The notes under the pieces were generated by a model. The model was not told where the DNA came from, did not search any database, and worked only from the letters and a program-made list of their open reading frames with translations. This document shows positions 1 to 64,000 of a DNA stretch of 64,000 bases, in pieces (the stretch's first letter is position 1; each line of letters starts with the position of its first letter). Source of the stretch: Olleya namhaensis (lineage in GTDB: Bacteria; Bacteroidota; Bacteroidia; Flavobacteriales; Flavobacteriaceae); NCBI RefSeq assembly GCF_900114005.1, contig NZ_FORM01000007.1:124001-188000 (forward strand), written 5' to 3'. The position numbers were made by a program, and so were the translations under genes.

Positions 1-170
1 AAGCCGATGGTATTGTAAACCGTAAAGTGTTTACAAAAAAGCCACCGTTAAAAGTAGAATATACACTCACTGATTTTGGTAAAACATTAATTCCTATTTT
101 GAAATTAATCACAGAATGGGGATTATTTGCTGCAGAGACGAAAGGAGAGTTTTTGTTTGAAGAGAATTAA
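1..170 (+). CDS. HxlR-family winged-helix regulator, C-terminal end only
   Basis: The window opens inside a reading frame that ends at a TAA at 168-170. The 56 visible residues carry the family hallmark: a wing region ending in PPLKVEYTLTDFGKTLIPIL followed by a helix with a Trp (ITEWG). HxlR/MarR-like regulators of this type often control nearby oxidoreductases in response to electrophiles or disulfide stress, but the target is unknown because the 5' part lies outside the window. A clear terminator follows. The family call is fairly sure and the function is not. Confidence 0.75.
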   Translation, partial: ADGIVNRKVFTKKPPLKVEYTLTDFGKTLIPILKLITEWGLFAAETKGEFLFEEN

Positions 171-194
171 TTCTAATAAAAAGTAATAAAATTG

Positions 195-218
195 GCTACC
201 TAATGGTAGCTTTTTTTT
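195..218 (+). terminator. Intrinsic terminator of the HxlR gene
   Basis: A perfect 6-bp stem GCTACC/GGTAGC with a TAAT loop is followed by eight T residues. It lies 25 bp after the stop codon of the upstream partial gene. Confidence 0.85.
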
Positions 219-379
219 GTTTACAATAGTTTTTATTACGAATATAAAACTAATCCAATCGCTTATAAATCCATATGTTTTATTTCTAATGCTGTTATTA
301 TATTTATACTATTAGTCAAAACCGTACTATTTAATAACGTATTTAAAGCGCACAAAAGCACTTACTGCAACTCAATTAT

Positions 380-709
380 ATGTATATAAAAAGTAGAATA
401 GTTAGACTTAGTATTAGCGCTTTAATAGTGTATATATCATATCTAGTAATCCTATTTAAATGTGATTATTCTGAAACCCTTTTTACAAAAGATACAGTAG
501 AAGTCGCTTTCTTATTATGTATACTGGCTGCTCCAATTTCATTAACTATCATTTATGCTTTAAATAGATTATTTACTGATAAAAAAGACCGTCTAGAAAA
601 AAAGGAATCTATCAAGTGCTTTTATAAAATTATGCGTATTCTTTTTGTCATTTGGTTACCATTGATAATATATAAAATATTTACTGCTAAGTTTACAATG
701 AGTATTTAA
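380..709 (+). CDS. Small hypothetical membrane protein (109 aa)
   Basis: No family recognised. The 109-residue product has three hydrophobic stretches (about residues 8-27, 42-62 and 84-102) and a charged linker rich in Lys and Asp between the second and third, so it should be an inner-membrane protein. It lies 66 bp upstream of two MORN-repeat genes on the same strand and could share their transcript. Coding status rests on the length, the membrane pattern and the position; a chance frame in AT-rich DNA is possible. Confidence 0.5.
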   Translation: MYIKSRIVRLSISALIVYISYLVILFKCDYSETLFTKDTVEVAFLLCILAAPISLTIIYALNRLFTDKKDRLEKKESIKCFYKIMRILFVIWLPLIIYKIFTAKFTMSI

Positions 710-775
710 TAAGATTTCAAATAAAAACAAAACAATAATTTGAATAAAAGCACTAAACAATTATAGATTAGAATT

Positions 776-3535
776 ATGAAAAAAATAGTAATACTAGTAT
801 TAATCTGTTTTGGTTTTCTAACTAACAATTTCGCGCAACAAGACACTATTTATTTTGATGCAAATTGGCATAAAACAGTTAAAGATAGTGCAGATTTTTA
901 CAGACCAATGCCACTTACAAAAGTTGGTGACTTGTATCTGGTAAAAGATTACCATATCAACGGTAACGTCCAAATGGAGGGCTACTACTCCAATTTAGAA
1001 AAAGAAGAATTAGAAGGAAAAGCTATTTGGTACTATAGTTCTGGTAAACGTTCACAAGTGCTTCATTACAAAAATGCAAAACGTAACGGTGAAGCATTAA
1101 ACTTCTCAAAAAAAGGGTTTCTAAGAGCAAAAGGTCTTTATAAAGACGATAATTATTGGTCAGGAACTTTTATTGACGACTGCTGTTTTAATGGATATAT
1201 CCCAAAATATAAAGCAGGTAAGAAAATAGGGCAATTACTATTTCATGCGGACTCAGATCAAATTGCTGTTAAATACGATTTTAAAAATGATAGCCTAGTA
1301 ATCGCAAATCACTTTAATACTAAAGGAGAAAATATTGATAGTCTTAAATCCATAAATCACCAGCCTAAAGATGGGCTTTTGGCTAGTTATAATTTAAATA
1401 ACGAAGATGATGTTTTAAGTTTTAGCCACTATTCTCATTACAAAAATGGAAAAGATAATGGTGAAGAGGCCACTTACAATAAACAAGGTGAATTATTAGC
1501 GATAGGTATTAGCAAAAATCACGAACCCATTTCAGGGACTTTCTACAGATATAACAGTGTACAAAACTATGTTAACGGAAAATTAGAAGGTCCAGAAATT
1601 GGTTACACTAATGGATTAAGGCAACTAACAAAAGGTGTAAATAAAGATAATGCACATTGGCAAGGACAGTTTATTGAGTATTATGAAAATAGAATTTATA
1701 GTTATAACAAGGGAGTATTAGAGGGCAAACAAACATTCTATTTTTCTGGAGATTATAAAACAATAAAAGCATATCATCATATTTTAAGCAACAAAAAAGA
1801 AGGTGAAAGTGCTTATTACAATAAAGAAGGATTAGAACTAGCAAAAGGTTTATATAAAGACGGACAGCCTTGGGATGGCACTTTCTTTGATACAGGAACT
1901 AACATTAAGTCATCCTATAAAAAAGGGTTAAAACATGGATTGTTTATTCAGTATAATAGATCAGGTCAAATTATTACAAAGCAAGAATATGAGGATGACA
2001 AGCTTACGGGTCAAGTAATTAGTTCTGGTTATTTTACAGATAAAAAATGCGAATGCATCTATAAATCAGGTAATCCATATTCTGGAATAGTGTGTAAAAA
2101 ATACACCATCCTTCATTACAAAAATGGAGCTATAATAAAGCAAGAAAATTACGAATCGGATTATCAAACAAATACAATATTATTTAGGAACGCTACTACA
2201 TATAATGCTGATGGATTAGTAATTGCAACAACAAATATTAAACATGGCGAAAGTTACACGTTAACCTTTAAAGATGAAGCCCCTTATAGTGGTGTTTATA
2301 TAGGTTATAATGATGAAACCATTACCTATAAAAAGGGTGAGAAACATGGTCCTTTTTCGAAGCTAGAAAATGACAACAGGTACCTAGCTATTAACGGAAA
2401 CTATAAAAATGGGCTTTGGGATGGCATGATCACATTTAAAGATGATGATTTATTGTTACAACCTTCGGACATAAACTCAAAAAACGAGTATACCTGTAGC
2501 TATAAAAAAGGAAAACCAATAGCGGGTACCGCTGTAAAAAATAAGGTTATAACACGGTATAAAAATGGCTTAAAACAAGGATTAGAACAAACCTTAGAAT
2601 ATGGTAAACTATCTAGTGACATTATAAAAACCACAGCATACGATAAAGGAGTTCCTTTAACAGACACATGGCATAATTTGTTAAATCGACAAGGAACAGA
2701 CTTTAAAGGTTTTTATAAAAATGGCAAACCGTTTAATGGTGGCTTTTATAGTAAATCTTCTGTTATATGGTCATCAATTTATTACAAAAATGGAGACATA
2801 ACCAGTCAAATCCAAGGTTATGTGGATTATCCAGAAGTTTATAATGATAGCCTAACATATAAGTTTGGCAAACCGTATCAAGGTCAATTAATAACATTTG
2901 ACAATGATAATATACACAAGCACATTTTTAATCAAGGTAAACTTATAAAAACGATTGTAACAGATGATAATGACATATACAGAGTAAGAAATACTATTAA
3001 ATACACAGCTACAGGATATGTAATTACAGATAAAGACTCTGATTTAGTAATGGGGCAACTCACCTATTTAAACGATTCAAAAACCAAAGCTAAATTAGTT
3101 TTTTCACCAGAATTAAAAGAATATAATGGTAGTGTAACATTTCATAACAATAAAATCACAACTATTGATGTAACCTTTTATGACGGCGGACATCAAATGG
3201 ATTACGCACTTGTTAATCAGCAATTGGTTATCACTGCAAAAAGTAAAAATACCATGTTTAAAATATATCCCACCTTTTCACATATAGAAACATTTACTTA
3301 CAAAGATTTCCTTGATATTGAGAATCTCTTTGTCGCAGATGGTATAGTTGTTATGGATGCCTATATTGATAATATAAAAGTGGCTTCTGGAGTTTTAAAA
3401 GACAGACAAATGTTTGATGGAATACATATTAGAACCTACAATAACACCTACAACTACTATAAAATGAATAAAGGTGAACGTGTCGATAAAAAAGTGAATT
3501 TAAGTAAAGAAGCGCTTTTAAAAATATTGAAATAA
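776..3535 (+). CDS. Exported MORN_2-repeat protein (919 aa)
   Basis: An N-terminal signal peptide (about residues 1-20, ending NNFAQQ) is followed by many degenerate repeats of the type YKNGKxxGxxxxYxxxG, the signature of MORN_2 repeats (YwqK-type). Such repeats form elongated beta-sheet modules, and Bacteroidota carry many exported versions of unknown function. The protein is much longer than typical MORN_2 proteins, with spacer motifs such as YKDGQPWDGTFF. From about residue 415 (SSGYFTDKKCECIYKSG) to the end it is homologous to the next gene, pointing to a duplication. It is probably periplasmic or surface located. The fold class is well supported; no activity can be assigned. Confidence 0.85.
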   Translation: MKKIVILVLICFGFLTNNFAQQDTIYFDANWHKTVKDSADFYRPMPLTKVGDLYLVKDYHINGNVQMEGYYSNLEKEELEGKAIWYYSSGKRSQVLHYKNAKRNGEALNFSKKGFLRAKGLYKDDNYWSGTFIDDCCFNGYIPKYKAGKKIGQLLFHADSDQIAVKYDFKNDSLVIANHFNTKGENIDSLKSINHQPKDGLLASYNLNNEDDVLSFSHYSHYKNGKDNGEEATYNKQGELLAIGISKNHEPISGTFYRYNSVQNYVNGKLEGPEIGYTNGLRQLTKGVNKDNAHWQGQFIEYYENRIYSYNKGVLEGKQTFYFSGDYKTIKAYHHILSNKKEGESAYYNKEGLELAKGLYKDGQPWDGTFFDTGTNIKSSYKKGLKHGLFIQYNRSGQIITKQEYEDDKLTGQVISSGYFTDKKCECIYKSGNPYSGIVCKKYTILHYKNGAIIKQENYESDYQTNTILFRNATTYNADGLVIATTNIKHGESYTLTFKDEAPYSGVYIGYNDETITYKKGEKHGPFSKLENDNRYLAINGNYKNGLWDGMITFKDDDLLLQPSDINSKNEYTCSYKKGKPIAGTAVKNKVITRYKNGLKQGLEQTLEYGKLSSDIIKTTAYDKGVPLTDTWHNLLNRQGTDFKGFYKNGKPFNGGFYSKSSVIWSSIYYKNGDITSQIQGYVDYPEVYNDSLTYKFGKPYQGQLITFDNDNIHKHIFNQGKLIKTIVTDDNDIYRVRNTIKYTATGYVITDKDSDLVMGQLTYLNDSKTKAKLVFSPELKEYNGSVTFHNNKITTIDVTFYDGGHQMDYALVNQQLVITAKSKNTMFKIYPTFSHIETFTYKDFLDIENLFVADGIVVMDAYIDNIKVASGVLKDRQMFDGIHIRTYNNTYNYYKMNKGERVDKKVNLSKEALLKILK

Positions 3536-3560
3536 TAACGCTTAAAAAAGTACCATTTTC

Positions 3561-5642
3561 ATGGGAATTAAATATAATATAAAAAAAATACTGTTCATTT
3601 TACTTATTAGTATCACCAATAACTTAGTCGCTCAAAACAGCAATACTAATGGTAAAAACACGTCTTCCGGCTTTTTTAAAGACCGAGTTTGCGAATGCGA
3701 ATACAAAAACAACACCCCGTTTAATGGAGAGGTTTGTAACGACTATACAATAGTTTTATACGCTAGTGGTAAAATACTAAAAAAGACATCGTTTCAATAC
3801 GCTAATCCTTCTCAATTAGAAAGTGTTCATTATTATAAAAATGGCGAAATATCCAAAGAAGCAGAATATGTAGACGATAAAGTATACACGCTAATTTATA
3901 AAGATAACAGACGCTATTCTGGTCAAAGTTACAATAGGCTTTCAGGCAATATAGAAAGTTTTAAAGATGGTATAGAACATGGCGCTTTTTATAACAATAA
4001 CTATTATTCAAAATTAGCCATTTCAGGAAATAAAGTTAATGGAAAGCGTCATGGAAAAATAATATTTAAAAACGTTAACACAGGAAAAACAACAAGTTGC
4101 ATTTACAAGCAAGGTTCTCCAATAAATGGTACAATAATAAATAAACATACTAATCGAGTGTCGTCATATAAAAAGGGCTTAAAACATGGATTAGAAACAA
4201 CTTTTAGAGCAGACAACAATTACAGAAATGCACCTTTTGATAGTATTACTAGAAATTACAAAAACGGAAAGTTAGAAGGAGAAGCACAATACTATAAAGC
4301 ATCAAGATTTTTAGCTAAAGGACACTATAAAAATGATGAGGCTTATACTGGTGTTTTCTTTGATGAACCTGAGGAAGGAAACTACAATATCTACACGTTT
4401 AAAAATGGAAAAATATTAACTAAAGAAGAAATAACGCATAACTTTAAAAACAAATTCACCTTTAAAAATCAAAAAATAAGTCAAGGAGAATATTATTATA
4501 AAAATGAATTAATAGCTAAAGGAAAATTTAAAAACAAACTACCATATAATGGTGTTTTTGCTAAAATTGAAGCTGTAGATAAGCATTATTATCCAGAAAG
4601 ATATACGTTATCAAACTATAAAAACGGACAAAAAAATGGCAATGAAAAACTAATCCATTTTAAAGATAAAAGACTAGAGCAAATTACAAATTACCAAAAA
4701 GGTAATCCAATACGTAAAGTATTATTTACTCCTTTTAAAACTAACGATAGTCTTATAGGTATTTATAAAGATGGCAAACCCTTTTCTGGTATTTTTTTTA
4801 ATGATTTACTAGATAAAAAAACACAAGAAAAATCTAGCATCAGCCTAATAAACCATTATAAAAATGGAGAAAAATCAGGCTTTCAATATTATACTGTAAC
4901 AGGGTCTCATTTAGAAAAAGTTTTAGACAGTATTAAGTATATAAAAGGACACCCTTTTAAAGGAAGCGTACTAAGCGAGTATCAAGGTGTAACATCTCAA
5001 GATATTTACGAAAACGGTATAAAACTCAAAAGTAATTTGTATTCTTTTGGAATAGAATCTTCTCCAAATTATATAGTAAACTATACTTCTGATGGATTTA
5101 ATACAACAAAGCGTTCTTCAAAAAATAGATATATAAAACACAACAAAGTAAGTTATACAAATCCATCTAAAAATGAAGGTCGCGTTATAATTTATTCAAA
5201 AGATCTCGAAATTGGATCATTTACATTTACTGAAAAAGGTATCAAAACAGTTAATATTTCATTTAAAGAAAATTCGGCAACAGTAAACATTCAAAGTAAT
5301 GCATTAAATAAAGGAACAATAACCATAGAAACAAAAGAACAGTTGATACAATTAGATTATCAAAGGTCAAAAAAGCTAGAAATAAACCCAATAGGCTTAA
5401 AAATTTGGGAACCTCTCTTTTTTAAAACTGATGGTATCCTATATTATTATTTAAAGGATAAAAAGACATTAGTTAGCACGTGTACTTCCAAAAATGGAAA
5501 AGAACACGACGGTATTATAACCAGAGTTAATAAAGATGGTACTTATGATTACAGGCAATATCAGAATGGAAAAAGAATAAAAACTAAAAAAAATATAACC
5601 GAAAAACAATTACTTGAAGATGTTAAAAGGCTTAAAAACTAA
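3561..5642 (+). CDS. Second exported MORN_2-repeat protein (693 aa), paralogue of the preceding gene
   Basis: A signal peptide (ILFILLISITNNLVAQ, about residues 10-25) precedes MORN_2-type repeats (YKNGKLEGEAQYY, YKDGKPFSGIFF). Soon after the signal it contains SSGFFKDRVCECEYKNNTPF, matching about residue 415 of the neighbour, so the whole mature protein corresponds to the C-terminal part of that gene. It starts 25 bp after the neighbour's stop and is surely co-transcribed. Its stop overlaps by 4 bp the stop of the convergent SDR gene. Function unknown; probably an envelope structural or binding protein. Confidence 0.85.
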   Translation: MGIKYNIKKILFILLISITNNLVAQNSNTNGKNTSSGFFKDRVCECEYKNNTPFNGEVCNDYTIVLYASGKILKKTSFQYANPSQLESVHYYKNGEISKEAEYVDDKVYTLIYKDNRRYSGQSYNRLSGNIESFKDGIEHGAFYNNNYYSKLAISGNKVNGKRHGKIIFKNVNTGKTTSCIYKQGSPINGTIINKHTNRVSSYKKGLKHGLETTFRADNNYRNAPFDSITRNYKNGKLEGEAQYYKASRFLAKGHYKNDEAYTGVFFDEPEEGNYNIYTFKNGKILTKEEITHNFKNKFTFKNQKISQGEYYYKNELIAKGKFKNKLPYNGVFAKIEAVDKHYYPERYTLSNYKNGQKNGNEKLIHFKDKRLEQITNYQKGNPIRKVLFTPFKTNDSLIGIYKDGKPFSGIFFNDLLDKKTQEKSSISLINHYKNGEKSGFQYYTVTGSHLEKVLDSIKYIKGHPFKGSVLSEYQGVTSQDIYENGIKLKSNLYSFGIESSPNYIVNYTSDGFNTTKRSSKNRYIKHNKVSYTNPSKNEGRVIIYSKDLEIGSFTFTEKGIKTVNISFKENSATVNIQSNALNKGTITIETKEQLIQLDYQRSKKLEINPIGLKIWEPLFFKTDGILYYYLKDKKTLVSTCTSKNGKEHDGIITRVNKDGTYDYRQYQNGKRIKTKKNITEKQLLEDVKRLKN

Positions 5643-6445
5643 ATCAAAGTTTTTGTAGTTGCTAATAACGCTTTTATTTTAGCTTCATCATAAGCATCAG
5701 GATGCGCTGGAGAAAAGTATCCTTTTGGATCCCCTTTATCATTGTCAAAATACTTTCCTGAATCATTTTTATAATCATCAGACAAAGCCAAATGAAGTAA
5801 AATATCAACGCCTTTTTCTGCTGGAGACCAATGCAGGCCATAGGCTTCATTAGCCATTTTAGTATTTAATAAGGACCCAGGATTTACAGCAATAACCGTA
5901 ATATTAGGTTCTTGTTTTGCTAGATTAAAACTCCACATCGTCAATGCTAACTTACTTTGTGCATAAGTGCTATTTGCAGAGTCTTGCTCCTTACCTATTA
6001 AAACAGCTTCAGAAACTGGTGCTTGTGCAGCAGAACTTAAATTAATAATTCTTGGCGCTTCGGATTGCTTTATGTTTTCTAATATGGCATTTGTCAACAC
6101 ATAAGGTGCTAAATAATTTACCACCATTCTAATGTCTAATCCGTTTTTATTATGAACCTCTTTTGTTTTAAAAATTCCTGCATTATTGATTAGTATATCT
6201 ATTTTAGGAATGTCCTTTTTAATCTGTGCTGCTAATTTGGAAACAGCTTCTAAATCAGTAAAATCAGCCACCAAACCATGGATGTCCTGATAGTTCGTTG
6301 TTGTTTTTATTTCTGAAACAACCGCGTCTACTTTTGTTTCATTTCTTCCATGTACATAAACCGTATGTCCTTTTTCGGCTAAACTAAAAGCGGTTAACTT
6401 TCCAATACCGTCTGTACTTCCTGTTACTATTATTGTTTTACTCAT
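5639..6445 (-). CDS. Short-chain dehydrogenase/reductase (SDR)
   Basis: A classical SDR of 268 residues: the NAD(P) site TGSTDGIG is at residues 8-15, NNAG at 87-90, the catalytic Ser at about 137-138 and the YAQSK catalytic Tyr/Lys at 161-165. HGRN after the second strand suggests NADP(H) preference. It resembles the retinol-dehydrogenase/WW-oxidoreductase-like group (MVNYLAP, PGSLLNTKM), so the substrate is probably a carbonyl or alcohol but cannot be named. It lies downstream of the 2OG oxygenase gene on the same strand, with a dispersed palindrome between them, and may be read from the same AraC-type promoter. Confidence 0.92.
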   Translation of the reverse strand: MSKTIIVTGSTDGIGKLTAFSLAEKGHTVYVHGRNETKVDAVVSEIKTTTNYQDIHGLVADFTDLEAVSKLAAQIKKDIPKIDILINNAGIFKTKEVHNKNGLDIRMVVNYLAPYVLTNAILENIKQSEAPRIINLSSAAQAPVSEAVLIGKEQDSANSTYAQSKLALTMWSFNLAKQEPNITVIAVNPGSLLNTKMANEAYGLHWSPAEKGVDILLHLALSDDYKNDSGKYFDNDKGDPKGYFSPAHPDAYDEAKIKALLATTKTLI

Positions 6446-6468
6446 GATTTTTTGTTTTTTTATTAGAA

Positions 6469-6525
6469 TGTCACCTTGAGCTCAGATCCGAACTACAAAA
6501 CCTTTCGGCTGTGCGCACGGTGACA
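6469..6525. repeat. Dispersed GTCA-type inverted-repeat element
   Basis: The outer arms TGTCACC and GGTGACA are perfect complements and the inner parts (CTTGAGC, GTGCGCAC, CTTTCGGC) belong to the same family as the GTCACATTGAGCG..GTCGAAA elements near 57.9-58.1 kb. It fills the gap between the 2OG oxygenase gene and the SDR gene. As RNA it would fold into a hairpin and could attenuate read-through or stabilise the upstream mRNA. Confidence 0.7.
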
Positions 6526-6630
6526 TTTTCTTGTTTTTTTTGAATCCTGCTATAAAATTCTGATAATAGTTTAGCCGTTATTTCTGCATATAACAATCGA
6601 AAAAAGCAAGATAAACGATTTCTAATCACT

Positions 6631-7584
6631 TTAAAAAGGTGCAAAGGTGTCTTTGGGACTCTTTGGCACAGTCCAACGCTCACGAGCACTAATACTTTGA
6701 GATGTAACAACTTTAGACTCTGAGTTATCGACACTACCGTAGCTACTAGCTCCACCTCTCGGAATTTGCATACGGTCTCCGTATAACCACACAACCAAGT
6801 TGCTACGTTGCCCACTAATAATTGGGTGCGTAGCGTGCGCTACATCGCCTCTGTGAATTATTGCTTGCCCTGATTCAAACGTAGTTTGTACTGTTTTCCC
6901 CGTGGTTTTATCGTAAAAATCAACTTGCGAACCTGTAAATGCTTCATCGGGTAAGTTAATGTTGATATTCAAAGTAGCAGCAGAAGCATCCGTGTGACCA
7001 TTTAAATCCTTGTCTTTATCTGGATTGTACTGAATAGAAAAACCAAATGTTTGGTTGTCATAACCATAAGTATCCAATAACAAACGTGCAATCGGACGCA
7101 TATAACGGTCCATAATATCGTTATAAAATGCTTGAAAATTCGGTGCTGCAAGATAGCCTTCTGAACGTGGATCAAGCATAATTCCATAACGATTCAATTG
7201 TATTCCGTGTGGTGCTCGTTTAGGAATTTGTGAATTTACTACAGCTTCTAAATATTTACGAAAATCCACTAAGCGTTCAGGGTTAAAAAACTGTGCAGAA
7301 TAAACACCAGGACTAATTTCTTCCCATAAATCGGCAACAGCATTTTCTTTTTCTGGGTTTTCCCAAGCATCTTTAATCGCCTTTTGTAAGCGCGGATCTA
7401 GCAACGTTTCATCAGGAACTAGTAAATTATCTTTGTTTTCAATTTCCCATTCCGTCCATGCCTCTTCGAGTAAATCTCGGTTACTATTCCAAAAGTGTGA
7501 AACTGAAGCTTCACGATTTAACGAGGCTTCACGAGAAGGTAAAGTAAGCGCACGAGCTTCTTCTAATATATTTTTATTTGTCAT
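6631..7584 (-). CDS. 2-oxoglutarate/Fe(II)-dependent oxygenase family protein
   Basis: The 317-residue protein carries the double-stranded beta-helix iron triad: H197-x-D199 in GHTDAS, H250 in GDVAHATHP and, ten residues on, R260 in SGQRSNLVVW for 2-oxoglutarate. The N-terminal 100 residues are helical and charged and resemble no domain I know. The substrate is unknown; bacterial relatives hydroxylate small molecules or proteins. No signal peptide, so it is cytoplasmic. A TACCTTTG -7 box and a 21-bp-period direct repeat lie upstream (7703-7771), placing the gene in the proposed AraC regulon with the enoyl-CoA hydratase, nitroreductase and ABM genes. Confidence 0.85.
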   Translation of the reverse strand: MTNKNILEEARALTLPSREASLNREASVSHFWNSNRDLLEEAWTEWEIENKDNLLVPDETLLDPRLQKAIKDAWENPEKENAVADLWEEISPGVYSAQFFNPERLVDFRKYLEAVVNSQIPKRAPHGIQLNRYGIMLDPRSEGYLAAPNFQAFYNDIMDRYMRPIARLLLDTYGYDNQTFGFSIQYNPDKDKDLNGHTDASAATLNININLPDEAFTGSQVDFYDKTTGKTVQTTFESGQAIIHRGDVAHATHPIISGQRSNLVVWLYGDRMQIPRGGASSYGSVDNSESKVVTSQSISARERWTVPKSPKDTFAPF

Positions 7585-7702
7585 TGTTTTAATATTTTTT
7601 TTACCAAAAACTGTCGCAATAGGATGTTTTAGTTTTTATGTATTTCTGTTTATCTATTAATTAACCGCCTTATGTATAATTAAATAACAATTAATCTCAC
7701 TA

Positions 7703-7771
7703 CAAAGGTAGTCCTAGACAGTAGTAATTTTTTGGTAGTAAAAACGGTTGTTTAGGTATATTTCAAGGTTT
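7703..7771 (-). promoter_or_regulatory. Promoter and AraC-type direct-repeat operator of the 2OG oxygenase gene (site A)
   Basis: On the minus strand a TACCTTTG box (7703-7710) matches the Bacteroidota -7 consensus TAnnTTTG. Upstream lie two repeats written GGTA-N8-GGTT on the plus strand, at 7734-7749 and 7755-7770, exactly 21 bp apart. The nearer repeat begins 31 bp from the start of the -7 box, as at the three other sites in this block. No good -33 box is visible, as expected for an activator-dependent promoter. Confidence 0.65.
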
Positions 7772-7790
7772 TATTTTTAAACACATAAAA

Positions 7791-7809
7791 CACCTCTTTT
7801 ACAAGAGGC
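7791..7809 (-). terminator. Probable terminator after the SnoaL-like gene
   Basis: A 6-bp stem CCTCTT/AAGAGG with a four-base loop is followed on the minus strand by GTGTTTTAT. It lies 13 bp after the stop of the SnoaL-like gene. The T run is short, so termination may be incomplete. Confidence 0.5.
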
Positions 7810-7821
7810 ATTTATTATTTA

Positions 7822-8226
7822 CTACGCATCAACAAATATAGATTTTACGTGTAATGTGTCCATGTATTCTTTTATTCTAAGAATCTTACCATCAGAAAAT
7901 TGAAATAAAAAATGATACGGATTATTATATTCTCTTCCATTGGTTAATTTTCCGTAGGAAATGAATTCGGCAGCTACCCTATCGCCTTCTGCGGTCCAAC
8001 CCACCGGTGTTAATTCTAATCCTTTTGGAATAGCAGATTTTACCATTTTTATAAGTTCTCCAATTCCGTTTTTATCCATGATTCCTGAAACTGGTAGATC
8101 CCCTTTAATCCCCATAGATTGCCATGTTGCATCCGTATCTAAATAAGTTAAAGCGCTTGTAGCATCACCTGCAGAAAAATGTTCGAAAAAATCAAGTATA
8201 GTTTGTTTATTTTGTGCTGTATTCAT
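7822..8226 (-). CDS. SnoaL-like (NTF2-fold) protein
   Basis: The 134-residue product shows the SnoaL/ketosteroid-isomerase-like pattern: an N-terminal helix with FFEHFSAGD, TYLDTDATWQSMG, a central helix and the C-terminal strands PYHFLFQFSDGKILRIKEYMDT. NTF2-fold proteins bind or isomerise small hydrophobic molecules such as polyketides or steroids; the substrate is not evident. It starts 12 bp after the enoyl-CoA hydratase-like gene and is almost certainly in the same transcript, controlled by site B. Confidence 0.85.
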   Translation of the reverse strand: MNTAQNKQTILDFFEHFSAGDATSALTYLDTDATWQSMGIKGDLPVSGIMDKNGIGELIKMVKSAIPKGLELTPVGWTAEGDRVAAEFISYGKLTNGREYNNPYHFLFQFSDGKILRIKEYMDTLHVKSIFVDA

Positions 8227-8238
8227 AATTTCTAGTTT

Positions 8239-9084
8239 TTAGTTTACACCTTGTAATCCCATTAATAAAGTCTCGAAGTTTCTTTGGTTTTCCATATCAT
8301 TTTGAAATCCGGTATCATCAGCTAACGTAAAACGTTTGATTGCTGGCGACTTACTTGTTGCTTGGTATAACCAGTAGGCTTCCTCTTTTAAAGCATCTTC
8401 AATTGGTAAATCAATAGATGCATAAACAGTACGTTTTGCAGCTTCGATAGCATCTGAATTAAATTGTGACATTCTATTTACTAAATCTTCCACAAAATCA
8501 CCAATTTTATCTGCATCTAAAGCTCTATTTATAAGTCCGTAGGCTTCTGCTTGGTCTGCATCAAAATCTTTTGCAGATAAAATAACTTCTAAAGCTCTAC
8601 CTAAACCAATTTGACGCGCCATTCTAGATGATCCACCACCACAAGGCAAAATTCCCATACCAACTTCCATTTGCATAAATACTGCTTTACCACGTGCTGC
8701 AAATCGCATATCTGTTGCTAAAGCAAATTCGTGTCCGCCACCTCTAGCAAAACCTTCTATTTTACTAACGGTAATTTGCGGTAATTTACTAATACGATGT
8801 AATACTTTTTGTAAGTCTAATAACTCAATATCTTCTCTATCTACAGCTGTTGTAGACATCTCTTTTAAGAAATTAGTATCTGCATGCGCAATGAAAATTT
8901 CTGAATGAGCAGATTGAAAAACGACTACTTTAATACTTCTGTCCTCTTCTAAAGATGCTGCTAATTCATCCAACTCTTTGATCATTGGAATATCCTGAAT
9001 ATTTACTGGTGGGTTATCAAAAGTTACCCAAGCTTGTCCTTCTTTTACTGCTACTTTAAATGTTTTAAATCCTGTTGTTTTCAT
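8239..9084 (-). CDS. Enoyl-CoA hydratase/isomerase family protein
   Basis: The 281-residue product has the crotonase layout: WVTFDNPPVNI near the N-terminus, a first oxyanion region around IAHADTNFL and the second oxyanion loop EGFARGGGHEFALATDMRFAA. The usual catalytic Glu positions are partly altered (GMGILPCGGGSSRMARQIG), so hydratase activity is uncertain; isomerase, dehalogenase or hydrolase members share this fold. It leads a two-gene transcript with the SnoaL-like protein. Upstream are a TAAATTTG -7 box and three AraC-type repeats (site B). Confidence 0.88.
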   Translation of the reverse strand: MKTTGFKTFKVAVKEGQAWVTFDNPPVNIQDIPMIKELDELAASLEEDRSIKVVVFQSAHSEIFIAHADTNFLKEMSTTAVDREDIELLDLQKVLHRISKLPQITVSKIEGFARGGGHEFALATDMRFAARGKAVFMQMEVGMGILPCGGGSSRMARQIGLGRALEVILSAKDFDADQAEAYGLINRALDADKIGDFVEDLVNRMSQFNSDAIEAAKRTVYASIDLPIEDALKEEAYWLYQATSKSPAIKRFTLADDTGFQNDMENQRNFETLLMGLQGVN

Positions 9085-9128
9085 GGTGTTATGTTTTAAA
9101 TTATTAGTGTTGTGTTTTAATTACACTG

Positions 9129-9215
9129 CAAATTTACAGGAGGAACCAAGGTTTAATTTGGTATAAAACAAAGCACTATTAGTAAAAAACAAGGTTATTA
9201 GTAAAAACTTAGGCT
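9129..9215 (-). promoter_or_regulatory. Promoter and AraC-type repeats upstream of the enoyl-CoA hydratase gene (site B)
   Basis: The minus-strand -7 box TAAATTTG is at 9129-9136. Repeats on the plus strand begin at 9160 (GGTATAAAACAA, lacking the GGTT half), 9181 (AGTAAAAAACAAGGTT) and 9200 (AGTAAAAACTTAGGCT). The first two are 21 bp apart and the nearest begins 31 bp from the -7 box, as at sites A and C. The region runs into the 3' end of the neighbouring araC gene. Confidence 0.6.
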
Positions 9216-10072
9216 AAAGCAGCCTTAAAAGCACCAATAGTAATGCCTTTATAGGCTAAAAAAGTTTTATTTAAATGGCTAGAATCTGTAAAACCGAGTT
9301 CGATTGCTATTTCTGAGAATTGTAAATCGGTATATTTAAGTCGTGTTTCTACTAACTTCAATTTATAATTAATGATGTACTTTTTTAAGCTAATGTCTGT
9401 ATGCTTTTTAAAATACTCGCTCATATAATTATCTGCCATATGAAATTCTTCTGCAAGACTTCTAGTAGATAACAAATCTGAATTATAAATATTTGTATGA
9501 ATAAAATTTATGATTTGCTGAATTTTTGAAGACTCCACAACCTTGGCAGTCCTATCGGTATTTAAAAACTGAATGTTTCTAGCAATCAAATGAAGAATAA
9601 CTGATAATGAATTTTGAATGATGAATAGATCATAGGATTGTTTTTTCAAATTTTCAGTAGAAACCATTTTAATTAAAGACACTAAATGTAGTTTGTCTGA
9701 TTCTGTTTCAAACTGCATTTCACGTAGTTGGTGACTTTCGCTATTTAAAATACCTTCAATTTTACGAAACCAATCGTTAACAAGAAGAGTATCGTTTTGC
9801 GTATTCGTATTTCTGAAAAAACTCTTTAAAAATTTGATAGCAACCGTAGATGTTGGTGTTTCCGGATTAACAATGTAAATATCATCTGGAACAAAAACGA
9901 ACACACTATTTGAGGTATAGTTCACCATTTTTCCATTAATCTTTATAGTTCCTGTGCCTTCTTCAAAATAAACAATTTCAAAAAAACGAATGGTAGTATA
10001 CTTACAAAAGTCAAAAAAGGTTTGCTTTTTATATTCTGCGATAACAATATTCTCGATGATAGTTCTTGGCAT
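9209..10072 (-). CDS. AraC-family transcriptional regulator
   Basis: The 287-residue protein has an N-terminal cupin-like sensing half (VYFEEGTGTIKINGKMV, VPDDIYIVNP) and a C-terminal double HTH of about 100 residues ending SEIAIELGFTDSSHLNKTFLAYKGI, the AraC signature. It is clearly related to the AraC protein encoded at 16714-17610 (KLKLVETRL, LGFTDxSHLxKTF). Proteins of this family often bind two direct repeats about 21 bp apart, exactly the arrangement at sites A-D, so it is a prime candidate for their activator. The inducer is unknown. Confidence 0.93.
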   Translation of the reverse strand: MPRTIIENIVIAEYKKQTFFDFCKYTTIRFFEIVYFEEGTGTIKINGKMVNYTSNSVFVFVPDDIYIVNPETPTSTVAIKFLKSFFRNTNTQNDTLLVNDWFRKIEGILNSESHQLREMQFETESDKLHLVSLIKMVSTENLKKQSYDLFIIQNSLSVILHLIARNIQFLNTDRTAKVVESSKIQQIINFIHTNIYNSDLLSTRSLAEEFHMADNYMSEYFKKHTDISLKKYIINYKLKLVETRLKYTDLQFSEIAIELGFTDSSHLNKTFLAYKGITIGAFKAALA

Positions 10073-10112
10073 AATTTGCTTTTTCTTAAGTTAAACATTT
10101 TGTAAATAGAAA

Positions 10113-10133
10113 AAGCCACTTAAACAGTGGCTT
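10113..10133 (-). terminator. Terminator of the MRJP-like gene
   Basis: A perfect 8-bp stem AAGCCACT/AGTGGCTT with a five-base loop is followed by a short T run on the minus strand. It ends transcription coming from the 10199-11305 gene before the AraC gene. Confidence 0.75.
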
Positions 10134-10144
10134 CTCTTCTTATT

Positions 10145-10168
10145 TAATAATAATAATAATAATAATAA
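10145..10168. repeat. (TAA)8 microsatellite
   Basis: Eight uninterrupted TAA units lie between the terminator at 10113 and the stop codon of the MRJP-like gene. It is non-coding and could vary in length between strains by slippage; no role is evident. Confidence 0.85.
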
Positions 10169-10198
10169 AAGGGATTCAACTATTAATCAATTCTTAAA

Positions 10199-11305
10199 TT
10201 ATCTAAAAGAAACACCTGTTGTAATAGGCTTAAACCTGAAAATGTAAAATGGTTTTGTAGATAAATCTTTGCCATCATTAAACGCAGCACCTTTGTTTAC
10301 CTGGGCAGCGGACACATACATATAACCGTCTACATGATTATAACTTACACCATCTGGCCAAACCATACTAGAGTCTTTCACCATGGTTTTTACACTTTTA
10401 TCTTTGGCCAAAACAACAGCAACACTGTTGGTCTCTAAAGCTGTTAAATAAATATTACCTGCTGTATCAATACTCATTCCTCCATTGTTTGGTTTTTCGG
10501 AATAGGTTTCAATTTTATCATCTATTTCTACTTCCGTAAAATCTTCATTTACTAAATCTAAAGTTTTAATTCTGTAGATTTTAGTTCCGTTTAACGGACC
10601 ATAATAAATGTATTCAAAATTAGCATCGGCAGTAATACCATCATTTCCGACTAATAAATCCGTACCATTAACTGCTAAATGTTTACCGTTAATTACTGTT
10701 GGTGTGTTTTCTGGTAATGTAGTTCGTGTACCTTCTAATAAACGACGTGTTTTACACGTTTTCATGTCTACAATAATAAATGCAGCCTTTGTACCATCTC
10801 CTCCATTTCCAATACCTTCATCAGCAATTATAAAATAACCGTTTTTAGTATCAACAACCATATCATTTGGTTGCGCGTGCTTTGGCACGGAAGATTTAGG
10901 TAAATAATAAATACGTTCTAATTGATTAGTTTTTGTGTTCCAACCCACTATTTTAGGTGTCAAATTATCGCGTTGTGCCATATCTAACATCCAAACAATT
11001 CCGTTTTCATCGTTTCTAACACCTAGTACATTACTTAGATAATTATCGTCTGTAGTTCGTGGCGTATTCCAAGCTTTATTAGGAAACGGTTTGCTTGTTT
11101 TTGTTTTTGCATCCATGATCATGACTCTATTTTCTGGTGAGAAAAAAGGATGATGACTATACACTAAATCGCCAGTATCGGTAAAGGTAATATTACCAAC
11201 TGCTTGCGCTGTAGTTGCAAAAACTTCGGTTTCACCTACTGTGTTTTGTGCTTTTATGGACATAACTGACGTGATTAAAATTAATATGAAACTAATATTT
11301 TTCAT
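10199..11305 (-). CDS. Exported major-royal-jelly-protein (MRJP/yellow)-like beta-propeller
   Basis: A signal peptide (MKNISFILILITSVMSIKAQ) is followed by a six-bladed propeller-like sequence with MRJP features: NDMVVDTKNGYFIIADEG, GGMSIDTAGNIYLTALETNSV and the C-terminal WPDGVSYNHVDGYMYVSAAQ. It also resembles SMP-30/gluconolactonase domains. The likely role is a periplasmic ligand-binding or lactonase-type protein; no catalytic assignment is safe. It follows the cupin gene, with a 108-bp palindromic element (11323-11430) between them, and has its own terminator downstream. Confidence 0.85.
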   Translation of the reverse strand: MKNISFILILITSVMSIKAQNTVGETEVFATTAQAVGNITFTDTGDLVYSHHPFFSPENRVMIMDAKTKTSKPFPNKAWNTPRTTDDNYLSNVLGVRNDENGIVWMLDMAQRDNLTPKIVGWNTKTNQLERIYYLPKSSVPKHAQPNDMVVDTKNGYFIIADEGIGNGGDGTKAAFIIVDMKTCKTRRLLEGTRTTLPENTPTVINGKHLAVNGTDLLVGNDGITADANFEYIYYGPLNGTKIYRIKTLDLVNEDFTEVEIDDKIETYSEKPNNGGMSIDTAGNIYLTALETNSVAVVLAKDKSVKTMVKDSSMVWPDGVSYNHVDGYMYVSAAQVNKGAAFNDGKDLSTKPFYIFRFKPITTGVSFR

Positions 11306-11322
11306 CTTGAATATAATTATGA

Positions 11323-11430
11323 CGTCAGTTCGAGTGAAATTCTTTTTCAGAATTTTGTATCGAGAATTTTTTCGTTACCCAAACTTCTCGATACTAATTT
11401 CTCGTGCCTCAAAATTCACTCGAAGTGACG
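11323..11430. repeat. Nested palindromic element, copy 1
   Basis: The outer arms CGTCAGTTCGAGTGAA and TTCACTCGAAGTGACG pair at 15 of 16 positions, and an inner pair TATCGAGAA/TTCTCGATA makes a second hairpin. The same structure, with closely similar sequence, occurs at 11937-12042. This is the style of non-autonomous REP/MITE-like elements. The two copies bracket the cupin gene. Confidence 0.85.
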
Positions 11431-11443
11431 ATATTTTAAAGTT

Positions 11444-11917
11444 TTACTTGCTCTTTTTTAAATACTCTGGTAATTCTTTAGATAACCAATCTTCACGGAC
11501 AGGAACATGTACATCTAAATCTACTGTTTCTTCTAAAGCCCAAAACTCATGCGGTACATTTTCTGGAAACACAATCACTTCTCCTGCTCCAACTTCTACA
11601 AACGTTTCTTTACCATCAATAATGGTTTTGATTTTTACTTTACCAGACATGATATAAGTAATCTGTTCGTTTGGATGTTGGTGCCAAGGAATATGTGCAT
11701 CTTTTTCTAGATTAAAAATGGTCATTTGTCCTTTTTCACCATGAAACCATTTACGTTTGATCCCTTCTCCAATAGTTTCAGATTCCATGTCGTCAAAATT
11801 GAAATGTTGCACTTTTGAAGTGGCTATAGAATCTTTAATTGTTACTTGCGCATTTGCAGTATTACCAACAAACATTGCTGTTACTGCTAATGCAGCTATA
11901 ATTGATTTGAAATTCAT
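11444..11917 (-). CDS. Exported single-domain cupin protein
   Basis: A signal peptide (about residues 1-23, ending NTANA) precedes a cupin domain. Motif 1 is HIPWHQHPNEQITYIMSGKV, with the metal-ligand pattern HxH plus Glu or Gln; motif 2 is VIVFPENVPHEFWALEE, with His as the last ligand. The export signal suggests a periplasmic metal-dependent sensor or dioxygenase/isomerase. It is flanked on both sides by copies of the same 106-108 bp palindromic element. It may still be in the nitroreductase/MDR transcript, 132 bp downstream of the MDR gene. Confidence 0.88.
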   Translation of the reverse strand: MNFKSIIAALAVTAMFVGNTANAQVTIKDSIATSKVQHFNFDDMESETIGEGIKRKWFHGEKGQMTIFNLEKDAHIPWHQHPNEQITYIMSGKVKIKTIIDGKETFVEVGAGEVIVFPENVPHEFWALEETVDLDVHVPVREDWLSKELPEYLKKSK

Positions 11918-11936
11918 TTTTGTTATATGTTTTTTT

Positions 11937-12042
11937 GTCAGTTCGAGTGAAATTCTCTTTTAGAATTTTGTATCGAGAACTATTAGAGTTAATAAACTTC
12001 TCGACACTAATGTCTCGTGACTCAAAATTCACTCGAAGTGAC
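11937..12042. repeat. Nested palindromic element, copy 2
   Basis: Arms GTCAGTTCGAGTGAAATTCT and the complementary end ACTCGAAGTGAC enclose an inner hairpin TATCGAGAA/CTTCTCGACA. By eye it matches copy 1 over almost its whole length, with differences mainly in the central loop. It fills the gap between the cupin and MDR genes. Confidence 0.85.
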
Positions 12043-12049
12043 GATGTAA

Positions 12050-13057
12050 TTAAAATCCTTCTAAAACAATTTTACCTTTTGCTTTTCCTGTTTCTAAGAA
12101 AGCATGTGCTTTACGAAGGTTTTCTGCATTAATAACTCCAAAGTTTTCACCTAACGTGGTTTTAATTGTTCCGTTGTCAATTAAACCAGAAACTTCGTTT
12201 AAAATATTGTGCTGCTCTATCATGTCTTCCGTTTGGAACATAGAACGTGTAAACATCAACTCGATATGCGTAGACACTGCTTTTGCTTTAAAAGGCATCA
12301 CATTAAACGTTTTTGGATCGTCAATAAAACCAAATCTTCCTTGTGGTTTTATTACCTTAACAATCTCATCAGCATGTTGTTCAGTCGCATTTAAACTCAC
12401 AATATAATCTGGTGCAACTAAATTATACTTCTCAAACTCTTCACTTAATTTATTTCTGTGATTTATTACAGCATCTGCTCCTAAATCTTTTAACCAAGCT
12501 GTAGTTTCTTCGCGAGAAGCAGTACCAATAATATTCAGTTTTGTTAGCTTTTTAGCCAATTGCACTAAAATAGAACCAACACCTCCAGCAGCACCAATAA
12601 CTAAAATGGATTTACTAGCATCGTCTTTTGAAACCTGTAATCTATCAAACAACATTTCGTAAGCAGTAAGCGATGTTAATGGTAAAGCAGCAGCTTCAGG
12701 AAAAGATAAACTTGAAGGTTTTTTACCAACAATACGCTCGTCTACAACTTGATATTGCGCATAACTCCCTTGACGTGTAAAATCTCCAGCATACCAAACT
12801 TCGTCACCAACTTTAAATAAAGAGACATCCTCTCCAATTTCTTTTATAATTCCGGTAGCATCCCATCCAATAACTTTCCAATCGTCACCTTCTACTGGCA
12901 TTCCTGCACGTACTTTGTAATCTGCAGGGTTTACAGAAATGGCTTTTATTTCTACTAAAATATCTCTTCCAGTAGCTTTTGGCGTATTTAATTCTATGTC
13001 TTGTAATGAGTTAACATCTTCTATTGGAAGATTCTCTTTATATCCTATTGCTTTCAT
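12050..13057 (-). CDS. MDR-family NADPH:quinone reductase-like (zinc-less alcohol dehydrogenase) protein
   Basis: The 335-residue product has the GroES-like N-terminal domain (VNPADYKVR, VIGWDATGIIKEIGEDV) and a Rossmann site GAAGGVG at 155-161. The Cys ligands of zinc ADHs are missing, which fits the quinone oxidoreductase/zinc-binding-like MDR group that reduces quinones or enones with NADPH. It starts 23 bp after the nitroreductase gene, so both should be read from the site C promoter. The substrate is inferred only from the family. Confidence 0.9.
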   Translation of the reverse strand: MKAIGYKENLPIEDVNSLQDIELNTPKATGRDILVEIKAISVNPADYKVRAGMPVEGDDWKVIGWDATGIIKEIGEDVSLFKVGDEVWYAGDFTRQGSYAQYQVVDERIVGKKPSSLSFPEAAALPLTSLTAYEMLFDRLQVSKDDASKSILVIGAAGGVGSILVQLAKKLTKLNIIGTASREETTAWLKDLGADAVINHRNKLSEEFEKYNLVAPDYIVSLNATEQHADEIVKVIKPQGRFGFIDDPKTFNVMPFKAKAVSTHIELMFTRSMFQTEDMIEQHNILNEVSGLIDNGTIKTTLGENFGVINAENLRKAHAFLETGKAKGKIVLEGF

Positions 13058-13080
13058 TTTACTTATGTCGTTCTAATAAA

Positions 13081-13740
13081 TTATATCACAGTGATAATTT
13101 CACTTTGTGGTAATCTAGATTTTGGTATTTTTTCTGTTGAGTTAAAATCAGATTCTGCTCTATAGCCTAGAGAAACAGCTACTAAAGACGTAAATCCTTT
13201 TGCTCTTAACCCGAATTCTTCATCTAAAGCTTTAACATCAACACCTTCCATTGGCGTTGCATCAATACCTAAACTAGCTACTCCTAATAAAAAGCTACCA
13301 ATGTTTAGATATACTTGCTTTTCCATCCAATGTTGATAATCTTTTAAATCGTATTTATGAATGTCTGCAAATGTTTTTACAGCCCCTAAAAAGCCATTTT
13401 TAATGTCTTCATTTGGGAACCTTCCATTTTTGTCATCTATGTCAGCTATGTGCTTGAAATAGTCTTCATCAGCATCAATTTTAGAACAAAACAGTACAAC
13501 TGCTGATGCATTCGTAATTTTTGGTTCATTAAAATGAAAAAAGCCTTTAGTACCTTTAGCCATACGTGCTTTACCTTCTGTAGTTTCAGCAACTATAAAG
13601 TGCCAAGGTTGAAGGTTTACACTTGATGGACTCATCCTTAATAAATTTTTAACCTGTGACATATCCGATTCGGATATTTTTTTGGTAGTATCAAATTCTT
13701 TAGTTGTGTATCTCCAGTTTAGTGTTTCTTTTAAATTCAT
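13081..13740 (-). CDS. NfsB-like nitroreductase / NAD(P)H oxidoreductase
   Basis: The 219-residue product has the FMN-binding nitroreductase pattern: WRYTTKEFDTTK at the start, RMSPSSVNLQPWHFIVAET in the middle (the family's SSxNxQPW motif) and GIDATPMEGVD near the C-terminus. Such enzymes reduce nitroaromatics and quinones by two electrons as homodimers. It heads a transcript with the MDR gene and has a TATCTTTG -7 box with two AraC-type repeats upstream. A second, less similar member of the family lies at 54978-55610. Confidence 0.93.
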   Translation of the reverse strand: MNLKETLNWRYTTKEFDTTKKISESDMSQVKNLLRMSPSSVNLQPWHFIVAETTEGKARMAKGTKGFFHFNEPKITNASAVVLFCSKIDADEDYFKHIADIDDKNGRFPNEDIKNGFLGAVKTFADIHKYDLKDYQHWMEKQVYLNIGSFLLGVASLGIDATPMEGVDVKALDEEFGLRAKGFTSLVAVSLGYRAESDFNSTEKIPKSRLPQSEIITVI

Positions 13741-13776
13741 ATTTATATGTTTTAATGATTAGTTTTTAGTTATGTA

Positions 13777-13845
13777 CAAAGATAAAACCAGTACACAGGT
13801 AAATTGAAGTATAAAAAAAGGTGAATTAGGTATAAATGGAGGTTT
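13777..13845 (-). promoter_or_regulatory. Promoter and AraC-type direct-repeat operator of the nitroreductase operon (site C)
   Basis: The minus-strand -7 box TATCTTTG is at 13777-13784. Two plus-strand repeats, AGTA-N8-GGTG at 13808-13823 and GGTA-N8-GGTT at 13829-13844, are exactly 21 bp apart. The nearer repeat begins 31 bp from the -7 box. This is the cleanest copy of the motif in the window, together with site A. Confidence 0.7.
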
Positions 13846-13954
13846 TAGACTTTAAAAAACATAAATATTTCTTAATTTTTATGAAATAACCCGACTATAG
13901 CCAACCATTTATACTTTTAAAACCATCGTAATCCTTTATTAATACCAAAAAAAA

Positions 13955-14584
13955 TTACTGAACCCATCTAAAGGTTAAGTTAATTCTTGGTAGAATAGGT
14001 TTTACTGTTTTAGGGATTTTGTGTTTCCAGTTTTCTTGTGTAGCACCTTGCATTATTAACATGCTACCGTGGGCTAACGGAATTTCGATACGTTTTAAAT
14101 CCTTACGTGTGGCGTGTTTTAACTGAAACGGTCGTGTGGCTCCTAAAGTTACCGATCCAATTACCGTGTTTTTACGTTTACCGACTTCATAATCTTGATG
14201 CCAATCTACACTATCCTTTCCGTCGCGATAATAGTTAAGTAAGCAACGTGTAAACTTGACATCGACCTCCTGTTCTATACGTTCCTTGATTTTAATTAAT
14301 TCTGCAGTCCAAGGACGTAACTTTGTTGTTTTTCCAACATAAGCAACTTCTAAATCCGTATCACCATACCATGCTGTAAGTCTAGGTAAATCTATTTGCT
14401 TACCATAAATAGCCATTTGGTCCTGCTCCCAAGTTGTATTATTTAATAGACTTGTATATAAGGCATTACTTTCTTCTATGCTGAAGAAATTTTCGAATAA
14501 AGTAACATCTGCACCTGGTAAATCAAATACTGTTTTTACGACTTGATCTGTAGAAAATAAGTTAGGTTGATTAAACACATCCAT
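13955..14584 (-). CDS. AlkB-like 2OG-Fe(II) dioxygenase
   Basis: The 209-residue protein has the AlkB iron triad H129-x-D131 (DWHQDYE) and H188 (NWKHKIPK), with R200 and R206 in the C-terminal RINLTFR motif. The LRPWTAEL and NYYRDGKDSVDWH segments match the AlkB homologue type common in Bacteroidota, which repairs alkylated DNA or RNA bases by oxidative demethylation. It sits 51 bp downstream of the BCCT gene boundary on the same strand. No ada-like regulator is present nearby. Confidence 0.92.
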   Translation of the reverse strand: MDVFNQPNLFSTDQVVKTVFDLPGADVTLFENFFSIEESNALYTSLLNNTTWEQDQMAIYGKQIDLPRLTAWYGDTDLEVAYVGKTTKLRPWTAELIKIKERIEQEVDVKFTRCLLNYYRDGKDSVDWHQDYEVGKRKNTVIGSVTLGATRPFQLKHATRKDLKRIEIPLAHGSMLIMQGATQENWKHKIPKTVKPILPRINLTFRWVQ

Positions 14585-14635
14585 ACTTTTATTGTTTATA
14601 TATTAATCGAAAATAGGACTAAAAACTTACAGTAA

Positions 14636-16144
14636 TTACTGCTTTGTTTTACTAGGTATTGCTTTGTTTTTCCTTAGGTCTTTAACAAAAAGAATCAACA
14701 TAATTATAATAAAAAAAGCGAACGGTAACGACGTGATTATTAGTAAACGCTGTACTGCTTCTAAAACATTGATATCTGCCTTAATATTACCCAACAGTAC
14801 TAAAGCTATGGTTGCTAATAAAATAAAAATAGACCAGATAACACGATGTGCTTTACTTGGATTTTTAGCGCCTTTATCTGTAAACATACTTAATACAAAT
14901 ACTGCCGAATCTACAGAAGTAATTAAAAAGCTGATCAATAATATAATTGAAGTTATGTTTAAAAATGTCGCAAACGGATAATGTTCAAAGAATACAAAAA
15001 TGGAAGAAAATACGTTGCTAAATTCATTATTATAAGTTCCCCATTCTTCTATTAATTGAAAGGCAGAGGTTCCGAAAACGGAAAACCAGAAAAAAGTCCC
15101 CAAAGACGGAATGATTAAAACACCCAATAGCAGTTGTCTAATGGTACGACCTTTAGAAATACGCGCAATAAATATACCTGTAAATGGTGCCCATGCTAAC
15201 CAAAAGGCCCAATAGTAAAAGGTCCAACCGGTTAAGAATTCTAAACCAGGATTATAATCGCCAAGCGCTAAACTCATGGGTACAAAGTCGATTATATAAT
15301 GATATGTAGACGTAAAAAATGCTATTAAAATTTGTTTTACATCACTAGTAAAAAAGATAAATAACAAGATGGCAAAAGTGACAATGATATTTAAGTTCGA
15401 GAATATTTTAATCCCTTTATTAACACCTTGCCAAGCAGAATAACAAGCCACAGTAGAAATAAAAACACATAGCAAAATTGTAGTTATTAGTCCAAAATCT
15501 TGATTTGAAATATGATTTAAACCACCATTAATCTGCGTTGTTCCTAATCCGATTGCAGCAACCAAACCAAAAACAGTCGTTATAATAGTTATAACATCTA
15601 CGCTGTTTTTTAAGGTCTTGCTTTTAACATCGTCTTCTATAGTTGCGCTTATTCTTACCTTCTTTTTCTTGACGTGCAAGGCGTAACCAACAATTACTGC
15701 AAAAAGGCCATAAAAAGCCCACGCTGTAAGTCCCCATTGGTAAAACGTAAACTCTAAAGCGACGGTGTGTGCAGATAAACCAGAAGTAAAAGGCGGATTT
15801 TGTTGCATAAAAACAGGCTCTTGCACTGCTCTTAACAAAATACCAGATCCCATTCCTGCACTATAAAGCATAGCAGTCCAAGACCATAAAGAGTATTCTG
15901 GTTTAGACGATGGTTTTCCTAGTTTTATTCGTCCATATTTTGAAAACGCAATTAACAAAAGTGCCAAAACACAACCAAAACCTAAATACAAATAAAAATA
16001 CCCAAAATAGTTACGTACCCATAATGAAGCACTTTCAATAGCATTATAACTAGCTTCGGTAGCAAAAAACACAACCAATGTACACGCAAATATGATACTT
16101 ACTGATATTGATAAAATGGAGTGTTTTTGAAGGTGTTTAAACAT
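14636..16144 (-). CDS. BCCT-family betaine/carnitine/choline transporter
   Basis: A 502-residue protein with about twelve hydrophobic segments. The family signatures are visible: GMGSGILLRAVQEPVFMQ, YQWGLTAWAFYGLFA and the Trp-rich WTFYYWAFWLAWAPFTGIFIARISKGRTIR. BCCT transporters import compatible solutes such as glycine betaine with Na+ or H+ and sit in the inner membrane. Long cytoplasmic regulatory tails, as in BetP, are absent, so osmosensing through a tail is unlikely. The substrate is not determined from the sequence. Confidence 0.95.
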   Translation of the reverse strand: MFKHLQKHSILSISVSIIFACTLVVFFATEASYNAIESASLWVRNYFGYFYLYLGFGCVLALLLIAFSKYGRIKLGKPSSKPEYSLWSWTAMLYSAGMGSGILLRAVQEPVFMQQNPPFTSGLSAHTVALEFTFYQWGLTAWAFYGLFAVIVGYALHVKKKKVRISATIEDDVKSKTLKNSVDVITIITTVFGLVAAIGLGTTQINGGLNHISNQDFGLITTILLCVFISTVACYSAWQGVNKGIKIFSNLNIIVTFAILLFIFFTSDVKQILIAFFTSTYHYIIDFVPMSLALGDYNPGLEFLTGWTFYYWAFWLAWAPFTGIFIARISKGRTIRQLLLGVLIIPSLGTFFWFSVFGTSAFQLIEEWGTYNNEFSNVFSSIFVFFEHYPFATFLNITSIILLISFLITSVDSAVFVLSMFTDKGAKNPSKAHRVIWSIFILLATIALVLLGNIKADINVLEAVQRLLIITSLPFAFFIIIMLILFVKDLRKNKAIPSKTKQ

Positions 16145-16168
16145 TAAAGGTGTTTTGATTTATTCAAA

Positions 16169-16202
16169 AATAGGGATTAGAATTTAAATCCTAATCCCTA
16201 TT
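16169..16202 (-). terminator. Terminator of the ABM monooxygenase gene
   Basis: A perfect 12-bp stem AATAGGGATTAG/CTAATCCCTATT is followed by TTTTTG on the minus strand. It separates the ABM gene from the BCCT gene. Confidence 0.85.
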
Positions 16203-16227
16203 AAATAATTTATAACTGTATGGTTTT

Positions 16228-16527
16228 CTAATTTACCGTTTCTGTCATTTCATTTAAAATAAACTCGTCCACCTTACCTTCTGTTACTTTTAAATAGTGC
16301 GCTAAATATTTATTACCCATATGCTTTTGCCATAACTCACGATTCACCCATTTTTCATGAAATATAAAGAAGTTTGGATTCTCATTATCCTGATGTAAAT
16401 CATAACTTATATTACCTTCCTCTGCTCTAGTAACATCTAAAAGTTTTAATAGTTCTGCTTTTACAAACGCTCTATGCTCCTCTTTTACTAAAATTCTTGC
16501 TACAATTGTTAAATACGATTTTTTCAT
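16228..16527 (-). CDS. Antibiotic biosynthesis monooxygenase (ABM)-domain protein
   Basis: The 99-residue protein has the dimeric alpha+beta barrel layout of the ABM/YgiN group: TIVARILVKEEHRAFVKAELLKLLDVTRAEEGNISYDLHQD in outline, then FFIFHEKWVNRELWQKHMGNKYL. YgiN-type members oxidise quinols, and others act on polyketides. It is transcribed alone from a TACCTTTG promoter that carries three AraC-type repeats and is divergent from an araC gene. Confidence 0.9.
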   Translation of the reverse strand: MKKSYLTIVARILVKEEHRAFVKAELLKLLDVTRAEEGNISYDLHQDNENPNFFIFHEKWVNRELWQKHMGNKYLAHYLKVTEGKVDEFILNEMTETVN

Positions 16528-16572
16528 GAGTAAAATATTTAAATAGATTTAAGATTAGTCTCAAATACAATA

Positions 16573-16660
16573 CAAAGGTATGATTGAACTGAACCCTTTT
16601 AATGTACTTTAAATGGATAATAATGTATAAATAAAGGTTATGAGTATAAAAAATCAGGTT
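16573..16660 (-). promoter_or_regulatory. Divergent promoter region with AraC-type repeats (site D)
   Basis: For the ABM gene the minus-strand -7 box TACCTTTG is at 16573-16580. Repeats begin at 16603 (TGTA-N8-GGAT), 16624 (TGTA-N8-GGTT) and 16643 (AGTA with GGTT at 16657, two bases further). The first two starts are 21 bp apart and so are the last two GGTT halves. The nearest repeat starts 30 bp from the -7 box. The third overlaps the likely -33 region of the divergent araC gene, whose own -7 box TAAATTTG is at 16678-16685. Confidence 0.6.
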
Positions 16661-16677
16661 GTTATTTCTTTTTTTTC

Positions 16678-16685
16678 TAAATTTG
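16678..16685 (+). promoter_or_regulatory. -7 box of the second araC gene
   Basis: TAAATTTG matches the Bacteroidota -7 consensus and lies 28 bp before the start codon. A TTG at 16659-16661 could serve as a weak -33 box and overlaps the last AraC-type half-site, suggesting autoregulation. Confidence 0.5.
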
Positions 16686-16713
16686 AATAGAAATTGTAAA
16701 CAATCAGACAGAA

Positions 16714-17610
16714 ATGCAAGTAATTGAAGCTTTTAAACCTTTTGAAATACAAGAAATAGAATTAACAGACTGGAAACAACGTCCTGTTAAAAACAACTTT
16801 TTTGAATTGGTTTTAGTTAAAAATGGTACAGGAACGCAATGTATTAACTATAACGAGCACGCCTATAATAAAGGCAGCATCTTTTTGTTACCACCTTTAA
16901 AATGCCACTCATTTACAATAGCTCAACCTACACAATTTGTGTTTTTAAAATTCACAGATTCATTCTTTAAAAACATAAATCGCATTACTATTGATAGAAA
17001 TGAATGGTTTAAAGAAGCCTCTTATATCTTATCAAATTACAACCAATTACCAGGAGATATTATTAAGAATGATGTAGATAGAAACCATCTAGAAAGCTTA
17101 ATAAGTATGATTTTGCAAGAATCTAGAAACTACGGAGAATCGTCTATAAACCTTGTGACAAGCCTAATGACTAGCATTCTTGAAATACTAATTAGGAACA
17201 TAAAAAAAGGGAGCTATTTTGAATTACCTAAAAATAATTCGGATGATAGAATTACAAAAATGTTAACTTATATTAATGAAAATATTGATAAAACAGAGTT
17301 GCTTAAAGTCGAAAATCTGTCCGATGTCTTTATGATGTCTCCAACTTATGTTAGCGAGTTTTTTAAAAAACAAGTGAATATGACTTTACGTGAATACATT
17401 ATTAAAGCGAAGCTCAAATTAGTAGAAATAAGACTACTAAACTCTGATTTTACATTAACTCAAATTGCTGACGAGTTAGGGTTTACAGATGTTAGTCATT
17501 TATCTAAAACGTTTAAACGCTACGCTGGAACATCTATACGTGAGTTTAAAAATAATGGCGAATATATGTTACTAAAAAGAGGTGCTTGTGCTTCTAATAT
17601 TAGAGCTTAA
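16714..17610 (+). CDS. AraC-family transcriptional regulator
   Basis: The 298-residue protein has an N-terminal cupin-like part (LVKNGTGTQCINYNEHAY, GSIFLLPPLKCHSF) and a C-terminal AraC HTH pair (SPTYVSEFFKKQVNMTLREY, then QIADELGFTDVSHLSKTFKRYAG). It is a paralogue of the regulator at 9209-10072. It is divergent from the ABM gene, and AraC-type repeats fill the shared gap, so it probably controls that gene and itself. Its stop is immediately adjacent (0 bp) to the stop of the convergent S74 gene. Confidence 0.93.
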   Translation: MQVIEAFKPFEIQEIELTDWKQRPVKNNFFELVLVKNGTGTQCINYNEHAYNKGSIFLLPPLKCHSFTIAQPTQFVFLKFTDSFFKNINRITIDRNEWFKEASYILSNYNQLPGDIIKNDVDRNHLESLISMILQESRNYGESSINLVTSLMTSILEILIRNIKKGSYFELPKNNSDDRITKMLTYINENIDKTELLKVENLSDVFMMSPTYVSEFFKKQVNMTLREYIIKAKLKLVEIRLLNSDFTLTQIADELGFTDVSHLSKTFKRYAGTSIREFKNNGEYMLLKRGACASNIRA

Positions 17611-19983
17611 TTATTTCTTATTTAATAACAAGTCTTTGATCTCTTTCAGCTCGTTTTCCATAGCTTCTTGTCTTAATTTTAAAGCGTCATTTTCGGACTT
17701 TAAAACCTGAATCTCCTCTGTTTGTTCTTGAATAGCTTTTACCATTGGCGCCATTAAATCGTTGTATCTTACACTTAGCATACCTTCGGTATCTTCTGTA
17801 ATAATTCCGTTTATTTTTGAACTACTATTTTTTAATGTTTCTTGTAATTCCTGAGCTATAAAACCATACTCCAATTTATTCTTTTTGTCATTATTCCTGA
17901 AGTAAGATACTGGACGTAATTTGTTTATAAAATCTAGTCCTAAATCTGAATCTTCAATAGTGTTTTTCCAACGTCTATCAGAGGTTATCGTCCATGCTAC
18001 TTGCACTCCTGCATATGTTATTGCAATACCGCCAATTCTAACTTGGTTATCTGCTGTTGGATCTGGTACAGAAGACAAATAACCTATCGCTGTATTATTA
18101 CTTCCTGTTGTTACGTTATCTAAGGCTCTATGCCCCACAGCTGTATTAGCAACTCCTGTTGTAACTAATCTTGATGAGTGATACCCCAAACTAGTATTAT
18201 TTGACCCTGAAGTACTTGCATTTAAAGCGATATACCCCATAGCAGTGTTATAACTTCCAGAAATATTTCTAGGTAGGGCACTATACCCAGAAGCAGTATT
18301 TCCTAATCCAATTGTATTATCACTTAGGGATGATCCTCCTAAAGCCGTATTATAGTTTCCTGAAGTATTTAAATTCATAGTGTTAACACCTATAGCAACA
18401 TTCCTTATTCCATCTATATTACCGCTTAGTGCTCCTTGACCACTTACCGTGTTATAGTTACCGGACACATTGTTTAGCATTGCATTTAATCCTGTAGCCG
18501 TATTACCTATTCCAGTAGTATTATACAACATAGAATTGACTCCACTAACTGTATTATTCGAACCTGAAGTATTATTGCTTAGTGCGTTAGATCCTGAAAC
18601 TGTATTATTAGAACCTGCTTCATTTAATCTGAGAGCCCCATTACCAATAGCTGTATTACCAACGCCCGAGTTATTAGTATAGAGGGAATTTGCTCCAACA
18701 GCAGTATTTCCTGTACCGGTTAAATTAGAATAAAGCGCGTTAGCCCCTATTGCTGTATCGCTACTTCCTGTAATATTATTAGTTAAAGAATTATACCCGT
18801 TTGCAGTGTTATAACTTGCGGTCGTATTAGACGCTAAAGCATTTACACCAGTTGCTGTATTATAATGCCCATTATTAGTTGAAAGCGCCAGAACTCCGAT
18901 AGCAACATTACTACTTCCTGAGGTGTTTAATAATAAAGCATTTTCACCCAGAGCTGTATTATTACTTGCTGTTGTATTTGCATTAAGTGCATTTGCTCCC
19001 AAAGCAGTGTTATGTGCACCTGTAGTATTCGAATACAACGTGTTTGCGCCAACTGCAGTGTTTTCATTAGCAGTCTTATTAGAATACAGCGCATTAGTAC
19101 CGACAGCGGTATTGTAATCACCACTAGTATTAAAAGTTAAAGATTCTGACCCACTTGCTGTGTTATGTGTTCCTGTTGTATTATCAAATAAAGAAAAAAT
19201 CCCCGTTGCAGTATTATTAGTTCCTGTTGTGTTTTTAGTTAGTGATTGCATACCTAATGCTGTGTTGTTAGCTCCAATAGTGTTTTGATTTAGAGTTAAT
19301 GACCCGACTCCTGTATTACCTGAACCAGACGTGTTATTAACCAGTGAACTAGATCCCAGAGCTGTATTAGAACTCGCTGTATTAGCAATAAGCGTATTGT
19401 AACCAATCGCTGTATTACTACTTCCTATTAAATTGTCCCTTAAAGCGTTTTGGCCAATAGCCGTATTTTGTCCCCCTGACGTATTTGAAGACATCGCATT
19501 TACACCAAAACTAGCATTCTCAGCTCCTGAAGTACTAAGCGGTAAACCATTAACCCCAAATGAGACATTATTAGAATCTAATAAACCTGCTTGTGTGCTA
19601 TTTCGTTTAAAAATAACATTTTGATCGTCTGTAGTTCCTATAAAATTTACGGATTCATTTGTTCCAGAATTCCCTAAAATATTCCAATCAGTGCCTGTTG
19701 TTTTTGCAGTTGCTAATTGCAACCACTCCGTACCACTCCAATAAAAATACCCAGGAATGACATCCGCAATAGTAGCAGTATTATAGACTAACAAGCTAGC
19801 TACTGGCGATGTTATTGTAGTTGTATCAGCGGAGGACGTTAAATTAACTCTAGGAATCAATAATCCCTTATCAGTACTAGTTACATCTAAAATAGCTGAT
19901 GCATCCGGTGTTGTTGTATTAATCCCTACTTGAGAAAAAGAATTTAGTGTACAGAAAAATAATAGTAAGCGTAAGTATTTCAT
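17611..19983 (-). CDS. Surface protein with YadA-head-like 17-residue repeats and S74 chaperone domain
   Basis: A signal peptide (MKYLRLLLFFCTLNSFSQ) and a Bacteroidota-type N-terminal module (VGINTTTPDASAILDVTSTDKG, GYFYWSGTEWLQL) are followed by about 29 tandem repeats of 17 residues with consensus GxxNTAxGxNALxxNTS. The left-handed roll of trimeric adhesin heads has this kind of spacing. The C-terminus is a Peptidase_S74 intramolecular chaperone (SDRRWKNTI near residue 665, then YGFIAQELQ) ending in a coiled coil. In phage tail spikes this domain trimerises the fibre and cuts itself off, using the Ser and Lys seen here. Likely a secreted trimeric adhesin. Confidence 0.9.
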   Translation of the reverse strand: MKYLRLLLFFCTLNSFSQVGINTTTPDASAILDVTSTDKGLLIPRVNLTSSADTTTITSPVASLLVYNTATIADVIPGYFYWSGTEWLQLATAKTTGTDWNILGNSGTNESVNFIGTTDDQNVIFKRNSTQAGLLDSNNVSFGVNGLPLSTSGAENASFGVNAMSSNTSGGQNTAIGQNALRDNLIGSSNTAIGYNTLIANTASSNTALGSSSLVNNTSGSGNTGVGSLTLNQNTIGANNTALGMQSLTKNTTGTNNTATGIFSLFDNTTGTHNTASGSESLTFNTSGDYNTAVGTNALYSNKTANENTAVGANTLYSNTTGAHNTALGANALNANTTASNNTALGENALLLNTSGSSNVAIGVLALSTNNGHYNTATGVNALASNTTASYNTANGYNSLTNNITGSSDTAIGANALYSNLTGTGNTAVGANSLYTNNSGVGNTAIGNGALRLNEAGSNNTVSGSNALSNNTSGSNNTVSGVNSMLYNTTGIGNTATGLNAMLNNVSGNYNTVSGQGALSGNIDGIRNVAIGVNTMNLNTSGNYNTALGGSSLSDNTIGLGNTASGYSALPRNISGSYNTAMGYIALNASTSGSNNTSLGYHSSRLVTTGVANTAVGHRALDNVTTGSNNTAIGYLSSVPDPTADNQVRIGGIAITYAGVQVAWTITSDRRWKNTIEDSDLGLDFINKLRPVSYFRNNDKKNKLEYGFIAQELQETLKNSSSKINGIITEDTEGMLSVRYNDLMAPMVKAIQEQTEEIQVLKSENDALKLRQEAMENELKEIKDLLLNKK
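18010..19540 (-). repeat. 51-bp tandem coding repeats of the S74 surface protein
   Basis: About 29 units of roughly 51 bp encode the 17-residue repeats. Units are diverged at DNA level but the core for NTAxG recurs, and two units are one residue short (16 residues). The array can expand or contract by recombination. Confidence 0.85.
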
Positions 19984-20009
19984 TTATAGCAACTTTAATT
20001 TGGGCGATG

Positions 20010-20017
20010 CAAATTTA
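20010..20017 (-). promoter_or_regulatory. -7 box of the S74 surface-protein gene
   Basis: On the minus strand TAAATTTG matches TAnnTTTG and lies 27 bp upstream of the start codon at 19983. Confidence 0.55.
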
Positions 20018-20410
20018 GGCGATTATACTTACCGTTCGTCGATTCTATTTCAAAAATAACGTGTTTTAACATATTTTTTAATACATATAACCGAATATCC
20101 ATGAATAATAGAATTTAAATCTTTTATGTATAATTCTGTATGCTAATAATTTAAACAGATGAATAACGTAAAATCAAAAATTCTGTTTAACGTATTTGAA
20201 TAGTAAAAATATAACATTTATGATTTAATTATCACGAATAACCCTACAAAACAAATACTTAGCATGCTTTTTAACTATGTTTTTAATGCAGGATAGATTT
20301 TTATTCGGTTAAACAAAACTATATTATAGATTAAATCTAAATTAGTTTACCACATTTTAATCAAACTATTTTTTATATTTATTGAACCAAAGACTACTAA
20401 CCTACAATTA
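20018..20410. other. Intergenic region without recognised features
   Basis: About 390 bp of very AT-rich DNA separate the divergent S74 and membrane-protein genes. I see no gene, stable hairpin or repeat here. Its length leaves room for regulation of both genes, and a short promoter for the rightward gene is probable but not distinct. Confidence 0.5.
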
Positions 20411-21151
20411 ATGACAATTAAAAAAATTAGCACATTACACTTTTTAAAAAAAAACAATGTTTTTGATATTCTTTTTTTTGTTGCTTTTTTTACTGCTATA
20501 ACCATGAGTATTACCCTTACGGTTAAAAAAGACATGATTTACATTTCTCCGATAGTCATCTTAGCCATAATTACTAAATACTTGAGTGTTACCAAAAAGA
20601 AAGCCGACCCTTTATTTTTATTGGCATTACTTGCTTTTTTAGGCCTAAATATTTTAAGCTTTTATTCTTTTAATAAATACTTTAACGCTATCAGCCTTTT
20701 AACATCAGGTTATTTAATTTTATTTACACTAATACTTAAAAAGTATTTAGTAAAAAGTAGATTAAAATCTTTTCTATCGTTATCTGTTATTATTGGTTTT
20801 TTCCTTGTTGGTTATATTATATACGCGGTCGTGGATTTGCTAATAGGGCAAATCCCTAATTCAAATTTAATTTATGTGTTTATTTGCGCATTGTGTTTGT
20901 TTATTTATGCAGCCACATTTGCCATGATTTATATTAGTGATAACTACTCTAATGGTACTGTTTTATTAGCTTCAGGTGTTGCCACCATATTTAACTTAGG
21001 CTTATCCCCTATAAACGAGTACTTTTTATACAACCAGACGTTTACGGTTTTAATCCTTATTTGTCATTACATGTCACTTTATCTTTTTATGAGATTTATT
21101 TCAACAACTAAAGTAATAGACACTAAAGACGTCAAAAGAAAATATTTTTAA
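20411..21151 (+). CDS. Hypothetical polytopic membrane protein (246 aa)
   Basis: No family recognised. The product has about seven to eight hydrophobic helices (for example FDILFFVAFFTAITMSIT, ALLAFLGLNILSF, VIIGFFLVGYIIYAVVDLL) with very short loops and few charges, so it is an integral inner-membrane protein. The length and an N-terminal cytoplasmic Lys-rich stretch (MTIKKISTLHFLKKN) resemble small Bacteroidota membrane proteins of unknown role. It is a single gene with no clear terminator before the leader of the next gene. Confidence 0.65.
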   Translation: MTIKKISTLHFLKKNNVFDILFFVAFFTAITMSITLTVKKDMIYISPIVILAIITKYLSVTKKKADPLFLLALLAFLGLNILSFYSFNKYFNAISLLTSGYLILFTLILKKYLVKSRLKSFLSLSVIIGFFLVGYIIYAVVDLLIGQIPNSNLIYVFICALCLFIYAATFAMIYISDNYSNGTVLLASGVATIFNLGLSPINEYFLYNQTFTVLILICHYMSLYLFMRFISTTKVIDTKDVKRKYF

Positions 21152-21283
21152 ATGCTACTGCTTACCGCTTTTAAATAACTTATTGTAAACCACTTGCATA
21201 CTCTTTTTCGACACTTCGATTTAGAGAAAATTGTAAACTCTAACAATTAACATTTTTTAAGAAACAGGTATACATATATATCC

Positions 21284-21291
21284 TAAATTTG
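21284..21291 (+). promoter_or_regulatory. -7 box for the leader RNA of the NhaC-family gene
   Basis: TAAATTTG matches the Bacteroidota -7 consensus. Transcription would start near 21298, only a few bases before the SAM-I-like fold at 21306, leaving a leader of about 150 nt. Confidence 0.55.
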
Positions 21292-21303
21292 CCCACTTAA
21301 ATT

Positions 21304-21424
21304 AATTATCAAGAATCTCAATAAAAGGAGATAGCAACCTGCAATAACAAGCAAGGTGCTAAATAGATAAGCCATTAATTGGAACAAATGTTAACACATC
21401 TTTCTTATTACTTGCTTGTTTATT
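21304..21424 (+). ncRNA. SAM-I-like leader RNA (candidate minimal riboswitch) with alternative pairing
   Basis: P1-like arms TTATC (21306-21310) and GATAA (21366-21370) enclose a 5-bp P2-like hairpin (21315-21319 with 21328-21332) and a P3-like hairpin. The conserved-looking strings are TATCAAGAA after P1, AGCAACCTGC and GCAAGGTGCTAAAT; from memory these are SAM-I core segments of flavobacteria. The kink-turn/pseudoknot part of P2 and all of P4 are missing. A 10-base stretch at 21411-21420 is exactly complementary to 21346-21355, the 3' strand of P3, giving a mutually exclusive helix just before the gene. Ligand unproven; the variant could be degenerate. Confidence 0.5.
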
Positions 21425-21448
21425 CCTTTTTAAAATGAATAAAGTAAA

Positions 21449-22750
21449 ATGGCAAATTCAAAAAAAATCATTCCCAAATTATCAGCTTTAATACCACTAT
21501 TCGTATTTGTATTCACGTTTCTAGGCGCTGGTATTTATCAAAACGATTTTTATGCACTTCCAGCTCCAATAGCTGTAATAGTAGGAATTATCGTTGCTTT
21601 TTTAATATTTAGGCAGTCTATAAATTCTAAAATTAAAACGTTACTAAAAGGTTGTGGTGATGACAAAATACTTACCATGTGTTTAATCTATCTTTTAGCT
21701 GGTGCATTTGCAACTATTACCAAAGCGACAGGTAGTGTTGATGCAATTGTTAATTTAGGCCTTGATTTTATAGCGATTCAATACATTTATTTTGGTGTTT
21801 TTATAATCGCAGCCTTTTTATCTGTTTCTACCGGAACTTCCGTTGGTGCCATTGTCGCTTTAGCTCCAATAGTAATTGGTTTTGCGGATAAAAGCAGTGC
21901 TGATCTTGGTATTTTATGCGGTGCATTATTAGGAGGAAGTATGTTTGGAGACAACTTATCTGTAATCTCTGATACAACTATTGCTGCCACACAATCCTTA
22001 GGTGTTAAAATGAGTGACAAGTTTAAGCAAAACATAAAAATTGCGCTCCCTGCTGCCCTATTTACTATTGTCATATTGATCATACAAGGTTTAGGATTAG
22101 AATCTAACTTGGAAGACACTACCGTTTATAGTTATTCTGTAATCAAGATACTTCCCTACTTACTAGTTATCACACTTTCTATAATAGGTGTAAATGTATT
22201 TGTTACACTACTTTTAGGTGTAATTTCGGGAGGTCTTTTAGGGATTATTTATGGTGATTTCACATTAATTGAATCTACTAAAATTGCTTATACCGGCTTT
22301 ACTAGTATGACCGAAATTTTCTTACTTTCTTTATTAACAGGAGGTTTAGCTGCTTTAGTTTCTAAAAACGGAGGGATTGAATATATTCTAATTAAAATAA
22401 AAACATTAATCAAAAGTAAAACGTCAGCTCAGTTTGGTATTGCTGCATTAGTTAGCACCATTAACCTAGCAATTGCAAATAACACCGTATCCATTATTAT
22501 TGCTGGTCCAATTGCAAAAACAATAAATGACGAGTATGATTTAGACAACAAAAAAACAGCTTCAATATTGGATATTTTTGCCTGTATTACTCAAGGACTC
22601 TTACCTTATGGTGCTCAAGTATTAATGATTTTAAGCTTAACTAATGGAAAAATTAATTATTTAGATTTAGTGGCTAACACATGGTATCTATTGCTTTTAC
22701 TAATCTACACATTGCTATTTATCAGCTTTAAACCATTACGATTAAAGTAA
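21449..22750 (+). CDS. NhaC-family (Na+/H+ antiporter superfamily) transporter, possible methionine transporter
   Basis: The 433-residue protein has about eleven to twelve hydrophobic helices and NhaC motifs: a GGSMFGDNLSVISDTTIAA segment in the middle and NNTVSIIIAGPIAKTI near the C-terminus. NhaC relatives exchange Na+ for H+, or carry malate/lactate, and a subgroup called MetT is predicted to import methionine and is often SAM-riboswitch controlled. The SAM-I-like leader upstream favours the MetT reading; sequence alone does not decide. The start at 21449 is chosen because an ATG at 21435 is in another frame. Confidence 0.85.
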   Translation: MANSKKIIPKLSALIPLFVFVFTFLGAGIYQNDFYALPAPIAVIVGIIVAFLIFRQSINSKIKTLLKGCGDDKILTMCLIYLLAGAFATITKATGSVDAIVNLGLDFIAIQYIYFGVFIIAAFLSVSTGTSVGAIVALAPIVIGFADKSSADLGILCGALLGGSMFGDNLSVISDTTIAATQSLGVKMSDKFKQNIKIALPAALFTIVILIIQGLGLESNLEDTTVYSYSVIKILPYLLVITLSIIGVNVFVTLLLGVISGGLLGIIYGDFTLIESTKIAYTGFTSMTEIFLLSLLTGGLAALVSKNGGIEYILIKIKTLIKSKTSAQFGIAALVSTINLAIANNTVSIIIAGPIAKTINDEYDLDNKKTASILDIFACITQGLLPYGAQVLMILSLTNGKINYLDLVANTWYLLLLLIYTLLFISFKPLRLK

Positions 22751-22776
22751 GTGTTAAAAGATTTTTTTAAACTAAA

Positions 22777-22806
22777 AAGGAGGATAACCCTAAGATTATC
22801 CTCCTT
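22777..22806 (-). terminator. Terminator between NhaC-family and DUF6515-like genes
   Basis: An 11-bp perfect stem AAGGAGGATAA/TTATCCTCCTT is followed by TTTAGTTT on the minus strand. It ends the DUF6515-like gene and its hairpin may also stall transcription from the NhaC-family side. Confidence 0.8.
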
Positions 22807-22831
22807 AACCACTAATCAACCAAACCAATTC

Positions 22832-23422
22832 TTAATTCATTTCAATAACACCTACTACTTCATAAGCTCTAGTGCCATCTATTTGTACTTTCTCGTATAG
22901 AATATTAGCATATTCGTAAAATGTCTCGTTATTAATTACCACTTTTTCGTAATCTTCAGGAAGCTCATATACTACAGTTCCAACTTCTGGATCAACAACC
23001 TCATATTCGTTATTTACTTGTGTGTAAAATATACCATGCGCATTATAATAATTGTGACTATTAAAACGTACTCGCTTATAATTTGTAGGTAATACTTTTA
23101 TTCTAAAACCAACCTTTGGTGCAATAACAATATAGCGACCTCTAGACTGTGTATAATACTTATTATTAGCGTAATAATAGTTTTGTCCTTTATGTTTAAC
23201 AACAGTTCTATTTGGTACTGTTCTAACCGAGGCTACTTTACGTTTTTGTGTTTTGTAAGTCACTTTAGTACTTGGCACTCTACTATTAACGGTGCTTCTT
23301 TTTGTAGTTGTTGTGGTTACCGATTTCTCTTTAGTGCTGCGTTTAGTTTGTGCAGACACTTGAGTTGTTATTGCTATTAAAAAAGCGAATGGGACGACGT
23401 ATGTTTTAATTAATGTTTTCAT
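22832..23422 (-). CDS. Exported DUF6515-like protein
   Basis: A signal peptide (MKTLIKTYVVPFAFLIAITTQVSAQ) and a Thr/Lys/Arg-rich linker precede three related modules: GQNYYYANNKYYTQSRGRYIVIAPKVG, HNYYNAHGIFYTQVNNEYEVVDPEVG and ETFYEYANILYEK, given here in outline. The alternation of LP.xY.xV with Y-rich and V-P-G segments is the pattern of DUF6515. The function is unknown; it should be periplasmic. Transcribed alone with its own terminator. Confidence 0.75.
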   Translation of the reverse strand: MKTLIKTYVVPFAFLIAITTQVSAQTKRSTKEKSVTTTTTKRSTVNSRVPSTKVTYKTQKRKVASVRTVPNRTVVKHKGQNYYYANNKYYTQSRGRYIVIAPKVGFRIKVLPTNYKRVRFNSHNYYNAHGIFYTQVNNEYEVVDPEVGTVVYELPEDYEKVVINNETFYEYANILYEKVQIDGTRAYEVVGVIEMN

Positions 23423-23591
23423 AATTTTAAATTTTTAAGATTAAACGTTACATAATACTTTGACTTTATTTTGTATTAATAGTTTAAAGATATACGTATA
23501 AAGTATCTTAAAAAAAGTGAATAGTCGAACTTACAAATCACATCTACCAATTAGTAAATTATATAGATGTAATTAAAATAAAAAGTAAAAA

Positions 23592-24320
23592 CTATAACGA
23601 ATTACTATTCACAAATTCTAGAAAAGCAGGTTTATATTGCTCAGAAACAGTAATGCGTTGGTTATTGATAATAATCTGACTACGCTCAATAACTTCAATG
23701 TTTTTTAATGATACAATAAAAGAACGATGCACACGTAAAAATTGAGTTTCGAGTAATTCTTCTTGCAAAGACTTTAAGCTCATTAAGGTTAAAATAGGCT
23801 TCGGGTTATCCTTTAACCAAATTTTAATATAATCCTTCAGGCCTTCAAAATATAAGACATCAGACAGCTTTATACGCAATTGTTTGTATTCTGATTTTAC
23901 AAAAAGAAATTCTTTTGCTTCGGAAACTTCGTTTTGTGATTTTCCTTTTAACAACGAGAAATAATGATTTGCTTTATTGGCGGCTGCTAGAAACTCGGCA
24001 TAATCAAAAGGTTTTAACAAATAGTCCAAAGCTTCAACTTTAAAACCTTCCAAAGCATATTGATCAAAAGCAGTTGTAAAAACCACACGTGTTTCTTTAG
24101 GCAGCATTTTAGAGAACTCCAAACCTGTTAAATCTGGCATTTGTATATCTAAAAACAACAAATCAACAGGTTGCTCTTTTATAAACTCCATAGCCTCAAT
24201 AGCACTACTACATTTTTGCTTTAGTTCTAAAAATGGTGTTTTTTCCACATAACTTTCTACTAAATTTAAAGCCATCGGCTCATCGTCCACAATAACACAC
24301 GATATTTTTATATTGCTCAT
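23592..24320 (-). CDS. LytTR-family response regulator
   Basis: A receiver domain (acidic pair D12-D13, phosphoacceptor D58 in LLFLDIQMPD, K103 in LLKPFDY) is joined to a C-terminal LytTR DNA-binding domain (VKSEYKQLRIKLSDVLYFEGLKDYIKIW in outline, FLRVHRSFIV). It starts 3 bp after the sensor kinase gene and forms a LytS/LytTR-type pair with it. Placed at the end of the MacAB-TolC operon, it probably regulates that export system or senses envelope stress. Confidence 0.95.
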   Translation of the reverse strand: MSNIKISCVIVDDEPMALNLVESYVEKTPFLELKQKCSSAIEAMEFIKEQPVDLLFLDIQMPDLTGLEFSKMLPKETRVVFTTAFDQYALEGFKVEALDYLLKPFDYAEFLAAANKANHYFSLLKGKSQNEVSEAKEFLFVKSEYKQLRIKLSDVLYFEGLKDYIKIWLKDNPKPILTLMSLKSLQEELLETQFLRVHRSFIVSLKNIEVIERSQIIINNQRITVSEQYKPAFLEFVNSNSL

Positions 24321-24323
24321 AAT

Positions 24324-25361
24324 TTAATTGGTTTCAATTTTTAAAGTGACTAAAAAGCGGTCATCTTTTAAAATGGTTTTAAAGTTGAATTTATCCGAAT
24401 ACAATAATTCTAAGCGCTTTTCTAAATTCTGAAGTCCTATACCAGAGCCACTTTTATCGTCAGTTTTCTTTGGGAAATTATGGTTTTCAACTGAAAACAA
24501 AACAGTATTATCATCACAAGTCATGTTAATATCAATAGTACTTGGTTTAGTCGCCGAAACACCATGTTTAAAAGCATTTTCGATTAATGAAATAAATAAT
24601 AAAGGTGCTATTTGTATACCTGTTTCCCCGGAAGGGAAACTATAATTAACAGTCGTTTTATCCGACACTCTTAAGGTCATTAAATCAATATACTTTTTAA
24701 GAAAATCGATTTCTTTACTAAGCGGAACCACTTCTAAATTAGTCTCATACAGCATATAACGCATTAACTTACTTAAACTGTGAATCGAAGATTTTGCTTG
24801 ATCTGGCGAAATATCAACTAAAGAATAAATGTTATTTAACGAATTAAAAAAGAAATGTGGTTGCAATTGATAATGCAAATGCTGTAACTCCGACTTCAAT
24901 TTAAAATTAGCTGCTTCCTTACGTTCTGCTTCTGTTTTAGCCCAACGTTTTGTTGATTTTAATGCTACTGAAAAAAACAAAGGTGCTAAATAAGATAACA
25001 ATTGAATATATACCGCCATTTTAAATGGAGGGGCTGTTCTCTCGGTATTTGCGAGACGCTTTTTTAAAATATCTTGAAAGTAGTTATCTTCAATATATTC
25101 TTTTAAAAACAAGAACAATCCTATCAATGCAATATTTATTACTATAAAAAACAACGTTTTTTTAGGAAACAAAAAACGATCTATCAACACAAAGTAGTTG
25201 AAGTAAAAGATAATTGCAGAAAAGAACAAAGGAATCCAAAAATGTGCTTTAACTCTATCTAATTCTTGATCTTGACTATAAGATAACAAGTAAGGCAAAC
25301 TGACTAATGTTAGCCAAACTAGTAGATGTAAAAAGATGGTTATGTTTTTATTCTTGTACAT
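24324..25361 (-). CDS. LytS-type sensor histidine kinase
   Basis: Four hydrophobic N-terminal helices (within residues 5-135) and no periplasmic domain precede a His_kinase (YpdA/LytS) domain with H169 in LQPHFFFNSLNNI, followed by an HATPase with the N-box LLFISLIENAFKHG and the glycine motif GSGIGLQNLEKRL. The signal is likely sensed in the membrane. It is 46 bp downstream of the YHYH lipoprotein gene and adjacent to its LytTR partner. Confidence 0.95.
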   Translation of the reverse strand: MYKNKNITIFLHLLVWLTLVSLPYLLSYSQDQELDRVKAHFWIPLFFSAIIFYFNYFVLIDRFLFPKKTLFFIVINIALIGLFLFLKEYIEDNYFQDILKKRLANTERTAPPFKMAVYIQLLSYLAPLFFSVALKSTKRWAKTEAERKEAANFKLKSELQHLHYQLQPHFFFNSLNNIYSLVDISPDQAKSSIHSLSKLMRYMLYETNLEVVPLSKEIDFLKKYIDLMTLRVSDKTTVNYSFPSGETGIQIAPLLFISLIENAFKHGVSATKPSTIDINMTCDDNTVLFSVENHNFPKKTDDKSGSGIGLQNLEKRLELLYSDKFNFKTILKDDRFLVTLKIETN

Positions 25362-25407
25362 TAACTTTAATTTAATTTTACTATTCTTTTGTTACAAAAA
25401 GGTCTAT

Positions 25408-26358
25408 TTACTCCTGTACAATTGCATTTCCTGCAACACCATTTAGACATTTTATTACTTGATTCCCTCCTGGTTCTCCAGCATGATAATGATAACCTCT
25501 AGTTTCGTCTTCATGACCTCCACAATCATCTAGGTCTGTTGGTTTATGGTCATTTTCGTCTAAAAGTGCATAAATACCAAAACCATCAATAGCATAGCCC
25601 AACATTGGGGCATGCACATCTGCTTGATTTAGTTCTTTAGTAAATCCTGTAGCTGCATGATAGTGATAACCACCATGCGGATTTACATGTCCTCCTTGAT
25701 CATCTAAAGGCGCAATAGTATGTGCAGCCAATATAGCTTCTGTTGGTGCTGGTGGATCAAAATTAACACCATTAAAAGCGACACCAATCGCACCTCTTCT
25801 AAAGCGTTGTTTATTATTTGTATAAACTGGTGTCACCGGAATAGTATACGTTGTTACTTGGTCTTTATAATATTTAGGTAAACACTCTACACAATAATTT
25901 TGATAGGCTTCTTCCACATCTGGCTTTGCTGCTCCTTCGCATTCTTCTTGTGTAGCGGTATACTTTACGCTGCCATCTTCTCTAAACACTTTCCATTCAT
26001 CATCTTTATAAAACTCTGCTAATTCTGCAATAAAATGACCATCTACATCATAGACTTTTCCATCTTCAAACCAAATACCTCCTTTTTCTTTAGCATCATC
26101 AATATGTCTTGGGCACCAAGGTCCCATTTGATGTTCCGATGGTCTTGAGTTGGTTTTAAATACATAGCATAATGTTGGTGTTCCGTCTAGTTCCACGGTT
26201 TCCTGAGTAATTTTCCCAATAATATTATCTGCGATAAAGTAATCTGGATTTACTGAAACAACTTTAACTAACTCTGTGTTTTTATCTGATTTACAGGACG
26301 CCAATACAACAGTCAATGCTAAAAGTAAAAATGATTTTAAATGTTTGCTGGTTTTCAT
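25408..26358 (-). CDS. YHYH-domain lipoprotein
   Basis: The N-terminus has a lipobox (LTVVLASC, Cys at about 22). The mature part carries two YHYH motifs, GGYHYHAATG and RGYHYHAGEPGG, and conserved GYAIDGFGIY and GVNFDPPAPTEA segments typical of the YHYH family. The name refers to the motif; the His-rich motifs hint at metal binding, but no activity is established. The protein should be anchored in the envelope. It lies between the MacB permease and the sensor kinase, 38 bp from the former, and may be the sensed or sensing partner. Confidence 0.88.
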   Translation of the reverse strand: MKTSKHLKSFLLLALTVVLASCKSDKNTELVKVVSVNPDYFIADNIIGKITQETVELDGTPTLCYVFKTNSRPSEHQMGPWCPRHIDDAKEKGGIWFEDGKVYDVDGHFIAELAEFYKDDEWKVFREDGSVKYTATQEECEGAAKPDVEEAYQNYCVECLPKYYKDQVTTYTIPVTPVYTNNKQRFRRGAIGVAFNGVNFDPPAPTEAILAAHTIAPLDDQGGHVNPHGGYHYHAATGFTKELNQADVHAPMLGYAIDGFGIYALLDENDHKPTDLDDCGGHEDETRGYHYHAGEPGGNQVIKCLNGVAGNAIVQE

Positions 26359-26396
26359 GTTTATCCGTTTTATTAATAAGTTAGAATCACGAGTCT

Positions 26397-27617
26397 TTAC
26401 TCGTAACGCAAAGCAGTTATAGGATCTAAAGCCGATGCTTTTCTAGCTGGATACCATCCAAAAAAGATACCTGTTACAGCACATACTGCAAAAGAAATGA
26501 CAATAGAATACATAGCCACGCTTGTAGGCCAATTTAAGAATTTTTCTATGAATACCGTGGCTCCAAGCCCTAATAATACACCTAAAACACCACCAGTTAT
26601 GCTTATTAAAATGGCTTCTATTAAAAATTGCATTAAAATATCGGAGCCCTTTCCTCCTACAGCCATACGTAACCCAATCTCTTTGGTACGTTCTTTTACG
26701 GAAACATACATGATATTCATAATCCCAATTCCTCCAATTAATAAAGAGATACTAGCTACCGCAACTAGCAGTATTGTAAGCATTTCGCTGGTTGAACTAA
26801 AGGTTGAAATTAACTCTTCCATAGAACGCACAGTAAAATCGTCTGTATCACTATCGGTTAATTTGTGTTGTTCTCTTAAAATTTTAGAGACTTCTAAAAC
26901 AGCATTTGGCGCCTCTTCCTCACTGATAGCAGATGACATAATCTGATTTAAATGATCGATAGCTAAAATACGTTTTTGCACCGTTGTATAAGGTGCAATA
27001 ACTACATCGTCTTGATCTTGACCAAAGGTGTTTTCTCCTTTTTCTTCTAAAACACCTATGACTTTAAACGGAATATTATTAAAACGAATCATTTGCCCTA
27101 CAGGCTCTTGACCATCAGGAAATATATTATCTACCACAGTTTGACCTATTACAGCCACTTTAGAGGCTGTTTGAACCTCAGCATCTGTAAACATGCTTCC
27201 ACTTTGTAAATCGACCACTTTAATGTTTAAATACTCAGGGTTAACACCGTAAATCGAGGATGGCCAGTTGCTAGACCCATTAATAACTTGTCCTTTACCT
27301 TCTACCACTGGCGTGCTATAACTTAGTAAAGTCGATTGCGCTTTAATGGCTTTATAATCACTTAAAGTCAGCGATTCCATAACACTTGCCTCTTGCCTTA
27401 CACCGCCTCGGGTGTCTGCGCCTGCTTTTATAGTTATCATATTAGATCCCATACTTGATATGGTAGTCCGAATGCTCTCTTTGGAGCCTTCTCCAATAGC
27501 TAACATTGCAATAACAGAAGCCACACCTATAATAATCCCAAGCATCGTTAATAAGGTTCTTGTTTTATTAAGAATGATGGCTTTTGTTGCGATTTTAAAT
27601 AAATTTAATAGTCTCAT
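26397..27617 (-). CDS. macB: MacB-type ABC transporter permease (FtsX-like)
   Basis: The 406-residue protein has one N-terminal membrane helix (TLLTMLGIIIGVASVIAMLAIG in outline), a periplasmic MacB_PCD domain of about 220 residues and three C-terminal helices with the FtsX signature GIMNIMYVSVKERTKEIGLRMAVG. Type VII ABC exporters of this kind drive periplasmic substrates through TolC by mechanotransmission. The ATPase, adaptor and TolC genes lie upstream in the same orientation. The substrate is unknown: a peptide, siderophore, lipid or drug. Confidence 0.93.
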   Translation of the reverse strand: MRLLNLFKIATKAIILNKTRTLLTMLGIIIGVASVIAMLAIGEGSKESIRTTISSMGSNMITIKAGADTRGGVRQEASVMESLTLSDYKAIKAQSTLLSYSTPVVEGKGQVINGSSNWPSSIYGVNPEYLNIKVVDLQSGSMFTDAEVQTASKVAVIGQTVVDNIFPDGQEPVGQMIRFNNIPFKVIGVLEEKGENTFGQDQDDVVIAPYTTVQKRILAIDHLNQIMSSAISEEEAPNAVLEVSKILREQHKLTDSDTDDFTVRSMEELISTFSSTSEMLTILLVAVASISLLIGGIGIMNIMYVSVKERTKEIGLRMAVGGKGSDILMQFLIEAILISITGGVLGVLLGLGATVFIEKFLNWPTSVAMYSIVISFAVCAVTGIFFGWYPARKASALDPITALRYE

Positions 27618-27706
27618 CTGTTTATATTTAGTGTTTTTTTAAGGTCAAATGGAATGCCACAATTACATATAAATTCATATTAGAATTTTGATATGGCATT
27701 TCATAA

Positions 27707-28450
27707 TTAACCGTCTTGTTTAGGTAGTTTGGCCAATTCATTTGCTGCAGATTGAATATTATGATTATCATAATCCTGCATCACTTCACCATCTTTTAAC
27801 ACAATAGTTCTGCTGCTAAATGTAGCTATATCTGGCTCGTGCGTAACAAATGTGATTGTAATCCCTTGTTTGTTTAACTCCTGAAATAACGCCATAATCT
27901 CATAAGACGTTCTTGTATCTAAATTTCCTGTGGCTTCATCAGCTAAAATCATTACTGGATTATTAACCAACGATCTAGCAATAGCCACACGTTGTTGTTG
28001 TCCTCCCGAAAGCTGCGAAGGTGTATGATGCAATCGCTCGCCCAAACCAACCATCTCTAAAGCTTTGATTGCACGTTCCCTTCGCTCTTCGGAATTTACT
28101 TTACTGTTATATAATAAGGGCAACTCTACGTTTTCAATAGCCGATGTTCTAGCTAATAAATTATAAGATTGAAAAATGAAACCTATTTTTTCATTTCTAA
28201 TAGTTGCCAATTCATTTCTAGATAAATCTTTGACTCTTACACCATCAATTTCATAGGTTCCAGAAGTTGGTTGATCTAAACATCCTAAAATGTTTAACAT
28301 CGTACTTTTTCCAGAACCACTTGATCCCATTATAGTGACAAATTCTCCTTCTTTAATATCAAACGAAATACCTCTTAATGCATGAACCGTCTCGGTTCCC
28401 ATGGTAAACTCTCGTTTTAAATCTTCTATTTTTATGATTGCTTTACTCAT
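27707..28450 (-). CDS. MacB-type ABC transporter ATP-binding protein
   Basis: The 247-residue ATPase shows Walker [11 protein letters not shown]-loop FQSYNLL, signature [15 protein letters not shown], Walker [14 protein letters not shown] and the H-loop THEP. The LolD/MacB-type sequence lacks a fused permease, which is encoded separately 89 bp downstream. In E. coli MacB both parts are in one polypeptide; here they are split. It starts 6 bp after the adaptor gene. Confidence 0.96.
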
Positions 28451-28456
28451 GATTAA

Positions 28457-29662
28457 TTATTTTTTCCTGTTACCTCCTGGTTTTTGCGGCATAAACGGAC
28501 TTTCGCTTTTAGCGGAAACACTGGCCTCCGATTTTGAAACGCCTTTTAAACTATACACAAGTTTATCTCCTTCTGAAACACCACTTACCACTTGCACATT
28601 TACACCATCACTTGCGCCAAGTGTTACTGTTTTAGGTGAAATAGTCCCGTTACTTTCCAATACCCAAAGTGTTGTTCCTTCTTTAGTTCTTTCAGTGTTA
28701 TTAGCTTCTAATTGATGTTGCAAATTATAGCTTGCAAAGACTTCTTTTTCTGGTTTAAAGTTTATGGCTTTAGCTTCCGCAGTTAATACATCATTTAATT
28801 CTAATGTGTAAATTGAAATAGTTGCTGTTAATCCTGGCTTCAGTTTTAAATCTGGATTATCTGCTTTAATTACAACGGTGTACGTTACTACATTTGAAGT
28901 AACCGTTGGGTCTAATCTTACTTGTGTTACTTCACCTTCAAAGGTTTCACCTAAGTAAGCATCGACTGTAAATGTGACGCGTTGTCCTTCTTTTACTTGT
29001 CCTATATCTGCCTCATCTACATCTGCCTCTACTTGCATTTCTTTTAAATCTTGTGCAATAGTAAATAGCGTTGGTGTACTTAAACTTGCTGCCACCGTTT
29101 GCCCTTCGTCAATAGCTCTAGATAAAACCACACCATCGATAGGCGAATAAATATTAGCATAACCTAAATTAGTTCTGGCTTGTTGTAAATCTGAATAACG
29201 TTGCGTCACCGTTCCTTTTGCTGTTTGATAGTTGAAAGTCGCATCATCAAAATCTGATTTACTGATCACTTGATTATCAAATAACGTTTTCTGTCTGTCG
29301 TAAATCGTTTGCGTATAATTTCTTTGGCTAACCGCATTATCGTACGCTGCTTGTGCTTGCGTTTTTGCTGCATTTAAATTGGTTTTATCCAATTCGGCAA
29401 TCAACTGTCCTTCCATAACCACACTGTTATAATCCACATATATTTTTTCTACAACTCCAGACACTTGTGTACCAACCTCAACTTGCGTAATAGGCTCCAT
29501 TGTACCTGTTGCAGTAACCATGGTGGTAACATTAGCCTTTTTAGCTAAAACGGTCTTAGCTTCAATTACAATAGCATCGTCTCCTTTTAATAATGCGTAT
29601 CCTGCAATAGCGAGTACTACAAGTACAATACTTACTATTATTATATTTTTTTTATTTTTCAT
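28457..29662 (-). CDS. MacA-like periplasmic adaptor (HlyD/RND-MFP family)
   Basis: An N-terminal membrane helix (IIIVSIVLVVLAIAGYALL) is followed by a biotinyl-lipoyl-like segment, an alpha hairpin (about residues 80-165) and beta-barrel domains (VEIKADNPDLKLKPGLTATISIY in outline), the MacA/HlyD architecture. It links the MacB pair to TolC in the periplasm. I chose the ATG at 29662, which puts the membrane helix at the very start; an ATG 45 bp further upstream would add 15 polar residues with no function I can see. Confidence 0.93.
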   Translation of the reverse strand: MKNKKNIIIVSIVLVVLAIAGYALLKGDDAIVIEAKTVLAKKANVTTMVTATGTMEPITQVEVGTQVSGVVEKIYVDYNSVVMEGQLIAELDKTNLNAAKTQAQAAYDNAVSQRNYTQTIYDRQKTLFDNQVISKSDFDDATFNYQTAKGTVTQRYSDLQQARTNLGYANIYSPIDGVVLSRAIDEGQTVAASLSTPTLFTIAQDLKEMQVEADVDEADIGQVKEGQRVTFTVDAYLGETFEGEVTQVRLDPTVTSNVVTYTVVIKADNPDLKLKPGLTATISIYTLELNDVLTAEAKAINFKPEKEVFASYNLQHQLEANNTERTKEGTTLWVLESNGTISPKTVTLGASDGVNVQVVSGVSEGDKLVYSLKGVSKSEASVSAKSESPFMPQKPGGNRKK

Positions 29663-29763
29663 GAGTTTATATATTTTGTTTTTTGTTCGGTCACATGGTG
29701 CTTCCATATAATCATTTCCGTAGATATCGAATTTAAATTATGGAAGTTTCATGGTATTATGGT

Positions 29764-31095
29764 TTAAAGTTTAATGTCGTTTCCTTGATAAAATTGTAAT
29801 AATTGGTGGTATAAAATATTTAAGTATTTAGATTGTAAATAGTTTTGTTGCGCATTAGTGAATGTGTTTTGACTAATCACTAAGTCCGTTGTACTTAAAC
29901 CTCCTAACTCATACTTTTTCTGTGCTAGTTTATACGATTGCTCTGCTGCAGTTTTAGAGGCTTCCGCAGCAATGACTTGTTCTTGCGCAGACACTGCGTT
30001 TTGATACGCTGTTTCTACTTTTTTATAAACTTCTTTTTCTGCACCTTGCTTTTGTATTTGTGCTTTCTCTATGTTTACAGTAGCGGTTTGAACTGCTGCT
30101 TTGGTTTGATTTCGATTAAAAATGGGGATTGTTAAAGACAGTCCTATTTTCTGATTAAAATTTATATCAAACTGATCTGAAAACGTATTATCATTAATAC
30201 TTGTGTAACCAGAACCAATGCTTCCTGTTAATGACAACGTTGGTAAAAAGCCACCTTTTGCAATATCTAATTCTTTCTCGTTTGCAGCTATGTTTAGTTT
30301 ACTTGCTTGTATCTCTGGTAAAAAACCAATAGCGTTATTGTATAACTGGTTTTTATCAATTTCTAGATTAATTAAATCCATGTTTTCATCAATGGTTTCG
30401 ATCTCTAAATCTTCTAAAGGCGATAATTCTAATAACTGCTTTAACTGAATGATGTATTGTTGGTAATCATTTTTAGAAGCAATAACGTTGTACTTGTTTG
30501 TAGCTGCTTGACTTTGTGCTTCAGTATAATCGCTTAATGCAATAGTACCAGCATCTAAACGTGCTTTTGCTCTTAGTACTTCTTTTTCTGAAGCTGCTAA
30601 GTTATTTTCCGAAATAGCGATACTTTCTTTACTATAAAGTGTTTGTAAATAGACTTCTAGAATGTTTAACTCAATGTTATTTTTTTCTACTTCTTCCAAA
30701 AACACACGTTGCTCTAATAGTAATTTATTTTGTTTAATTTGATTGCTAATCTGGTTGCCCTGAAACAAGGTCATAGTACTATTTATACCAACATTAGTAC
30801 TGTTTATTTGATCTGTAACATAACTACTTGTAATAGGATCAATAGTGTTTCCGCTAGAAAAACTTTGAGATGCACTACCAAACAAGTTTGGTAATCTTGA
30901 CGATTTTGCTTTACTATAATCAATTTCGGCAATGCTTTTATTTAAAGCAGCTTCCTTAACCGTTATGTTATTTTCTATAGCGTAAGTGATGCAATCTTCT
31001 AACGACCACACTTTAGATGCAGTGGTAGTTGAAGCGTCTTGTGCAAAAGAAAACTGCACGAAGAATAGACTTGCTAGGATTAGATATAATTTCAT
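29764..31095 (-). CDS. TolC-family outer-membrane export protein
   Basis: A signal peptide (MKLYLILASLFFVQFSFAQ) precedes two OEP repeats: each has a long coiled helix pair and a short beta segment. Family motifs include WSLEDCITYAIENN, then the second-repeat LPEIQASKLNIAANEKELDIAKGGFLPTLSL in outline. It forms the trimeric outer-membrane tunnel for the MacAB-like exporter. It is the first gene of the operon. A different TolC homologue serves the copper operon at 38995. Confidence 0.95.
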   Translation of the reverse strand: MKLYLILASLFFVQFSFAQDASTTTASKVWSLEDCITYAIENNITVKEAALNKSIAEIDYSKAKSSRLPNLFGSASQSFSSGNTIDPITSSYVTDQINSTNVGINSTMTLFQGNQISNQIKQNKLLLEQRVFLEEVEKNNIELNILEVYLQTLYSKESIAISENNLAASEKEVLRAKARLDAGTIALSDYTEAQSQAATNKYNVIASKNDYQQYIIQLKQLLELSPLEDLEIETIDENMDLINLEIDKNQLYNNAIGFLPEIQASKLNIAANEKELDIAKGGFLPTLSLTGSIGSGYTSINDNTFSDQFDINFNQKIGLSLTIPIFNRNQTKAAVQTATVNIEKAQIQKQGAEKEVYKKVETAYQNAVSAQEQVIAAEASKTAAEQSYKLAQKKYELGGLSTTDLVISQNTFTNAQQNYLQSKYLNILYHQLLQFYQGNDIKL

Positions 31096-31239
31096 TTTTT
31101 TGAGTGTTTTGATTTAACACTTCAAAGATGAAACTATATGTAATCTTATTATAAAGCGATAGACGTTTGAGGCAATTGACTATACAAAAGCCCGTTATTT
31201 ATCGATGAGATTTTTTCGGCTTTAGCCTAAAAACAAAAA

Positions 31240-31264
31240 CAGCATCTAATTACCTTAGATGCTG
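31240..31264 (-). terminator. Terminator of the ADH/OsmC/OYE operon
   Basis: A perfect 10-bp stem CAGCATCTAA/TTAGATGCTG is followed by TTTTTGTTTTT on the minus strand, 26 bp after the ADH stop codon. Confidence 0.88.
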
Positions 31265-31289
31265 CTGTATTATAAAGTTAAAAACCGTT

Positions 31290-32348
31290 TTAGTTTTTAA
31301 GAGATTTCATGTCAATTACAAAACGATATTTAACATCGTTACTAGTTACACGATCGTAGGCTTTATTAATATCTTGCATATCAATAAGCTCAATATCACT
31401 AATAATATTGTGCTCTCCACAAAAATCTAGCATTTCTTGAGTTTCTTTAATTCCTCCAATTAAAGATCCTGCAATACGCTTGCGTCCTCCTATAAGATTA
31501 CCTCCATGAAAAGGTTTTAAAGCCTCTATTGCACCAACTAACACCATTGTAGCATCAATTTTAAGCAACGTTAAATAAGGATCCATTTCATGACCTACAG
31601 GAATGGTGTTTAAGATAAAATCGAAACTTCCTTGATGCTTCTTCATAGCCTCAGCATCTTTAGACACCAATACTTCATGTGCTCCTAATCTTTTAGCATC
31701 TTTACCTTTTTCTGGAGAGGTTGTAATCATAACAACATGTGCTCCTAAAGCATGTGCAAACTTAACACCCATATGTCCTAATCCACCAAGACCAATAACA
31801 CCTACTTTATCTCCTTTTTTTACTTTCCAGTGACTTAAAGGGGACCAAGTTGTAATTCCTGCACATAATAATGGTGCTGTTCCTGCGTCGTCTAAATTCT
31901 CAGGAATACGTAATACAAATTTCTCATCAACAACTACAGAGGTAGAATACCCACCGTATGTTTGTTTACCTTCAATATGCTTATCAGGACTATTATAAGT
32001 CCATGTTGTTCCTTTTTCGCAAAATTGTTCTAAATCTTGTTCGCAAGAAGAACACGTTTGGCAAGAATCTACTAAACATCCTACACCTACTTTATCTCCT
32101 ACCTTGTATTTAGTAACACCTGCACCAACTTCTAAAACACGACCAATAATCTCGTGTCCTGGCACTACCGGATATGTTGATCCTTTCCAATCGTTTCTAA
32201 CGGTGTGTATATCACTATGGCAAACACCACAAAACGTAATATCAATTTTTACATCGTCTGCACCCACAGCTCTTCTCTCTATATCTAAAGGTTTTAAATC
32301 TTCTGTTGCTGCTGTTGCACCATATGCTTTTACTGTTGTACTTGCCAT
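31290..32348 (-). CDS. Zinc-dependent NAD(P) alcohol dehydrogenase (YahK/cinnamyl-alcohol type)
   Basis: Catalytic zinc ligands are C43 (GVCHSD), H65-E66 (PGHE) and C162; the structural zinc is bound by C96, C99, C102 and C110. The Rossmann motif GLGGLGHMGVKFAHALGA fits the CAD/YahK subfamily, which reduces a wide range of aldehydes with NADPH. It starts 2 bp after the OsmC gene. Together with OsmC and the old yellow enzyme gene it forms an operon for detoxifying aldehydes, peroxides and enones. Confidence 0.95.
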   Translation of the reverse strand: MASTTVKAYGATAATEDLKPLDIERRAVGADDVKIDITFCGVCHSDIHTVRNDWKGSTYPVVPGHEIIGRVLEVGAGVTKYKVGDKVGVGCLVDSCQTCSSCEQDLEQFCEKGTTWTYNSPDKHIEGKQTYGGYSTSVVVDEKFVLRIPENLDDAGTAPLLCAGITTWSPLSHWKVKKGDKVGVIGLGGLGHMGVKFAHALGAHVVMITTSPEKGKDAKRLGAHEVLVSKDAEAMKKHQGSFDFILNTIPVGHEMDPYLTLLKIDATMVLVGAIEALKPFHGGNLIGGRKRIAGSLIGGIKETQEMLDFCGEHNIISDIELIDMQDINKAYDRVTSNDVKYRFVIDMKSLKN

Positions 32349-32350
32349 AA

Positions 32351-32776
32351 TTATGATTTTTTAAGAGTTACAATTAACTCGATTTCTGTATTTAATACTT
32401 TTGAAATTGGGCATACTTCCTTTGCTTTTTGAGCAATCTGTTGGAACTGTTCTGCGTCAATTTCTGGAACATCACCTACTAAATTTAATGTAATTTTAGT
32501 AATTGCACCATCTTCAAAAGTAACGGTAGCGTCTACATCTAAAGTAGTTGCTGTAAATTTATTTTCGTTTAATAAAAAGCTTAACTGCATTGCAAAACAT
32601 CCTGCATGTGCTGCTCCTATTAATTCTTCTGGGTTTGTTCCTTTTTCACCATCTTCAAATCGTGTATGAAATGAATACGCTGTTTTATCTAAAACCTTAC
32701 TAGCTGTTGTTAGGTTTCCTTGTCCATCTTTACCACTACCTTTCCATTCTGCATTTGCTTTTCTTGTAAATTTCAT
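32351..32776 (-). CDS. OsmC-family peroxiredoxin
   Basis: The 141-residue protein has the two redox cysteines of OsmC, C60 (GAAHAGCFAMQ) and C122 (EVCPISKVLN), and the N-terminal WKGSGKDGQGNLT typical of OsmC rather than Ohr. It reduces organic hydroperoxides in the cytoplasm. It lies between the OYE and ADH genes, 31 bp after the former. Confidence 0.95.
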   Translation of the reverse strand: MKFTRKANAEWKGSGKDGQGNLTTASKVLDKTAYSFHTRFEDGEKGTNPEELIGAAHAGCFAMQLSFLLNENKFTATTLDVDATVTFEDGAITKITLNLVGDVPEIDAEQFQQIAQKAKEVCPISKVLNTEIELIVTLKKS

Positions 32777-32807
32777 GTTGTGTGTTTTAAGTTAAACTAT
32801 TTATTAA

Positions 32808-33902
32808 TTATTTAGTTGCATTTGGATAATCTGTATATCCTTTTACTCCTGTTGTATAAAACGTGTCTTGATCCCACTCTGCTAACTCTAAATTGTTTTC
32901 AAAACGTTCTACTAAATCTGGATTAGAAATAAATGGCTTTCCGTAGGCTATTAAATCTGCATCACCAGCCTCCAACACTTTGTTTCCTTTGTCTTGATCA
33001 AACGCTGTGTTAATCATTAAAGTACCGTTATATAATGGTCTAAAGTGTTTTGCTATTTCTGTAACAGCAAAAGGAATTTCAGAAACATCTGTAAACGGTT
33101 CTGATAAATGTACGTAAGCTAAATTATAATCGTTTAATTTTTTGATAATATATTCAAACGTTGGGATTGTCTCTTTATCCATAGTAATACCAAATAACCC
33201 ATCTAAAGACGGATTAAAACGTGCGCCTATTTTTTCTTGAGGAATCACCTCTTTCATAGCATCTAAAACTTCAAAAAAGAAACGTGCTCTGTTTTCTATA
33301 CTTCCTCCATAGTTGTCTGTTCTCTTGTTAGACGTACCATTAAAAAATTGCTGAAACAAATAGCCATTTGAAGAGTGAATCTCCACACCATCAAATCCTG
33401 CTTTTACTGCATTTGCTGCTGCGTTTTTAAAATCTTCAATTGTTTGCTTGATATCTTGGATAGTCATTGCTCTTGGCGTAACTGTATCTTTAAAACCTTC
33501 TGGCGTAAATGATTTAGCGTTTGGATTTAAGGCTGAAGCCGAAATTGGTAGCTCTCCATTATGAAAATCTGGATGCGACATACGTCCAACATGCCATAGC
33601 TGAATAAAGATTTTTCCACCTTTGTCATGTACACGCTTCGTTACTTTTTTCCAACCTTCTACTTGGGCATCTGTATGAATCCCTGGTGTATGAATATATC
33701 CTACTGCCTGAGTTGATACTTGAGAACCTTCAGAAATAATTAAACCTGCCGAAGCACGTTGCTCATAATACAAGCCTTGTAATTGATCTGTAGCGACTTT
33801 ACCTTCGTTATCTGCACGACTACGTGTCATGGGTGCCATAACTAAGCGGTTTTTAAGATTAATATTTTTATTATATGGAGTTAATAGGGGTTGTTTGCTC
33901 AT
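32808..33902 (-). CDS. Old yellow enzyme family alkene reductase (NemA-like)
   Basis: The 364-residue TIM barrel has the FMN and substrate motifs of the OYE family: NRLVMAPMTRSRAD at the start, QLWHVGRMSHP, FDGVEIHSSNGYLFQQFFNG (the His/Asn pair) and the C-terminal GYTDYP. These enzymes use NADPH to reduce the C=C bond of enones, nitro compounds and N-ethylmaleimide. It heads the OYE-OsmC-ADH operon. Its promoter has the -7 box TAACTTTG (33931-33938 on the plus strand) and lies next to a Crp/Fnr gene. Confidence 0.95.
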   Translation of the reverse strand: MSKQPLLTPYNKNINLKNRLVMAPMTRSRADNEGKVATDQLQGLYYEQRASAGLIISEGSQVSTQAVGYIHTPGIHTDAQVEGWKKVTKRVHDKGGKIFIQLWHVGRMSHPDFHNGELPISASALNPNAKSFTPEGFKDTVTPRAMTIQDIKQTIEDFKNAAANAVKAGFDGVEIHSSNGYLFQQFFNGTSNKRTDNYGGSIENRARFFFEVLDAMKEVIPQEKIGARFNPSLDGLFGITMDKETIPTFEYIIKKLNDYNLAYVHLSEPFTDVSEIPFAVTEIAKHFRPLYNGTLMINTAFDQDKGNKVLEAGDADLIAYGKPFISNPDLVERFENNLELAEWDQDTFYTTGVKGYTDYPNATK

Positions 33903-33910
33903 TGTAAATA

Positions 33911-33969
33911 ATGTAAGTTGTTAATTATAACAAAGTTACATTACATGCTAGCCAATATCATTGATGTAA
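33911..33969 (-). promoter_or_regulatory. Promoter region of the OYE operon with ATGTAA/TTACAT half-sites
   Basis: The minus-strand -7 box TAACTTTG is at 33931-33938. Hexamers ATGTAA (33911-33916, 33964-33969) and TTACAT (33936-33941, 33941-33946) occur in inverted arrangement around it. They may be binding sites for the neighbouring Crp/Fnr protein, although they do not match the classical TGTGA palindrome. Confidence 0.35.
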
Positions 33970-33985
33970 GTCAATTAAGATAGAT

Positions 33986-34561
33986 TTAACTTTTAATAAG
34001 CCTTCGGACTCTACTTAAATTTTCTGGTGTGACCCCCAAATAATTAGCTATATCATAATTTGGCACACGATCCTCTATTAAAGGATACGAGGCACAAAAC
34101 TCTAGATAACGCTCTTTAGTGTTTTTTTCTTGCGAAGATAATATACGCTTACTCTGCGCTATGAATGCTTTAGTAAGTAGCAATCTAAAATAACGTTCAT
34201 ATATTGGGGCTTGGTCATAGATTTTTTGAAGATTATCATAACTAACAGATAACAGGTGTGCATCCTCTATGGCTTCGATATATAATTTAGCTGGCGTTTG
34301 ATTAAAAAAGGCTTCAAAATCGCCTATCCACCAGTTTTCTACTGCAAACTGTATGATGTGACTATTGCCTTTATCATCTAAATAATACGCTTTTAAACAG
34401 CCTTTTACCACAAAATACTGATGTTTTACATGAGTTCCTGATTTAAGTAAAAACTGCCCTTTAGAAACAGACACTTGCGTTAAAACAGAATTAAATAATT
34501 GCAGATCGTCTTGAGATGGCGAAATGTGATTAGTGATGTGTTTTACAATAGGTGCATGCAT
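33986..34561 (-). CDS. Crp/Fnr-family transcriptional regulator
   Basis: The 191-residue protein has a cyclic-nucleotide-binding-like domain (FLLKSGTHVKHQYFVVKGCLKAYY, IGDFEAFF) and a C-terminal helix-turn-helix with PNYDIANYLGVTPENLSRVRRLI. It is the short Bacteroidota type without Fe-S cysteines, so it is unlikely to be an oxygen sensor of the Fnr type. It lies 83 bp upstream of the OYE gene in the same orientation and is the likely regulator of that operon. Confidence 0.93.
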   Translation of the reverse strand: MHAPIVKHITNHISPSQDDLQLFNSVLTQVSVSKGQFLLKSGTHVKHQYFVVKGCLKAYYLDDKGNSHIIQFAVENWWIGDFEAFFNQTPAKLYIEAIEDAHLLSVSYDNLQKIYDQAPIYERYFRLLLTKAFIAQSKRILSSQEKNTKERYLEFCASYPLIEDRVPNYDIANYLGVTPENLSRVRRLIKS

Positions 34562-34605
34562 AGTGCAAAGATGGTATTTTCTAAATATTAAATACTAGTT
34601 TAACA

Positions 34606-34613
34606 TAACTTTG
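34606..34613 (+). promoter_or_regulatory. -7 box of the copper/heavy-metal efflux operon
   Basis: TAACTTTG matches TAnnTTTG, 40 bp upstream of the first gene. No metalloregulator gene lies in the operon, so the sensor must be encoded elsewhere. Confidence 0.5.
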
Positions 34614-34653
34614 TTTATAGATCAAAAAACATTTAATAAATTTACAATTAATT

Positions 34654-35067
34654 ATGAAGCAAGTATTACATAAAATAATGTCTTTTGCAATGGCTTTGGT
34701 AGTGTTACTATCTACAATGTCATTCACATTTAACATGCATTATTGTGGCGATACTTTAGTAGAAACAGCACTATTCCAAAAAGCAAAAGGCTGCGGAATG
34801 GAAATGATACAACCAGCAAAAGAAGGTTGTGTTATTACAAAAAAAAGCTGCTGTAGTGACGAACAACTTGTTGTAGATGGTCAAAATGAGCTTAAGCTTA
34901 AATTAGATCAAATATCTTTTGAGCAACAGTTTTTTATTGCTTCATTTGTTTACACCTATAGCACTCTTTTTGAAGGTGTAGAAAATAACACCGCTACGTT
35001 TGAAACGTACCACCCACCACTCGTCAGAACGAAAATATTTAAGTTAGACGAGACGTATTTAATCTGA
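34654..35067 (+). CDS. HYC_CC_PP-family exported protein of the copper operon
   Basis: A signal peptide (residues 1-27) precedes MHYCGDTL at about 29-36, GCGMEM, a KSCCSD pair and a C-terminal YHPPLVR. These His-Tyr-Cys, Cys-Cys and Pro-Pro motifs give the family its name. The family occurs in Bacteroidota next to metal efflux genes and probably binds a soft metal in the periplasm; activity is not proven. It heads the operon, 117 bp before cusA. Confidence 0.85.
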   Translation: MKQVLHKIMSFAMALVVLLSTMSFTFNMHYCGDTLVETALFQKAKGCGMEMIQPAKEGCVITKKSCCSDEQLVVDGQNELKLKLDQISFEQQFFIASFVYTYSTLFEGVENNTATFETYHPPLVRTKIFKLDETYLI

Positions 35068-35184
35068 TTTTAAAACAATAGACTGTATTATCCAGTGATT
35101 TATATCATTAGGATAATGTACTGTATTCGGTGTTTTCCTATTTGGAATGTCACCTCTTTCTAATTGTTTTAAACATTAAACTTT

Positions 35185-38100
35185 ATGCTAAATAGAAGCA
35201 TTAAATTTCTAATAGAAAATAAACTCGTAGCTGTATTATTGCTAGCCCTTTTTATTGGTTGGGGAACTGTAAATGCACCATTTAATTGGGATACTGGCTT
35301 TTTACCAAGCGATCCTGTTGCTGTAGATGCCATTCCTGATATTGGCGAAAACCAACAAATTGTATTCACAAAATGGGATGGGCGATCGCCTCAAGATATT
35401 GAGGATCAAATTACCTATCCATTAACTTCTTCCCTATTGGGAATTCCTGGAGTAAAAACCATTCGTAGTTCGTCTATGTTTGGATTCTCTAGTATCTACG
35501 TCATTTTTGAAGAAGATGTTGAGTTTTACTGGAGTCGTAGTCGTATTTTAGAAAAGCTAAATTCTTTACCAAGTAACTTATTACCAGAAGGCGTAAATCC
35601 TGCTTTAGGACCGGATGCTACAGGTTTAGGGCAAATATTTTGGTACACTTTAGAAGGTCGTGACGCAGACGGAAACGTGACTGGCGGTTGGGACTTACAA
35701 GAACTAAGAAGTATTCAAGATTACTATGTAAAATACGGTTTATCATCTGCTAGTGGTGTTGCTGAAGTCGCTTCTATTGGTGGTTATGTTCAAGAATATC
35801 AAGTCGATGTTAATCCCGAATTAATGCGTCAATACAATATTGGTTTAAACCAAGTTGTAAAAGCAGTTAAAAATAGTAATCAAGACATTGGTGCCCAAAC
35901 ATTAGAGATTAATCAAGCAGAATATTTAGTACGTGGTTTAGGCTATGTAAAATCTGTTGAAGATATTGAAAATGCTGTAGTGACTTCAGCCGACTTTACT
36001 TCCATTAAAATTAAAGATATTGGTAAGGTTACCTTAGGTCCTGCTGCACGAAGAGGGATTTTAGACAAAGAAGGTGCAGAAGTTGTTGGTGGTGTTGTAG
36101 TGGCAAGATATGGCGCCAATCCTATGGAAGTCATTACCAATGTAAAAGCTAAAATTAACGAATTAAAAGGTGGTTTACCTTCTAAGGTTTTAGCAGATGG
36201 ACGCACCTCTCAATTAACGGTGGTACCTTTTTACGATCGTACAGAACTGATTGTAGAAACCTTAGACACCCTTAAGGAAGCATTGACATTAGAGATATTA
36301 ATTACCATTTTGGTGATTATAATAATGGTATTTAATTTAAGAGCTTCCATTTTAATTTCAGGATTATTACCAGTTGCTGTTTTAATGGTTTTTGTTGCCA
36401 TGAAACTGTTTAACATAGACGCTAATATTGTTGCGCTTTCGGGTATTGCTATTGCTATTGGAACTATGGTTGATGTGGGCGTCATACTCGCCGAAAACAT
36501 GATTCGACATCTGGACGACAATGAAAATGTCATTCCGACAGCGCGAGGCACGAGCGACGAGGAATCTCTTCAGAATAATCACAATGCTGTTGAAAATAAT
36601 AAACTGTCAATAAACGAAATCATTTACAACGCTACTGCGGAAGTGTCCGGTGCTATTTTAACTGCCGTTTTAACTACTATTATCAGTTTTGTACCCGTAT
36701 TTACTATGATTGGTGCAGAAGGGAAATTGTTTAGACCTTTAGCCTTTACAAAAACGATGGCATTATCAGCCTCTTTGGTGATCGCCTTGTTTTTAATTCC
36801 ACCTTTTGCAGCGTATTTATTTCGAAAAACAACATTAAAAAATTCCTTTAGATATTTTTTAAATGGCGTTTTAATACTTGCGGGAATTGTAATTATTATT
36901 TACGGGTTTTGGTTAGGTTTACTCTTAGTGGCTTTCGGAATCACTGGTTTATTAGGTGTTTTAGGTAAAATAGATAAGAAGAAAATCAACCTCATAAATA
37001 TTATTATTTCCTCGATTGCAATTGTTTTTCTACTTGCCGAATATTGGAGACCATTAGGTTTTAACCGCAGTATCATTGTCAATCTTATTTTTGTCGCCAT
37101 TATTTGCTTCGGAATTTTAGGTGTGTTTTCTATTTTTAGAAGGTATTACAGTCAGATTTTAAACTGGGCTCTAGCCAATAAAGTATTGTTTTTAATAATT
37201 CCTGCGACCGTTCTTATATCTGGATTTTGGATTATGAAAAATACAGGAAAAGAGTTTATGCCTTCCTTAAATGAAGGTTCATTTTTATTAATGCCAACCT
37301 CCTTGCCTCATGCTGGTGTTGAAGAAAACAAACGTGTACTTCAGCAATTAGACATGGCGGTTGCGACTATTCCAGAAATTGAAACTGTAGTCGGAAAAGC
37401 TGGTAGAACAGATTCACCTTTAGATCCTGCACCTTTATCCATGTATGAAAACATGATTCAATATAAATCGGAATACATGCGCAATTCCGAAGGAAAAAGA
37501 CAGCGTTATAAAGTGAATGCTGACGGGTTGTTTGAGTTGAAAGATGGACGTTTTATTGGAAATCCAAATAGCACTAAAAATGTCACCTTGAGCGCAGTCG
37601 AAAGGTCTCAACTTATCGAAGATAACAACGGTGAATATTACAGAAACTGGAGACCAGAAATTAAAAGTCCTGATGATATTTGGAACGAAATTGTACGTGT
37701 CACCAAATTACCAGGCGTGACGTCTGCACCAAAATTACAACCTATTGAAACCCGATTGGTCATGCTACAAACCGGTATGCGTGCGCCAATGGGAATTAAA
37801 GTAAAAGGTCAAGATTTAAAACAAATTGAAGCGTTTGGCTTAGAATTGGAACGACTACTAAAACAAGCGGAAGGCGTTAAAATAGAAGCTGTTTTTGCAG
37901 ATAGAATTGTTGGAAAACCTTACTTACTAATTGATATCGACAGAGAAAAAATAGCCCGTTATGGTATTTCAATAGCAGATGTACAAAGTGTTTTAAAAGT
38001 AGCCATTGGTGGTATGGCATTAACACAAACCGTTGAAGGACGAGAACGTTATGCTGTAAGAGTGCGTTACCCAAGAGAGTTACGTGGTAATCCGGAAGAT

Positions 38101-38979
38101 CTAAAAGACATTTATATTCCTGTTGAAACGGGTAGTCCTGTTCCTTTAAGTGAATTGGCAACCATTAAATACGAGCAAGGTCCACAAGTCATAAAAAGTG
38201 AAGACACCTTTTTAGTTGGGTATGTCTTGTTTGATAAATTGGATGGTTTTGCAGAGGTTGATGTTGTAGAAAATGCACAAGCCTTGTTTCAACAAAAAAT
38301 AGAATCTGGAGATCTAATTGTTCCAAAAGGAATCAGTTACAAATTTACTGGTACTTATGAGAATCAATTACGTGCAGAAAAAACATTGTCTGTGGTTGTT
38401 CCGTTGGCATTGGCTATCATCTTTTTAATACTTTATTTTCAGTTTAAATCTGTTAGCACATCATTAATGGTATTTACCGGAATTACAGTTGCGTTTGCTG
38501 GTGGTTTTATAATGATTTGGTTATATGGTCAAGATTGGTTTTTCAACTTTAGCTTGTTTGGTGAGAATATGCGAGACCTCTTTAACATGAAAACCATTAA
38601 TTTAAGTGTTGCTGTTTGGGTTGGTTTTATTGCACTATTTGGTATTGCTACCGATGATGGTGTGGTTATGGCCACCTATCTAACACAAACTTTTGATCGC
38701 GAAAAACCGTCTGACAAAAAAAATATTAGAGCTGCTGCTTTACATGCTGCCGAAAAACGTATTCGTCCGTGTTTAATGACTACAGTAACCACCATTTTAG
38801 CGTTGTTACCCGTTTTGACATCCACAGGTAAAGGAAGTGATATCATGATTCCGATGGCCATTCCAATATTTGGAGGGATGGTTATTGACATTACCTCCTA
38901 CTTTATTGTCCCGGTTTTATATAGCTGGAGAGAAGAGATTAAAGTGAAAAGGCTTCAGAAAAAAGAAAATATAGATTAG
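35185..38979 (+). CDS. cusA: CusA/CzcA-type heavy-metal RND efflux pump
   Basis: The 1264-residue protein shows the HME-RND pattern: FTKWDGRSPQDIEDQITYPL, TIRSSSMFGFSSIYVIFE, the transmembrane GIAIAIGTMVDVGVILAENMIRHL (first half) and FGIATDDGVVMATYL (second half). It exports Cu(I)/Ag(I) or similar ions from the periplasm using protons. It is about 200 residues longer than E. coli CusA: there are extra hydrophobic segments near residues 545-650 and two short loop insertions (about 449-462 and 799-811) whose DNA matches dispersed intergenic repeats. The reading frame is intact. Confidence 0.96.
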   Translation: MLNRSIKFLIENKLVAVLLLALFIGWGTVNAPFNWDTGFLPSDPVAVDAIPDIGENQQIVFTKWDGRSPQDIEDQITYPLTSSLLGIPGVKTIRSSSMFGFSSIYVIFEEDVEFYWSRSRILEKLNSLPSNLLPEGVNPALGPDATGLGQIFWYTLEGRDADGNVTGGWDLQELRSIQDYYVKYGLSSASGVAEVASIGGYVQEYQVDVNPELMRQYNIGLNQVVKAVKNSNQDIGAQTLEINQAEYLVRGLGYVKSVEDIENAVVTSADFTSIKIKDIGKVTLGPAARRGILDKEGAEVVGGVVVARYGANPMEVITNVKAKINELKGGLPSKVLADGRTSQLTVVPFYDRTELIVETLDTLKEALTLEILITILVIIIMVFNLRASILISGLLPVAVLMVFVAMKLFNIDANIVALSGIAIAIGTMVDVGVILAENMIRHLDDNENVIPTARGTSDEESLQNNHNAVENNKLSINEIIYNATAEVSGAILTAVLTTIISFVPVFTMIGAEGKLFRPLAFTKTMALSASLVIALFLIPPFAAYLFRKTTLKNSFRYFLNGVLILAGIVIIIYGFWLGLLLVAFGITGLLGVLGKIDKKKINLINIIISSIAIVFLLAEYWRPLGFNRSIIVNLIFVAIICFGILGVFSIFRRYYSQILNWALANKVLFLIIPATVLISGFWIMKNTGKEFMPSLNEGSFLLMPTSLPHAGVEENKRVLQQLDMAVATIPEIETVVGKAGRTDSPLDPAPLSMYENMIQYKSEYMRNSEGKRQRYKVNADGLFELKDGRFIGNPNSTKNVTLSAVERSQLIEDNNGEYYRNWRPEIKSPDDIWNEIVRVTKLPGVTSAPKLQPIETRLVMLQTGMRAPMGIKVKGQDLKQIEAFGLELERLLKQAEGVKIEAVFADRIVGKPYLLIDIDREKIARYGISIADVQSVLKVAIGGMALTQTVEGRERYAVRVRYPRELRGNPEDLKDIYIPVETGSPVPLSELATIKYEQGPQVIKSEDTFLVGYVLFDKLDGFAEVDVVENAQALFQQKIESGDLIVPKGISYKFTGTYENQLRAEKTLSVVVPLALAIIFLILYFQFKSVSTSLMVFTGITVAFAGGFIMIWLYGQDWFFNFSLFGENMRDLFNMKTINLSVAVWVGFIALFGIATDDGVVMATYLTQTFDREKPSDKKNIRAAALHAAEKRIRPCLMTTVTTILALLPVLTSTGKGSDIMIPMAIPIFGGMVIDITSYFIVPVLYSWREEIKVKRLQKKENID
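36529..36570 (+). repeat. GTCATTCC-type dispersed repeat inside the cusA reading frame
   Basis: The DNA GTCATTCCGACAGCGCGAGG.. to ..ACGAGGAATCTCTT looks like the GTCATTCC..GAGGAATCTC intergenic repeats I recall from flavobacteria. It encodes VIPTARGTSDEESL in the hydrophilic loop after ENMIRHLDDNEN. The frame is preserved and the loop is dispensable-looking. Confidence 0.55.
37580..37615 (+). repeat. GTCACCTTGAGCGCAGTCGAAA-type repeat inside the cusA reading frame
   Basis: TGTCACCTTGAGCGCAGTCG followed by AAAGGTCTCAA is a half-element of the family found intergenically at 57976-58048 and 6469-6525. Here it is translated as NVTLSAVERSQ in a loop of the periplasmic domain. Confidence 0.7.
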
Positions 38980-38994
38980 ACTAAAAAACATAAA

Positions 38995-40236
38995 ATGAAA
39001 TACAATAAAAATCATATCAAACATAAAGTAGTCTTGCTTCTTTGTTCTTTATTCTTTGTTATACAAGGTAATTCACAAGAACTAGAAACTTACATTGCTA
39101 CTGCTTTGGAAAATAATCCTGAGATTCAGAATTTTGAATTACAATACGCTATTGCTACAGAAAAAGTGAATGAAGTTAATACGCTTCCAAACACCGATTT
39201 TAGTGCTAGTTATTTTGTTATTGAACCAGAAACACGAACCGGAACACAGCGTTTTAAAGTGTCGGCTAAACAAATGTTTCCTTGGTTTGGTACTATTACG
39301 TCTCGTGAAAATTATGCAAGTGCTTTAGCAGAAATCGATTATGAAGCGATTGTAATTGCCAAACGAAAGTTAATCGTTTCTGTATCGGAATCTTACTATA
39401 AATTGTACGTTAATAAAGCGAAACAGGCTGTTTTAATAGAAAATATTGAATTGTTGGACACATATGAAGCCTTGGCGTTAACGTCTGTTGAAGTTGGAAA
39501 AGCATCTGCAGTAGATGTTTTTAGATTACAAATTCGTCAGAATGAATTAGAGCAATTACAACAGGTTTTAGAATACGAGTTTTTAGCAGAGCAAACGGCT
39601 TTTAACAATCTTTTGAATAGAGATAGTGCTATTGAAGTGCCTATTGTAGAGTCGTTATTAATGCCTTCCGAAGCACTTGAAATTACTACCGAAAATTTAG
39701 CGTTACATCCTGAATTATTAAAATATGATAGACTGTTTAATTCGGTAACACAATCGGAATTACTAAACCAAAAAGAAAGTCATCTGTCGTTTGGTTTCGG
39801 AATTGATTATATTAATATTCAACCAGATTCAGATATTACGTTTAACAAAAACGGACAAGATATTTTAATGCCAACAGTATCGCTTTCCATTCCTGTTTTT
39901 AATAAGAAATACAAATCGAAAACCAAGCAAAACAAATTACAACAACAGGAAATCGAATTTCAGAAACAAGACCGTTTAAACACGTTAGAAACACTATTAG
40001 ACAAAGCAATAAACGATAGAAAATCGGCTAGAATAAGTTACAATACACAAGTAAAAAACTTAAAACAAGCTAAGGATGCCGAATCGATTTTAGTAAGAAG
40101 TTACGAAACTGGCACTATTGATTTTAATGATGTATTAGACATTCAGGAACTGCAATTAAAGTTTCAAATGAATCAAATAGAATCTATTAAAAGTTACTAT
40201 TTACAAACGACAATTATTAATTATTTAATTCAATAA
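38995..40236 (+). CDS. TolC-family outer-membrane protein of the metal efflux system
   Basis: The 413-residue protein has a signal peptide (ending IQGNSQ, about residue 28) and the OEP double repeat with long helices ([22 protein letters not shown] in outline, [20 protein letters not shown]). It starts 15 bp after cusA and should form the outer-membrane channel of the CusBA complex. Only weakly similar to the TolC at 29764, consistent with a separate partner. Confidence 0.92.
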
Positions 40237-40238
40237 TA

Positions 40239-42743
40239 ATGAAACATACATATCACATACACGGAATGACTTGCAACGGATGTCGTAGTCATGTGGAAGA
40301 CACGCTTTCAAAAGTAAAAGGTGTTTTAAAAGCTACAGTTGATTTAGAAAAAGCAGAAGCTACGATAGAAATGGATTCACATATCGCCTTAGAAACCTTT
40401 CAGGAGGCTTTAAAAAACGATAGTGGTCGATACAGCATACATAATTTAGGAGACCATAATCATACTAAGGACAATAGTACCACTTCCGTGGACATAAAAA
40501 AAGGGCAAGGAACAGGAACATTTTACTGTCCGATGCATTGCGAAGGTGAAAAAACCTATGATAAAGCTGGTGATTGTCCCGTATGCGGAATGGATTTAGT
40601 GGAAGAACAAAACCTATCAAATACCACAACAACGCAATGGACGTGCCCAATGCATCCTGAAGTTATTAAAGACGAACCTGGAGCGTGTCCCATTTGCGGA
40701 ATGGATTTAGTGCCATTGGAAGCAGATGCTTCAGCAGAAGATAAAACCTATAATAAACTATTAAAAAAATTCTGGATTGCAGTCGCTTTTACTGTACCCA
40801 TATTTTTAATAGCCATGTCAGAAATGCTCAGCAATAATCCGTTGTATACTGTTTTAGAGCAAAAAACATGGCATTGGATCCAGTTTGTATTGTCTATTCC
40901 TGTTGTGTTTTATGCCACATGGATGTTCTTTACACGTGCTTGGACTTCAATTAAAACAAGAAACTTTAACATGTTTACGCTTATCGGAATAGGTTCTGGT
41001 ATTGCCTGGTTATTTAGTGTATTCGCTATGTTATTTCCAGACCTATTTCCTATAGATTTTAAAACCGCAGATGGCAATGTTTTTGTGTATTTTGAAGCTG
41101 CAACAGTGATTCTAACTTTAGTATTATTAGGACAACTATTAGAAGCAAAAGCGCATAGTCAAACTAGTGGTGCAATAAAGGAATTACTAAAATTAGTACC
41201 CGCAACCGCAACATTGGTAACAGAAGGCGAAGACAAAGTTATTGCAATTGATAAGATTGAACAAGGCAATTTATTACGTGTAAAACCTGGAGAGAAAATA
41301 CCTGTAGATGGTAGTATTGTTGAAGGACAGAGTAGTATTGACGAATCTATGATTAGCGGAGAACCTATTCCTGTTGATAAAGTGGTAGCCGATAAAGTAA
41401 CCTCAGGAACCATAAATGGCACAAAGTCGTTTGTAATGAAAGCTGAAAAAGTAGGTTCGGAAACGTTACTGTCTCAAATCATTCATATGGTTAATAACGC
41501 CAGTCGTTCTAAAGCACCAATACAGAAACTGGCAGATAAAATTGCTAAGTATTTTGTACCTACCGTATTACTAGTTTCTATAATTACCTTTATTCTTTGG
41601 GCAGTCTTTGGTCCTGAACCAGCGTATGTATTTGCGTTTGTAAATGCCATTGCTGTATTAATTATTGCCTGTCCTTGTGCTTTAGGATTAGCAACACCAA
41701 TGTCTGTTATGGTTGGTGTTGGTAGAGGTGCACAATCTGGTGTATTAATTAAAAATGCAGAAGCTTTAGAGACAATGAATAAAGTAGATGTCCTTATTGT
41801 AGATAAAACAGGAACGATTACAGAAGGAAAACCATCTGTTGAAAAAGTGATTGCTGTGTCTAAAATAGAACAAGAGCTACTACTCCACTACATTGCTTCT
41901 TTAAATCAATATAGCGAGCATCCTTTAGCAGAAGCTATTGTAAATTATGGTAAATCAAAACAGGTCGCTATTACCAAAGTAAACGATTTTGAAGCTGTAG
42001 CAGGAAAAGGCGTTATTGGTACCATTGATAATAAAAAAGTAGCTTTAGGAAATGCTAAATTATTAGAGCAATTCTCTATTTCTATATCAGAAAATTTAGC
42101 TAGTCAAGTAATTGCAGAACAAGAACAAGGAAAAACAGTGTCTTATATCACCGTAGAAAATGAAGCTGTAGGATATGTTACTATTTTTGATGCCATTAAA
42201 AAGACAAGTCAAGAGGCTATAAAACAACTTCAGGACAATGGTATTGAAGTTATTATGCTTACTGGTGACAATAAAAACACAGCTAAAGCAGTCGCAAAAC
42301 AATTAAAACTAAAACATTATAAAGCAGAATGTCTTCCAGAGGATAAACTAAACGAAATAAAAAAATTGCAGCAGCAAGGAAAAGTAGTTGCTATGGCTGG
42401 AGATGGTATTAATGATGCACCAGCTTTAGCACAGTCGGACGTTGGTATTGCAATGGGAACAGGAACCGATGTTGCTATTGAAAGTGCTACAATTACTTTA
42501 GTTAAAGGAGATTTACAAGGCATTGTAAAAGCTAAAAATCTAAGTCATGGTGTGGTTAAAAACATACAACAAAACTTGTTTTTTGCTTTTGTTTATAATG
42601 TTATCGGTGTACCAATTGCAGCAGGAATATTATATCCATTTTTCGGATTGTTATTATCTCCAATGATTGCTGCTTTAGCAATGAGTTTTAGTTCGGTATC
42701 AGTAATAGCCAATGCGTTACGTTTAAGAAATATTAAAATATAG
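40239..42743 (+). CDS. copA: Copper-translocating P1B-type ATPase (CopA)
   Basis: An 834-residue protein with an N-terminal HMA domain (GMTCNGC, C12 and C15), then two heavy-metal-binding modules at about 96-123 and 134-160 ([32 protein letters not shown]). The ATPase core follows: TGE-like ISGEPIPV, the CPC ion motif in [18 protein letters not shown] with the phosphorylated Asp, the HP motif [10 protein letters not shown] and [10 protein letters not shown]. It pumps Cu(I), or related soft ions, out of the cytoplasm. It starts 2 bp after the TolC stop. Confidence 0.97.
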
Positions 42744-42747
42744 TCAA

Positions 42748-44517
42748 ATGAAAAAATATATAATTTATACAGCAGTATTAGCGGTTGGGTTACTATTGGG
42801 ATGGTTTCTTTTTGGAGGTACTTCGAATACTGAAACAGAACATAAGCATGATAATGCAGCAGAAACTAACCAAATGTGGACCTGCTCTATGCATCCACAA
42901 ATAATGCAACCCGAATCTGGCCCATGCCCTATTTGCGGTATGGATTTAATTCCTGCAGAAAGTAGCGCTAAAGGGTTATTAGCCGACCAGTTTAAACTAT
43001 CTGAAAATGCTATGGCATTAGCCAATATTCAAACGTCAATAGTTGGTAATAGTAATACGGAAGATAATGCCATAACACTATCAGGCAAAATTGTAGAAAA
43101 CGAAGACAATACAGCCATACAACCTGCGCATTTTGACGGAAGAATAGAAAAATTATATGTCAAGTCTTTAGGCGAAAAGGTTAATAAAGGACAAGCTATT
43201 GCTAAAATTTATTCGGCAGATTTAATTGCAGCACAGCAAGAATTGATAACGACCTATAGTATTAGAGCATCCCAGCCACATTTATACAAAGCAGTACAAA
43301 ACAAGTTTAAAAACTGGAAAATTCACGGTTCTCAATTAGACGACGTTTTAAAAACGGGACAAGTAAAAACAAGTTTTACAATCTATTCTCATGTGTCTGG
43401 TATTGTTACAGAAATTGCAGTGAGTGATGGCGCACATATTATGGATGGAAAACCCATTTTTAAAGTTTCTAATTTAGCAACAGTTTGGGCGAACTTTGAT
43501 GTGTATGAAAACCAAATTAGTCAATTCAAAAAAGGACAAAATATTGACGTTGTGACTAATGCTTACTCAAATAAAGTATTTAAAGGCACTGTAGATTTTA
43601 TAGATCCTATTTTAGATACTAGAACTAGAACTGTAAAATTACGCGTAGTACTTGATAACAAAGACCAAATATTAAAACCTGGTCTATTTGTAGAAGGGAA
43701 AATAAAAGGAATCACCGCAACTAAATCCGATGCTTTATCTATACCAACAACAGCCGTTTTATGGACAGGAAAACGCTCTGTAGTCTATATTAAATCGAAT
43801 CCAAATGAACCTGTTTTTGAAATGCGTGAAATTACATTAGGTACTCAAATTGGTGATAATTATCAAGTTTTAGAAGGTTTAAACACTGGTGATGAAGTGG
43901 TAACCAACGGAACCTTTACAGTAGATGCTGCTGCACAGTTACAAGGCAAAAAATCTATGATGAATAAAAAAGGAGGTAAAGTTATGACGGGACATGAAGG
44001 CCATTTAGGAATGGAAACTACCACAAATACAACGCGTCAAAAAGGAGTTAATACGGAACGAATAGACGTTTCAAAACAATTTCAAAACCAATTAAAAGTT
44101 GTCTTTAATGATTATATCCAATTGAAAGAGGCCTTACTTAAAGACGATATAAACACTATTAAAGCAGAATCAAAACAACTACTAAATGATTTGTCTAAAG
44201 TTGACATGACATTACTAACAAGTCAAGAGGCTCATAAACAATGGATGTCACTTGAAAAAGAACTAAAATCTATTACTACGTCACTTTCAAACACTTCTGA
44301 AATTGAAAATTTAAGAGGCCATTTTAAAGATCTATCTTCAAAATTAACAGAGGTAATTGAAGTTTTTGGAATAAACGAAAAAGTGTATCACCAGTTTTGT
44401 CCAATGGGAGACAATAATAAAGGGGTGTATTGGCTGAGTAAAAAGGAAAATGTGATCAATCCTTATTTTGGAGGTAAAATGCTGACTTGTGGAGAAGTAA
44501 GACAAACCATAAACTAA
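42748..44517 (+). CDS. cusB: CusB-type periplasmic adaptor with heavy-metal-binding and DUF3347-like domains
   Basis: The 589-residue protein has a signal/anchor (residues 1-22), a heavy-metal-binding module at 44-70 ([19 protein letters not shown]), the MFP core (IQPAHFDGRIEKLYVKSLGEKVNKGQ in outline, barrel IDPILDTRTRTVKLRV) and a C-terminal DUF3347-like domain (YHQFCPMGDNNKGVYWLSK..NPYFGGKMLTCG). The last two modules carry metal ligands, so it can both gate CusA and bind metal. It follows copA by 4 bp. Confidence 0.95.
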   Translation: MKKYIIYTAVLAVGLLLGWFLFGGTSNTETEHKHDNAAETNQMWTCSMHPQIMQPESGPCPICGMDLIPAESSAKGLLADQFKLSENAMALANIQTSIVGNSNTEDNAITLSGKIVENEDNTAIQPAHFDGRIEKLYVKSLGEKVNKGQAIAKIYSADLIAAQQELITTYSIRASQPHLYKAVQNKFKNWKIHGSQLDDVLKTGQVKTSFTIYSHVSGIVTEIAVSDGAHIMDGKPIFKVSNLATVWANFDVYENQISQFKKGQNIDVVTNAYSNKVFKGTVDFIDPILDTRTRTVKLRVVLDNKDQILKPGLFVEGKIKGITATKSDALSIPTTAVLWTGKRSVVYIKSNPNEPVFEMREITLGTQIGDNYQVLEGLNTGDEVVTNGTFTVDAAAQLQGKKSMMNKKGGKVMTGHEGHLGMETTTNTTRQKGVNTERIDVSKQFQNQLKVVFNDYIQLKEALLKDDINTIKAESKQLLNDLSKVDMTLLTSQEAHKQWMSLEKELKSITTSLSNTSEIENLRGHFKDLSSKLTEVIEVFGINEKVYHQFCPMGDNNKGVYWLSKKENVINPYFGGKMLTCGEVRQTIN

Positions 44518-44581
44518 TTAATAACCAAAATTTAAAACAATGAACTTTTCAAAGAAAAATAAAAAACACAAAATTATTAAG

Positions 44582-45031
44582 ATGAACAACGTGAGTAAAA
44601 AAGTAATTTTAAGCTTAGCTATTATGGCTACACTAGGTTTAGTAAGTTGTAAAAATGAAACTAAACAAGAAACAGAAACAACAATCGAAGTCTCTAAAAC
44701 TATGGCAAATGCAGTTGTTTCTTTTGGAGTAAGAGGAAATTGTGGTATGTGTAAAAGCACAATCGAAAAGGCGGCAAATAAAGTAGAAGGTGTCGCAAAT
44801 GCTGTTTGGGATGTTGAAAAAAAGAAAATTGATATCACTCTTAATGACTCAAAAACAGATGCCATATTAATACATAATGCCATTGCTGCTTCTGGTTACG
44901 ATACGGATAAAGTTTTAGGTAGTAAAATTACCTATAACAGCTTACCTGACTGTTGTAAATATAAACATGACATGGTAATGAGTCAGTCTGGTGACATGAA
45001 AGCGGAAGACCATTCTAATCACGATCATTAA
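44582..45031 (+). CDS. HMA-domain lipoprotein
   Basis: A lipobox (ATLGLVSC) makes it an envelope lipoprotein. The mature part contains a heavy-metal-associated fold with GNCGMCKSTIEKA, a Cys-Cys in DCCKYKHD and a His-rich tail (HSNHDH). It probably hands Cu(I) to the efflux pump. I chose ATG 44582, giving a clean MNNVSKK signal; an ATG at 44540 would add 14 basic residues. Last gene of the operon, followed by a strong terminator. Confidence 0.88.
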   Translation: MNNVSKKVILSLAIMATLGLVSCKNETKQETETTIEVSKTMANAVVSFGVRGNCGMCKSTIEKAANKVEGVANAVWDVEKKKIDITLNDSKTDAILIHNAIAASGYDTDKVLGSKITYNSLPDCCKYKHDMVMSQSGDMKAEDHSNHDH

Positions 45032-45043
45032 AATTATTACTAT

Positions 45044-45078
45044 AAAGCCTATCAAACATAATACTTTGGTAGGCTTTT
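45044..45078 (+). terminator. Terminator of the copper efflux operon
   Basis: A 13-bp stem AAAGCCTATCAAA/TTTGGTAGGCTTT with one wobble pair and an eight-base loop is followed by a T-rich tail. It lies 12 bp after the last stop of the operon. Confidence 0.9.
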
Positions 45079-45112
45079 ATACTTTTAGGGAATTTAAGAC
45101 TCAAATCAATAT

Positions 45113-45149
45113 AAAAAAAAAGGCTTTGTATTATTACAAAACCTTTTTT
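45113..45149 (-). terminator. Terminator of the polyol operon
   Basis: A near-perfect 14-bp stem (AAAAAGGCTTTGTA with TACAAAACCTTTTT, one mismatch) with a TTAT loop has T runs on both sides, so it can act in both directions. It lies 41 bp beyond the kinase stop codon. Confidence 0.88.
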
Positions 45150-45190
45150 TACTGCTATCAATCTACTTATTATATAAATAACCCATTTAT

Positions 45191-46075
45191 TTAGTTAGGA
45201 TAAATAAACGCATTAATGTCTTCTGTACTAAATTGGGGGTTTGCGCCTTCACTACCGGCAACTAAAGCACCAATTGCACAAGCATAGTCAATTGCCTCCT
45301 GTGGGTTATCTCCTTTAAGTAATTTACTAATTAATGTGGCTAAAAATGAATCTCCTGCACCTACAGTATCTACGACTTCTATTTGATAACCGCTATTATA
45401 ATAAAACGTACCATTATAATATAAAATAGCACCATGACGACCTTTGGTAACACAGATTGTCTTGGTATTAGTCTGCTCTGCTAAAAATGTAATATTCTGT
45501 TCTAAAGAATGGGTTTGTGAGTGAAGCGCTTCTCCGATTTCAAAAATCTCTTCATCATTAAATTTTATAAAATCAGCTTCATTCATTAAATGATTTAAAA
45601 CCTCCTTAGTATAATATGGTGCTCTTAAATTAATATCAAATATTTTGTATTTCGCTAGCTTTAAAAGTGCGTACAATGAGGCTCTAGAAATATCATCTCT
45701 TGCCACTAAACTGCCATAAATAAAAGCATCCGCATGTTGCGTTATACTTTTACTGGTGTCTGTAAGGGTTATCTTATCCCAAGCTCTAGGAAACATAATG
45801 TCATAAGACGCCGATCCTTTCGCGTTAAGCATCACTTTTACTTTTCCTGTTTTTAACTGGGTATCTATTTGTAAATTAGCAACATTAACACCTTGTTTTA
45901 ATAAATGCTTCTTTATTTTTCGTCCTTTTTTATCATCCCCAATACGACTAATAATTGACACATTATTATCTAAAGATTTTAAGCGTAAAGCCACATTTAA
46001 AGGTGCGCCTCCAATTTTTTTATGTGTTGGAAAAACATCCCATAAGACTTCGCCAAAACAAACTATATTTTTCAT
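45191..46075 (-). CDS. PfkB-family carbohydrate kinase (fructokinase-like)
   Basis: The 294-residue kinase has the N-terminal GEVLWDVFPTHKKIGGAPLNVA pattern and the C-terminal catalytic DTVGAGDSF motif with the Asp base. The sequence resembles the fructokinase branch more than ribokinase (GGAPLNVAL, GEALHSQ). Coupled to the dehydrogenase gene upstream, it would phosphorylate the ketose made there, most likely fructose to fructose-6-phosphate. The substrate is inferred from context. Confidence 0.93.
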   Translation of the reverse strand: MKNIVCFGEVLWDVFPTHKKIGGAPLNVALRLKSLDNNVSIISRIGDDKKGRKIKKHLLKQGVNVANLQIDTQLKTGKVKVMLNAKGSASYDIMFPRAWDKITLTDTSKSITQHADAFIYGSLVARDDISRASLYALLKLAKYKIFDINLRAPYYTKEVLNHLMNEADFIKFNDEEIFEIGEALHSQTHSLEQNITFLAEQTNTKTICVTKGRHGAILYYNGTFYYNSGYQIEVVDTVGAGDSFLATLISKLLKGDNPQEAIDYACAIGALVAGSEGANPQFSTEDINAFIYPN

Positions 46076-46085
46076 TCAGATCGGG

Positions 46086-47570
46086 TTAAATGTTAGCGTT
46101 TAAATCAAATACACATTGCTCCACACCATGCTTTAAAATAGCATTATATGCTGTTGTATAAGCTTCAACAAATGGTTTTGAGTCTTTTAAAGATCCAAAA
46201 ACGGCATCTATTTCTAAAAAAGCTTCTGGATTTTTTGTGCTTTCTAAAGCTTTTGCGCTTAATACTGGTTGCATGGCGTCCTTTATAATTAAAGTATTTC
46301 CTTTTTCGTCTTTTCCTAAACTGTAAATAGCCCAAGCAGCAACCACAAATGCAGCATTAGTAATATCACCTTTATCTTCTAATTGTGCGTTTATTGTCGG
46401 TAATATAAAAATGGGAAACTTAGCAGAACTCTCGGAACATATACGGTCTATCTGATCCTTAATATTAATATTACCGAAACGCTCTAATAATGACGTTTTA
46501 TAATTACCTAAATCTATACCTTCCAAATCGCCTAAAGTTGGCGTCACCTCTACATCCATATAATTATGTAAAAACGTAGCAATATTTGGATTAGAAACCG
46601 ATTGATCAATTGTATTATATCCTATTAATGCACCAAGTATACCTAATACGGAATGTCCAGCATTTAATAAACTAAGTTTCATTTTCTCATAAGGTTCTAC
46701 ATTATCAACAAACTGCGCGCCCACGGTTTCCCAAGCTGGTCTACCTGCTATAAAATCGTCCTCAATAACCCATTGTTTAAAAGGCTCGCATACTACTGGC
46801 CAAGCATCGTGTACACCATCGGTCTTAATTAAATTTACAATATCTAATGGCGCTGTTGCAGGTGTAATACGATCTACCATTGCGTTTGGAAACGACACGT
46901 TAGATTCTATCCAATCCACCAAACCAGGTTCTGCTTTGCCAACATAACTCAATACCATTGTTTTTGTCATATGACCATTACCTTGAATATTATCGCAAGA
47001 CTGTACCGTTACTCCTTTTAAACCACGTGACTGTCTTAATTTTAATGCTTGTGTGATATATCCAAAAATAGTTTTGGGTGCATTAGGAAACTCTAAATCA
47101 TGCTGAATTAAAGGATTATTAAAGTCGAATGCTTTAGTTGCTTCGTTATAATTATAACCCCCTTCTGTAATGGTTAATGATATAATTTTTACTTCAGGAC
47201 TTGCCATTTTTTCGATAACCGCAATTGGATTCTCTGGTGCATATAAATACTCGACTATAGATCCAATAATACGATTAGTATGTCTACCATCTAATTCTTT
47301 AACTATTAAAGTATATAATCCGTCTTGCTCGTTTAACGTATTATAAATTCTGCTATCAAAATCTAATAACGCAATACCGCATATTCCCCAATCCTTATTA
47401 TCTGGATCCTCTAATAATTGGTCTGTATAAAAAGCTTCGTGTGATCTATGAAAACCACCAATACCAACATGTACTATGCCCGTTTTAATGGTCGTTCTGT
47501 CGTATTGTGGCACTGTAATTCTTTCAGAAATATAAGAAAGATTCTCAGAGTTTAATTTGTAATTTTTCAT
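46086..47570 (-). CDS. Mannitol dehydrogenase-family (MtlD/UxuB) polyol dehydrogenase
   Basis: The 494-residue protein carries the GIGGFHRSHEAFYTDQL motif and the catalytic KLSLLNAGHS motif (Lys, Asn, His) of the long-chain mannitol dehydrogenase family. Members oxidise mannitol to fructose, or arabinitol, or reduce fructuronate. The downstream fructokinase-like gene favours mannitol 2-dehydrogenase. It lies 10 bp upstream of the kinase and 13 bp downstream of the ABC permease gene. Confidence 0.93.
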   Translation of the reverse strand: MKNYKLNSENLSYISERITVPQYDRTTIKTGIVHVGIGGFHRSHEAFYTDQLLEDPDNKDWGICGIALLDFDSRIYNTLNEQDGLYTLIVKELDGRHTNRIIGSIVEYLYAPENPIAVIEKMASPEVKIISLTITEGGYNYNEATKAFDFNNPLIQHDLEFPNAPKTIFGYITQALKLRQSRGLKGVTVQSCDNIQGNGHMTKTMVLSYVGKAEPGLVDWIESNVSFPNAMVDRITPATAPLDIVNLIKTDGVHDAWPVVCEPFKQWVIEDDFIAGRPAWETVGAQFVDNVEPYEKMKLSLLNAGHSVLGILGALIGYNTIDQSVSNPNIATFLHNYMDVEVTPTLGDLEGIDLGNYKTSLLERFGNINIKDQIDRICSESSAKFPIFILPTINAQLEDKGDITNAAFVVAAWAIYSLGKDEKGNTLIIKDAMQPVLSAKALESTKNPEAFLEIDAVFGSLKDSKPFVEAYTTAYNAILKHGVEQCVFDLNANI

Positions 47571-47583
47571 CTTAATAATTTAA

Positions 47584-48552
47584 TTATTTGCTTTCAAATC
47601 TTTGAAGTAATACAGCAAATATGATAATAGCTCCTTTTACTACTTGTTGTGGATATGATGGTACATTTAAAAGGTTTAATATGTTTCCTATTAATCCTAA
47701 AATAAGCACCCCCATTAATGTATTGATTGCGGTTCCTCGACCTCCATTTAAACTAGCACCACCAATAACAACAGCTGCTATGGCATCCAACTCCCATGAC
47801 ATACCCATATTTGGTGACCCTAAATTAGTTCTAGATGCTACAATTATAGCTGCTGTAGCTGCTAAAGCACCAGAAATAGCGTATACTAAAAACTTGTATT
47901 TGTTAACTTTTATACCTGATAAACGTGACGCTTCCTCGTTACTTCCAATAGCTATAATTAGTCTTCCAAAGACGTTATAATGTAGCATAACCATGGCTGC
48001 TATAACAATTAGAAAAAAGACAATTGCTATATTTGGTATCCCTAAAGTAGCGTTGTTTGCAAAATTTGACATGTGTACACCTCCCGCTGTTTTAAAAGTA
48101 ACTGGAGAGCCTTTAGAATATATAAACCCTAATCCTCTTGCAATAGTCATTAAAGCTAATGTTGCAACAAAAGGCGCCATTTTTTGATAGGCGACAAGAT
48201 ATCCCGAAATACTACCTAAACCAAAACCTATTGCAATGGTTAATACTATTGCTAATGGTAGTATGACTAGGTTTATTAGAATAGCGAAAGTAACCGCCAA
48301 CAAAGCCACCATAGACCCTACAGATAGATCAATTCCTCCTGTTAAGATTACGATTAGCATTCCAATACTAATAATACCAATACCTGAGACTTGTTTTAAT
48401 AAATTAGACAAGTTTACTGAAGTAAAGAAAACATCAGATATTAACGCTGAAAAGATTACTAGTAAAATAAAAATAAATATAGTATTATACTTTACTAAAA
48501 ACTTAAGAAAACCACCTGGGCTGCTAAGTTGTTGTTTTAATGTTAAAGCCAT
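47584..48552 (-). CDS. RbsC-type ABC sugar importer permease
   Basis: The 322-residue protein has about eight to ten hydrophobic helices and the CUT2/BPD_transp_2 pattern: GIGIISIGMLIVILTGGIDLSVGS in outline, then GSNEEASRLSGIKVNKYKFLVYAISG and AIAAVVIGGASLNGGRGT. It forms the membrane channel for the substrate bound by the upstream lipoprotein. It follows the RbsA-like gene by 19 bp. Confidence 0.95.
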   Translation of the reverse strand: MALTLKQQLSSPGGFLKFLVKYNTIFIFILLVIFSALISDVFFTSVNLSNLLKQVSGIGIISIGMLIVILTGGIDLSVGSMVALLAVTFAILINLVILPLAIVLTIAIGFGLGSISGYLVAYQKMAPFVATLALMTIARGLGFIYSKGSPVTFKTAGGVHMSNFANNATLGIPNIAIVFFLIVIAAMVMLHYNVFGRLIIAIGSNEEASRLSGIKVNKYKFLVYAISGALAATAAIIVASRTNLGSPNMGMSWELDAIAAVVIGGASLNGGRGTAINTLMGVLILGLIGNILNLLNVPSYPQQVVKGAIIIFAVLLQRFESK

Positions 48553-48571
48553 AACGTGAAATTTTTAATAT

Positions 48572-50095
48572 TTAATTGTGTTGTTTTAATGCCTTACCAA
48601 TAGAGTAACGCAGTATGTTTTCTTCAGAAAATTGCTCTTTTTGCAACTCGCCATAAATGGTCCCTTCATGCATGACTAGAATACGATCGGAAATACCCAT
48701 TATTTCGGGCATATCTGATGATATTACAACCACTCCAACCCCTTTTTTAGCGACTTCGTTTATTAGGTTATAGATTTCTATTTTAGCTCCAACATCCACA
48801 CCTCTAGTAGGCTCGTCAATAAAAATTACTTTACTATCTATACTTAACCACTTAGCTAAGGCTACTTTTTGCTGATTTCCACCACTTAAGTTTTTAACAT
48901 CAATCTCAGAACTTGGTGTTTTAATATTTAGCTTATCAATTAAGCCTAGCACTTTTTTATATTCGCTGTCCACATTAATAAATCCTAATTTTCCTGAAAT
49001 GGATTTAAAATTAGTGACACTAACGTTTCTTCTTATGGATAATGGTAAAAACACACCTTCTTCCTTTCTGTCTTCAGACACAAAGCCAATTTGATGGGCA
49101 GCAGCATCTACCGGAGATTTTGTTTTTATCTCTTTACCATTTAAAATTAAAGTTCCAGATTTTTTTTTGTCAGCTCCAAAAATAAGTTTTGCAGTTTCTG
49201 TTCTTCCACTCCCTCCCAATCCAGCAATACCAAGGACTTCTCCCGGACGTACTGAAAATGAAACATCATGCACTATAGTGTCTTTTGCAGTTAGATTTTT
49301 AACTTCAAAAATAGGTTCTGTTCCAATTACCGCATCTCTAACAGGAAACAAATCTTTCAATTCCCGACCAATCATTAAACGTATAATACCATCCGTATCT
49401 GTATCCTTAACAGCCATACTGCCTGTATCAACACCATCTCTTAGAACGGTAACCGAATCTGCTATTTTTATAATCTCGTCTAAATGATGCGATATATATA
49501 TTATTGAAATTCCCTGATCTCTTAATCTAAACAGGTTATCAAACAGCTTTTTTGTATCTGTAGGATCAAAAACGGTTGTGGGCTCATCTAAAACCAAAAC
49601 TTTAGTGTCTTCTGACAATGCTTTTGCAATTTCGACTACTTGTTTTTGAACAATGCTTAAGTCTCTAACTTTTGCCGAAGCGTCTATTGTAAACCCTAAA
49701 GAATCAATTAAAGTTTGTGCATCTTTAGTAATTTTATCCCAATTCATCCAAAACTTACTTGCGCCTAATTTGTGCAAATAAATATTTTCGGCAACAGACA
49801 AATCATTCACTAGAGACAACTCTTGATACACCACGCTAATCCCAAGCACTTGGCCCTCATGTGTGTTTTTTGGGTTTATTTCTTCACCATTTAAAAGGAC
49901 TATACCAGAATCTTTATGGTGTACACCACTTAATATTTTTATAAGTGTTGATTTACCTGCTCCATTTTCGCCTAATAAGGCATGAATTTCTCCGGGCTTT
50001 ACTTTTAAAGTCACGTCCTTAAGTACTGATACAACACCAAAACTTTTGGATATGCCGGACATTTCAAGACGGTATTCATTTTCTGAATTTTTCAT
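48572..50095 (-). CDS. RbsA-type ABC sugar importer ATPase (two nucleotide-binding domains)
   Basis: The 507-residue protein has a first Walker A GENGAGKST and a second, degenerate site GLGGSGRTE, with the C-terminal signature LSGGNQQKVALAKWL, Walker B VIFIDEPTRGVD and an N-terminal DEPTTVFD. This is the CUT2 family tandem ATPase layout. It drives the permease downstream. It follows the substrate-binding protein gene by 11 bp. Confidence 0.95.
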   Translation of the reverse strand: MKNSENEYRLEMSGISKSFGVVSVLKDVTLKVKPGEIHALLGENGAGKSTLIKILSGVHHKDSGIVLLNGEEINPKNTHEGQVLGISVVYQELSLVNDLSVAENIYLHKLGASKFWMNWDKITKDAQTLIDSLGFTIDASAKVRDLSIVQKQVVEIAKALSEDTKVLVLDEPTTVFDPTDTKKLFDNLFRLRDQGISIIYISHHLDEIIKIADSVTVLRDGVDTGSMAVKDTDTDGIIRLMIGRELKDLFPVRDAVIGTEPIFEVKNLTAKDTIVHDVSFSVRPGEVLGIAGLGGSGRTETAKLIFGADKKKSGTLILNGKEIKTKSPVDAAAHQIGFVSEDRKEEGVFLPLSIRRNVSVTNFKSISGKLGFINVDSEYKKVLGLIDKLNIKTPSSEIDVKNLSGGNQQKVALAKWLSIDSKVIFIDEPTRGVDVGAKIEIYNLINEVAKKGVGVVVISSDMPEIMGISDRILVMHEGTIYGELQKEQFSEENILRYSIGKALKQHN

Positions 50096-50106
50096 ATCAA
50101 TGTCTA

Positions 50107-51171
50107 TTAGAATAAAGCATTAGGATTGTAATACTTAGCAGCATTTTCCTTTGTAATTAATAAAGGTGCTGTGTATGATTTTTTATCAAAATCACGTTTC
50201 CCATTCATATATTCCACTGCATACTTTACAGCATTTTTTCCAATTTGGACTGGACTATTCATTGCGGTACACCCATAAAAATCGGTTTCCATAATATATT
50301 TAATAGCCTCTTTCTGTCCATCCGCTCCTGCAACAATTAAGATATCATCCGTTTTACCTGCTTGCGCAATAGCTTTTATAGCACCTAATACACACACATC
50401 AGATTCTGTAATCACCACATTTATATCTGGATGCGCTACTAAAATATCTTCCATAGCTTTTAAACCACCAGCATAAGACCATTCTGTATACGCTTGCGTT
50501 TTTACATTTAAATCAATTTTTCCTTGGGTACGTAATTGTTCTTCCGTAATCCCTTGTAATAAGCCTTGTTTACGTGTACGACCTACCGGGTTACCTGCGT
50601 TACCGCTTAACAAAGCAATATTCATAGGTGTTTTTCCCATTTTCTTAGCTAACCACTCGCCTGCTAATGCACCATTTGCTAGATTATTAGATTGGATAGT
50701 TGTTACAAAATCAGCCGAAGGATTAATAGAACTATCAATAATAAATACCGGAATGCCTGCTGCTTTAGCCACTTTAGTTATCCCAACCAAAGCATCAGGA
50801 TCTTTTGGATTTAACAATAACGCATCAACACCTTTGGTAATTAAATCCTCTACTGCTGCGATTTGTTTTGTGATATCATCCTGACCATCTGCAGATAAAA
50901 ATATCATACCGTTTTTCTCTGTTGTTGCTTTTATACTTTGTAATAACGCTTGATAATACGGTGCATTTAAAGACGGTGTACAATACCCGATTTTCTTACC
51001 AGTAAGATCAATAGCACTTGCAAATAGTGCCCCTTCCGCTTCACCACTATTTGCGGTTGTTTTACTGGCATCTAAATGCTCCACACAACTGTTTAGTGAT
51101 AAACTTAATAGCATTGCCAGCATTGGCATACCTATTAATTTTAGTCCGAATTTTAAGTTTTTTATTCTCAT
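50107..51171 (-). CDS. RbsB-type substrate-binding lipoprotein of the polyol ABC importer
   Basis: A lipobox (SLSLNSC, Cys about residue 29) is followed by a periplasmic-binding-protein fold of the ribose class: GKKIGYCTPSLNAPYYQALLQ, the hinge LLNPKDPDALVG and VVITESDVCVLGAIKAIAQAG. As a lipoprotein it is tethered to a membrane rather than free as in E. coli RbsB. It leads the permease and ATPase genes. The ligand is probably a polyol. Confidence 0.92.
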   Translation of the reverse strand: MRIKNLKFGLKLIGMPMLAMLLSLSLNSCVEHLDASKTTANSGEAEGALFASAIDLTGKKIGYCTPSLNAPYYQALLQSIKATTEKNGMIFLSADGQDDITKQIAAVEDLITKGVDALLLNPKDPDALVGITKVAKAAGIPVFIIDSSINPSADFVTTIQSNNLANGALAGEWLAKKMGKTPMNIALLSGNAGNPVGRTRKQGLLQGITEEQLRTQGKIDLNVKTQAYTEWSYAGGLKAMEDILVAHPDINVVITESDVCVLGAIKAIAQAGKTDDILIVAGADGQKEAIKYIMETDFYGCTAMNSPVQIGKNAVKYAVEYMNGKRDFDKKSYTAPLLITKENAAKYYNPNALF

Positions 51172-51259
51172 GATTTTAAATATTACTTAAAGGTTTTATT
51201 CTATTATGTAAGTTAATACTTTATCGTTATATGTTAGTTACTACCATTTTAGGTTCAAT

Positions 51260-52132
51260 TTAAAATAATGTAATATCTAATTGCAATACTGTTTTTTCTT
51301 GTTCTGGATTCCACATCGCGGTAACATCCACAGGCAAACTATAATTACTAATCGTTAATTTTTTACTAAACGTAGCACCTACATTTATAATATTTCCTGA
51401 GCCTGTTGTGTAAAACGTTTTATCTGTAATAAAAGACCAGGCACCACCAGCAAACAAAGACAAGCTAGAGGTCTTATTTTCCCAGACTTTACTGTTTACT
51501 TCAAAGTAATGTGTCCAAGAATTTTCTAAGTCTCCGTTAGCTTGCACCTCATAATCACCAGAACCTCCATTAATAATAGTTGCTAGATATAATAAGGTGT
51601 TAGGTGTAATATTGTAACCAAAATTTAAATCCACAAAATTATAGCCTTGCGTCTTGTCATAACTCCAATAATGGAGTTTATCACCTCGCTCTTCAACACC
51701 AGTGTAGTTGTTATGTGATACTGCTTCAATAAAAAATTGGTCAGAAAAACGATATTTTGTATAGATTGAAAACTCCTTATAGTAAGCACTTTCATTTTCG
51801 CCAGTAAGAATATTCTTAACATCAACAGAAGAAAAACTTGCACCTCCCCAAAATCCAAAAGTAAATTTCTTATTTCTAGAATTATATTCCAAATTAGCAG
51901 CAAACAACGCTCCAGGATGCACGACAAAACCATGCCAAGTGTGCATGTTTTTAAGATGAGCACCAATACTAAAAGGCTCATAACTATCCGTAGTCGTATC
52001 GTCCTCCTGTGCATAACTAATACTTACTGCACAAACCATAAAAAGGCATATCAATAATTGTAATGCTTCTTTAAAATTTGACGGTTTAGTAATCGCTACT
52101 TGTCTTGTTGTGGTTAGTTGGCTTAATGTCAT
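51260..52132 (-). CDS. Outer-membrane beta-barrel protein of the polyol operon
   Basis: The 290-residue protein has a hydrophobic signal around residues 26-41 (LLICLFMVCAVSISYAQ) after an unusually long, polar N-terminal stretch, so the true start may be a later codon. The rest alternates amphipathic strands rich in Tyr, Phe and Asn (KFTFGFWGGASFSSVDVK, EFSIYTKYRFSDQFFIEAVS) and ends in a Phe, as expected of a beta barrel. No SusC/SusD is encoded, so this could be the porin for the substrate. First gene of the leftward operon. Confidence 0.78.
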   Translation of the reverse strand: MTLSQLTTTRQVAITKPSNFKEALQLLICLFMVCAVSISYAQEDDTTTDSYEPFSIGAHLKNMHTWHGFVVHPGALFAANLEYNSRNKKFTFGFWGGASFSSVDVKNILTGENESAYYKEFSIYTKYRFSDQFFIEAVSHNNYTGVEERGDKLHYWSYDKTQGYNFVDLNFGYNITPNTLLYLATIINGGSGDYEVQANGDLENSWTHYFEVNSKVWENKTSSLSLFAGGAWSFITDKTFYTTGSGNIINVGATFSKKLTISNYSLPVDVTAMWNPEQEKTVLQLDITLF

Positions 52133-52155
52133 CTTATTAGGATTTTAAATTACTC

Positions 52156-52183
52156 ACGTTTTATAAACGTCATAAACACGTTT
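52156..52183. promoter_or_regulatory. Candidate Nudix-regulator operator between the polyol operon and its regulator
   Basis: Three ACGTTT/AAACGT hexamers are packed here: 52156-52161 and 52165-52170 form the palindrome ACGTTT-TAT-AAACGT, and 52178-52183 adds an inverted partner of the second with a 7-base gap. A fourth ACGTTT is at 52328-52333. They lie 24-51 bp upstream of the operon's first gene. Confidence 0.5.
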
Positions 52184-52337
52184 GTTTTTCAAATGTATCA
52201 TAAATAAATTATTAAATCCTAATAAAAGCTTAAAAAAATATGTTATTTTATCATTATTATGTGCTATTTTACCTCTAATTAGAGTATATTGTCACTCTCA
52301 AGTTACAGTATTAGTAATGTATAACTGACGTTTAATA

Positions 52338-52381
52338 AAAATCTAACCACTAAAATGGTTAACTAATTAAAAATTAGATTT
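52338..52381 (+). promoter_or_regulatory. Two-stem hairpin in the leader of the Nudix-type regulator gene
   Basis: Outer arms AAATCTAA (52338-52345) and TTAGATTT (52374-52381) are perfect complements, and an inner AACCA/TGGTT stem (52345-52349 with 52356-52360) overlaps the same region by one base. It lies 16 bp before the start codon, so it could affect translation or act as an operator. No known RNA family is recognised. Confidence 0.4.
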
Positions 52382-52397
52382 CTAAAGAAATAAACCT

Positions 52398-53135
52398 ATG
52401 GAATCAGAAAAAATATTGAATCTATCTGTGGATTGTGTCGTTTTTGGATATGATACCAACACTAAATCTTTAAATGTGTTATTAATCAAACGCTATTTAA
52501 AATCGAAGTTTACATCAGAGGTTTTAGTGGACGATTATGTGTTAACAGGATATCACGTCCTTAAAACCGAAACTTTAGATGATACTGCTACGCGTGTATT
52601 AAAAGAGTTAACAGGATTGACTGATCAATATAAAAAGCAATTTAAAGCGTTTGGCGATCCTGATAGATTGACTAATCCAAAAGATTTAGTTTGGATTGCA
52701 AACGAAGCCTTTAATCTGAGAACCATAACCATAGCCTATTATTTTTTATTAAAAACAGAAGATGTCAATTTAGAGCAGAATACGTTTGAAGCCAAATGGT
52801 TTCCTATTAATGCCCTACCCGATTTGGGTTTTGATCACGAAAAGATAATACTAGAAGCTTATGAGGATTTAAAAGAAAAATGCCTGTCAGAACCTATTAT
52901 ATTTAAATTACTTCCAGACAAGTTTACTATTAATGAAGTACAAGATTTATATCAGTCCATATTGGGTATTGATATTGATAACAGAAACTTTAGACGTAAA
53001 CTAATAAACAAAAAGTATATTATTGCTTTAGACGAAAAACAAATAGGTGTTTCTAAAAAGCCTGCACAGTTATATATGTTCAGCATGGATATTTATAACA
53101 AAATGTTTAGTAAAAACTATTTAATAAGCATGTAA
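52398..53135 (+). CDS. Nudix-type transcriptional regulator (NrtR/AraR-like)
   Basis: The N-terminal half is a Nudix domain (VDCVVFGYDTNTKSLNVLLIKR, DDYVLTGYHVLKTETLDDTATRVLKEL) whose Nudix box has lost the REUxEE acidic pair, so it should bind but not hydrolyse a ligand. The C-terminal half is a winged-helix domain (FTINEVQDLYQSILG, NRNFRRKLI). Bacteroidota use such proteins, for example AraR-type, to control sugar catabolism. It is divergent from the polyol operon with palindromic half-sites in between. Confidence 0.9.
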   Translation: MESEKILNLSVDCVVFGYDTNTKSLNVLLIKRYLKSKFTSEVLVDDYVLTGYHVLKTETLDDTATRVLKELTGLTDQYKKQFKAFGDPDRLTNPKDLVWIANEAFNLRTITIAYYFLLKTEDVNLEQNTFEAKWFPINALPDLGFDHEKIILEAYEDLKEKCLSEPIIFKLLPDKFTINEVQDLYQSILGIDIDNRNFRRKLINKKYIIALDEKQIGVSKKPAQLYMFSMDIYNKMFSKNYLISM

Positions 53136-53293
53136 ATGGTTTGATTACTTTATTAGAATATACAAACACCTAAAATGTCATAAAATTAAATTATCAGACT
53201 AATTAACAACAGCTTAGCACAAACCAACAGGTCTCTTCCAATAGTCTAGACAAGGCTAGTTGTTCCTATTTATAAATGTTTGTTAAAAAAAAG

Positions 53294-53307
53294 AATGAAC
53301 ATTCATT
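53294..53307. promoter_or_regulatory. TetR-type operator upstream of the doxX-tetR operon
   Basis: AATGAA-CA-TTCATT is a perfect inverted repeat with a 2-base centre. It lies 6 bp upstream of a TATCTTTG -7 box (53314-53321), so a bound repressor would block the polymerase. The TetR gene two cistrons downstream makes autorepression likely. Confidence 0.65.
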
Positions 53308-53339
53308 TTTACATATCTTTGTACACTCAAAACAAAGAC

Positions 53340-53708
53340 ATGAAACTAATTTGGAACATTTTAAAAGTACTTCTAGCTGTATTTATGATATATGCAGGTA
53401 GTCAGCATTTTATAAATCCAGACTTTTTTAACCCATTTGTGCCAGATGTATTGGTTTTTAAAACTGCTATCATTTACGGGTCAGGGATTTTAGAAGTTGG
53501 TTTAGGTATCCTTTTACTTGTCCCAAAATTTGCTAGCAAAGCGGCTTTAGCAATTTTTGTTTTAATGCTCCTGTTTCTTCCAATACATATATGGGATGTT
53601 TTTTCAGACACACCAGCAATTGGAAGTCATCAAGCAGCATTAATCAGATTACCAATGCAATTAGTATTAATAGCACTGTCTTTTAAATTATATAAAACAA
53701 ACGCGTAA
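53340..53708 (+). CDS. DoxX-family membrane protein
   Basis: The product (about 122 residues from ATG 53340) has four hydrophobic helices and the DoxX pattern: VFMIYAGSQHFINPDFFNPFVPD, YGSGILEVGLGILLLVP and ALIRLPMQLVLI. An ATG at 53280 would add 20 residues that overlap the promoter and operator, so I reject it. DoxX proteins often take part in thiol or oxidative stress responses. The TAATG overlap with the next gene gives translational coupling. Confidence 0.88.
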   Translation: MKLIWNILKVLLAVFMIYAGSQHFINPDFFNPFVPDVLVFKTAIIYGSGILEVGLGILLLVPKFASKAALAIFVLMLLFLPIHIWDVFSDTPAIGSHQAALIRLPMQLVLIALSFKLYKTNA

Positions 53709-54292
53709 TGGCAAAACTTCAAAAAAGTATTGATAAACGCAACGCATTGATTAAGGCGACTATCGAGTTGGTAAACAACAACGGTTTTCACGCCACACCA
53801 ATGAGTAAGATAGCAAAGATGGCTAACGTCTCTCCTGCTACCATTTATCTGTATTTTGAAAATAAACAAGATTTAGTTAATAAGACTTACGTCGAAGTTA
53901 AAGCCGAATACACAAAATATGCGTTTGAAAATTTTGACCCAAATATGCCTGTAGAAGCAGGTTTTGAATTGATCTGGAAACGTATTGCTGATTTTAAGCT
54001 CAAGGAGTGCGATAATGCCTTGTTTTTAGCGCAATGTGATAATACACCAATGATTGACGAATATAGTAGACAAGAAGGTATAAAACACCTACAACCACTA
54101 TTAGATCTTTGGCAACGTGGCAGAAAGGAAGGCATTATAAAACCGTTATCTGATTACTTATTATATGCTTACGCCATAAATCCACTATCATTTTTAATGA
54201 TGACAGAAAAACGTGGTGCCTTTAAATTAGATCAAACGCATTTAGACGAAGCCTATCAATCTGCTTGGAGCAGCATAAAAGTTTGTAGTTAA
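53708..54292 (+). CDS. TetR/AcrR-family transcriptional repressor
   Basis: The 194-residue protein starts with a TetR HTH (RNALIKATIELVNNNGFHATPMSKIAKMANVSPATIYLYFENK in outline) followed by an all-helical ligand domain. Its start overlaps the doxX stop (TAATG). It should bind the AATGAA-CA-TTCATT operator in front of the operon. The inducer is unknown; the neighbouring enzymes suggest an electrophile. Confidence 0.94.
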   Translation: MAKLQKSIDKRNALIKATIELVNNNGFHATPMSKIAKMANVSPATIYLYFENKQDLVNKTYVEVKAEYTKYAFENFDPNMPVEAGFELIWKRIADFKLKECDNALFLAQCDNTPMIDEYSRQEGIKHLQPLLDLWQRGRKEGIIKPLSDYLLYAYAINPLSFLMMTEKRGAFKLDQTHLDEAYQSAWSSIKVCS

Positions 54293-54293
54293 C

Positions 54294-54959
54294 ATGAATA
54301 AAACAGCAATAATATTAGGCGCGAGCGGTTTAACTGGTGGTTTATTACTTCAAAAGTTAATTGAAGATAAAGACTACTCTAGCATTAAACTGTTTTCGCG
54401 TACAAAAATAGAAGGTCTACCAAGTAAAGTCACACAACATATTGGCGATTTGTTGGATTTAGAACAATTCAAAACGGATTTTAAAGCACACCAAGTCTTT
54501 TGTTGTATTGGTACAACTGCCAGTAAAACACCGGACAAATCGGTTTATAAAAAAATTGATTACGGTATTCCTGTAGCTGCTGCTAAGCTAGCAAAAGCTA
54601 ACGGTATTGATACGTTTGTCGTTATTTCGTCAATGGGTGCTAATCCTAACAGTTCTATTTTTTACAATAAAACTAAAGGCGAAATGGAGCGTGATGTTAA
54701 GCAACAAAACATCAGCAGAACTTTTATTTTAAGACCTTCATTAATTGGAGGACAACGTGAAGAGCGTCGTATGTTAGAAAAAATCGGCTTAGCCATTTTT
54801 AAAGTGCTTCAGCCATTATTTATAGGCAAATTAAAACAATATAAAATTACAGAACCTGATCATATCGCGCAAGCCATGATCAATCTGGCAAATAGTACAA
54901 GTTATGCCGAAGTCATTATTACTTCAACAGATATAAAAAGAATTACTAAAAACAATTAA
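54294..54959 (+). CDS. NAD(P)-binding HTATIP2/TIP30-like oxidoreductase
   Basis: A 221-residue atypical SDR: Rossmann motif GASGLTGGLLLQKL, then CIGTTASKTPDKSVYKKIDYGIPV and VVISSMGANPNSSIFYNKTKGEME, which match the TIP30/CC3-like (a6) group, including the Tyr-x3-Lys pair. These act on NADPH-linked carbonyl substrates or serve as sensors; the substrate is unknown. It follows tetR by 1 bp in the same transcript. Confidence 0.9.
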   Translation: MNKTAIILGASGLTGGLLLQKLIEDKDYSSIKLFSRTKIEGLPSKVTQHIGDLLDLEQFKTDFKAHQVFCCIGTTASKTPDKSVYKKIDYGIPVAAAKLAKANGIDTFVVISSMGANPNSSIFYNKTKGEMERDVKQQNISRTFILRPSLIGGQREERRMLEKIGLAIFKVLQPLFIGKLKQYKITEPDHIAQAMINLANSTSYAEVIITSTDIKRITKNN

Positions 54960-54977
54960 AAAAAATAAATTAACCCT

Positions 54978-55610
54978 ATGGAATTATTAGACAAATTAAA
55001 CTGGAGATACGCTGCAAAAGCAATGAATGGTGAGAAAGTAGCAGAAGATAAAGTAGAACGTATTTTAGAAGCTGCACGTTTAGCGCCTACTTCTAGTGGT
55101 TTACAACCTTTTGAAATTTTTGTAGTAAAAAACCAAGATATTAAAGAACAAATTAAACCTGTAGCTTGGAACCAATCTGTAATTACAGACTGTTCTCACT
55201 TATTAGTATTTGCTGCATGGGACACTTACACACCAGAACGTATAAACCATATGTTTGATTTAACTAACGAGATTCGTGGTTTTGAAAACGAAGGATGGGA
55301 AAATTACCGTCAAATGTTATTAGGTATGTACCCTCAAAAAGATCCAGAAGAAAACTTTAACCATGCTGCAAAACAAGCTTACATCGCTTTTACGGAAGCA
55401 TTAACAGCTGCAGCTTTTGAAGGTGTAGATGCAACACCATTAGAAGGTTTTGAACCAGATGCAGTAGATAAAATTTTAGGCTTACGCGAAAAAGGATTAC
55501 GTAGTGCTGTAATGTTACCTATTGGTTATAGAAAAGAAGACGAAGACTGGTTAGTAAACTTAGTTAAAGTTAGAAAACCTATGTCAGAATTAGTAACTGT
55601 AATTGACTAA
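54978..55610 (+). CDS. NfsB-like nitroreductase / NAD(P)H-dependent oxidoreductase
   Basis: A 210-residue FMN enzyme with the pattern LNWRYAAKAMNGEKV, RLAPTSSGLQPFEIFVV (FMN and NADH loop) and EGVDATPLEGFEPDAVD. It reduces nitro groups and quinones as a dimer. It lies 18 bp after the TIP30-like gene and 8 bp before the PTGR-like gene, so all belong to one operon under TetR. Related to, but distinct from, the nitroreductase at 13081. Confidence 0.93.
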   Translation: MELLDKLNWRYAAKAMNGEKVAEDKVERILEAARLAPTSSGLQPFEIFVVKNQDIKEQIKPVAWNQSVITDCSHLLVFAAWDTYTPERINHMFDLTNEIRGFENEGWENYRQMLLGMYPQKDPEENFNHAAKQAYIAFTEALTAAAFEGVDATPLEGFEPDAVDKILGLREKGLRSAVMLPIGYRKEDEDWLVNLVKVRKPMSELVTVID

Positions 55611-55618
55611 AAACTATT

Positions 55619-56617
55619 ATGAGAAAGACCATTTTATTAAATAACAGACCAGTAGGAAAACCTACAGTTTCAAATTTTGAATTTGTTACTGAAGATTCAG
55701 AGCTAAACATATCTGAAGGCGAAGTATTGTTAGAAGCTGCTTACGTTTCAGTTGATCCTTATTTAAGAGGACGTATGAGCGATGCAAAATCGTATGTACC
55801 CCCTTTTCAATTAAATCAGCCAGTACATTCTGGAGTGGTTGCCAAAGTAGTAGCGTCTAAAAATGACAACTTTACTATAGGCGATTATGTTTCTGGTATG
55901 TTAAATTGGTCTACTCAACAAGTATCAAATGGTGAGGGTTTAAATAAAGTAGACGGGTCTAAAGCGCCATTAAGTACATACTTAGGTGTTTTAGGGATGA
56001 CCGGATTAACTGCATATTTAGGTTTAACTCAGATAGGTAAACCCGTTAAAGGTGAGACTATTGTAGTTTCTGGTGCTGCAGGAGCTGTTGGTAGTGTTGT
56101 TGGTCAAATAGCAAAAATCTTAGGACTTCATGTTATAGGAATTGCTGGAACCGATGAGAAGATTGACATGCTAAAAGACAAGTTTGGTTTTGATGCAGGT
56201 ATTAATTATAACACAAGTACAGATATTAATGCGGATCTAAAAAAACTAGCGCCAAATGGTGTCGATGTTTATTTTGATAATGTTGGAGGTCCAATATCGG
56301 ATGCTGTATTATTTAATATAAATCATTTTGCTAGAATCATTATTTGCGGAGCAATCTCTGTTTATAACGAAACCGAATTACCTACAAGTATTAGTGTACA
56401 ACCATTTTTAGTGAAAAATAGTGCTTTAATGCAAGGGTTTATTGTCTCTAATTATGCAGATAAATTCCCAGAAGCAATGCAAAAGCTATCCACTTGGTTA
56501 GCTGATGGTAAATTAAAATATACAGAAACTATTGTTGAAGGTTTTGATAATATCCCAAATGCTTTTATCGATTTATTTGAAGGTAAAAACAAAGGAAAAA
56601 TGATTGTTAAAATCTAA
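55619..56617 (+). CDS. PTGR/leukotriene B4 12-hydroxydehydrogenase-like NADPH enone reductase
   Basis: The 332-residue MDR enzyme has no zinc ligands and carries VDPYLRGRMSDAKSYVPPF near the N-terminus, the nucleotide motif SGAAGAVGSVVGQIAKILG and YFDNVGGPISDAVLFNINHFARIIICGAIS in outline. This is the NADP-dependent alkenal/one oxidoreductase group that reduces C=C bonds of reactive enones. It extends the TetR-linked operon and complements the old yellow enzyme at 32808. Confidence 0.94.
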   Translation: MRKTILLNNRPVGKPTVSNFEFVTEDSELNISEGEVLLEAAYVSVDPYLRGRMSDAKSYVPPFQLNQPVHSGVVAKVVASKNDNFTIGDYVSGMLNWSTQQVSNGEGLNKVDGSKAPLSTYLGVLGMTGLTAYLGLTQIGKPVKGETIVVSGAAGAVGSVVGQIAKILGLHVIGIAGTDEKIDMLKDKFGFDAGINYNTSTDINADLKKLAPNGVDVYFDNVGGPISDAVLFNINHFARIIICGAISVYNETELPTSISVQPFLVKNSALMQGFIVSNYADKFPEAMQKLSTWLADGKLKYTETIVEGFDNIPNAFIDLFEGKNKGKMIVKI

Positions 56618-56695
56618 ACCTTCTTGTTACGTTCCCCTCAAAGGGACTAAAGAGATGTTTATTTATAAATTAAGAACGAATTAAAAGAAAAGAAG

Positions 56696-57856
56696 ATGAA
56701 CAATTTTGAATTTAAAAATCCAACCAAAATTATATTTGGAAAGGATACTATAGAAAAAGTAAAAGAAGAAATTCCTCAAGATGCTAAAGTATTATTACTT
56801 TTCGGAGGAGGAAGTATTAAGAAAAACGGAATATACGACCAAGTAAAAACAGCATTAGCAGGTGTTGACGTTGTTGAGTTTGGAGGTATTCCTGCAAATC
56901 CAGAGTACGCCACTTTAATGGAAGCATTACAAGTTATTAAAGACGAAAACATTACGTATTTATTAGCTGTTGGTGGTGGTTCTGTAATTGACGGAACTAA
57001 GTTTTTATCGGCTGCTGCAGTATATGACGGTGATACACCTTGGGATATCTTAACAAAAAATATCAAAACAGAAAAAGGAATGCCTTTTGGAACTGTTTTA
57101 ACGTTACCAGCTACAGGATCTGAAATGAATTCTGGTGCAGTAATTACAAGAGCAGAAACTCAAGAAAAGCTTGCTATGGGCGGACCTGGTTTATTTCCTG
57201 AGTTTTCAATTTTAGATCCTCAAGTAATACAATCTATTCCACAACGTCAATTAGCAAATGGATTGACAGATGCATTTACACATGTGTTAGAACAATACAT
57301 GACGTATCCAATTGGCGCTTTATTACAAGATCGTTTTGCGGAGAGTATTTTACAAACCTTAGTAGAAGTTGCTCCTAAAGTATTAAAAGATCCAACGGAC
57401 TATAAAGCTGCTGCTAACTTTATGTGGAGTTGCACCATGGCGCTTAACGGATTAATTCAAAAAGGAGTACCTACAGACTGGGCTGTTCATGCTATTGGTC
57501 ATGAGTTAACTGCTTTATTTGGTATTGATCACGCACGTACATTAGCTGTAATTGCACCAAGCCACTACAAGTTTAATTTTGAAGACAAAAAAGAGAAATT
57601 AGCACAATATGGTGAGCGTGTTTGGAATATTACGGAAGGTAGCATTGATGACAAAGCCTATGCTGCAATAGAAAAAACAGTAGACTTTTTCCATCAATTA
57701 GGTATTGATACAAAATTATCAGATTATACTAAAGATTATGAAGGTACTGCTGAAAAAATCTCACAACGCTTTACAGATCGTGGTTGGACAGGATTAGGAG
57801 AACACCAAACATTATCTCCAGATAAGGTTGAGAAAATAGTTAAAATGGCTTACTAA
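56696..57856 (+). CDS. Iron-containing alcohol dehydrogenase (YqhD/BDH-like)
   Basis: The 386-residue group III ADH shows the NADP and metal motifs: FGGGSIKKNGIYDQV, AVGGGSVIDGTKF, a metal-site NGLTDAFTHVLEQY and WAVHAIGHELTALFGIDHARTLAVIAPSHYKF with its four His residues. YqhD-like enzymes reduce methylglyoxal, malondialdehyde and other short aldehydes using NADPH. It is the last of the TetR-linked group, 78 bp after the PTGR-like gene. Confidence 0.95.
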   Translation: MNNFEFKNPTKIIFGKDTIEKVKEEIPQDAKVLLLFGGGSIKKNGIYDQVKTALAGVDVVEFGGIPANPEYATLMEALQVIKDENITYLLAVGGGSVIDGTKFLSAAAVYDGDTPWDILTKNIKTEKGMPFGTVLTLPATGSEMNSGAVITRAETQEKLAMGGPGLFPEFSILDPQVIQSIPQRQLANGLTDAFTHVLEQYMTYPIGALLQDRFAESILQTLVEVAPKVLKDPTDYKAAANFMWSCTMALNGLIQKGVPTDWAVHAIGHELTALFGIDHARTLAVIAPSHYKFNFEDKKEKLAQYGERVWNITEGSIDDKAYAAIEKTVDFFHQLGIDTKLSDYTKDYEGTAEKISQRFTDRGWTGLGEHQTLSPDKVEKIVKMAY

Positions 57857-57883
57857 ATATAAACGTCACAATGGGTGTGGTCG

Positions 57884-57935
57884 GATTGCTATAAACGCAA
57901 CATTCTAAGGGTTTTCGACTGCGCTCAAACTGACA
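57884..57935. repeat. Dispersed GTCA-type inverted-repeat element (degenerate left arm)
   Basis: The left arm GTCACAATGGGTGTGGTCGG is a decayed copy of GTCACATTGAGCG..GTCGAAA, and the right arm TTTCGACTGCGCTCAAACTGACA is its complement in outline. It is followed 41 bp on by a better copy. Confidence 0.7.
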
Positions 57936-57975
57936 TTGATAATCGCATTAATAAGGATTATAAAATAGTAAAACT

Positions 57976-58048
57976 GTCACATTGAGCGTAGTCGAAATGC
58001 TAGTAAAAACAGAACTGTAATACGTTTTCGACCGCGCTCAAACTGACA
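57976..58048. repeat. Dispersed GTCA-type inverted-repeat element (good copy)
   Basis: The left arm TGTCACATTGAGCGTAGTCG (then AAA) and the right arm TTTCGACCGCGCTCAAACTG (then ACA) pair over about 20 of 23 positions around a 28-bp loop. This is the clearest member of the family in the window. Confidence 0.8.
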
Positions 58049-58118
58049 ATTGTGGTTTAAATTATAAGTTTTTAATTATAAAACTGTAACATCAATAAAG
58101 GTTACATAACAACATAAC

Positions 58119-58142
58119 TGTCACATTGCCGCAAGTCGAAAT
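58119..58142. repeat. Half GTCA-type element
   Basis: TGTCACATTGCCGCAAGTCG followed by AAAT matches the left arm of the family, with no right arm nearby. It lies about 40 bp upstream of the DJ-1/PfpI start codon. Confidence 0.6.
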
Positions 58143-58180
58143 GTAATTAAACAAAACAGGCACTAGTAGTCGCAATAAAA

Positions 58181-58987
58181 ATGAATATATTAAAAACATT
58201 AGCGTTAACGCTAACTATAGTCACAGCTTCAAGCTGTAACAACAAATCAAACAAAACCACCTCTGAAAAAGTTTCAGAAGTAAAAACAGAACTAAAAAAA
58301 GAAAAAACTATGAAAGTATTATTTGTATTAACATCTCACGATCAATTAGGAGACACAGGAAAGAAAACAGGATTTTGGGTTGAAGAATTCGCAAGTCCAT
58401 ATTACTCATTATTAGACAAAGGCGCTGATATTACTATCGCTACTCCAAAAGGAGGTGCTGCACCAATAGATCCAAGTAGTGATTCTCCTGATGCTGCTAC
58501 AGAAGCAACAGACCGTTTTAATAAAGACGATGCTGCAAAAGCTAAGATTGCAAACACAAGCAAATTATCAGACATTAATGCTGACGATTTTGATGCTGTT
58601 TTCTATCCAGGTGGACACGGACCATTATGGGATTTAGCTAACGATGCAACATCTATTGCATTAATCGAGAAATTTAACACACAAGAGAAGCCAGTTGCAT
58701 TTGTATGTCACGCACCTGCAGCTTTAAAAGGTGTAAAAGGAACTGATGGAAAACCATTAGTAAATGGTAAAAAAGTAACAGGATTTACTAATACTGAAGA
58801 AGCAGCTGTTGGATTAACAGATGTTGTACCATTTTTAGTAGAAGATATGCTAAGTGAAAATGGCGGAATCTATTCTAAGAAAGAAGACTGGGCAGCTTAC
58901 GCTATTCAAGATGGTAATTTAATTACTGGACAAAACCCAGCATCGTCTGAGTTAGTTGCAGAAAAGTTATTAGAGAGCTTAAAATAA
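58181..58987 (+). CDS. Exported DJ-1/PfpI-family protein (type 1 glutamine amidotransferase-like)
   Basis: The C-terminal 225 residues form a DJ-1/PfpI domain with the nucleophile Cys in VAFVCHAPAAL, a GGHGPLWDL turn and KKTGFWVEEFASPYY, resembling Hsp31-type glyoxalase III enzymes that convert methylglyoxal to lactate. Unlike those, the first 43 residues form a lipobox-type signal (TIVTASSC) and a Lys/Glu/Thr linker, sending it to the envelope. An internal ATG at 58310 begins MKVLFVLTSH, the usual domain start, so a cytoplasmic form is possible. A terminator follows. Confidence 0.9.
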   Translation: MNILKTLALTLTIVTASSCNNKSNKTTSEKVSEVKTELKKEKTMKVLFVLTSHDQLGDTGKKTGFWVEEFASPYYSLLDKGADITIATPKGGAAPIDPSSDSPDAATEATDRFNKDDAAKAKIANTSKLSDINADDFDAVFYPGGHGPLWDLANDATSIALIEKFNTQEKPVAFVCHAPAALKGVKGTDGKPLVNGKKVTGFTNTEEAAVGLTDVVPFLVEDMLSENGGIYSKKEDWAAYAIQDGNLITGQNPASSELVAEKLLESLK

Positions 58988-59007
58988 GTTTCACTTTATA
59001 TACTAGT

Positions 59008-59041
59008 AAAAAAGGTTGTCCATTTGGACAACCTTTTTTTG
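59008..59041 (+). terminator. Terminator of the DJ-1/PfpI gene
   Basis: An 8-bp GC-containing stem GGTTGTCC/GGACAACC, extended by A-T pairs, with an ATTT loop, is followed by a run of T residues. Confidence 0.92.
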
Positions 59042-59158
59042 TTTGTAATACTATGCTAAAACCAATCTAACACTTAGTTAAGACCTATCTCAGGCTTATC
59101 TAAACTTTGTCTATATCCATTGTAAGATACTATTTAACTAAAGCTAAATTTAGCGCAT

Positions 59159-59191
59159 AAAAAAAGGCTACCTTTATAGGTAACCTTTTTT
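59159..59191 (-). terminator. Terminator of cold-shock gene copy 1
   Basis: The stem AGGCTACC/GGTAACCT (one mismatch) with a TTTATA loop and T runs lies 24 bp after the stop. Copies of the same hairpin occur at about 59579-59611 and 59999-60031, each behind its own cold-shock gene. Confidence 0.82.
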
Positions 59192-59214
59192 CTGAATTGT
59201 ACTGAATATATATC

Positions 59215-59406
59215 TTAGATAACTTTTACGTTAACTGCGTTTAATCCTTTGTTTCCTTCTTGTAAGTCAAATTCAACCTCATCACCTTCTCTAATCTCAT
59301 CGATTAATCCAGAAATGTGTACGAAATGATCTTTGTCTACTCCTTCTTCAGTGATAAAACCAAATCCTTTTGTGTCGTTGAAAAACTTTACTGTACCTTT
59401 ACTCAT
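59215..59406 (-). CDS. Cold-shock protein, tandem copy 1
   Basis: A 63-residue single cold-shock domain with RNP-1 KGFGFI and RNP-2 HFVHIS, flanked by the conserved KFFNDTK. It is a single-stranded nucleic-acid chaperone that melts RNA structures at low temperature. It is identical to copy 3 at protein level. Its promoter has the best -7 box of the three, TATCTTTG (59444-59451). It is the last in transcription order. Confidence 0.96.
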   Translation of the reverse strand: MSKGTVKFFNDTKGFGFITEEGVDKDHFVHISGLIDEIREGDEVEFDLQEGNKGLNAVNVKVI

Positions 59407-59443
59407 CGTAATATAATTTATTTTATTAATACTTAATAGATTA

Positions 59444-59451
59444 CAAAGATA
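59444..59451 (-). promoter_or_regulatory. -7 box of cold-shock copy 1
   Basis: TATCTTTG on the minus strand matches TAnnTTTG, about 40 bp before the start codon. The equivalent bases in copies 2 and 3 (59864-59871, 60284-60291) read TATACTTG, a weaker match. Confidence 0.6.
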
Positions 59452-59578
59452 ATGCCATTAATTTAATATTTCGTTTTATTTCTTAATTATTTTTGTTTTT
59501 TTAAAAAATAATTATTACCTGCCTTTATTTATCTACTATTAGAGACACTACTACTTGCCTTTGTTAACTATAACGCAC

Positions 59579-59611
59579 AAAAAAAGGCTACCTTTATAGA
59601 TAGCCTTTTTC
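59579..59611 (-). terminator. Terminator of cold-shock gene copy 2
   Basis: The stem AGGCTA/TAGCCT is perfect here, because the base that mismatches in the other copies is compensated, and T runs flank it. It lies 24 bp beyond the stop of copy 2. Confidence 0.82.
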
Positions 59612-59634
59612 TTGAATTGTACTGAATATATATC

Positions 59635-59826
59635 TTAGATAACTTTTACGTTAACTGCGTTTAATCCTTTGTTTCCTTCTTGTAAGTCAAATTCAACCTC
59701 ATCACCTTCTCTAATCTCATCGATTAATCCAGAAATGTGTACAAAATGATCTTTGTCTACTCCTTCTTCAGTGATAAAACCGAATCCTTTTGCGTCGTTG
59801 AAAAACTTTACTGTTCCTTTACTCAT
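59635..59826 (-). CDS. Cold-shock protein, tandem copy 2
   Basis: It differs from copies 1 and 3 by one residue, Ala for Thr at position 11 (KFFNDAKGFGF), and by a few silent changes. The RNP motifs and length are unchanged. Its promoter (TATACTTG at 59864-59871) and its terminator belong to the same 420-bp unit. Confidence 0.96.
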   Translation of the reverse strand: MSKGTVKFFNDAKGFGFITEEGVDKDHFVHISGLIDEIREGDEVEFDLQEGNKGLNAVNVKVI

Positions 59827-59998
59827 TGTAATATAATTTATTTTATTAATACTTAATACATTACAAGTATAGTGCCATTATTTGAAAGGGCAACATTATT
59901 AATCATAAATGATGCATTTACCACTCAATTTAACACCAAACCTTTGTTATTAATTCACTTTTAAAACTTTACAGTGATTATCATTACTTTTTAAGCAC

Positions 59999-60031
59999 AA
60001 AAAAAGGCTACCTTTATAGGTAACCTTTTTC
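59999..60031 (-). terminator. Terminator of cold-shock gene copy 3
   Basis: Same hairpin as copy 1: AGGCTACC/GGTAACCT with a TTTATA loop and T runs, 24 bp past the stop. Confidence 0.82.
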
Positions 60032-60054
60032 TTGAATTGTACTGAATATATATC

Positions 60055-60246
60055 TTAGATAACTTTTACGTTAACTGCGTTTAATCCTTTGTTTCCTTCT
60101 TGTAAGTCAAATTCAACCTCATCACCTTCTCTAATCTCATCGATTAATCCAGAAATGTGTACGAAATGATCTTTGTCTACTCCTTCTTCAGTGATAAAAC
60201 CAAATCCTTTTGTGTCGTTGAAAAACTTTACTGTTCCTTTACTCAT
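60055..60246 (-). CDS. Cold-shock protein, tandem copy 3
   Basis: The protein is identical to copy 1 (Thr at position 11). Its upstream 60 bp match copy 2 almost exactly rather than copy 1, which argues for partial gene conversion between units. It is first in transcription order; each copy has its own promoter and terminator. Confidence 0.96.
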   Translation of the reverse strand: MSKGTVKFFNDTKGFGFITEEGVDKDHFVHISGLIDEIREGDEVEFDLQEGNKGLNAVNVKVI

Positions 60247-60379
60247 TGTAATATAATTTATTTTATTAATACTTAATACATTACAAGTATAGTGCCATTA
60301 ATTGAAACTGCAACATTTTTTTTTGTTTATTTTCGTTTTACACTAAAAATAAGTCGTTTACAGTCTATTATAAGTCTAA

Positions 60380-61630
60380 TTAGTCATCATAACCAGGTAA
60401 CTCTAAAGCTTTTACAGACTGAATCGCATTTCCTGCAATCCCCTTAATAGAGCCATACATATCAATAGTATTGGTCACCACTTTCTCAATTTGCTTCTCT
60501 CTTTGTTTCCAAATACGTTGCATAGATCGTTTTTCGCTCTCTAAATCACTCTTCATTTGTGTAAACCCTTCTACAATTGCTTCAATTTGCATTCTAAACG
60601 TATTACTAGTTAAGTAATCGTATAACAAATCCATTTTGTCTCCTTTATTCTCTTGTGTGATTATAGCGTTATTAACCTGTAAGATTCCTTCTCTTAACAC
60701 CGCACACAAGCCTTTAAACTCGTCGTAGTTACAAATCCAAATCCCATCCTTTAAACCCATACGGTCCATGTCTGATGGCATAACCTCGGTTACTAACACA
60801 CCAATATTAGCCCCTTTATCTCTAATATCTGCTTTAAACTTTTCTATCCAGCTAGGCTGAAAATCTTTAGTACGTTTACTCTCGTAATAGATAGTACCAC
60901 AGTTTTGCTCGGTTCTAGAATGTACAATCTGCAAACAGTCTCCACCTCTAGCGCCTTTTTTAATTTCTTCAATAGTATCTAACGGAAACTGAGCTGCCAA
61001 CCACTCCTCTATTGCTAATTCTTGAACTTCACCTTGCAATTGCATCGACCCTTGCTCTTGCTTACGCTTCATCTCCTCGGTTAGCTTCTTCTGATCTTCT
61101 AATTGCTTTTGCATTTCTTTAAAACGCAATTCGTTTTTGTCTTCCTCAGATTTTTTAATTTTTTCCTTTTCGGAAATCAAAATCTCATTAAGCTTTTTCT
61201 GTGCTTCCGCCTCAGCAGCTTCTTTAAGTTCGCTTTTTTCTCTTTTAAGCTTTTCAATTTCTGCTTTAGAGCGGTTTAACTCCTTGACTTGTTCAGACTT
61301 TTCGTTTAATTCCTTCTGTAAGGCATCAAATTGTTCCGACTGCTCTTCCTTTAACTTAAGCTTAAGTTTAGCTTCTATTTCCTTTTTATCTTCTTTAAGC
61401 TGATTCTCTAAACGTTCTTGGAATAACACGTTCTCGCGCTTCTTCTTTTGTTCAAAATCATGTTGCGCTTGCTTTAACTTCTCTTGCTGACCCTCGTATC
61501 GTTTCTTCTCCGCAGCAATTTGCGACTGATACTTTTGTTTTATTTCCTCTTCTAATTGATGCGATAAAATATCTTGAACATCTATGGAAGTCCCACAATT
61601 AGGACATTTTATTTGATTTTCGTTTTTCAT
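60380..61630 (-). CDS. DUF2130 domain protein with zinc-finger-like start and long coiled coil
   Basis: The 416-residue protein starts with a single CxxC knuckle (C9, C12 in KCPNCG), has an unbroken Lys/Glu coiled coil at about 25-200 and ends in a DUF2130 domain (QGEVQELAIEEWL, GGDCLQIVH, GTIYYESKRTKDF, GVLVTEVMP, GIWICNYDEF). D231 and E250-x-K252 fit a PD-(D/E)xK nuclease-like fold, but activity is not shown. DUF2130 proteins are common and of unknown role. It stands alone next to the ABC-3C genes. Confidence 0.88.
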   Translation of the reverse strand: MKNENQIKCPNCGTSIDVQDILSHQLEEEIKQKYQSQIAAEKKRYEGQQEKLKQAQHDFEQKKKRENVLFQERLENQLKEDKKEIEAKLKLKLKEEQSEQFDALQKELNEKSEQVKELNRSKAEIEKLKREKSELKEAAEAEAQKKLNEILISEKEKIKKSEEDKNELRFKEMQKQLEDQKKLTEEMKRKQEQGSMQLQGEVQELAIEEWLAAQFPLDTIEEIKKGARGGDCLQIVHSRTEQNCGTIYYESKRTKDFQPSWIEKFKADIRDKGANIGVLVTEVMPSDMDRMGLKDGIWICNYDEFKGLCAVLREGILQVNNAIITQENKGDKMDLLYDYLTSNTFRMQIEAIVEGFTQMKSDLESEKRSMQRIWKQREKQIEKVVTNTIDMYGSIKGIAGNAIQSVKALELPGYDD

Positions 61631-61687
61631 TTACTTTAATTCTTCTAAAAAAGGTAGTTACAAAATTTTCTAAATATATTTTAATTT

Positions 61688-63643
61688 TTAAACAATATTA
61701 TCAATCCATTTTTGAGGAATTAATTTCTTTCCATCTCTCCAAATTTCAACTATACTTTCTTCAAATTCTGGAGTATTAAGTAACGCGTGATCCATTACTA
61801 TTATTTGGAAATTAGGACTTAATTCTTTTGCAACTTTATGCATGAAATCAAACATCGCTTTAACCGCTTTGTCATCAGATGAACCCTCTGAATCAATTTC
61901 GATAATATTTGGATTAATCTCGGGTGGATAATATACTTGCGTTGGTTGATCAATAAATAGAAATCTTGGGACTGGACGATCTTTTGTTATAAAAGATTTA
62001 TGTAATGCCATTAACAAAAGAAGATGATATGCAACCCAATTAGCACCACTTCCAATACCAGTACTTAAAGAAATTGGTTTATCTTCTGTATCCACTATCA
62101 AATCAAGATTTTTAATATCAAAACGTATTGGATTACCCTGATATTCGACATCAATTAAATTAGACCATTCTGTCATTTGAATATTAATTCTATTTAAAAT
62201 TGAATTTAATTTATCTTCATTAGATTCTTTATCAACTTTACCTAATAATATTTCTATTTCATGTTTAAGAGTTTTAACTTTTACCTCTAGTTGAGAATTA
62301 GTTTCATCTAAATTAATATTTTCTAAAAACAAACTAACTCTTCCTATTACTCGTCCTCTTCTTATGTTTAAATCTCTTAAAGTACGAGCCTTATCTTTTT
62401 GATTATATAAAGCAGTTATTCCTCTTTCTGCTATTTCTAATTGATTTTGAAGTTTTATTTGATCATTATCTAAATTATTTAAATAGGATTGTACTCTTGG
62501 ACTCTCTTGCGTTGTGTTTTTTAAATCATTTCTAATCTCGAGAAGGTTTGAGTTTATATTTTCGATTGTTGGATTTGAAACTATTAAATGATTATCACAC
62601 AAAGGGCAAATATTTGGATCTTTAACAACTTCATTATTAAAAAAGCCAATAGATTCTAGTCTTATCTCTTGTTGTCGAATTTCATTAGAATATTTACTAG
62701 CTGTTTTCATATAATGCTTCACAGCATTAATATCATCTTCTATTTTACCTAATTTGTGTTTAACTAATAACCTTTCTTCTATTAATTTTTTTAGACCAGA
62801 ATCATCACCTTTTAAATCTATTGGCTTATGCTCCCAATCTTTAACACTTTCTAAAATTTCATAAGCTTCTTTAACTGAATTCGGTTTTTTATTTTTATCT
62901 AAAAGACCTATTTCTTTTGCTTCTTCAATAAGTGAATAAGCTTTACTTACTCCATCTTCTTTTAATTTTTCTTCTTCTCTTTTCTCTCTTATTAATTGAT
63001 TAAGTAACCTCTTTTTCTTGGAAATCTCAGCCTCTACTTGTAAACTATCAGCATTAATTGCACCCAAAAAGTAAGGTAAAGTATCTTTAATAGCCATTTT
63101 CACATAACTATCATCTTGATTATAAAAGAGTTGATTAGGCTGTGCAATAACATATTGAGGTTGAAAACTAAAAATGCGAGCATGTCTAAAATTAGCTTCT
63201 AGTGGCTCTCTTGATAAAGAAATGGGAATATGTATATTTTCATTTATTTTCAACTTTTCAGAAAGAAAACTTTTTAAAAGTGATGTGTTAAAATTAGGAG
63301 TGAATTCCTCTATAGAAGGAAGCTCCTTTTCTACATAACTTCTTTTAACAAAAATCTCATCAATTGTACCTTTGTTTTTTACATCAGGATTCAATCTAGA
63401 AATGAATACATCTTCGTCTCCAAAAGTTATTAAGATAGCAAAAAAGTGTGTTTTTGTTCTTATAACTCCGTCATAGATTTTACATTTCTTAGAGCCTAAG
63501 CAATAGTCTATTATACCAACTAGTGCCGATTTTCCAGATTTAGATTCTCCAGTTATAATATTTAATGCTCCAGTATTGAAGTTTATAACCCTTGGTTCAT
63601 CATCTGGATTATTACTGTATAGAATAATTTTTTTTATTTGCAT
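61688..63643 (-). CDS. DUF3732 SMC-like ATPase of an ABC three-component (ABC-3C) system
   Basis: The 651-residue ATPase has Walker A GESKSGKS at 32-39, a Rad50-like CPLC knuckle at 346-349 in the middle of two coiled-coil arms, an LSTGIGSGANW signature at 526-536 and Walker B FLFIDQPTQVYYP at 561-573. The FIDQPxQVYxP motif is typical of DUF3732. Comparative genomics places this ATPase in ABC-3C conflict systems with a middle component and a variable effector. It starts 9 bp after the middle-component gene. Confidence 0.9.
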   Translation of the reverse strand: MQIKKIILYSNNPDDEPRVINFNTGALNIITGESKSGKSALVGIIDYCLGSKKCKIYDGVIRTKTHFFAILITFGDEDVFISRLNPDVKNKGTIDEIFVKRSYVEKELPSIEEFTPNFNTSLLKSFLSEKLKINENIHIPISLSREPLEANFRHARIFSFQPQYVIAQPNQLFYNQDDSYVKMAIKDTLPYFLGAINADSLQVEAEISKKKRLLNQLIREKREEEKLKEDGVSKAYSLIEEAKEIGLLDKNKKPNSVKEAYEILESVKDWEHKPIDLKGDDSGLKKLIEERLLVKHKLGKIEDDINAVKHYMKTASKYSNEIRQQEIRLESIGFFNNEVVKDPNICPLCDNHLIVSNPTIENINSNLLEIRNDLKNTTQESPRVQSYLNNLDNDQIKLQNQLEIAERGITALYNQKDKARTLRDLNIRRGRVIGRVSLFLENINLDETNSQLEVKVKTLKHEIEILLGKVDKESNEDKLNSILNRINIQMTEWSNLIDVEYQGNPIRFDIKNLDLIVDTEDKPISLSTGIGSGANWVAYHLLLLMALHKSFITKDRPVPRFLFIDQPTQVYYPPEINPNIIEIDSEGSSDDKAVKAMFDFMHKVAKELSPNFQIIVMDHALLNTPEFEESIVEIWRDGKKLIPQKWIDNIV

Positions 63644-63652
63644 TTTGGTTAT

Positions 63653-64000
63653 TTATGGAGTTATTCTTAAAAAAGAAAAAAGTGTTTTTATATCTTCAGA
63701 CTTTGTTAGCCATTTACCTAAGAATTCAGCTTTTTTTAATATTTCTTCTACTTCTTCTATCCCTTCTCCATTAAATTTTTTCTTTCGAAACGAAACTGTT
63801 TCTATTTTAGATTCTTCATTAAAAAAGATAGCTTCTTGGTTTAATAAGAACATCAATGCTTCTTTAGTATAAGGCTTCATATCTTTTACTCTATTTGGAA
63901 AATTAATAAAGAGCGCATCTTTACTGTCAATCCAAGTTAACAAATGATTAGCTGTCGTTTTAGGTAGTTCTTCTCTTGTTTCTTTGTGCAGAACAAGAGG
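63653..64000 (-). CDS. ABC-3C system middle component, truncated by the window edge
   Basis: The frame is open to the right edge and ends at 63653, giving at least 115 residues: PLVLHKETREELPKTTANHL, then WIDSKDALFINFPNRV, YTKEALMFLLNQEAIFF and LGKWLTKSEDIKTLFSFLRITP. This pattern (PLxLHxxTRxxLP, WI, GKW) is that of the small middle-component families that precede DUF3732 ATPases. A Leu codon at 63943 (TTG) could be misread as the start. The middle component is thought to couple ATPase and effector; the rest lies outside the window. Confidence 0.8.
   Translation of the reverse strand, partial: PLVLHKETREELPKTTANHLLTWIDSKDALFINFPNRVKDMKPYTKEALMFLLNQEAIFFNEESKIETVSFRKKKFNGEGIEEVEEILKKAEFLGKWLTKSEDIKTLFSFLRITP

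Follow-up and report, generated by a model that had tools for sequence, protein, structure and literature searches.

A SAM-I/IV riboswitch upstream of an NhaC-family transporter gene in Olleya namhaensis and a candidate translational expression platform acting through P2

The stretch of DNA analysed here (hereafter the window) comprises 64,000 nucleotides of a contig of Olleya namhaensis, and all features of the leader described below lie on its forward (+) strand. The locus is organized around a gene at 21449–22750 coding for an NhaC-family transporter of 433 amino acids, which stands as a lone gene behind a riboswitch. The family assignment follows from Pfam PF03553 (83.8 bits, cut-off 23); the score of the protein against TIGR00931 (86.6 bits) is under that model's cut-off of 370, and the product is therefore not named an NhaC antiporter equivalog. 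The upstream neighbour on the same strand (20411–21151) encodes an apparently membrane-bound protein of 246 amino acids that has no match in Pfam or NCBIfam. The leader itself opens with a −7 promoter box, TAAATTTG, at 21284–21291, which conforms to the flavobacterial promoter consensus TAnnTTTG (PMC9723704) typical of Bacteroidota. This box had already been pointed out in the initial annotation and occupies an alignment column common to 18 relatives; judging from its position, transcription is expected to start near 21297–21299.

The leader is an ordinary member of the known SAM-I/IV riboswitch family. The Rfam SAM-I/IV model RF01725 matches it over its full length at 21301–21398 (98 nt, model positions 1–99) with 58.4 bits against a gathering cut-off of 41.1, which corresponds to E = 4.9e-7 when the 64-kb window is searched and 2.4e-9 for a 321-nt stretch, and this is the one RF01725 match in the genome. 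As for the two other models that the initial annotation had proposed to run, SAM-I (RF00162) gave no match in the leader at E ≤ 0.001, its sole match in the genome being at C19:286289–286411, and SAM-IV (RF00634) gave none in a genome-wide search. Together with the PF03553 match, these results bear out the earlier proposal of a SAM-type aptamer ahead of an NhaC-family gene. They contradict the size of about 65 nt given for what was taken to be a remnant, and the complete RF01725 match rules out the accompanying choice between a decayed SAM-I switch and an undescribed compact variant. The absence of a P2 internal loop or kink-turn and of P4 had been correctly noticed, but was read as decay; SAM-I/IV variants are described as having no internal loop in P2 (PMC2864571; Weinberg et al. 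2010), and P4 is absent between P3 and P1 in the Rfam consensus, so that both features are normal for the class.

Within the aptamer, P1 is formed by UUAUC (21306–21310) and GAUAA (21366–21370), and P2 by AUCUC (21315–21319) and GAGAU (21328–21332), which close an 8-nt loop, L2 (AAUAAAAG, 21320–21327), the 3′ portion of which is shared with the alternative helix discussed below. Both helices lie where they had previously been drawn, as does P3, with GCAACCUGC at 21334–21342 and GCAAGGUGC at 21351–21359, the strands written as GCAACCTGC and GCAAGGTGC in the initial annotation. Two further elements had been overlooked. One, at 21372–21382, is the 3′ hairpin belonging to the SAM-I/IV consensus (P5 when numbered as in SAM-IV), in which CCA (21372–21374) faces UGG (21380–21382) and which is weak in the window because it has just 3 bp. 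The other is the loop-3/tail pseudoknot PK-2, in which UAACA of L3 (21345–21349) pairs with UGUUA of the tail (21389–21393). Comparison of 69 distinct nhaC leaders shows every one of the five PK-2 positions to be paired in at least 68 of them, double changes being among the variants, with UA (61), CG (6) and UG (1) at one end and AU (32), GU (21) and GC (15) at the other. P2 is kept in the same 69 leaders as five continuous pairs with no internal loop and covaries through UA/CG and CG/UA exchanges, and no variation is seen in P3 or in the four inner pairs of P1. Covariation among homologous leaders, the lack of which had been named as speaking against a riboswitch, is thus found in P2 and PK-2, and both the class of the aptamer and its pseudoknot are established.

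The leader shares with SAM-I/IV the full-length match, a P2 without internal loop, the 3′ hairpin and the L3-tail pseudoknot, and likewise lacks P4 between P3 and P1. The RF01725 model, however, stops short of the expression platform, and the platform of the leader, a tract available to P2, L2 and J2/3 or to the start codon, is outside the accessible description of that family. With SAM-I (RF00162) the leader has in common the ligand-binding core strings AAGA, GCAACC and GGUGC, but it has neither the P2 kink-turn nor P4 nor a match to the model. Classical SAM-I riboswitches switch by means of the P1 3′ strand. The 3′ hairpin and the L3-tail pseudoknot recur in SAM-IV (RF00634), where the latter is the PK-2 of the cryo-EM structure (PMC6890682); in contrast to SAM-IV, P2 of the leader consists of one short helix and PK-1 is not seen, and RF00634 is unmatched in the genome.

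The combination of this aptamer with an NhaC-family gene is widespread among relatives. RF01725 matches occur in 42 of 299 Flavobacteriaceae genomes, at 49 places in all, of which 18 (the window's own included) directly precede nhaC orthologs; the proteins at the other such places are 61–90% identical to that of the window. A protein-led search added leaders from Lacinutrix, Olleya, Zobellia, Maribacter, Formosa, Winogradskyella, Gelidibacter, Bizionia, Cellulophaga, Arenibacter, Leeuwenhoekiella and Aquimarina, with the aptamer core about 110–120 nt ahead of nhaC in nearly all close orthologs, and the core motif was absent at the distant NhaC proteins of Flammeovirga and Velocimicrobium. The genome from which the window comes carries two further SAM-sensing elements: a SAM-I riboswitch (G000:C19:286289–286411, minus strand, 73.7 bits) before a metY-like gene that is followed in an operon by metX-like, metB-like and metH-like genes, and a SAM-II riboswitch (C19, 289463–289521, plus strand, 62.4 bits) before a metK-like gene, all of these gene names being assigned from a reading of the sequences. 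Three classes of SAM-sensing riboswitch would accordingly serve one regulon, which nhaC would complete, and in that company its product is best read as a methionine-type transporter. The substrate is probably methionine or a related sulfur compound, the SAM riboswitch being the sole pointer to it; MetT-type NhaC transporters have been linked to methionine transport.

Between the aptamer and nhaC lies a tract, CUUGCUUGUUUAUUCCUUUU (21411–21430), that can pair either with L2, the P2 3′ strand and J2/3 or with the start region of the gene. The initial annotation had anticipated that a strand further downstream could enter an alternative helix, and such a strand is indeed present. In the window, the anti-aptamer helix consists of AAAAGGAG at 21323–21330 and UUCCUUUU at 21423–21430, and on the aptamer side it extends in relatives as far as AUAGCAA. 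The platform comparisons cover 63 leaders, with the Flavobacterium-type leaders (L113–L116), which have a different P2, left out. When the tract of each leader is hybridized with the L2/P2 3′ strand/J2-3 segment (AAAAGGAGAUAGCAAC), the mean RNAduplex energy is −15.0 kcal/mol, and swapping the leaders raises it to −13.5 kcal/mol (z −7.25, 0/5000 permutations as good), and many relatives have 15–17 uninterrupted pairs. Kinship was controlled for by thinning to phylogenetic clusters, which is less than a full covariation test, and leaves z at −5.5 (39 clusters), −4.9 (26) and −2.1 (15), while a control segment of the aptamer gives +0.7 after thinning. The P2 loop alone, which is free to vary, reaches a swap z of −5.0 for pairing with the tract, and its changes are matched in the tract of the same leader (GAAAGGAGA with UCUUCUUUC, ACAAGGAGA with UCUUCUUGU, UAAGAG with CUCUUA).

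The second partner of the tract is the beginning of nhaC. In both the local and the constrained fold of the window, the sequestered region spans 21443–21455, with AGUAAA (21443–21448) paired to UUUAUU (21419–21424) and GGCAA (21451–21455) to UUGCU (21412–21416). Pairing between the tract and the start-codon region has a swap z of −4.7 over the 63 leaders (−2.9, −2.8 and −3.2 after thinning) and extends to codon 2–3 of nhaC: leaders with GCA as second codon have UUGCUAU or UGCUAU in the tract, and several with ACA have UUGUUAU, UGUUAU or UGUCAU. From −8 to +3 relative to the start, the paired fraction is 0.66, versus 0.45 in shuffles. It has to be noted that the conservation of AUGGCA could reflect coding constraint. 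Taken at the level of sequence comparison, the tract has a conserved double complementarity, to the P2 region and to the start region, of which the window holds a weaker version than its relatives on both sides: the alternative helix has 8 pairs with a shuffle z of about −0.8 to −1.1, and the sequestor reaches just −6.8 kcal/mol (z −1.25). In addition, the segment made up of J3-1, the P1 3′ strand and the 3′ hairpin shows intermediate pairing with the downstream region (swap z −3.4), which is present in the free fold of the window and could form an extra part of the SAM-free state. A small hairpin, UUCUAU/AUAGAA or UCUG/CAGA, whose two strands change in step with each other, lies 0–5 nt upstream of the nhaC AUG in leaders of Cellulophaga and Winogradskyella (L069, L071, L074, L075 and relatives).

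The initial annotation had proposed a different alternative helix, in which the 5′ half of the tract, CTTGCTTGTT (21411–21420), pairs as an exact 10-base complement with AACAAGCAAG (21346–21355), i.e., with L3 plus the P3 3′ strand. The complement is exact in the window, as stated there, but it is not a conserved pairing in relatives: over the 63 leaders the mean shuffle z is −0.07 and the swap z −1.07 (−0.9, −1.1 and −0.6 in 39, 26 and 15 clusters), so that the 10-mer is ruled out as the general platform and appears, from these comparisons, as a lineage-specific feature. It is conceivable, though unlikely, that in the species of the window this P3 helix has replaced the P2-based helix as the antisequestor. 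Its 10 bp are worth −14.2 kcal/mol there (shuffle z −2.3), and it would also compete with the start-codon pairing, as 21412–21416 is common to both; against it stand its lack of conservation in relatives (median p about 0.15–0.29) and the folding energies of the window, where the forced P3 helix gives −22.5 kcal/mol versus −28.3 for the P2-based helix and −29.6 for the unconstrained fold, which itself includes the P2-based helix. The platform of the window may nevertheless rely partly on the P3-based helix.

The model that we favour, and consider likely, is that the SAM-I/IV riboswitch switches off translation of the NhaC-family transporter when SAM is abundant, by means of one tract just 5′ of nhaC that has two mutually exclusive partners. 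At low SAM, the tract would be base-paired to L2, the P2 3′ strand and J2/3, dismantling the aptamer and leaving the A-rich initiation site and the AUG open, so that the transporter would be made. With SAM bound, P1, P2, P3 and the loop-3/tail pseudoknot would form and set free the tract, which would then pair around the start codon, block initiation and turn the transporter off. Consistent with that, constrained folds, in which SAM and pseudoknot energies are left out, give an initiation region that is unpaired at 0.39 in the aptamer state versus 0.64 with the alternative helix, the aptamer state having the lower value in 58 of the 63 leaders; with the 3′ hairpin also forced in the window, the values are 0.31 versus 0.64, the AUG itself being 55% unpaired. 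Flavobacterium johnsoniae initiates translation independently of Shine-Dalgarno sites, with structure near the start and adenines upstream of it modulating initiation (PMC6847099); a switch that conceals the start codon agrees with this. From the constrained folds, this mode of initiation and a leader in which no terminator-like site was found, on at low SAM and off at high SAM is the most likely direction, and we infer that SAM is the ligand, translation the controlled step and methionine the substrate.

Many Firmicutes SAM-I switches act via transcription termination or attenuation, and the tract of the leader ends in a U-run, so that control by termination, or by Rho-dependent attenuation, instead of translation deserves consideration. 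We regard it as improbable: apart from the missing terminator-like site, the U-run lies within the pairing tract and is followed by A-rich sequence, and the conserved pairing extends into codon 2–3 of nhaC. A leader peptide is a very unlikely alternative. An AUG at 21388, within the pseudoknot tail, opens a short reading frame, MLTHLSYYLLVYSFLK (21388–21438), which stops just before nhaC and whose translation could be coupled to it; the AUG occurs in 52 leaders, and close relatives have a similar peptide, but it arises from pseudoknot sequence after an A-run, it is replaced by ACG in whole genera, others have early stops, and third-position changes are not in excess, which together lead us to reject the uORF. 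Drift of the aptamer to methionine, SAH or a related compound as ligand is hardly to be expected, given that the core fits the SAM-I/IV consensus and that P3 and the inner four P1 pairs are fixed in 69 leaders.

Returning to the SAM-I/IV family at large, 31 loci in Flavobacteriaceae form a second group that does not precede nhaC (L009, L011, L014, L026, L033, L034, L035, L040, L043, L046, L047 and others). Here, sequence 3′ of the aptamer is complementary to the P1 5′ strand plus J1/2 and covaries strongly with it, giving an anti-P1 helix with a duplex energy of −9.84 versus −6.49 for swapped loci (z −8.5, 0/5000), for example GUAUCAAGA with UCUUGAUAC and GUAUUCCGA with UCGGGAUAC, and at several loci the start-codon region then serves as a further partner of the same strand (AUACAAAU...AUUUGUAUG). 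By its sequences, this group looks like a translational switch using P1. It often adjoins mobile-element genes, its first genes being mostly of no known family: the neighbours at L011, L039, L043, L046 and L047 include a C-5 cytosine DNA methylase, Vsr endonuclease, a PAAR protein, VapE/DUF5906 helicase-like proteins and a phage-integrase-type protein. SAM sensing on mobile-element genes, or an altered ligand, is possible.

With regard to the nhaC leaders, the comparative sequence evidence argues strongly for a translational platform. Whether it amounts to a so far undescribed SAM-I/IV expression platform of the Flavobacteriaceae, in which a tract toggles between the P2 region and the start codon and so controls Kozak-like initiation by way of P2 and not P1 on mRNAs without Shine-Dalgarno sites, is in our estimate an even call. 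No description of it was found in the literature searched, which does not extend to most subscription papers, the SAM-I/IV crystal-structure paper among them, and its novelty is accordingly provisional. What may be new is the comparative evidence on riboswitch action in bacteria whose initiation does not depend on Shine-Dalgarno sites, and it provides a concrete, testable model in which a Bacteroidota riboswitch would gate translation by masking the AUG together with the A-rich stretch 5′ of it. For these marine bacteria, it would mean that an NhaC-family transporter joins the SAM regulon, beside the SAM-I and SAM-II elements.
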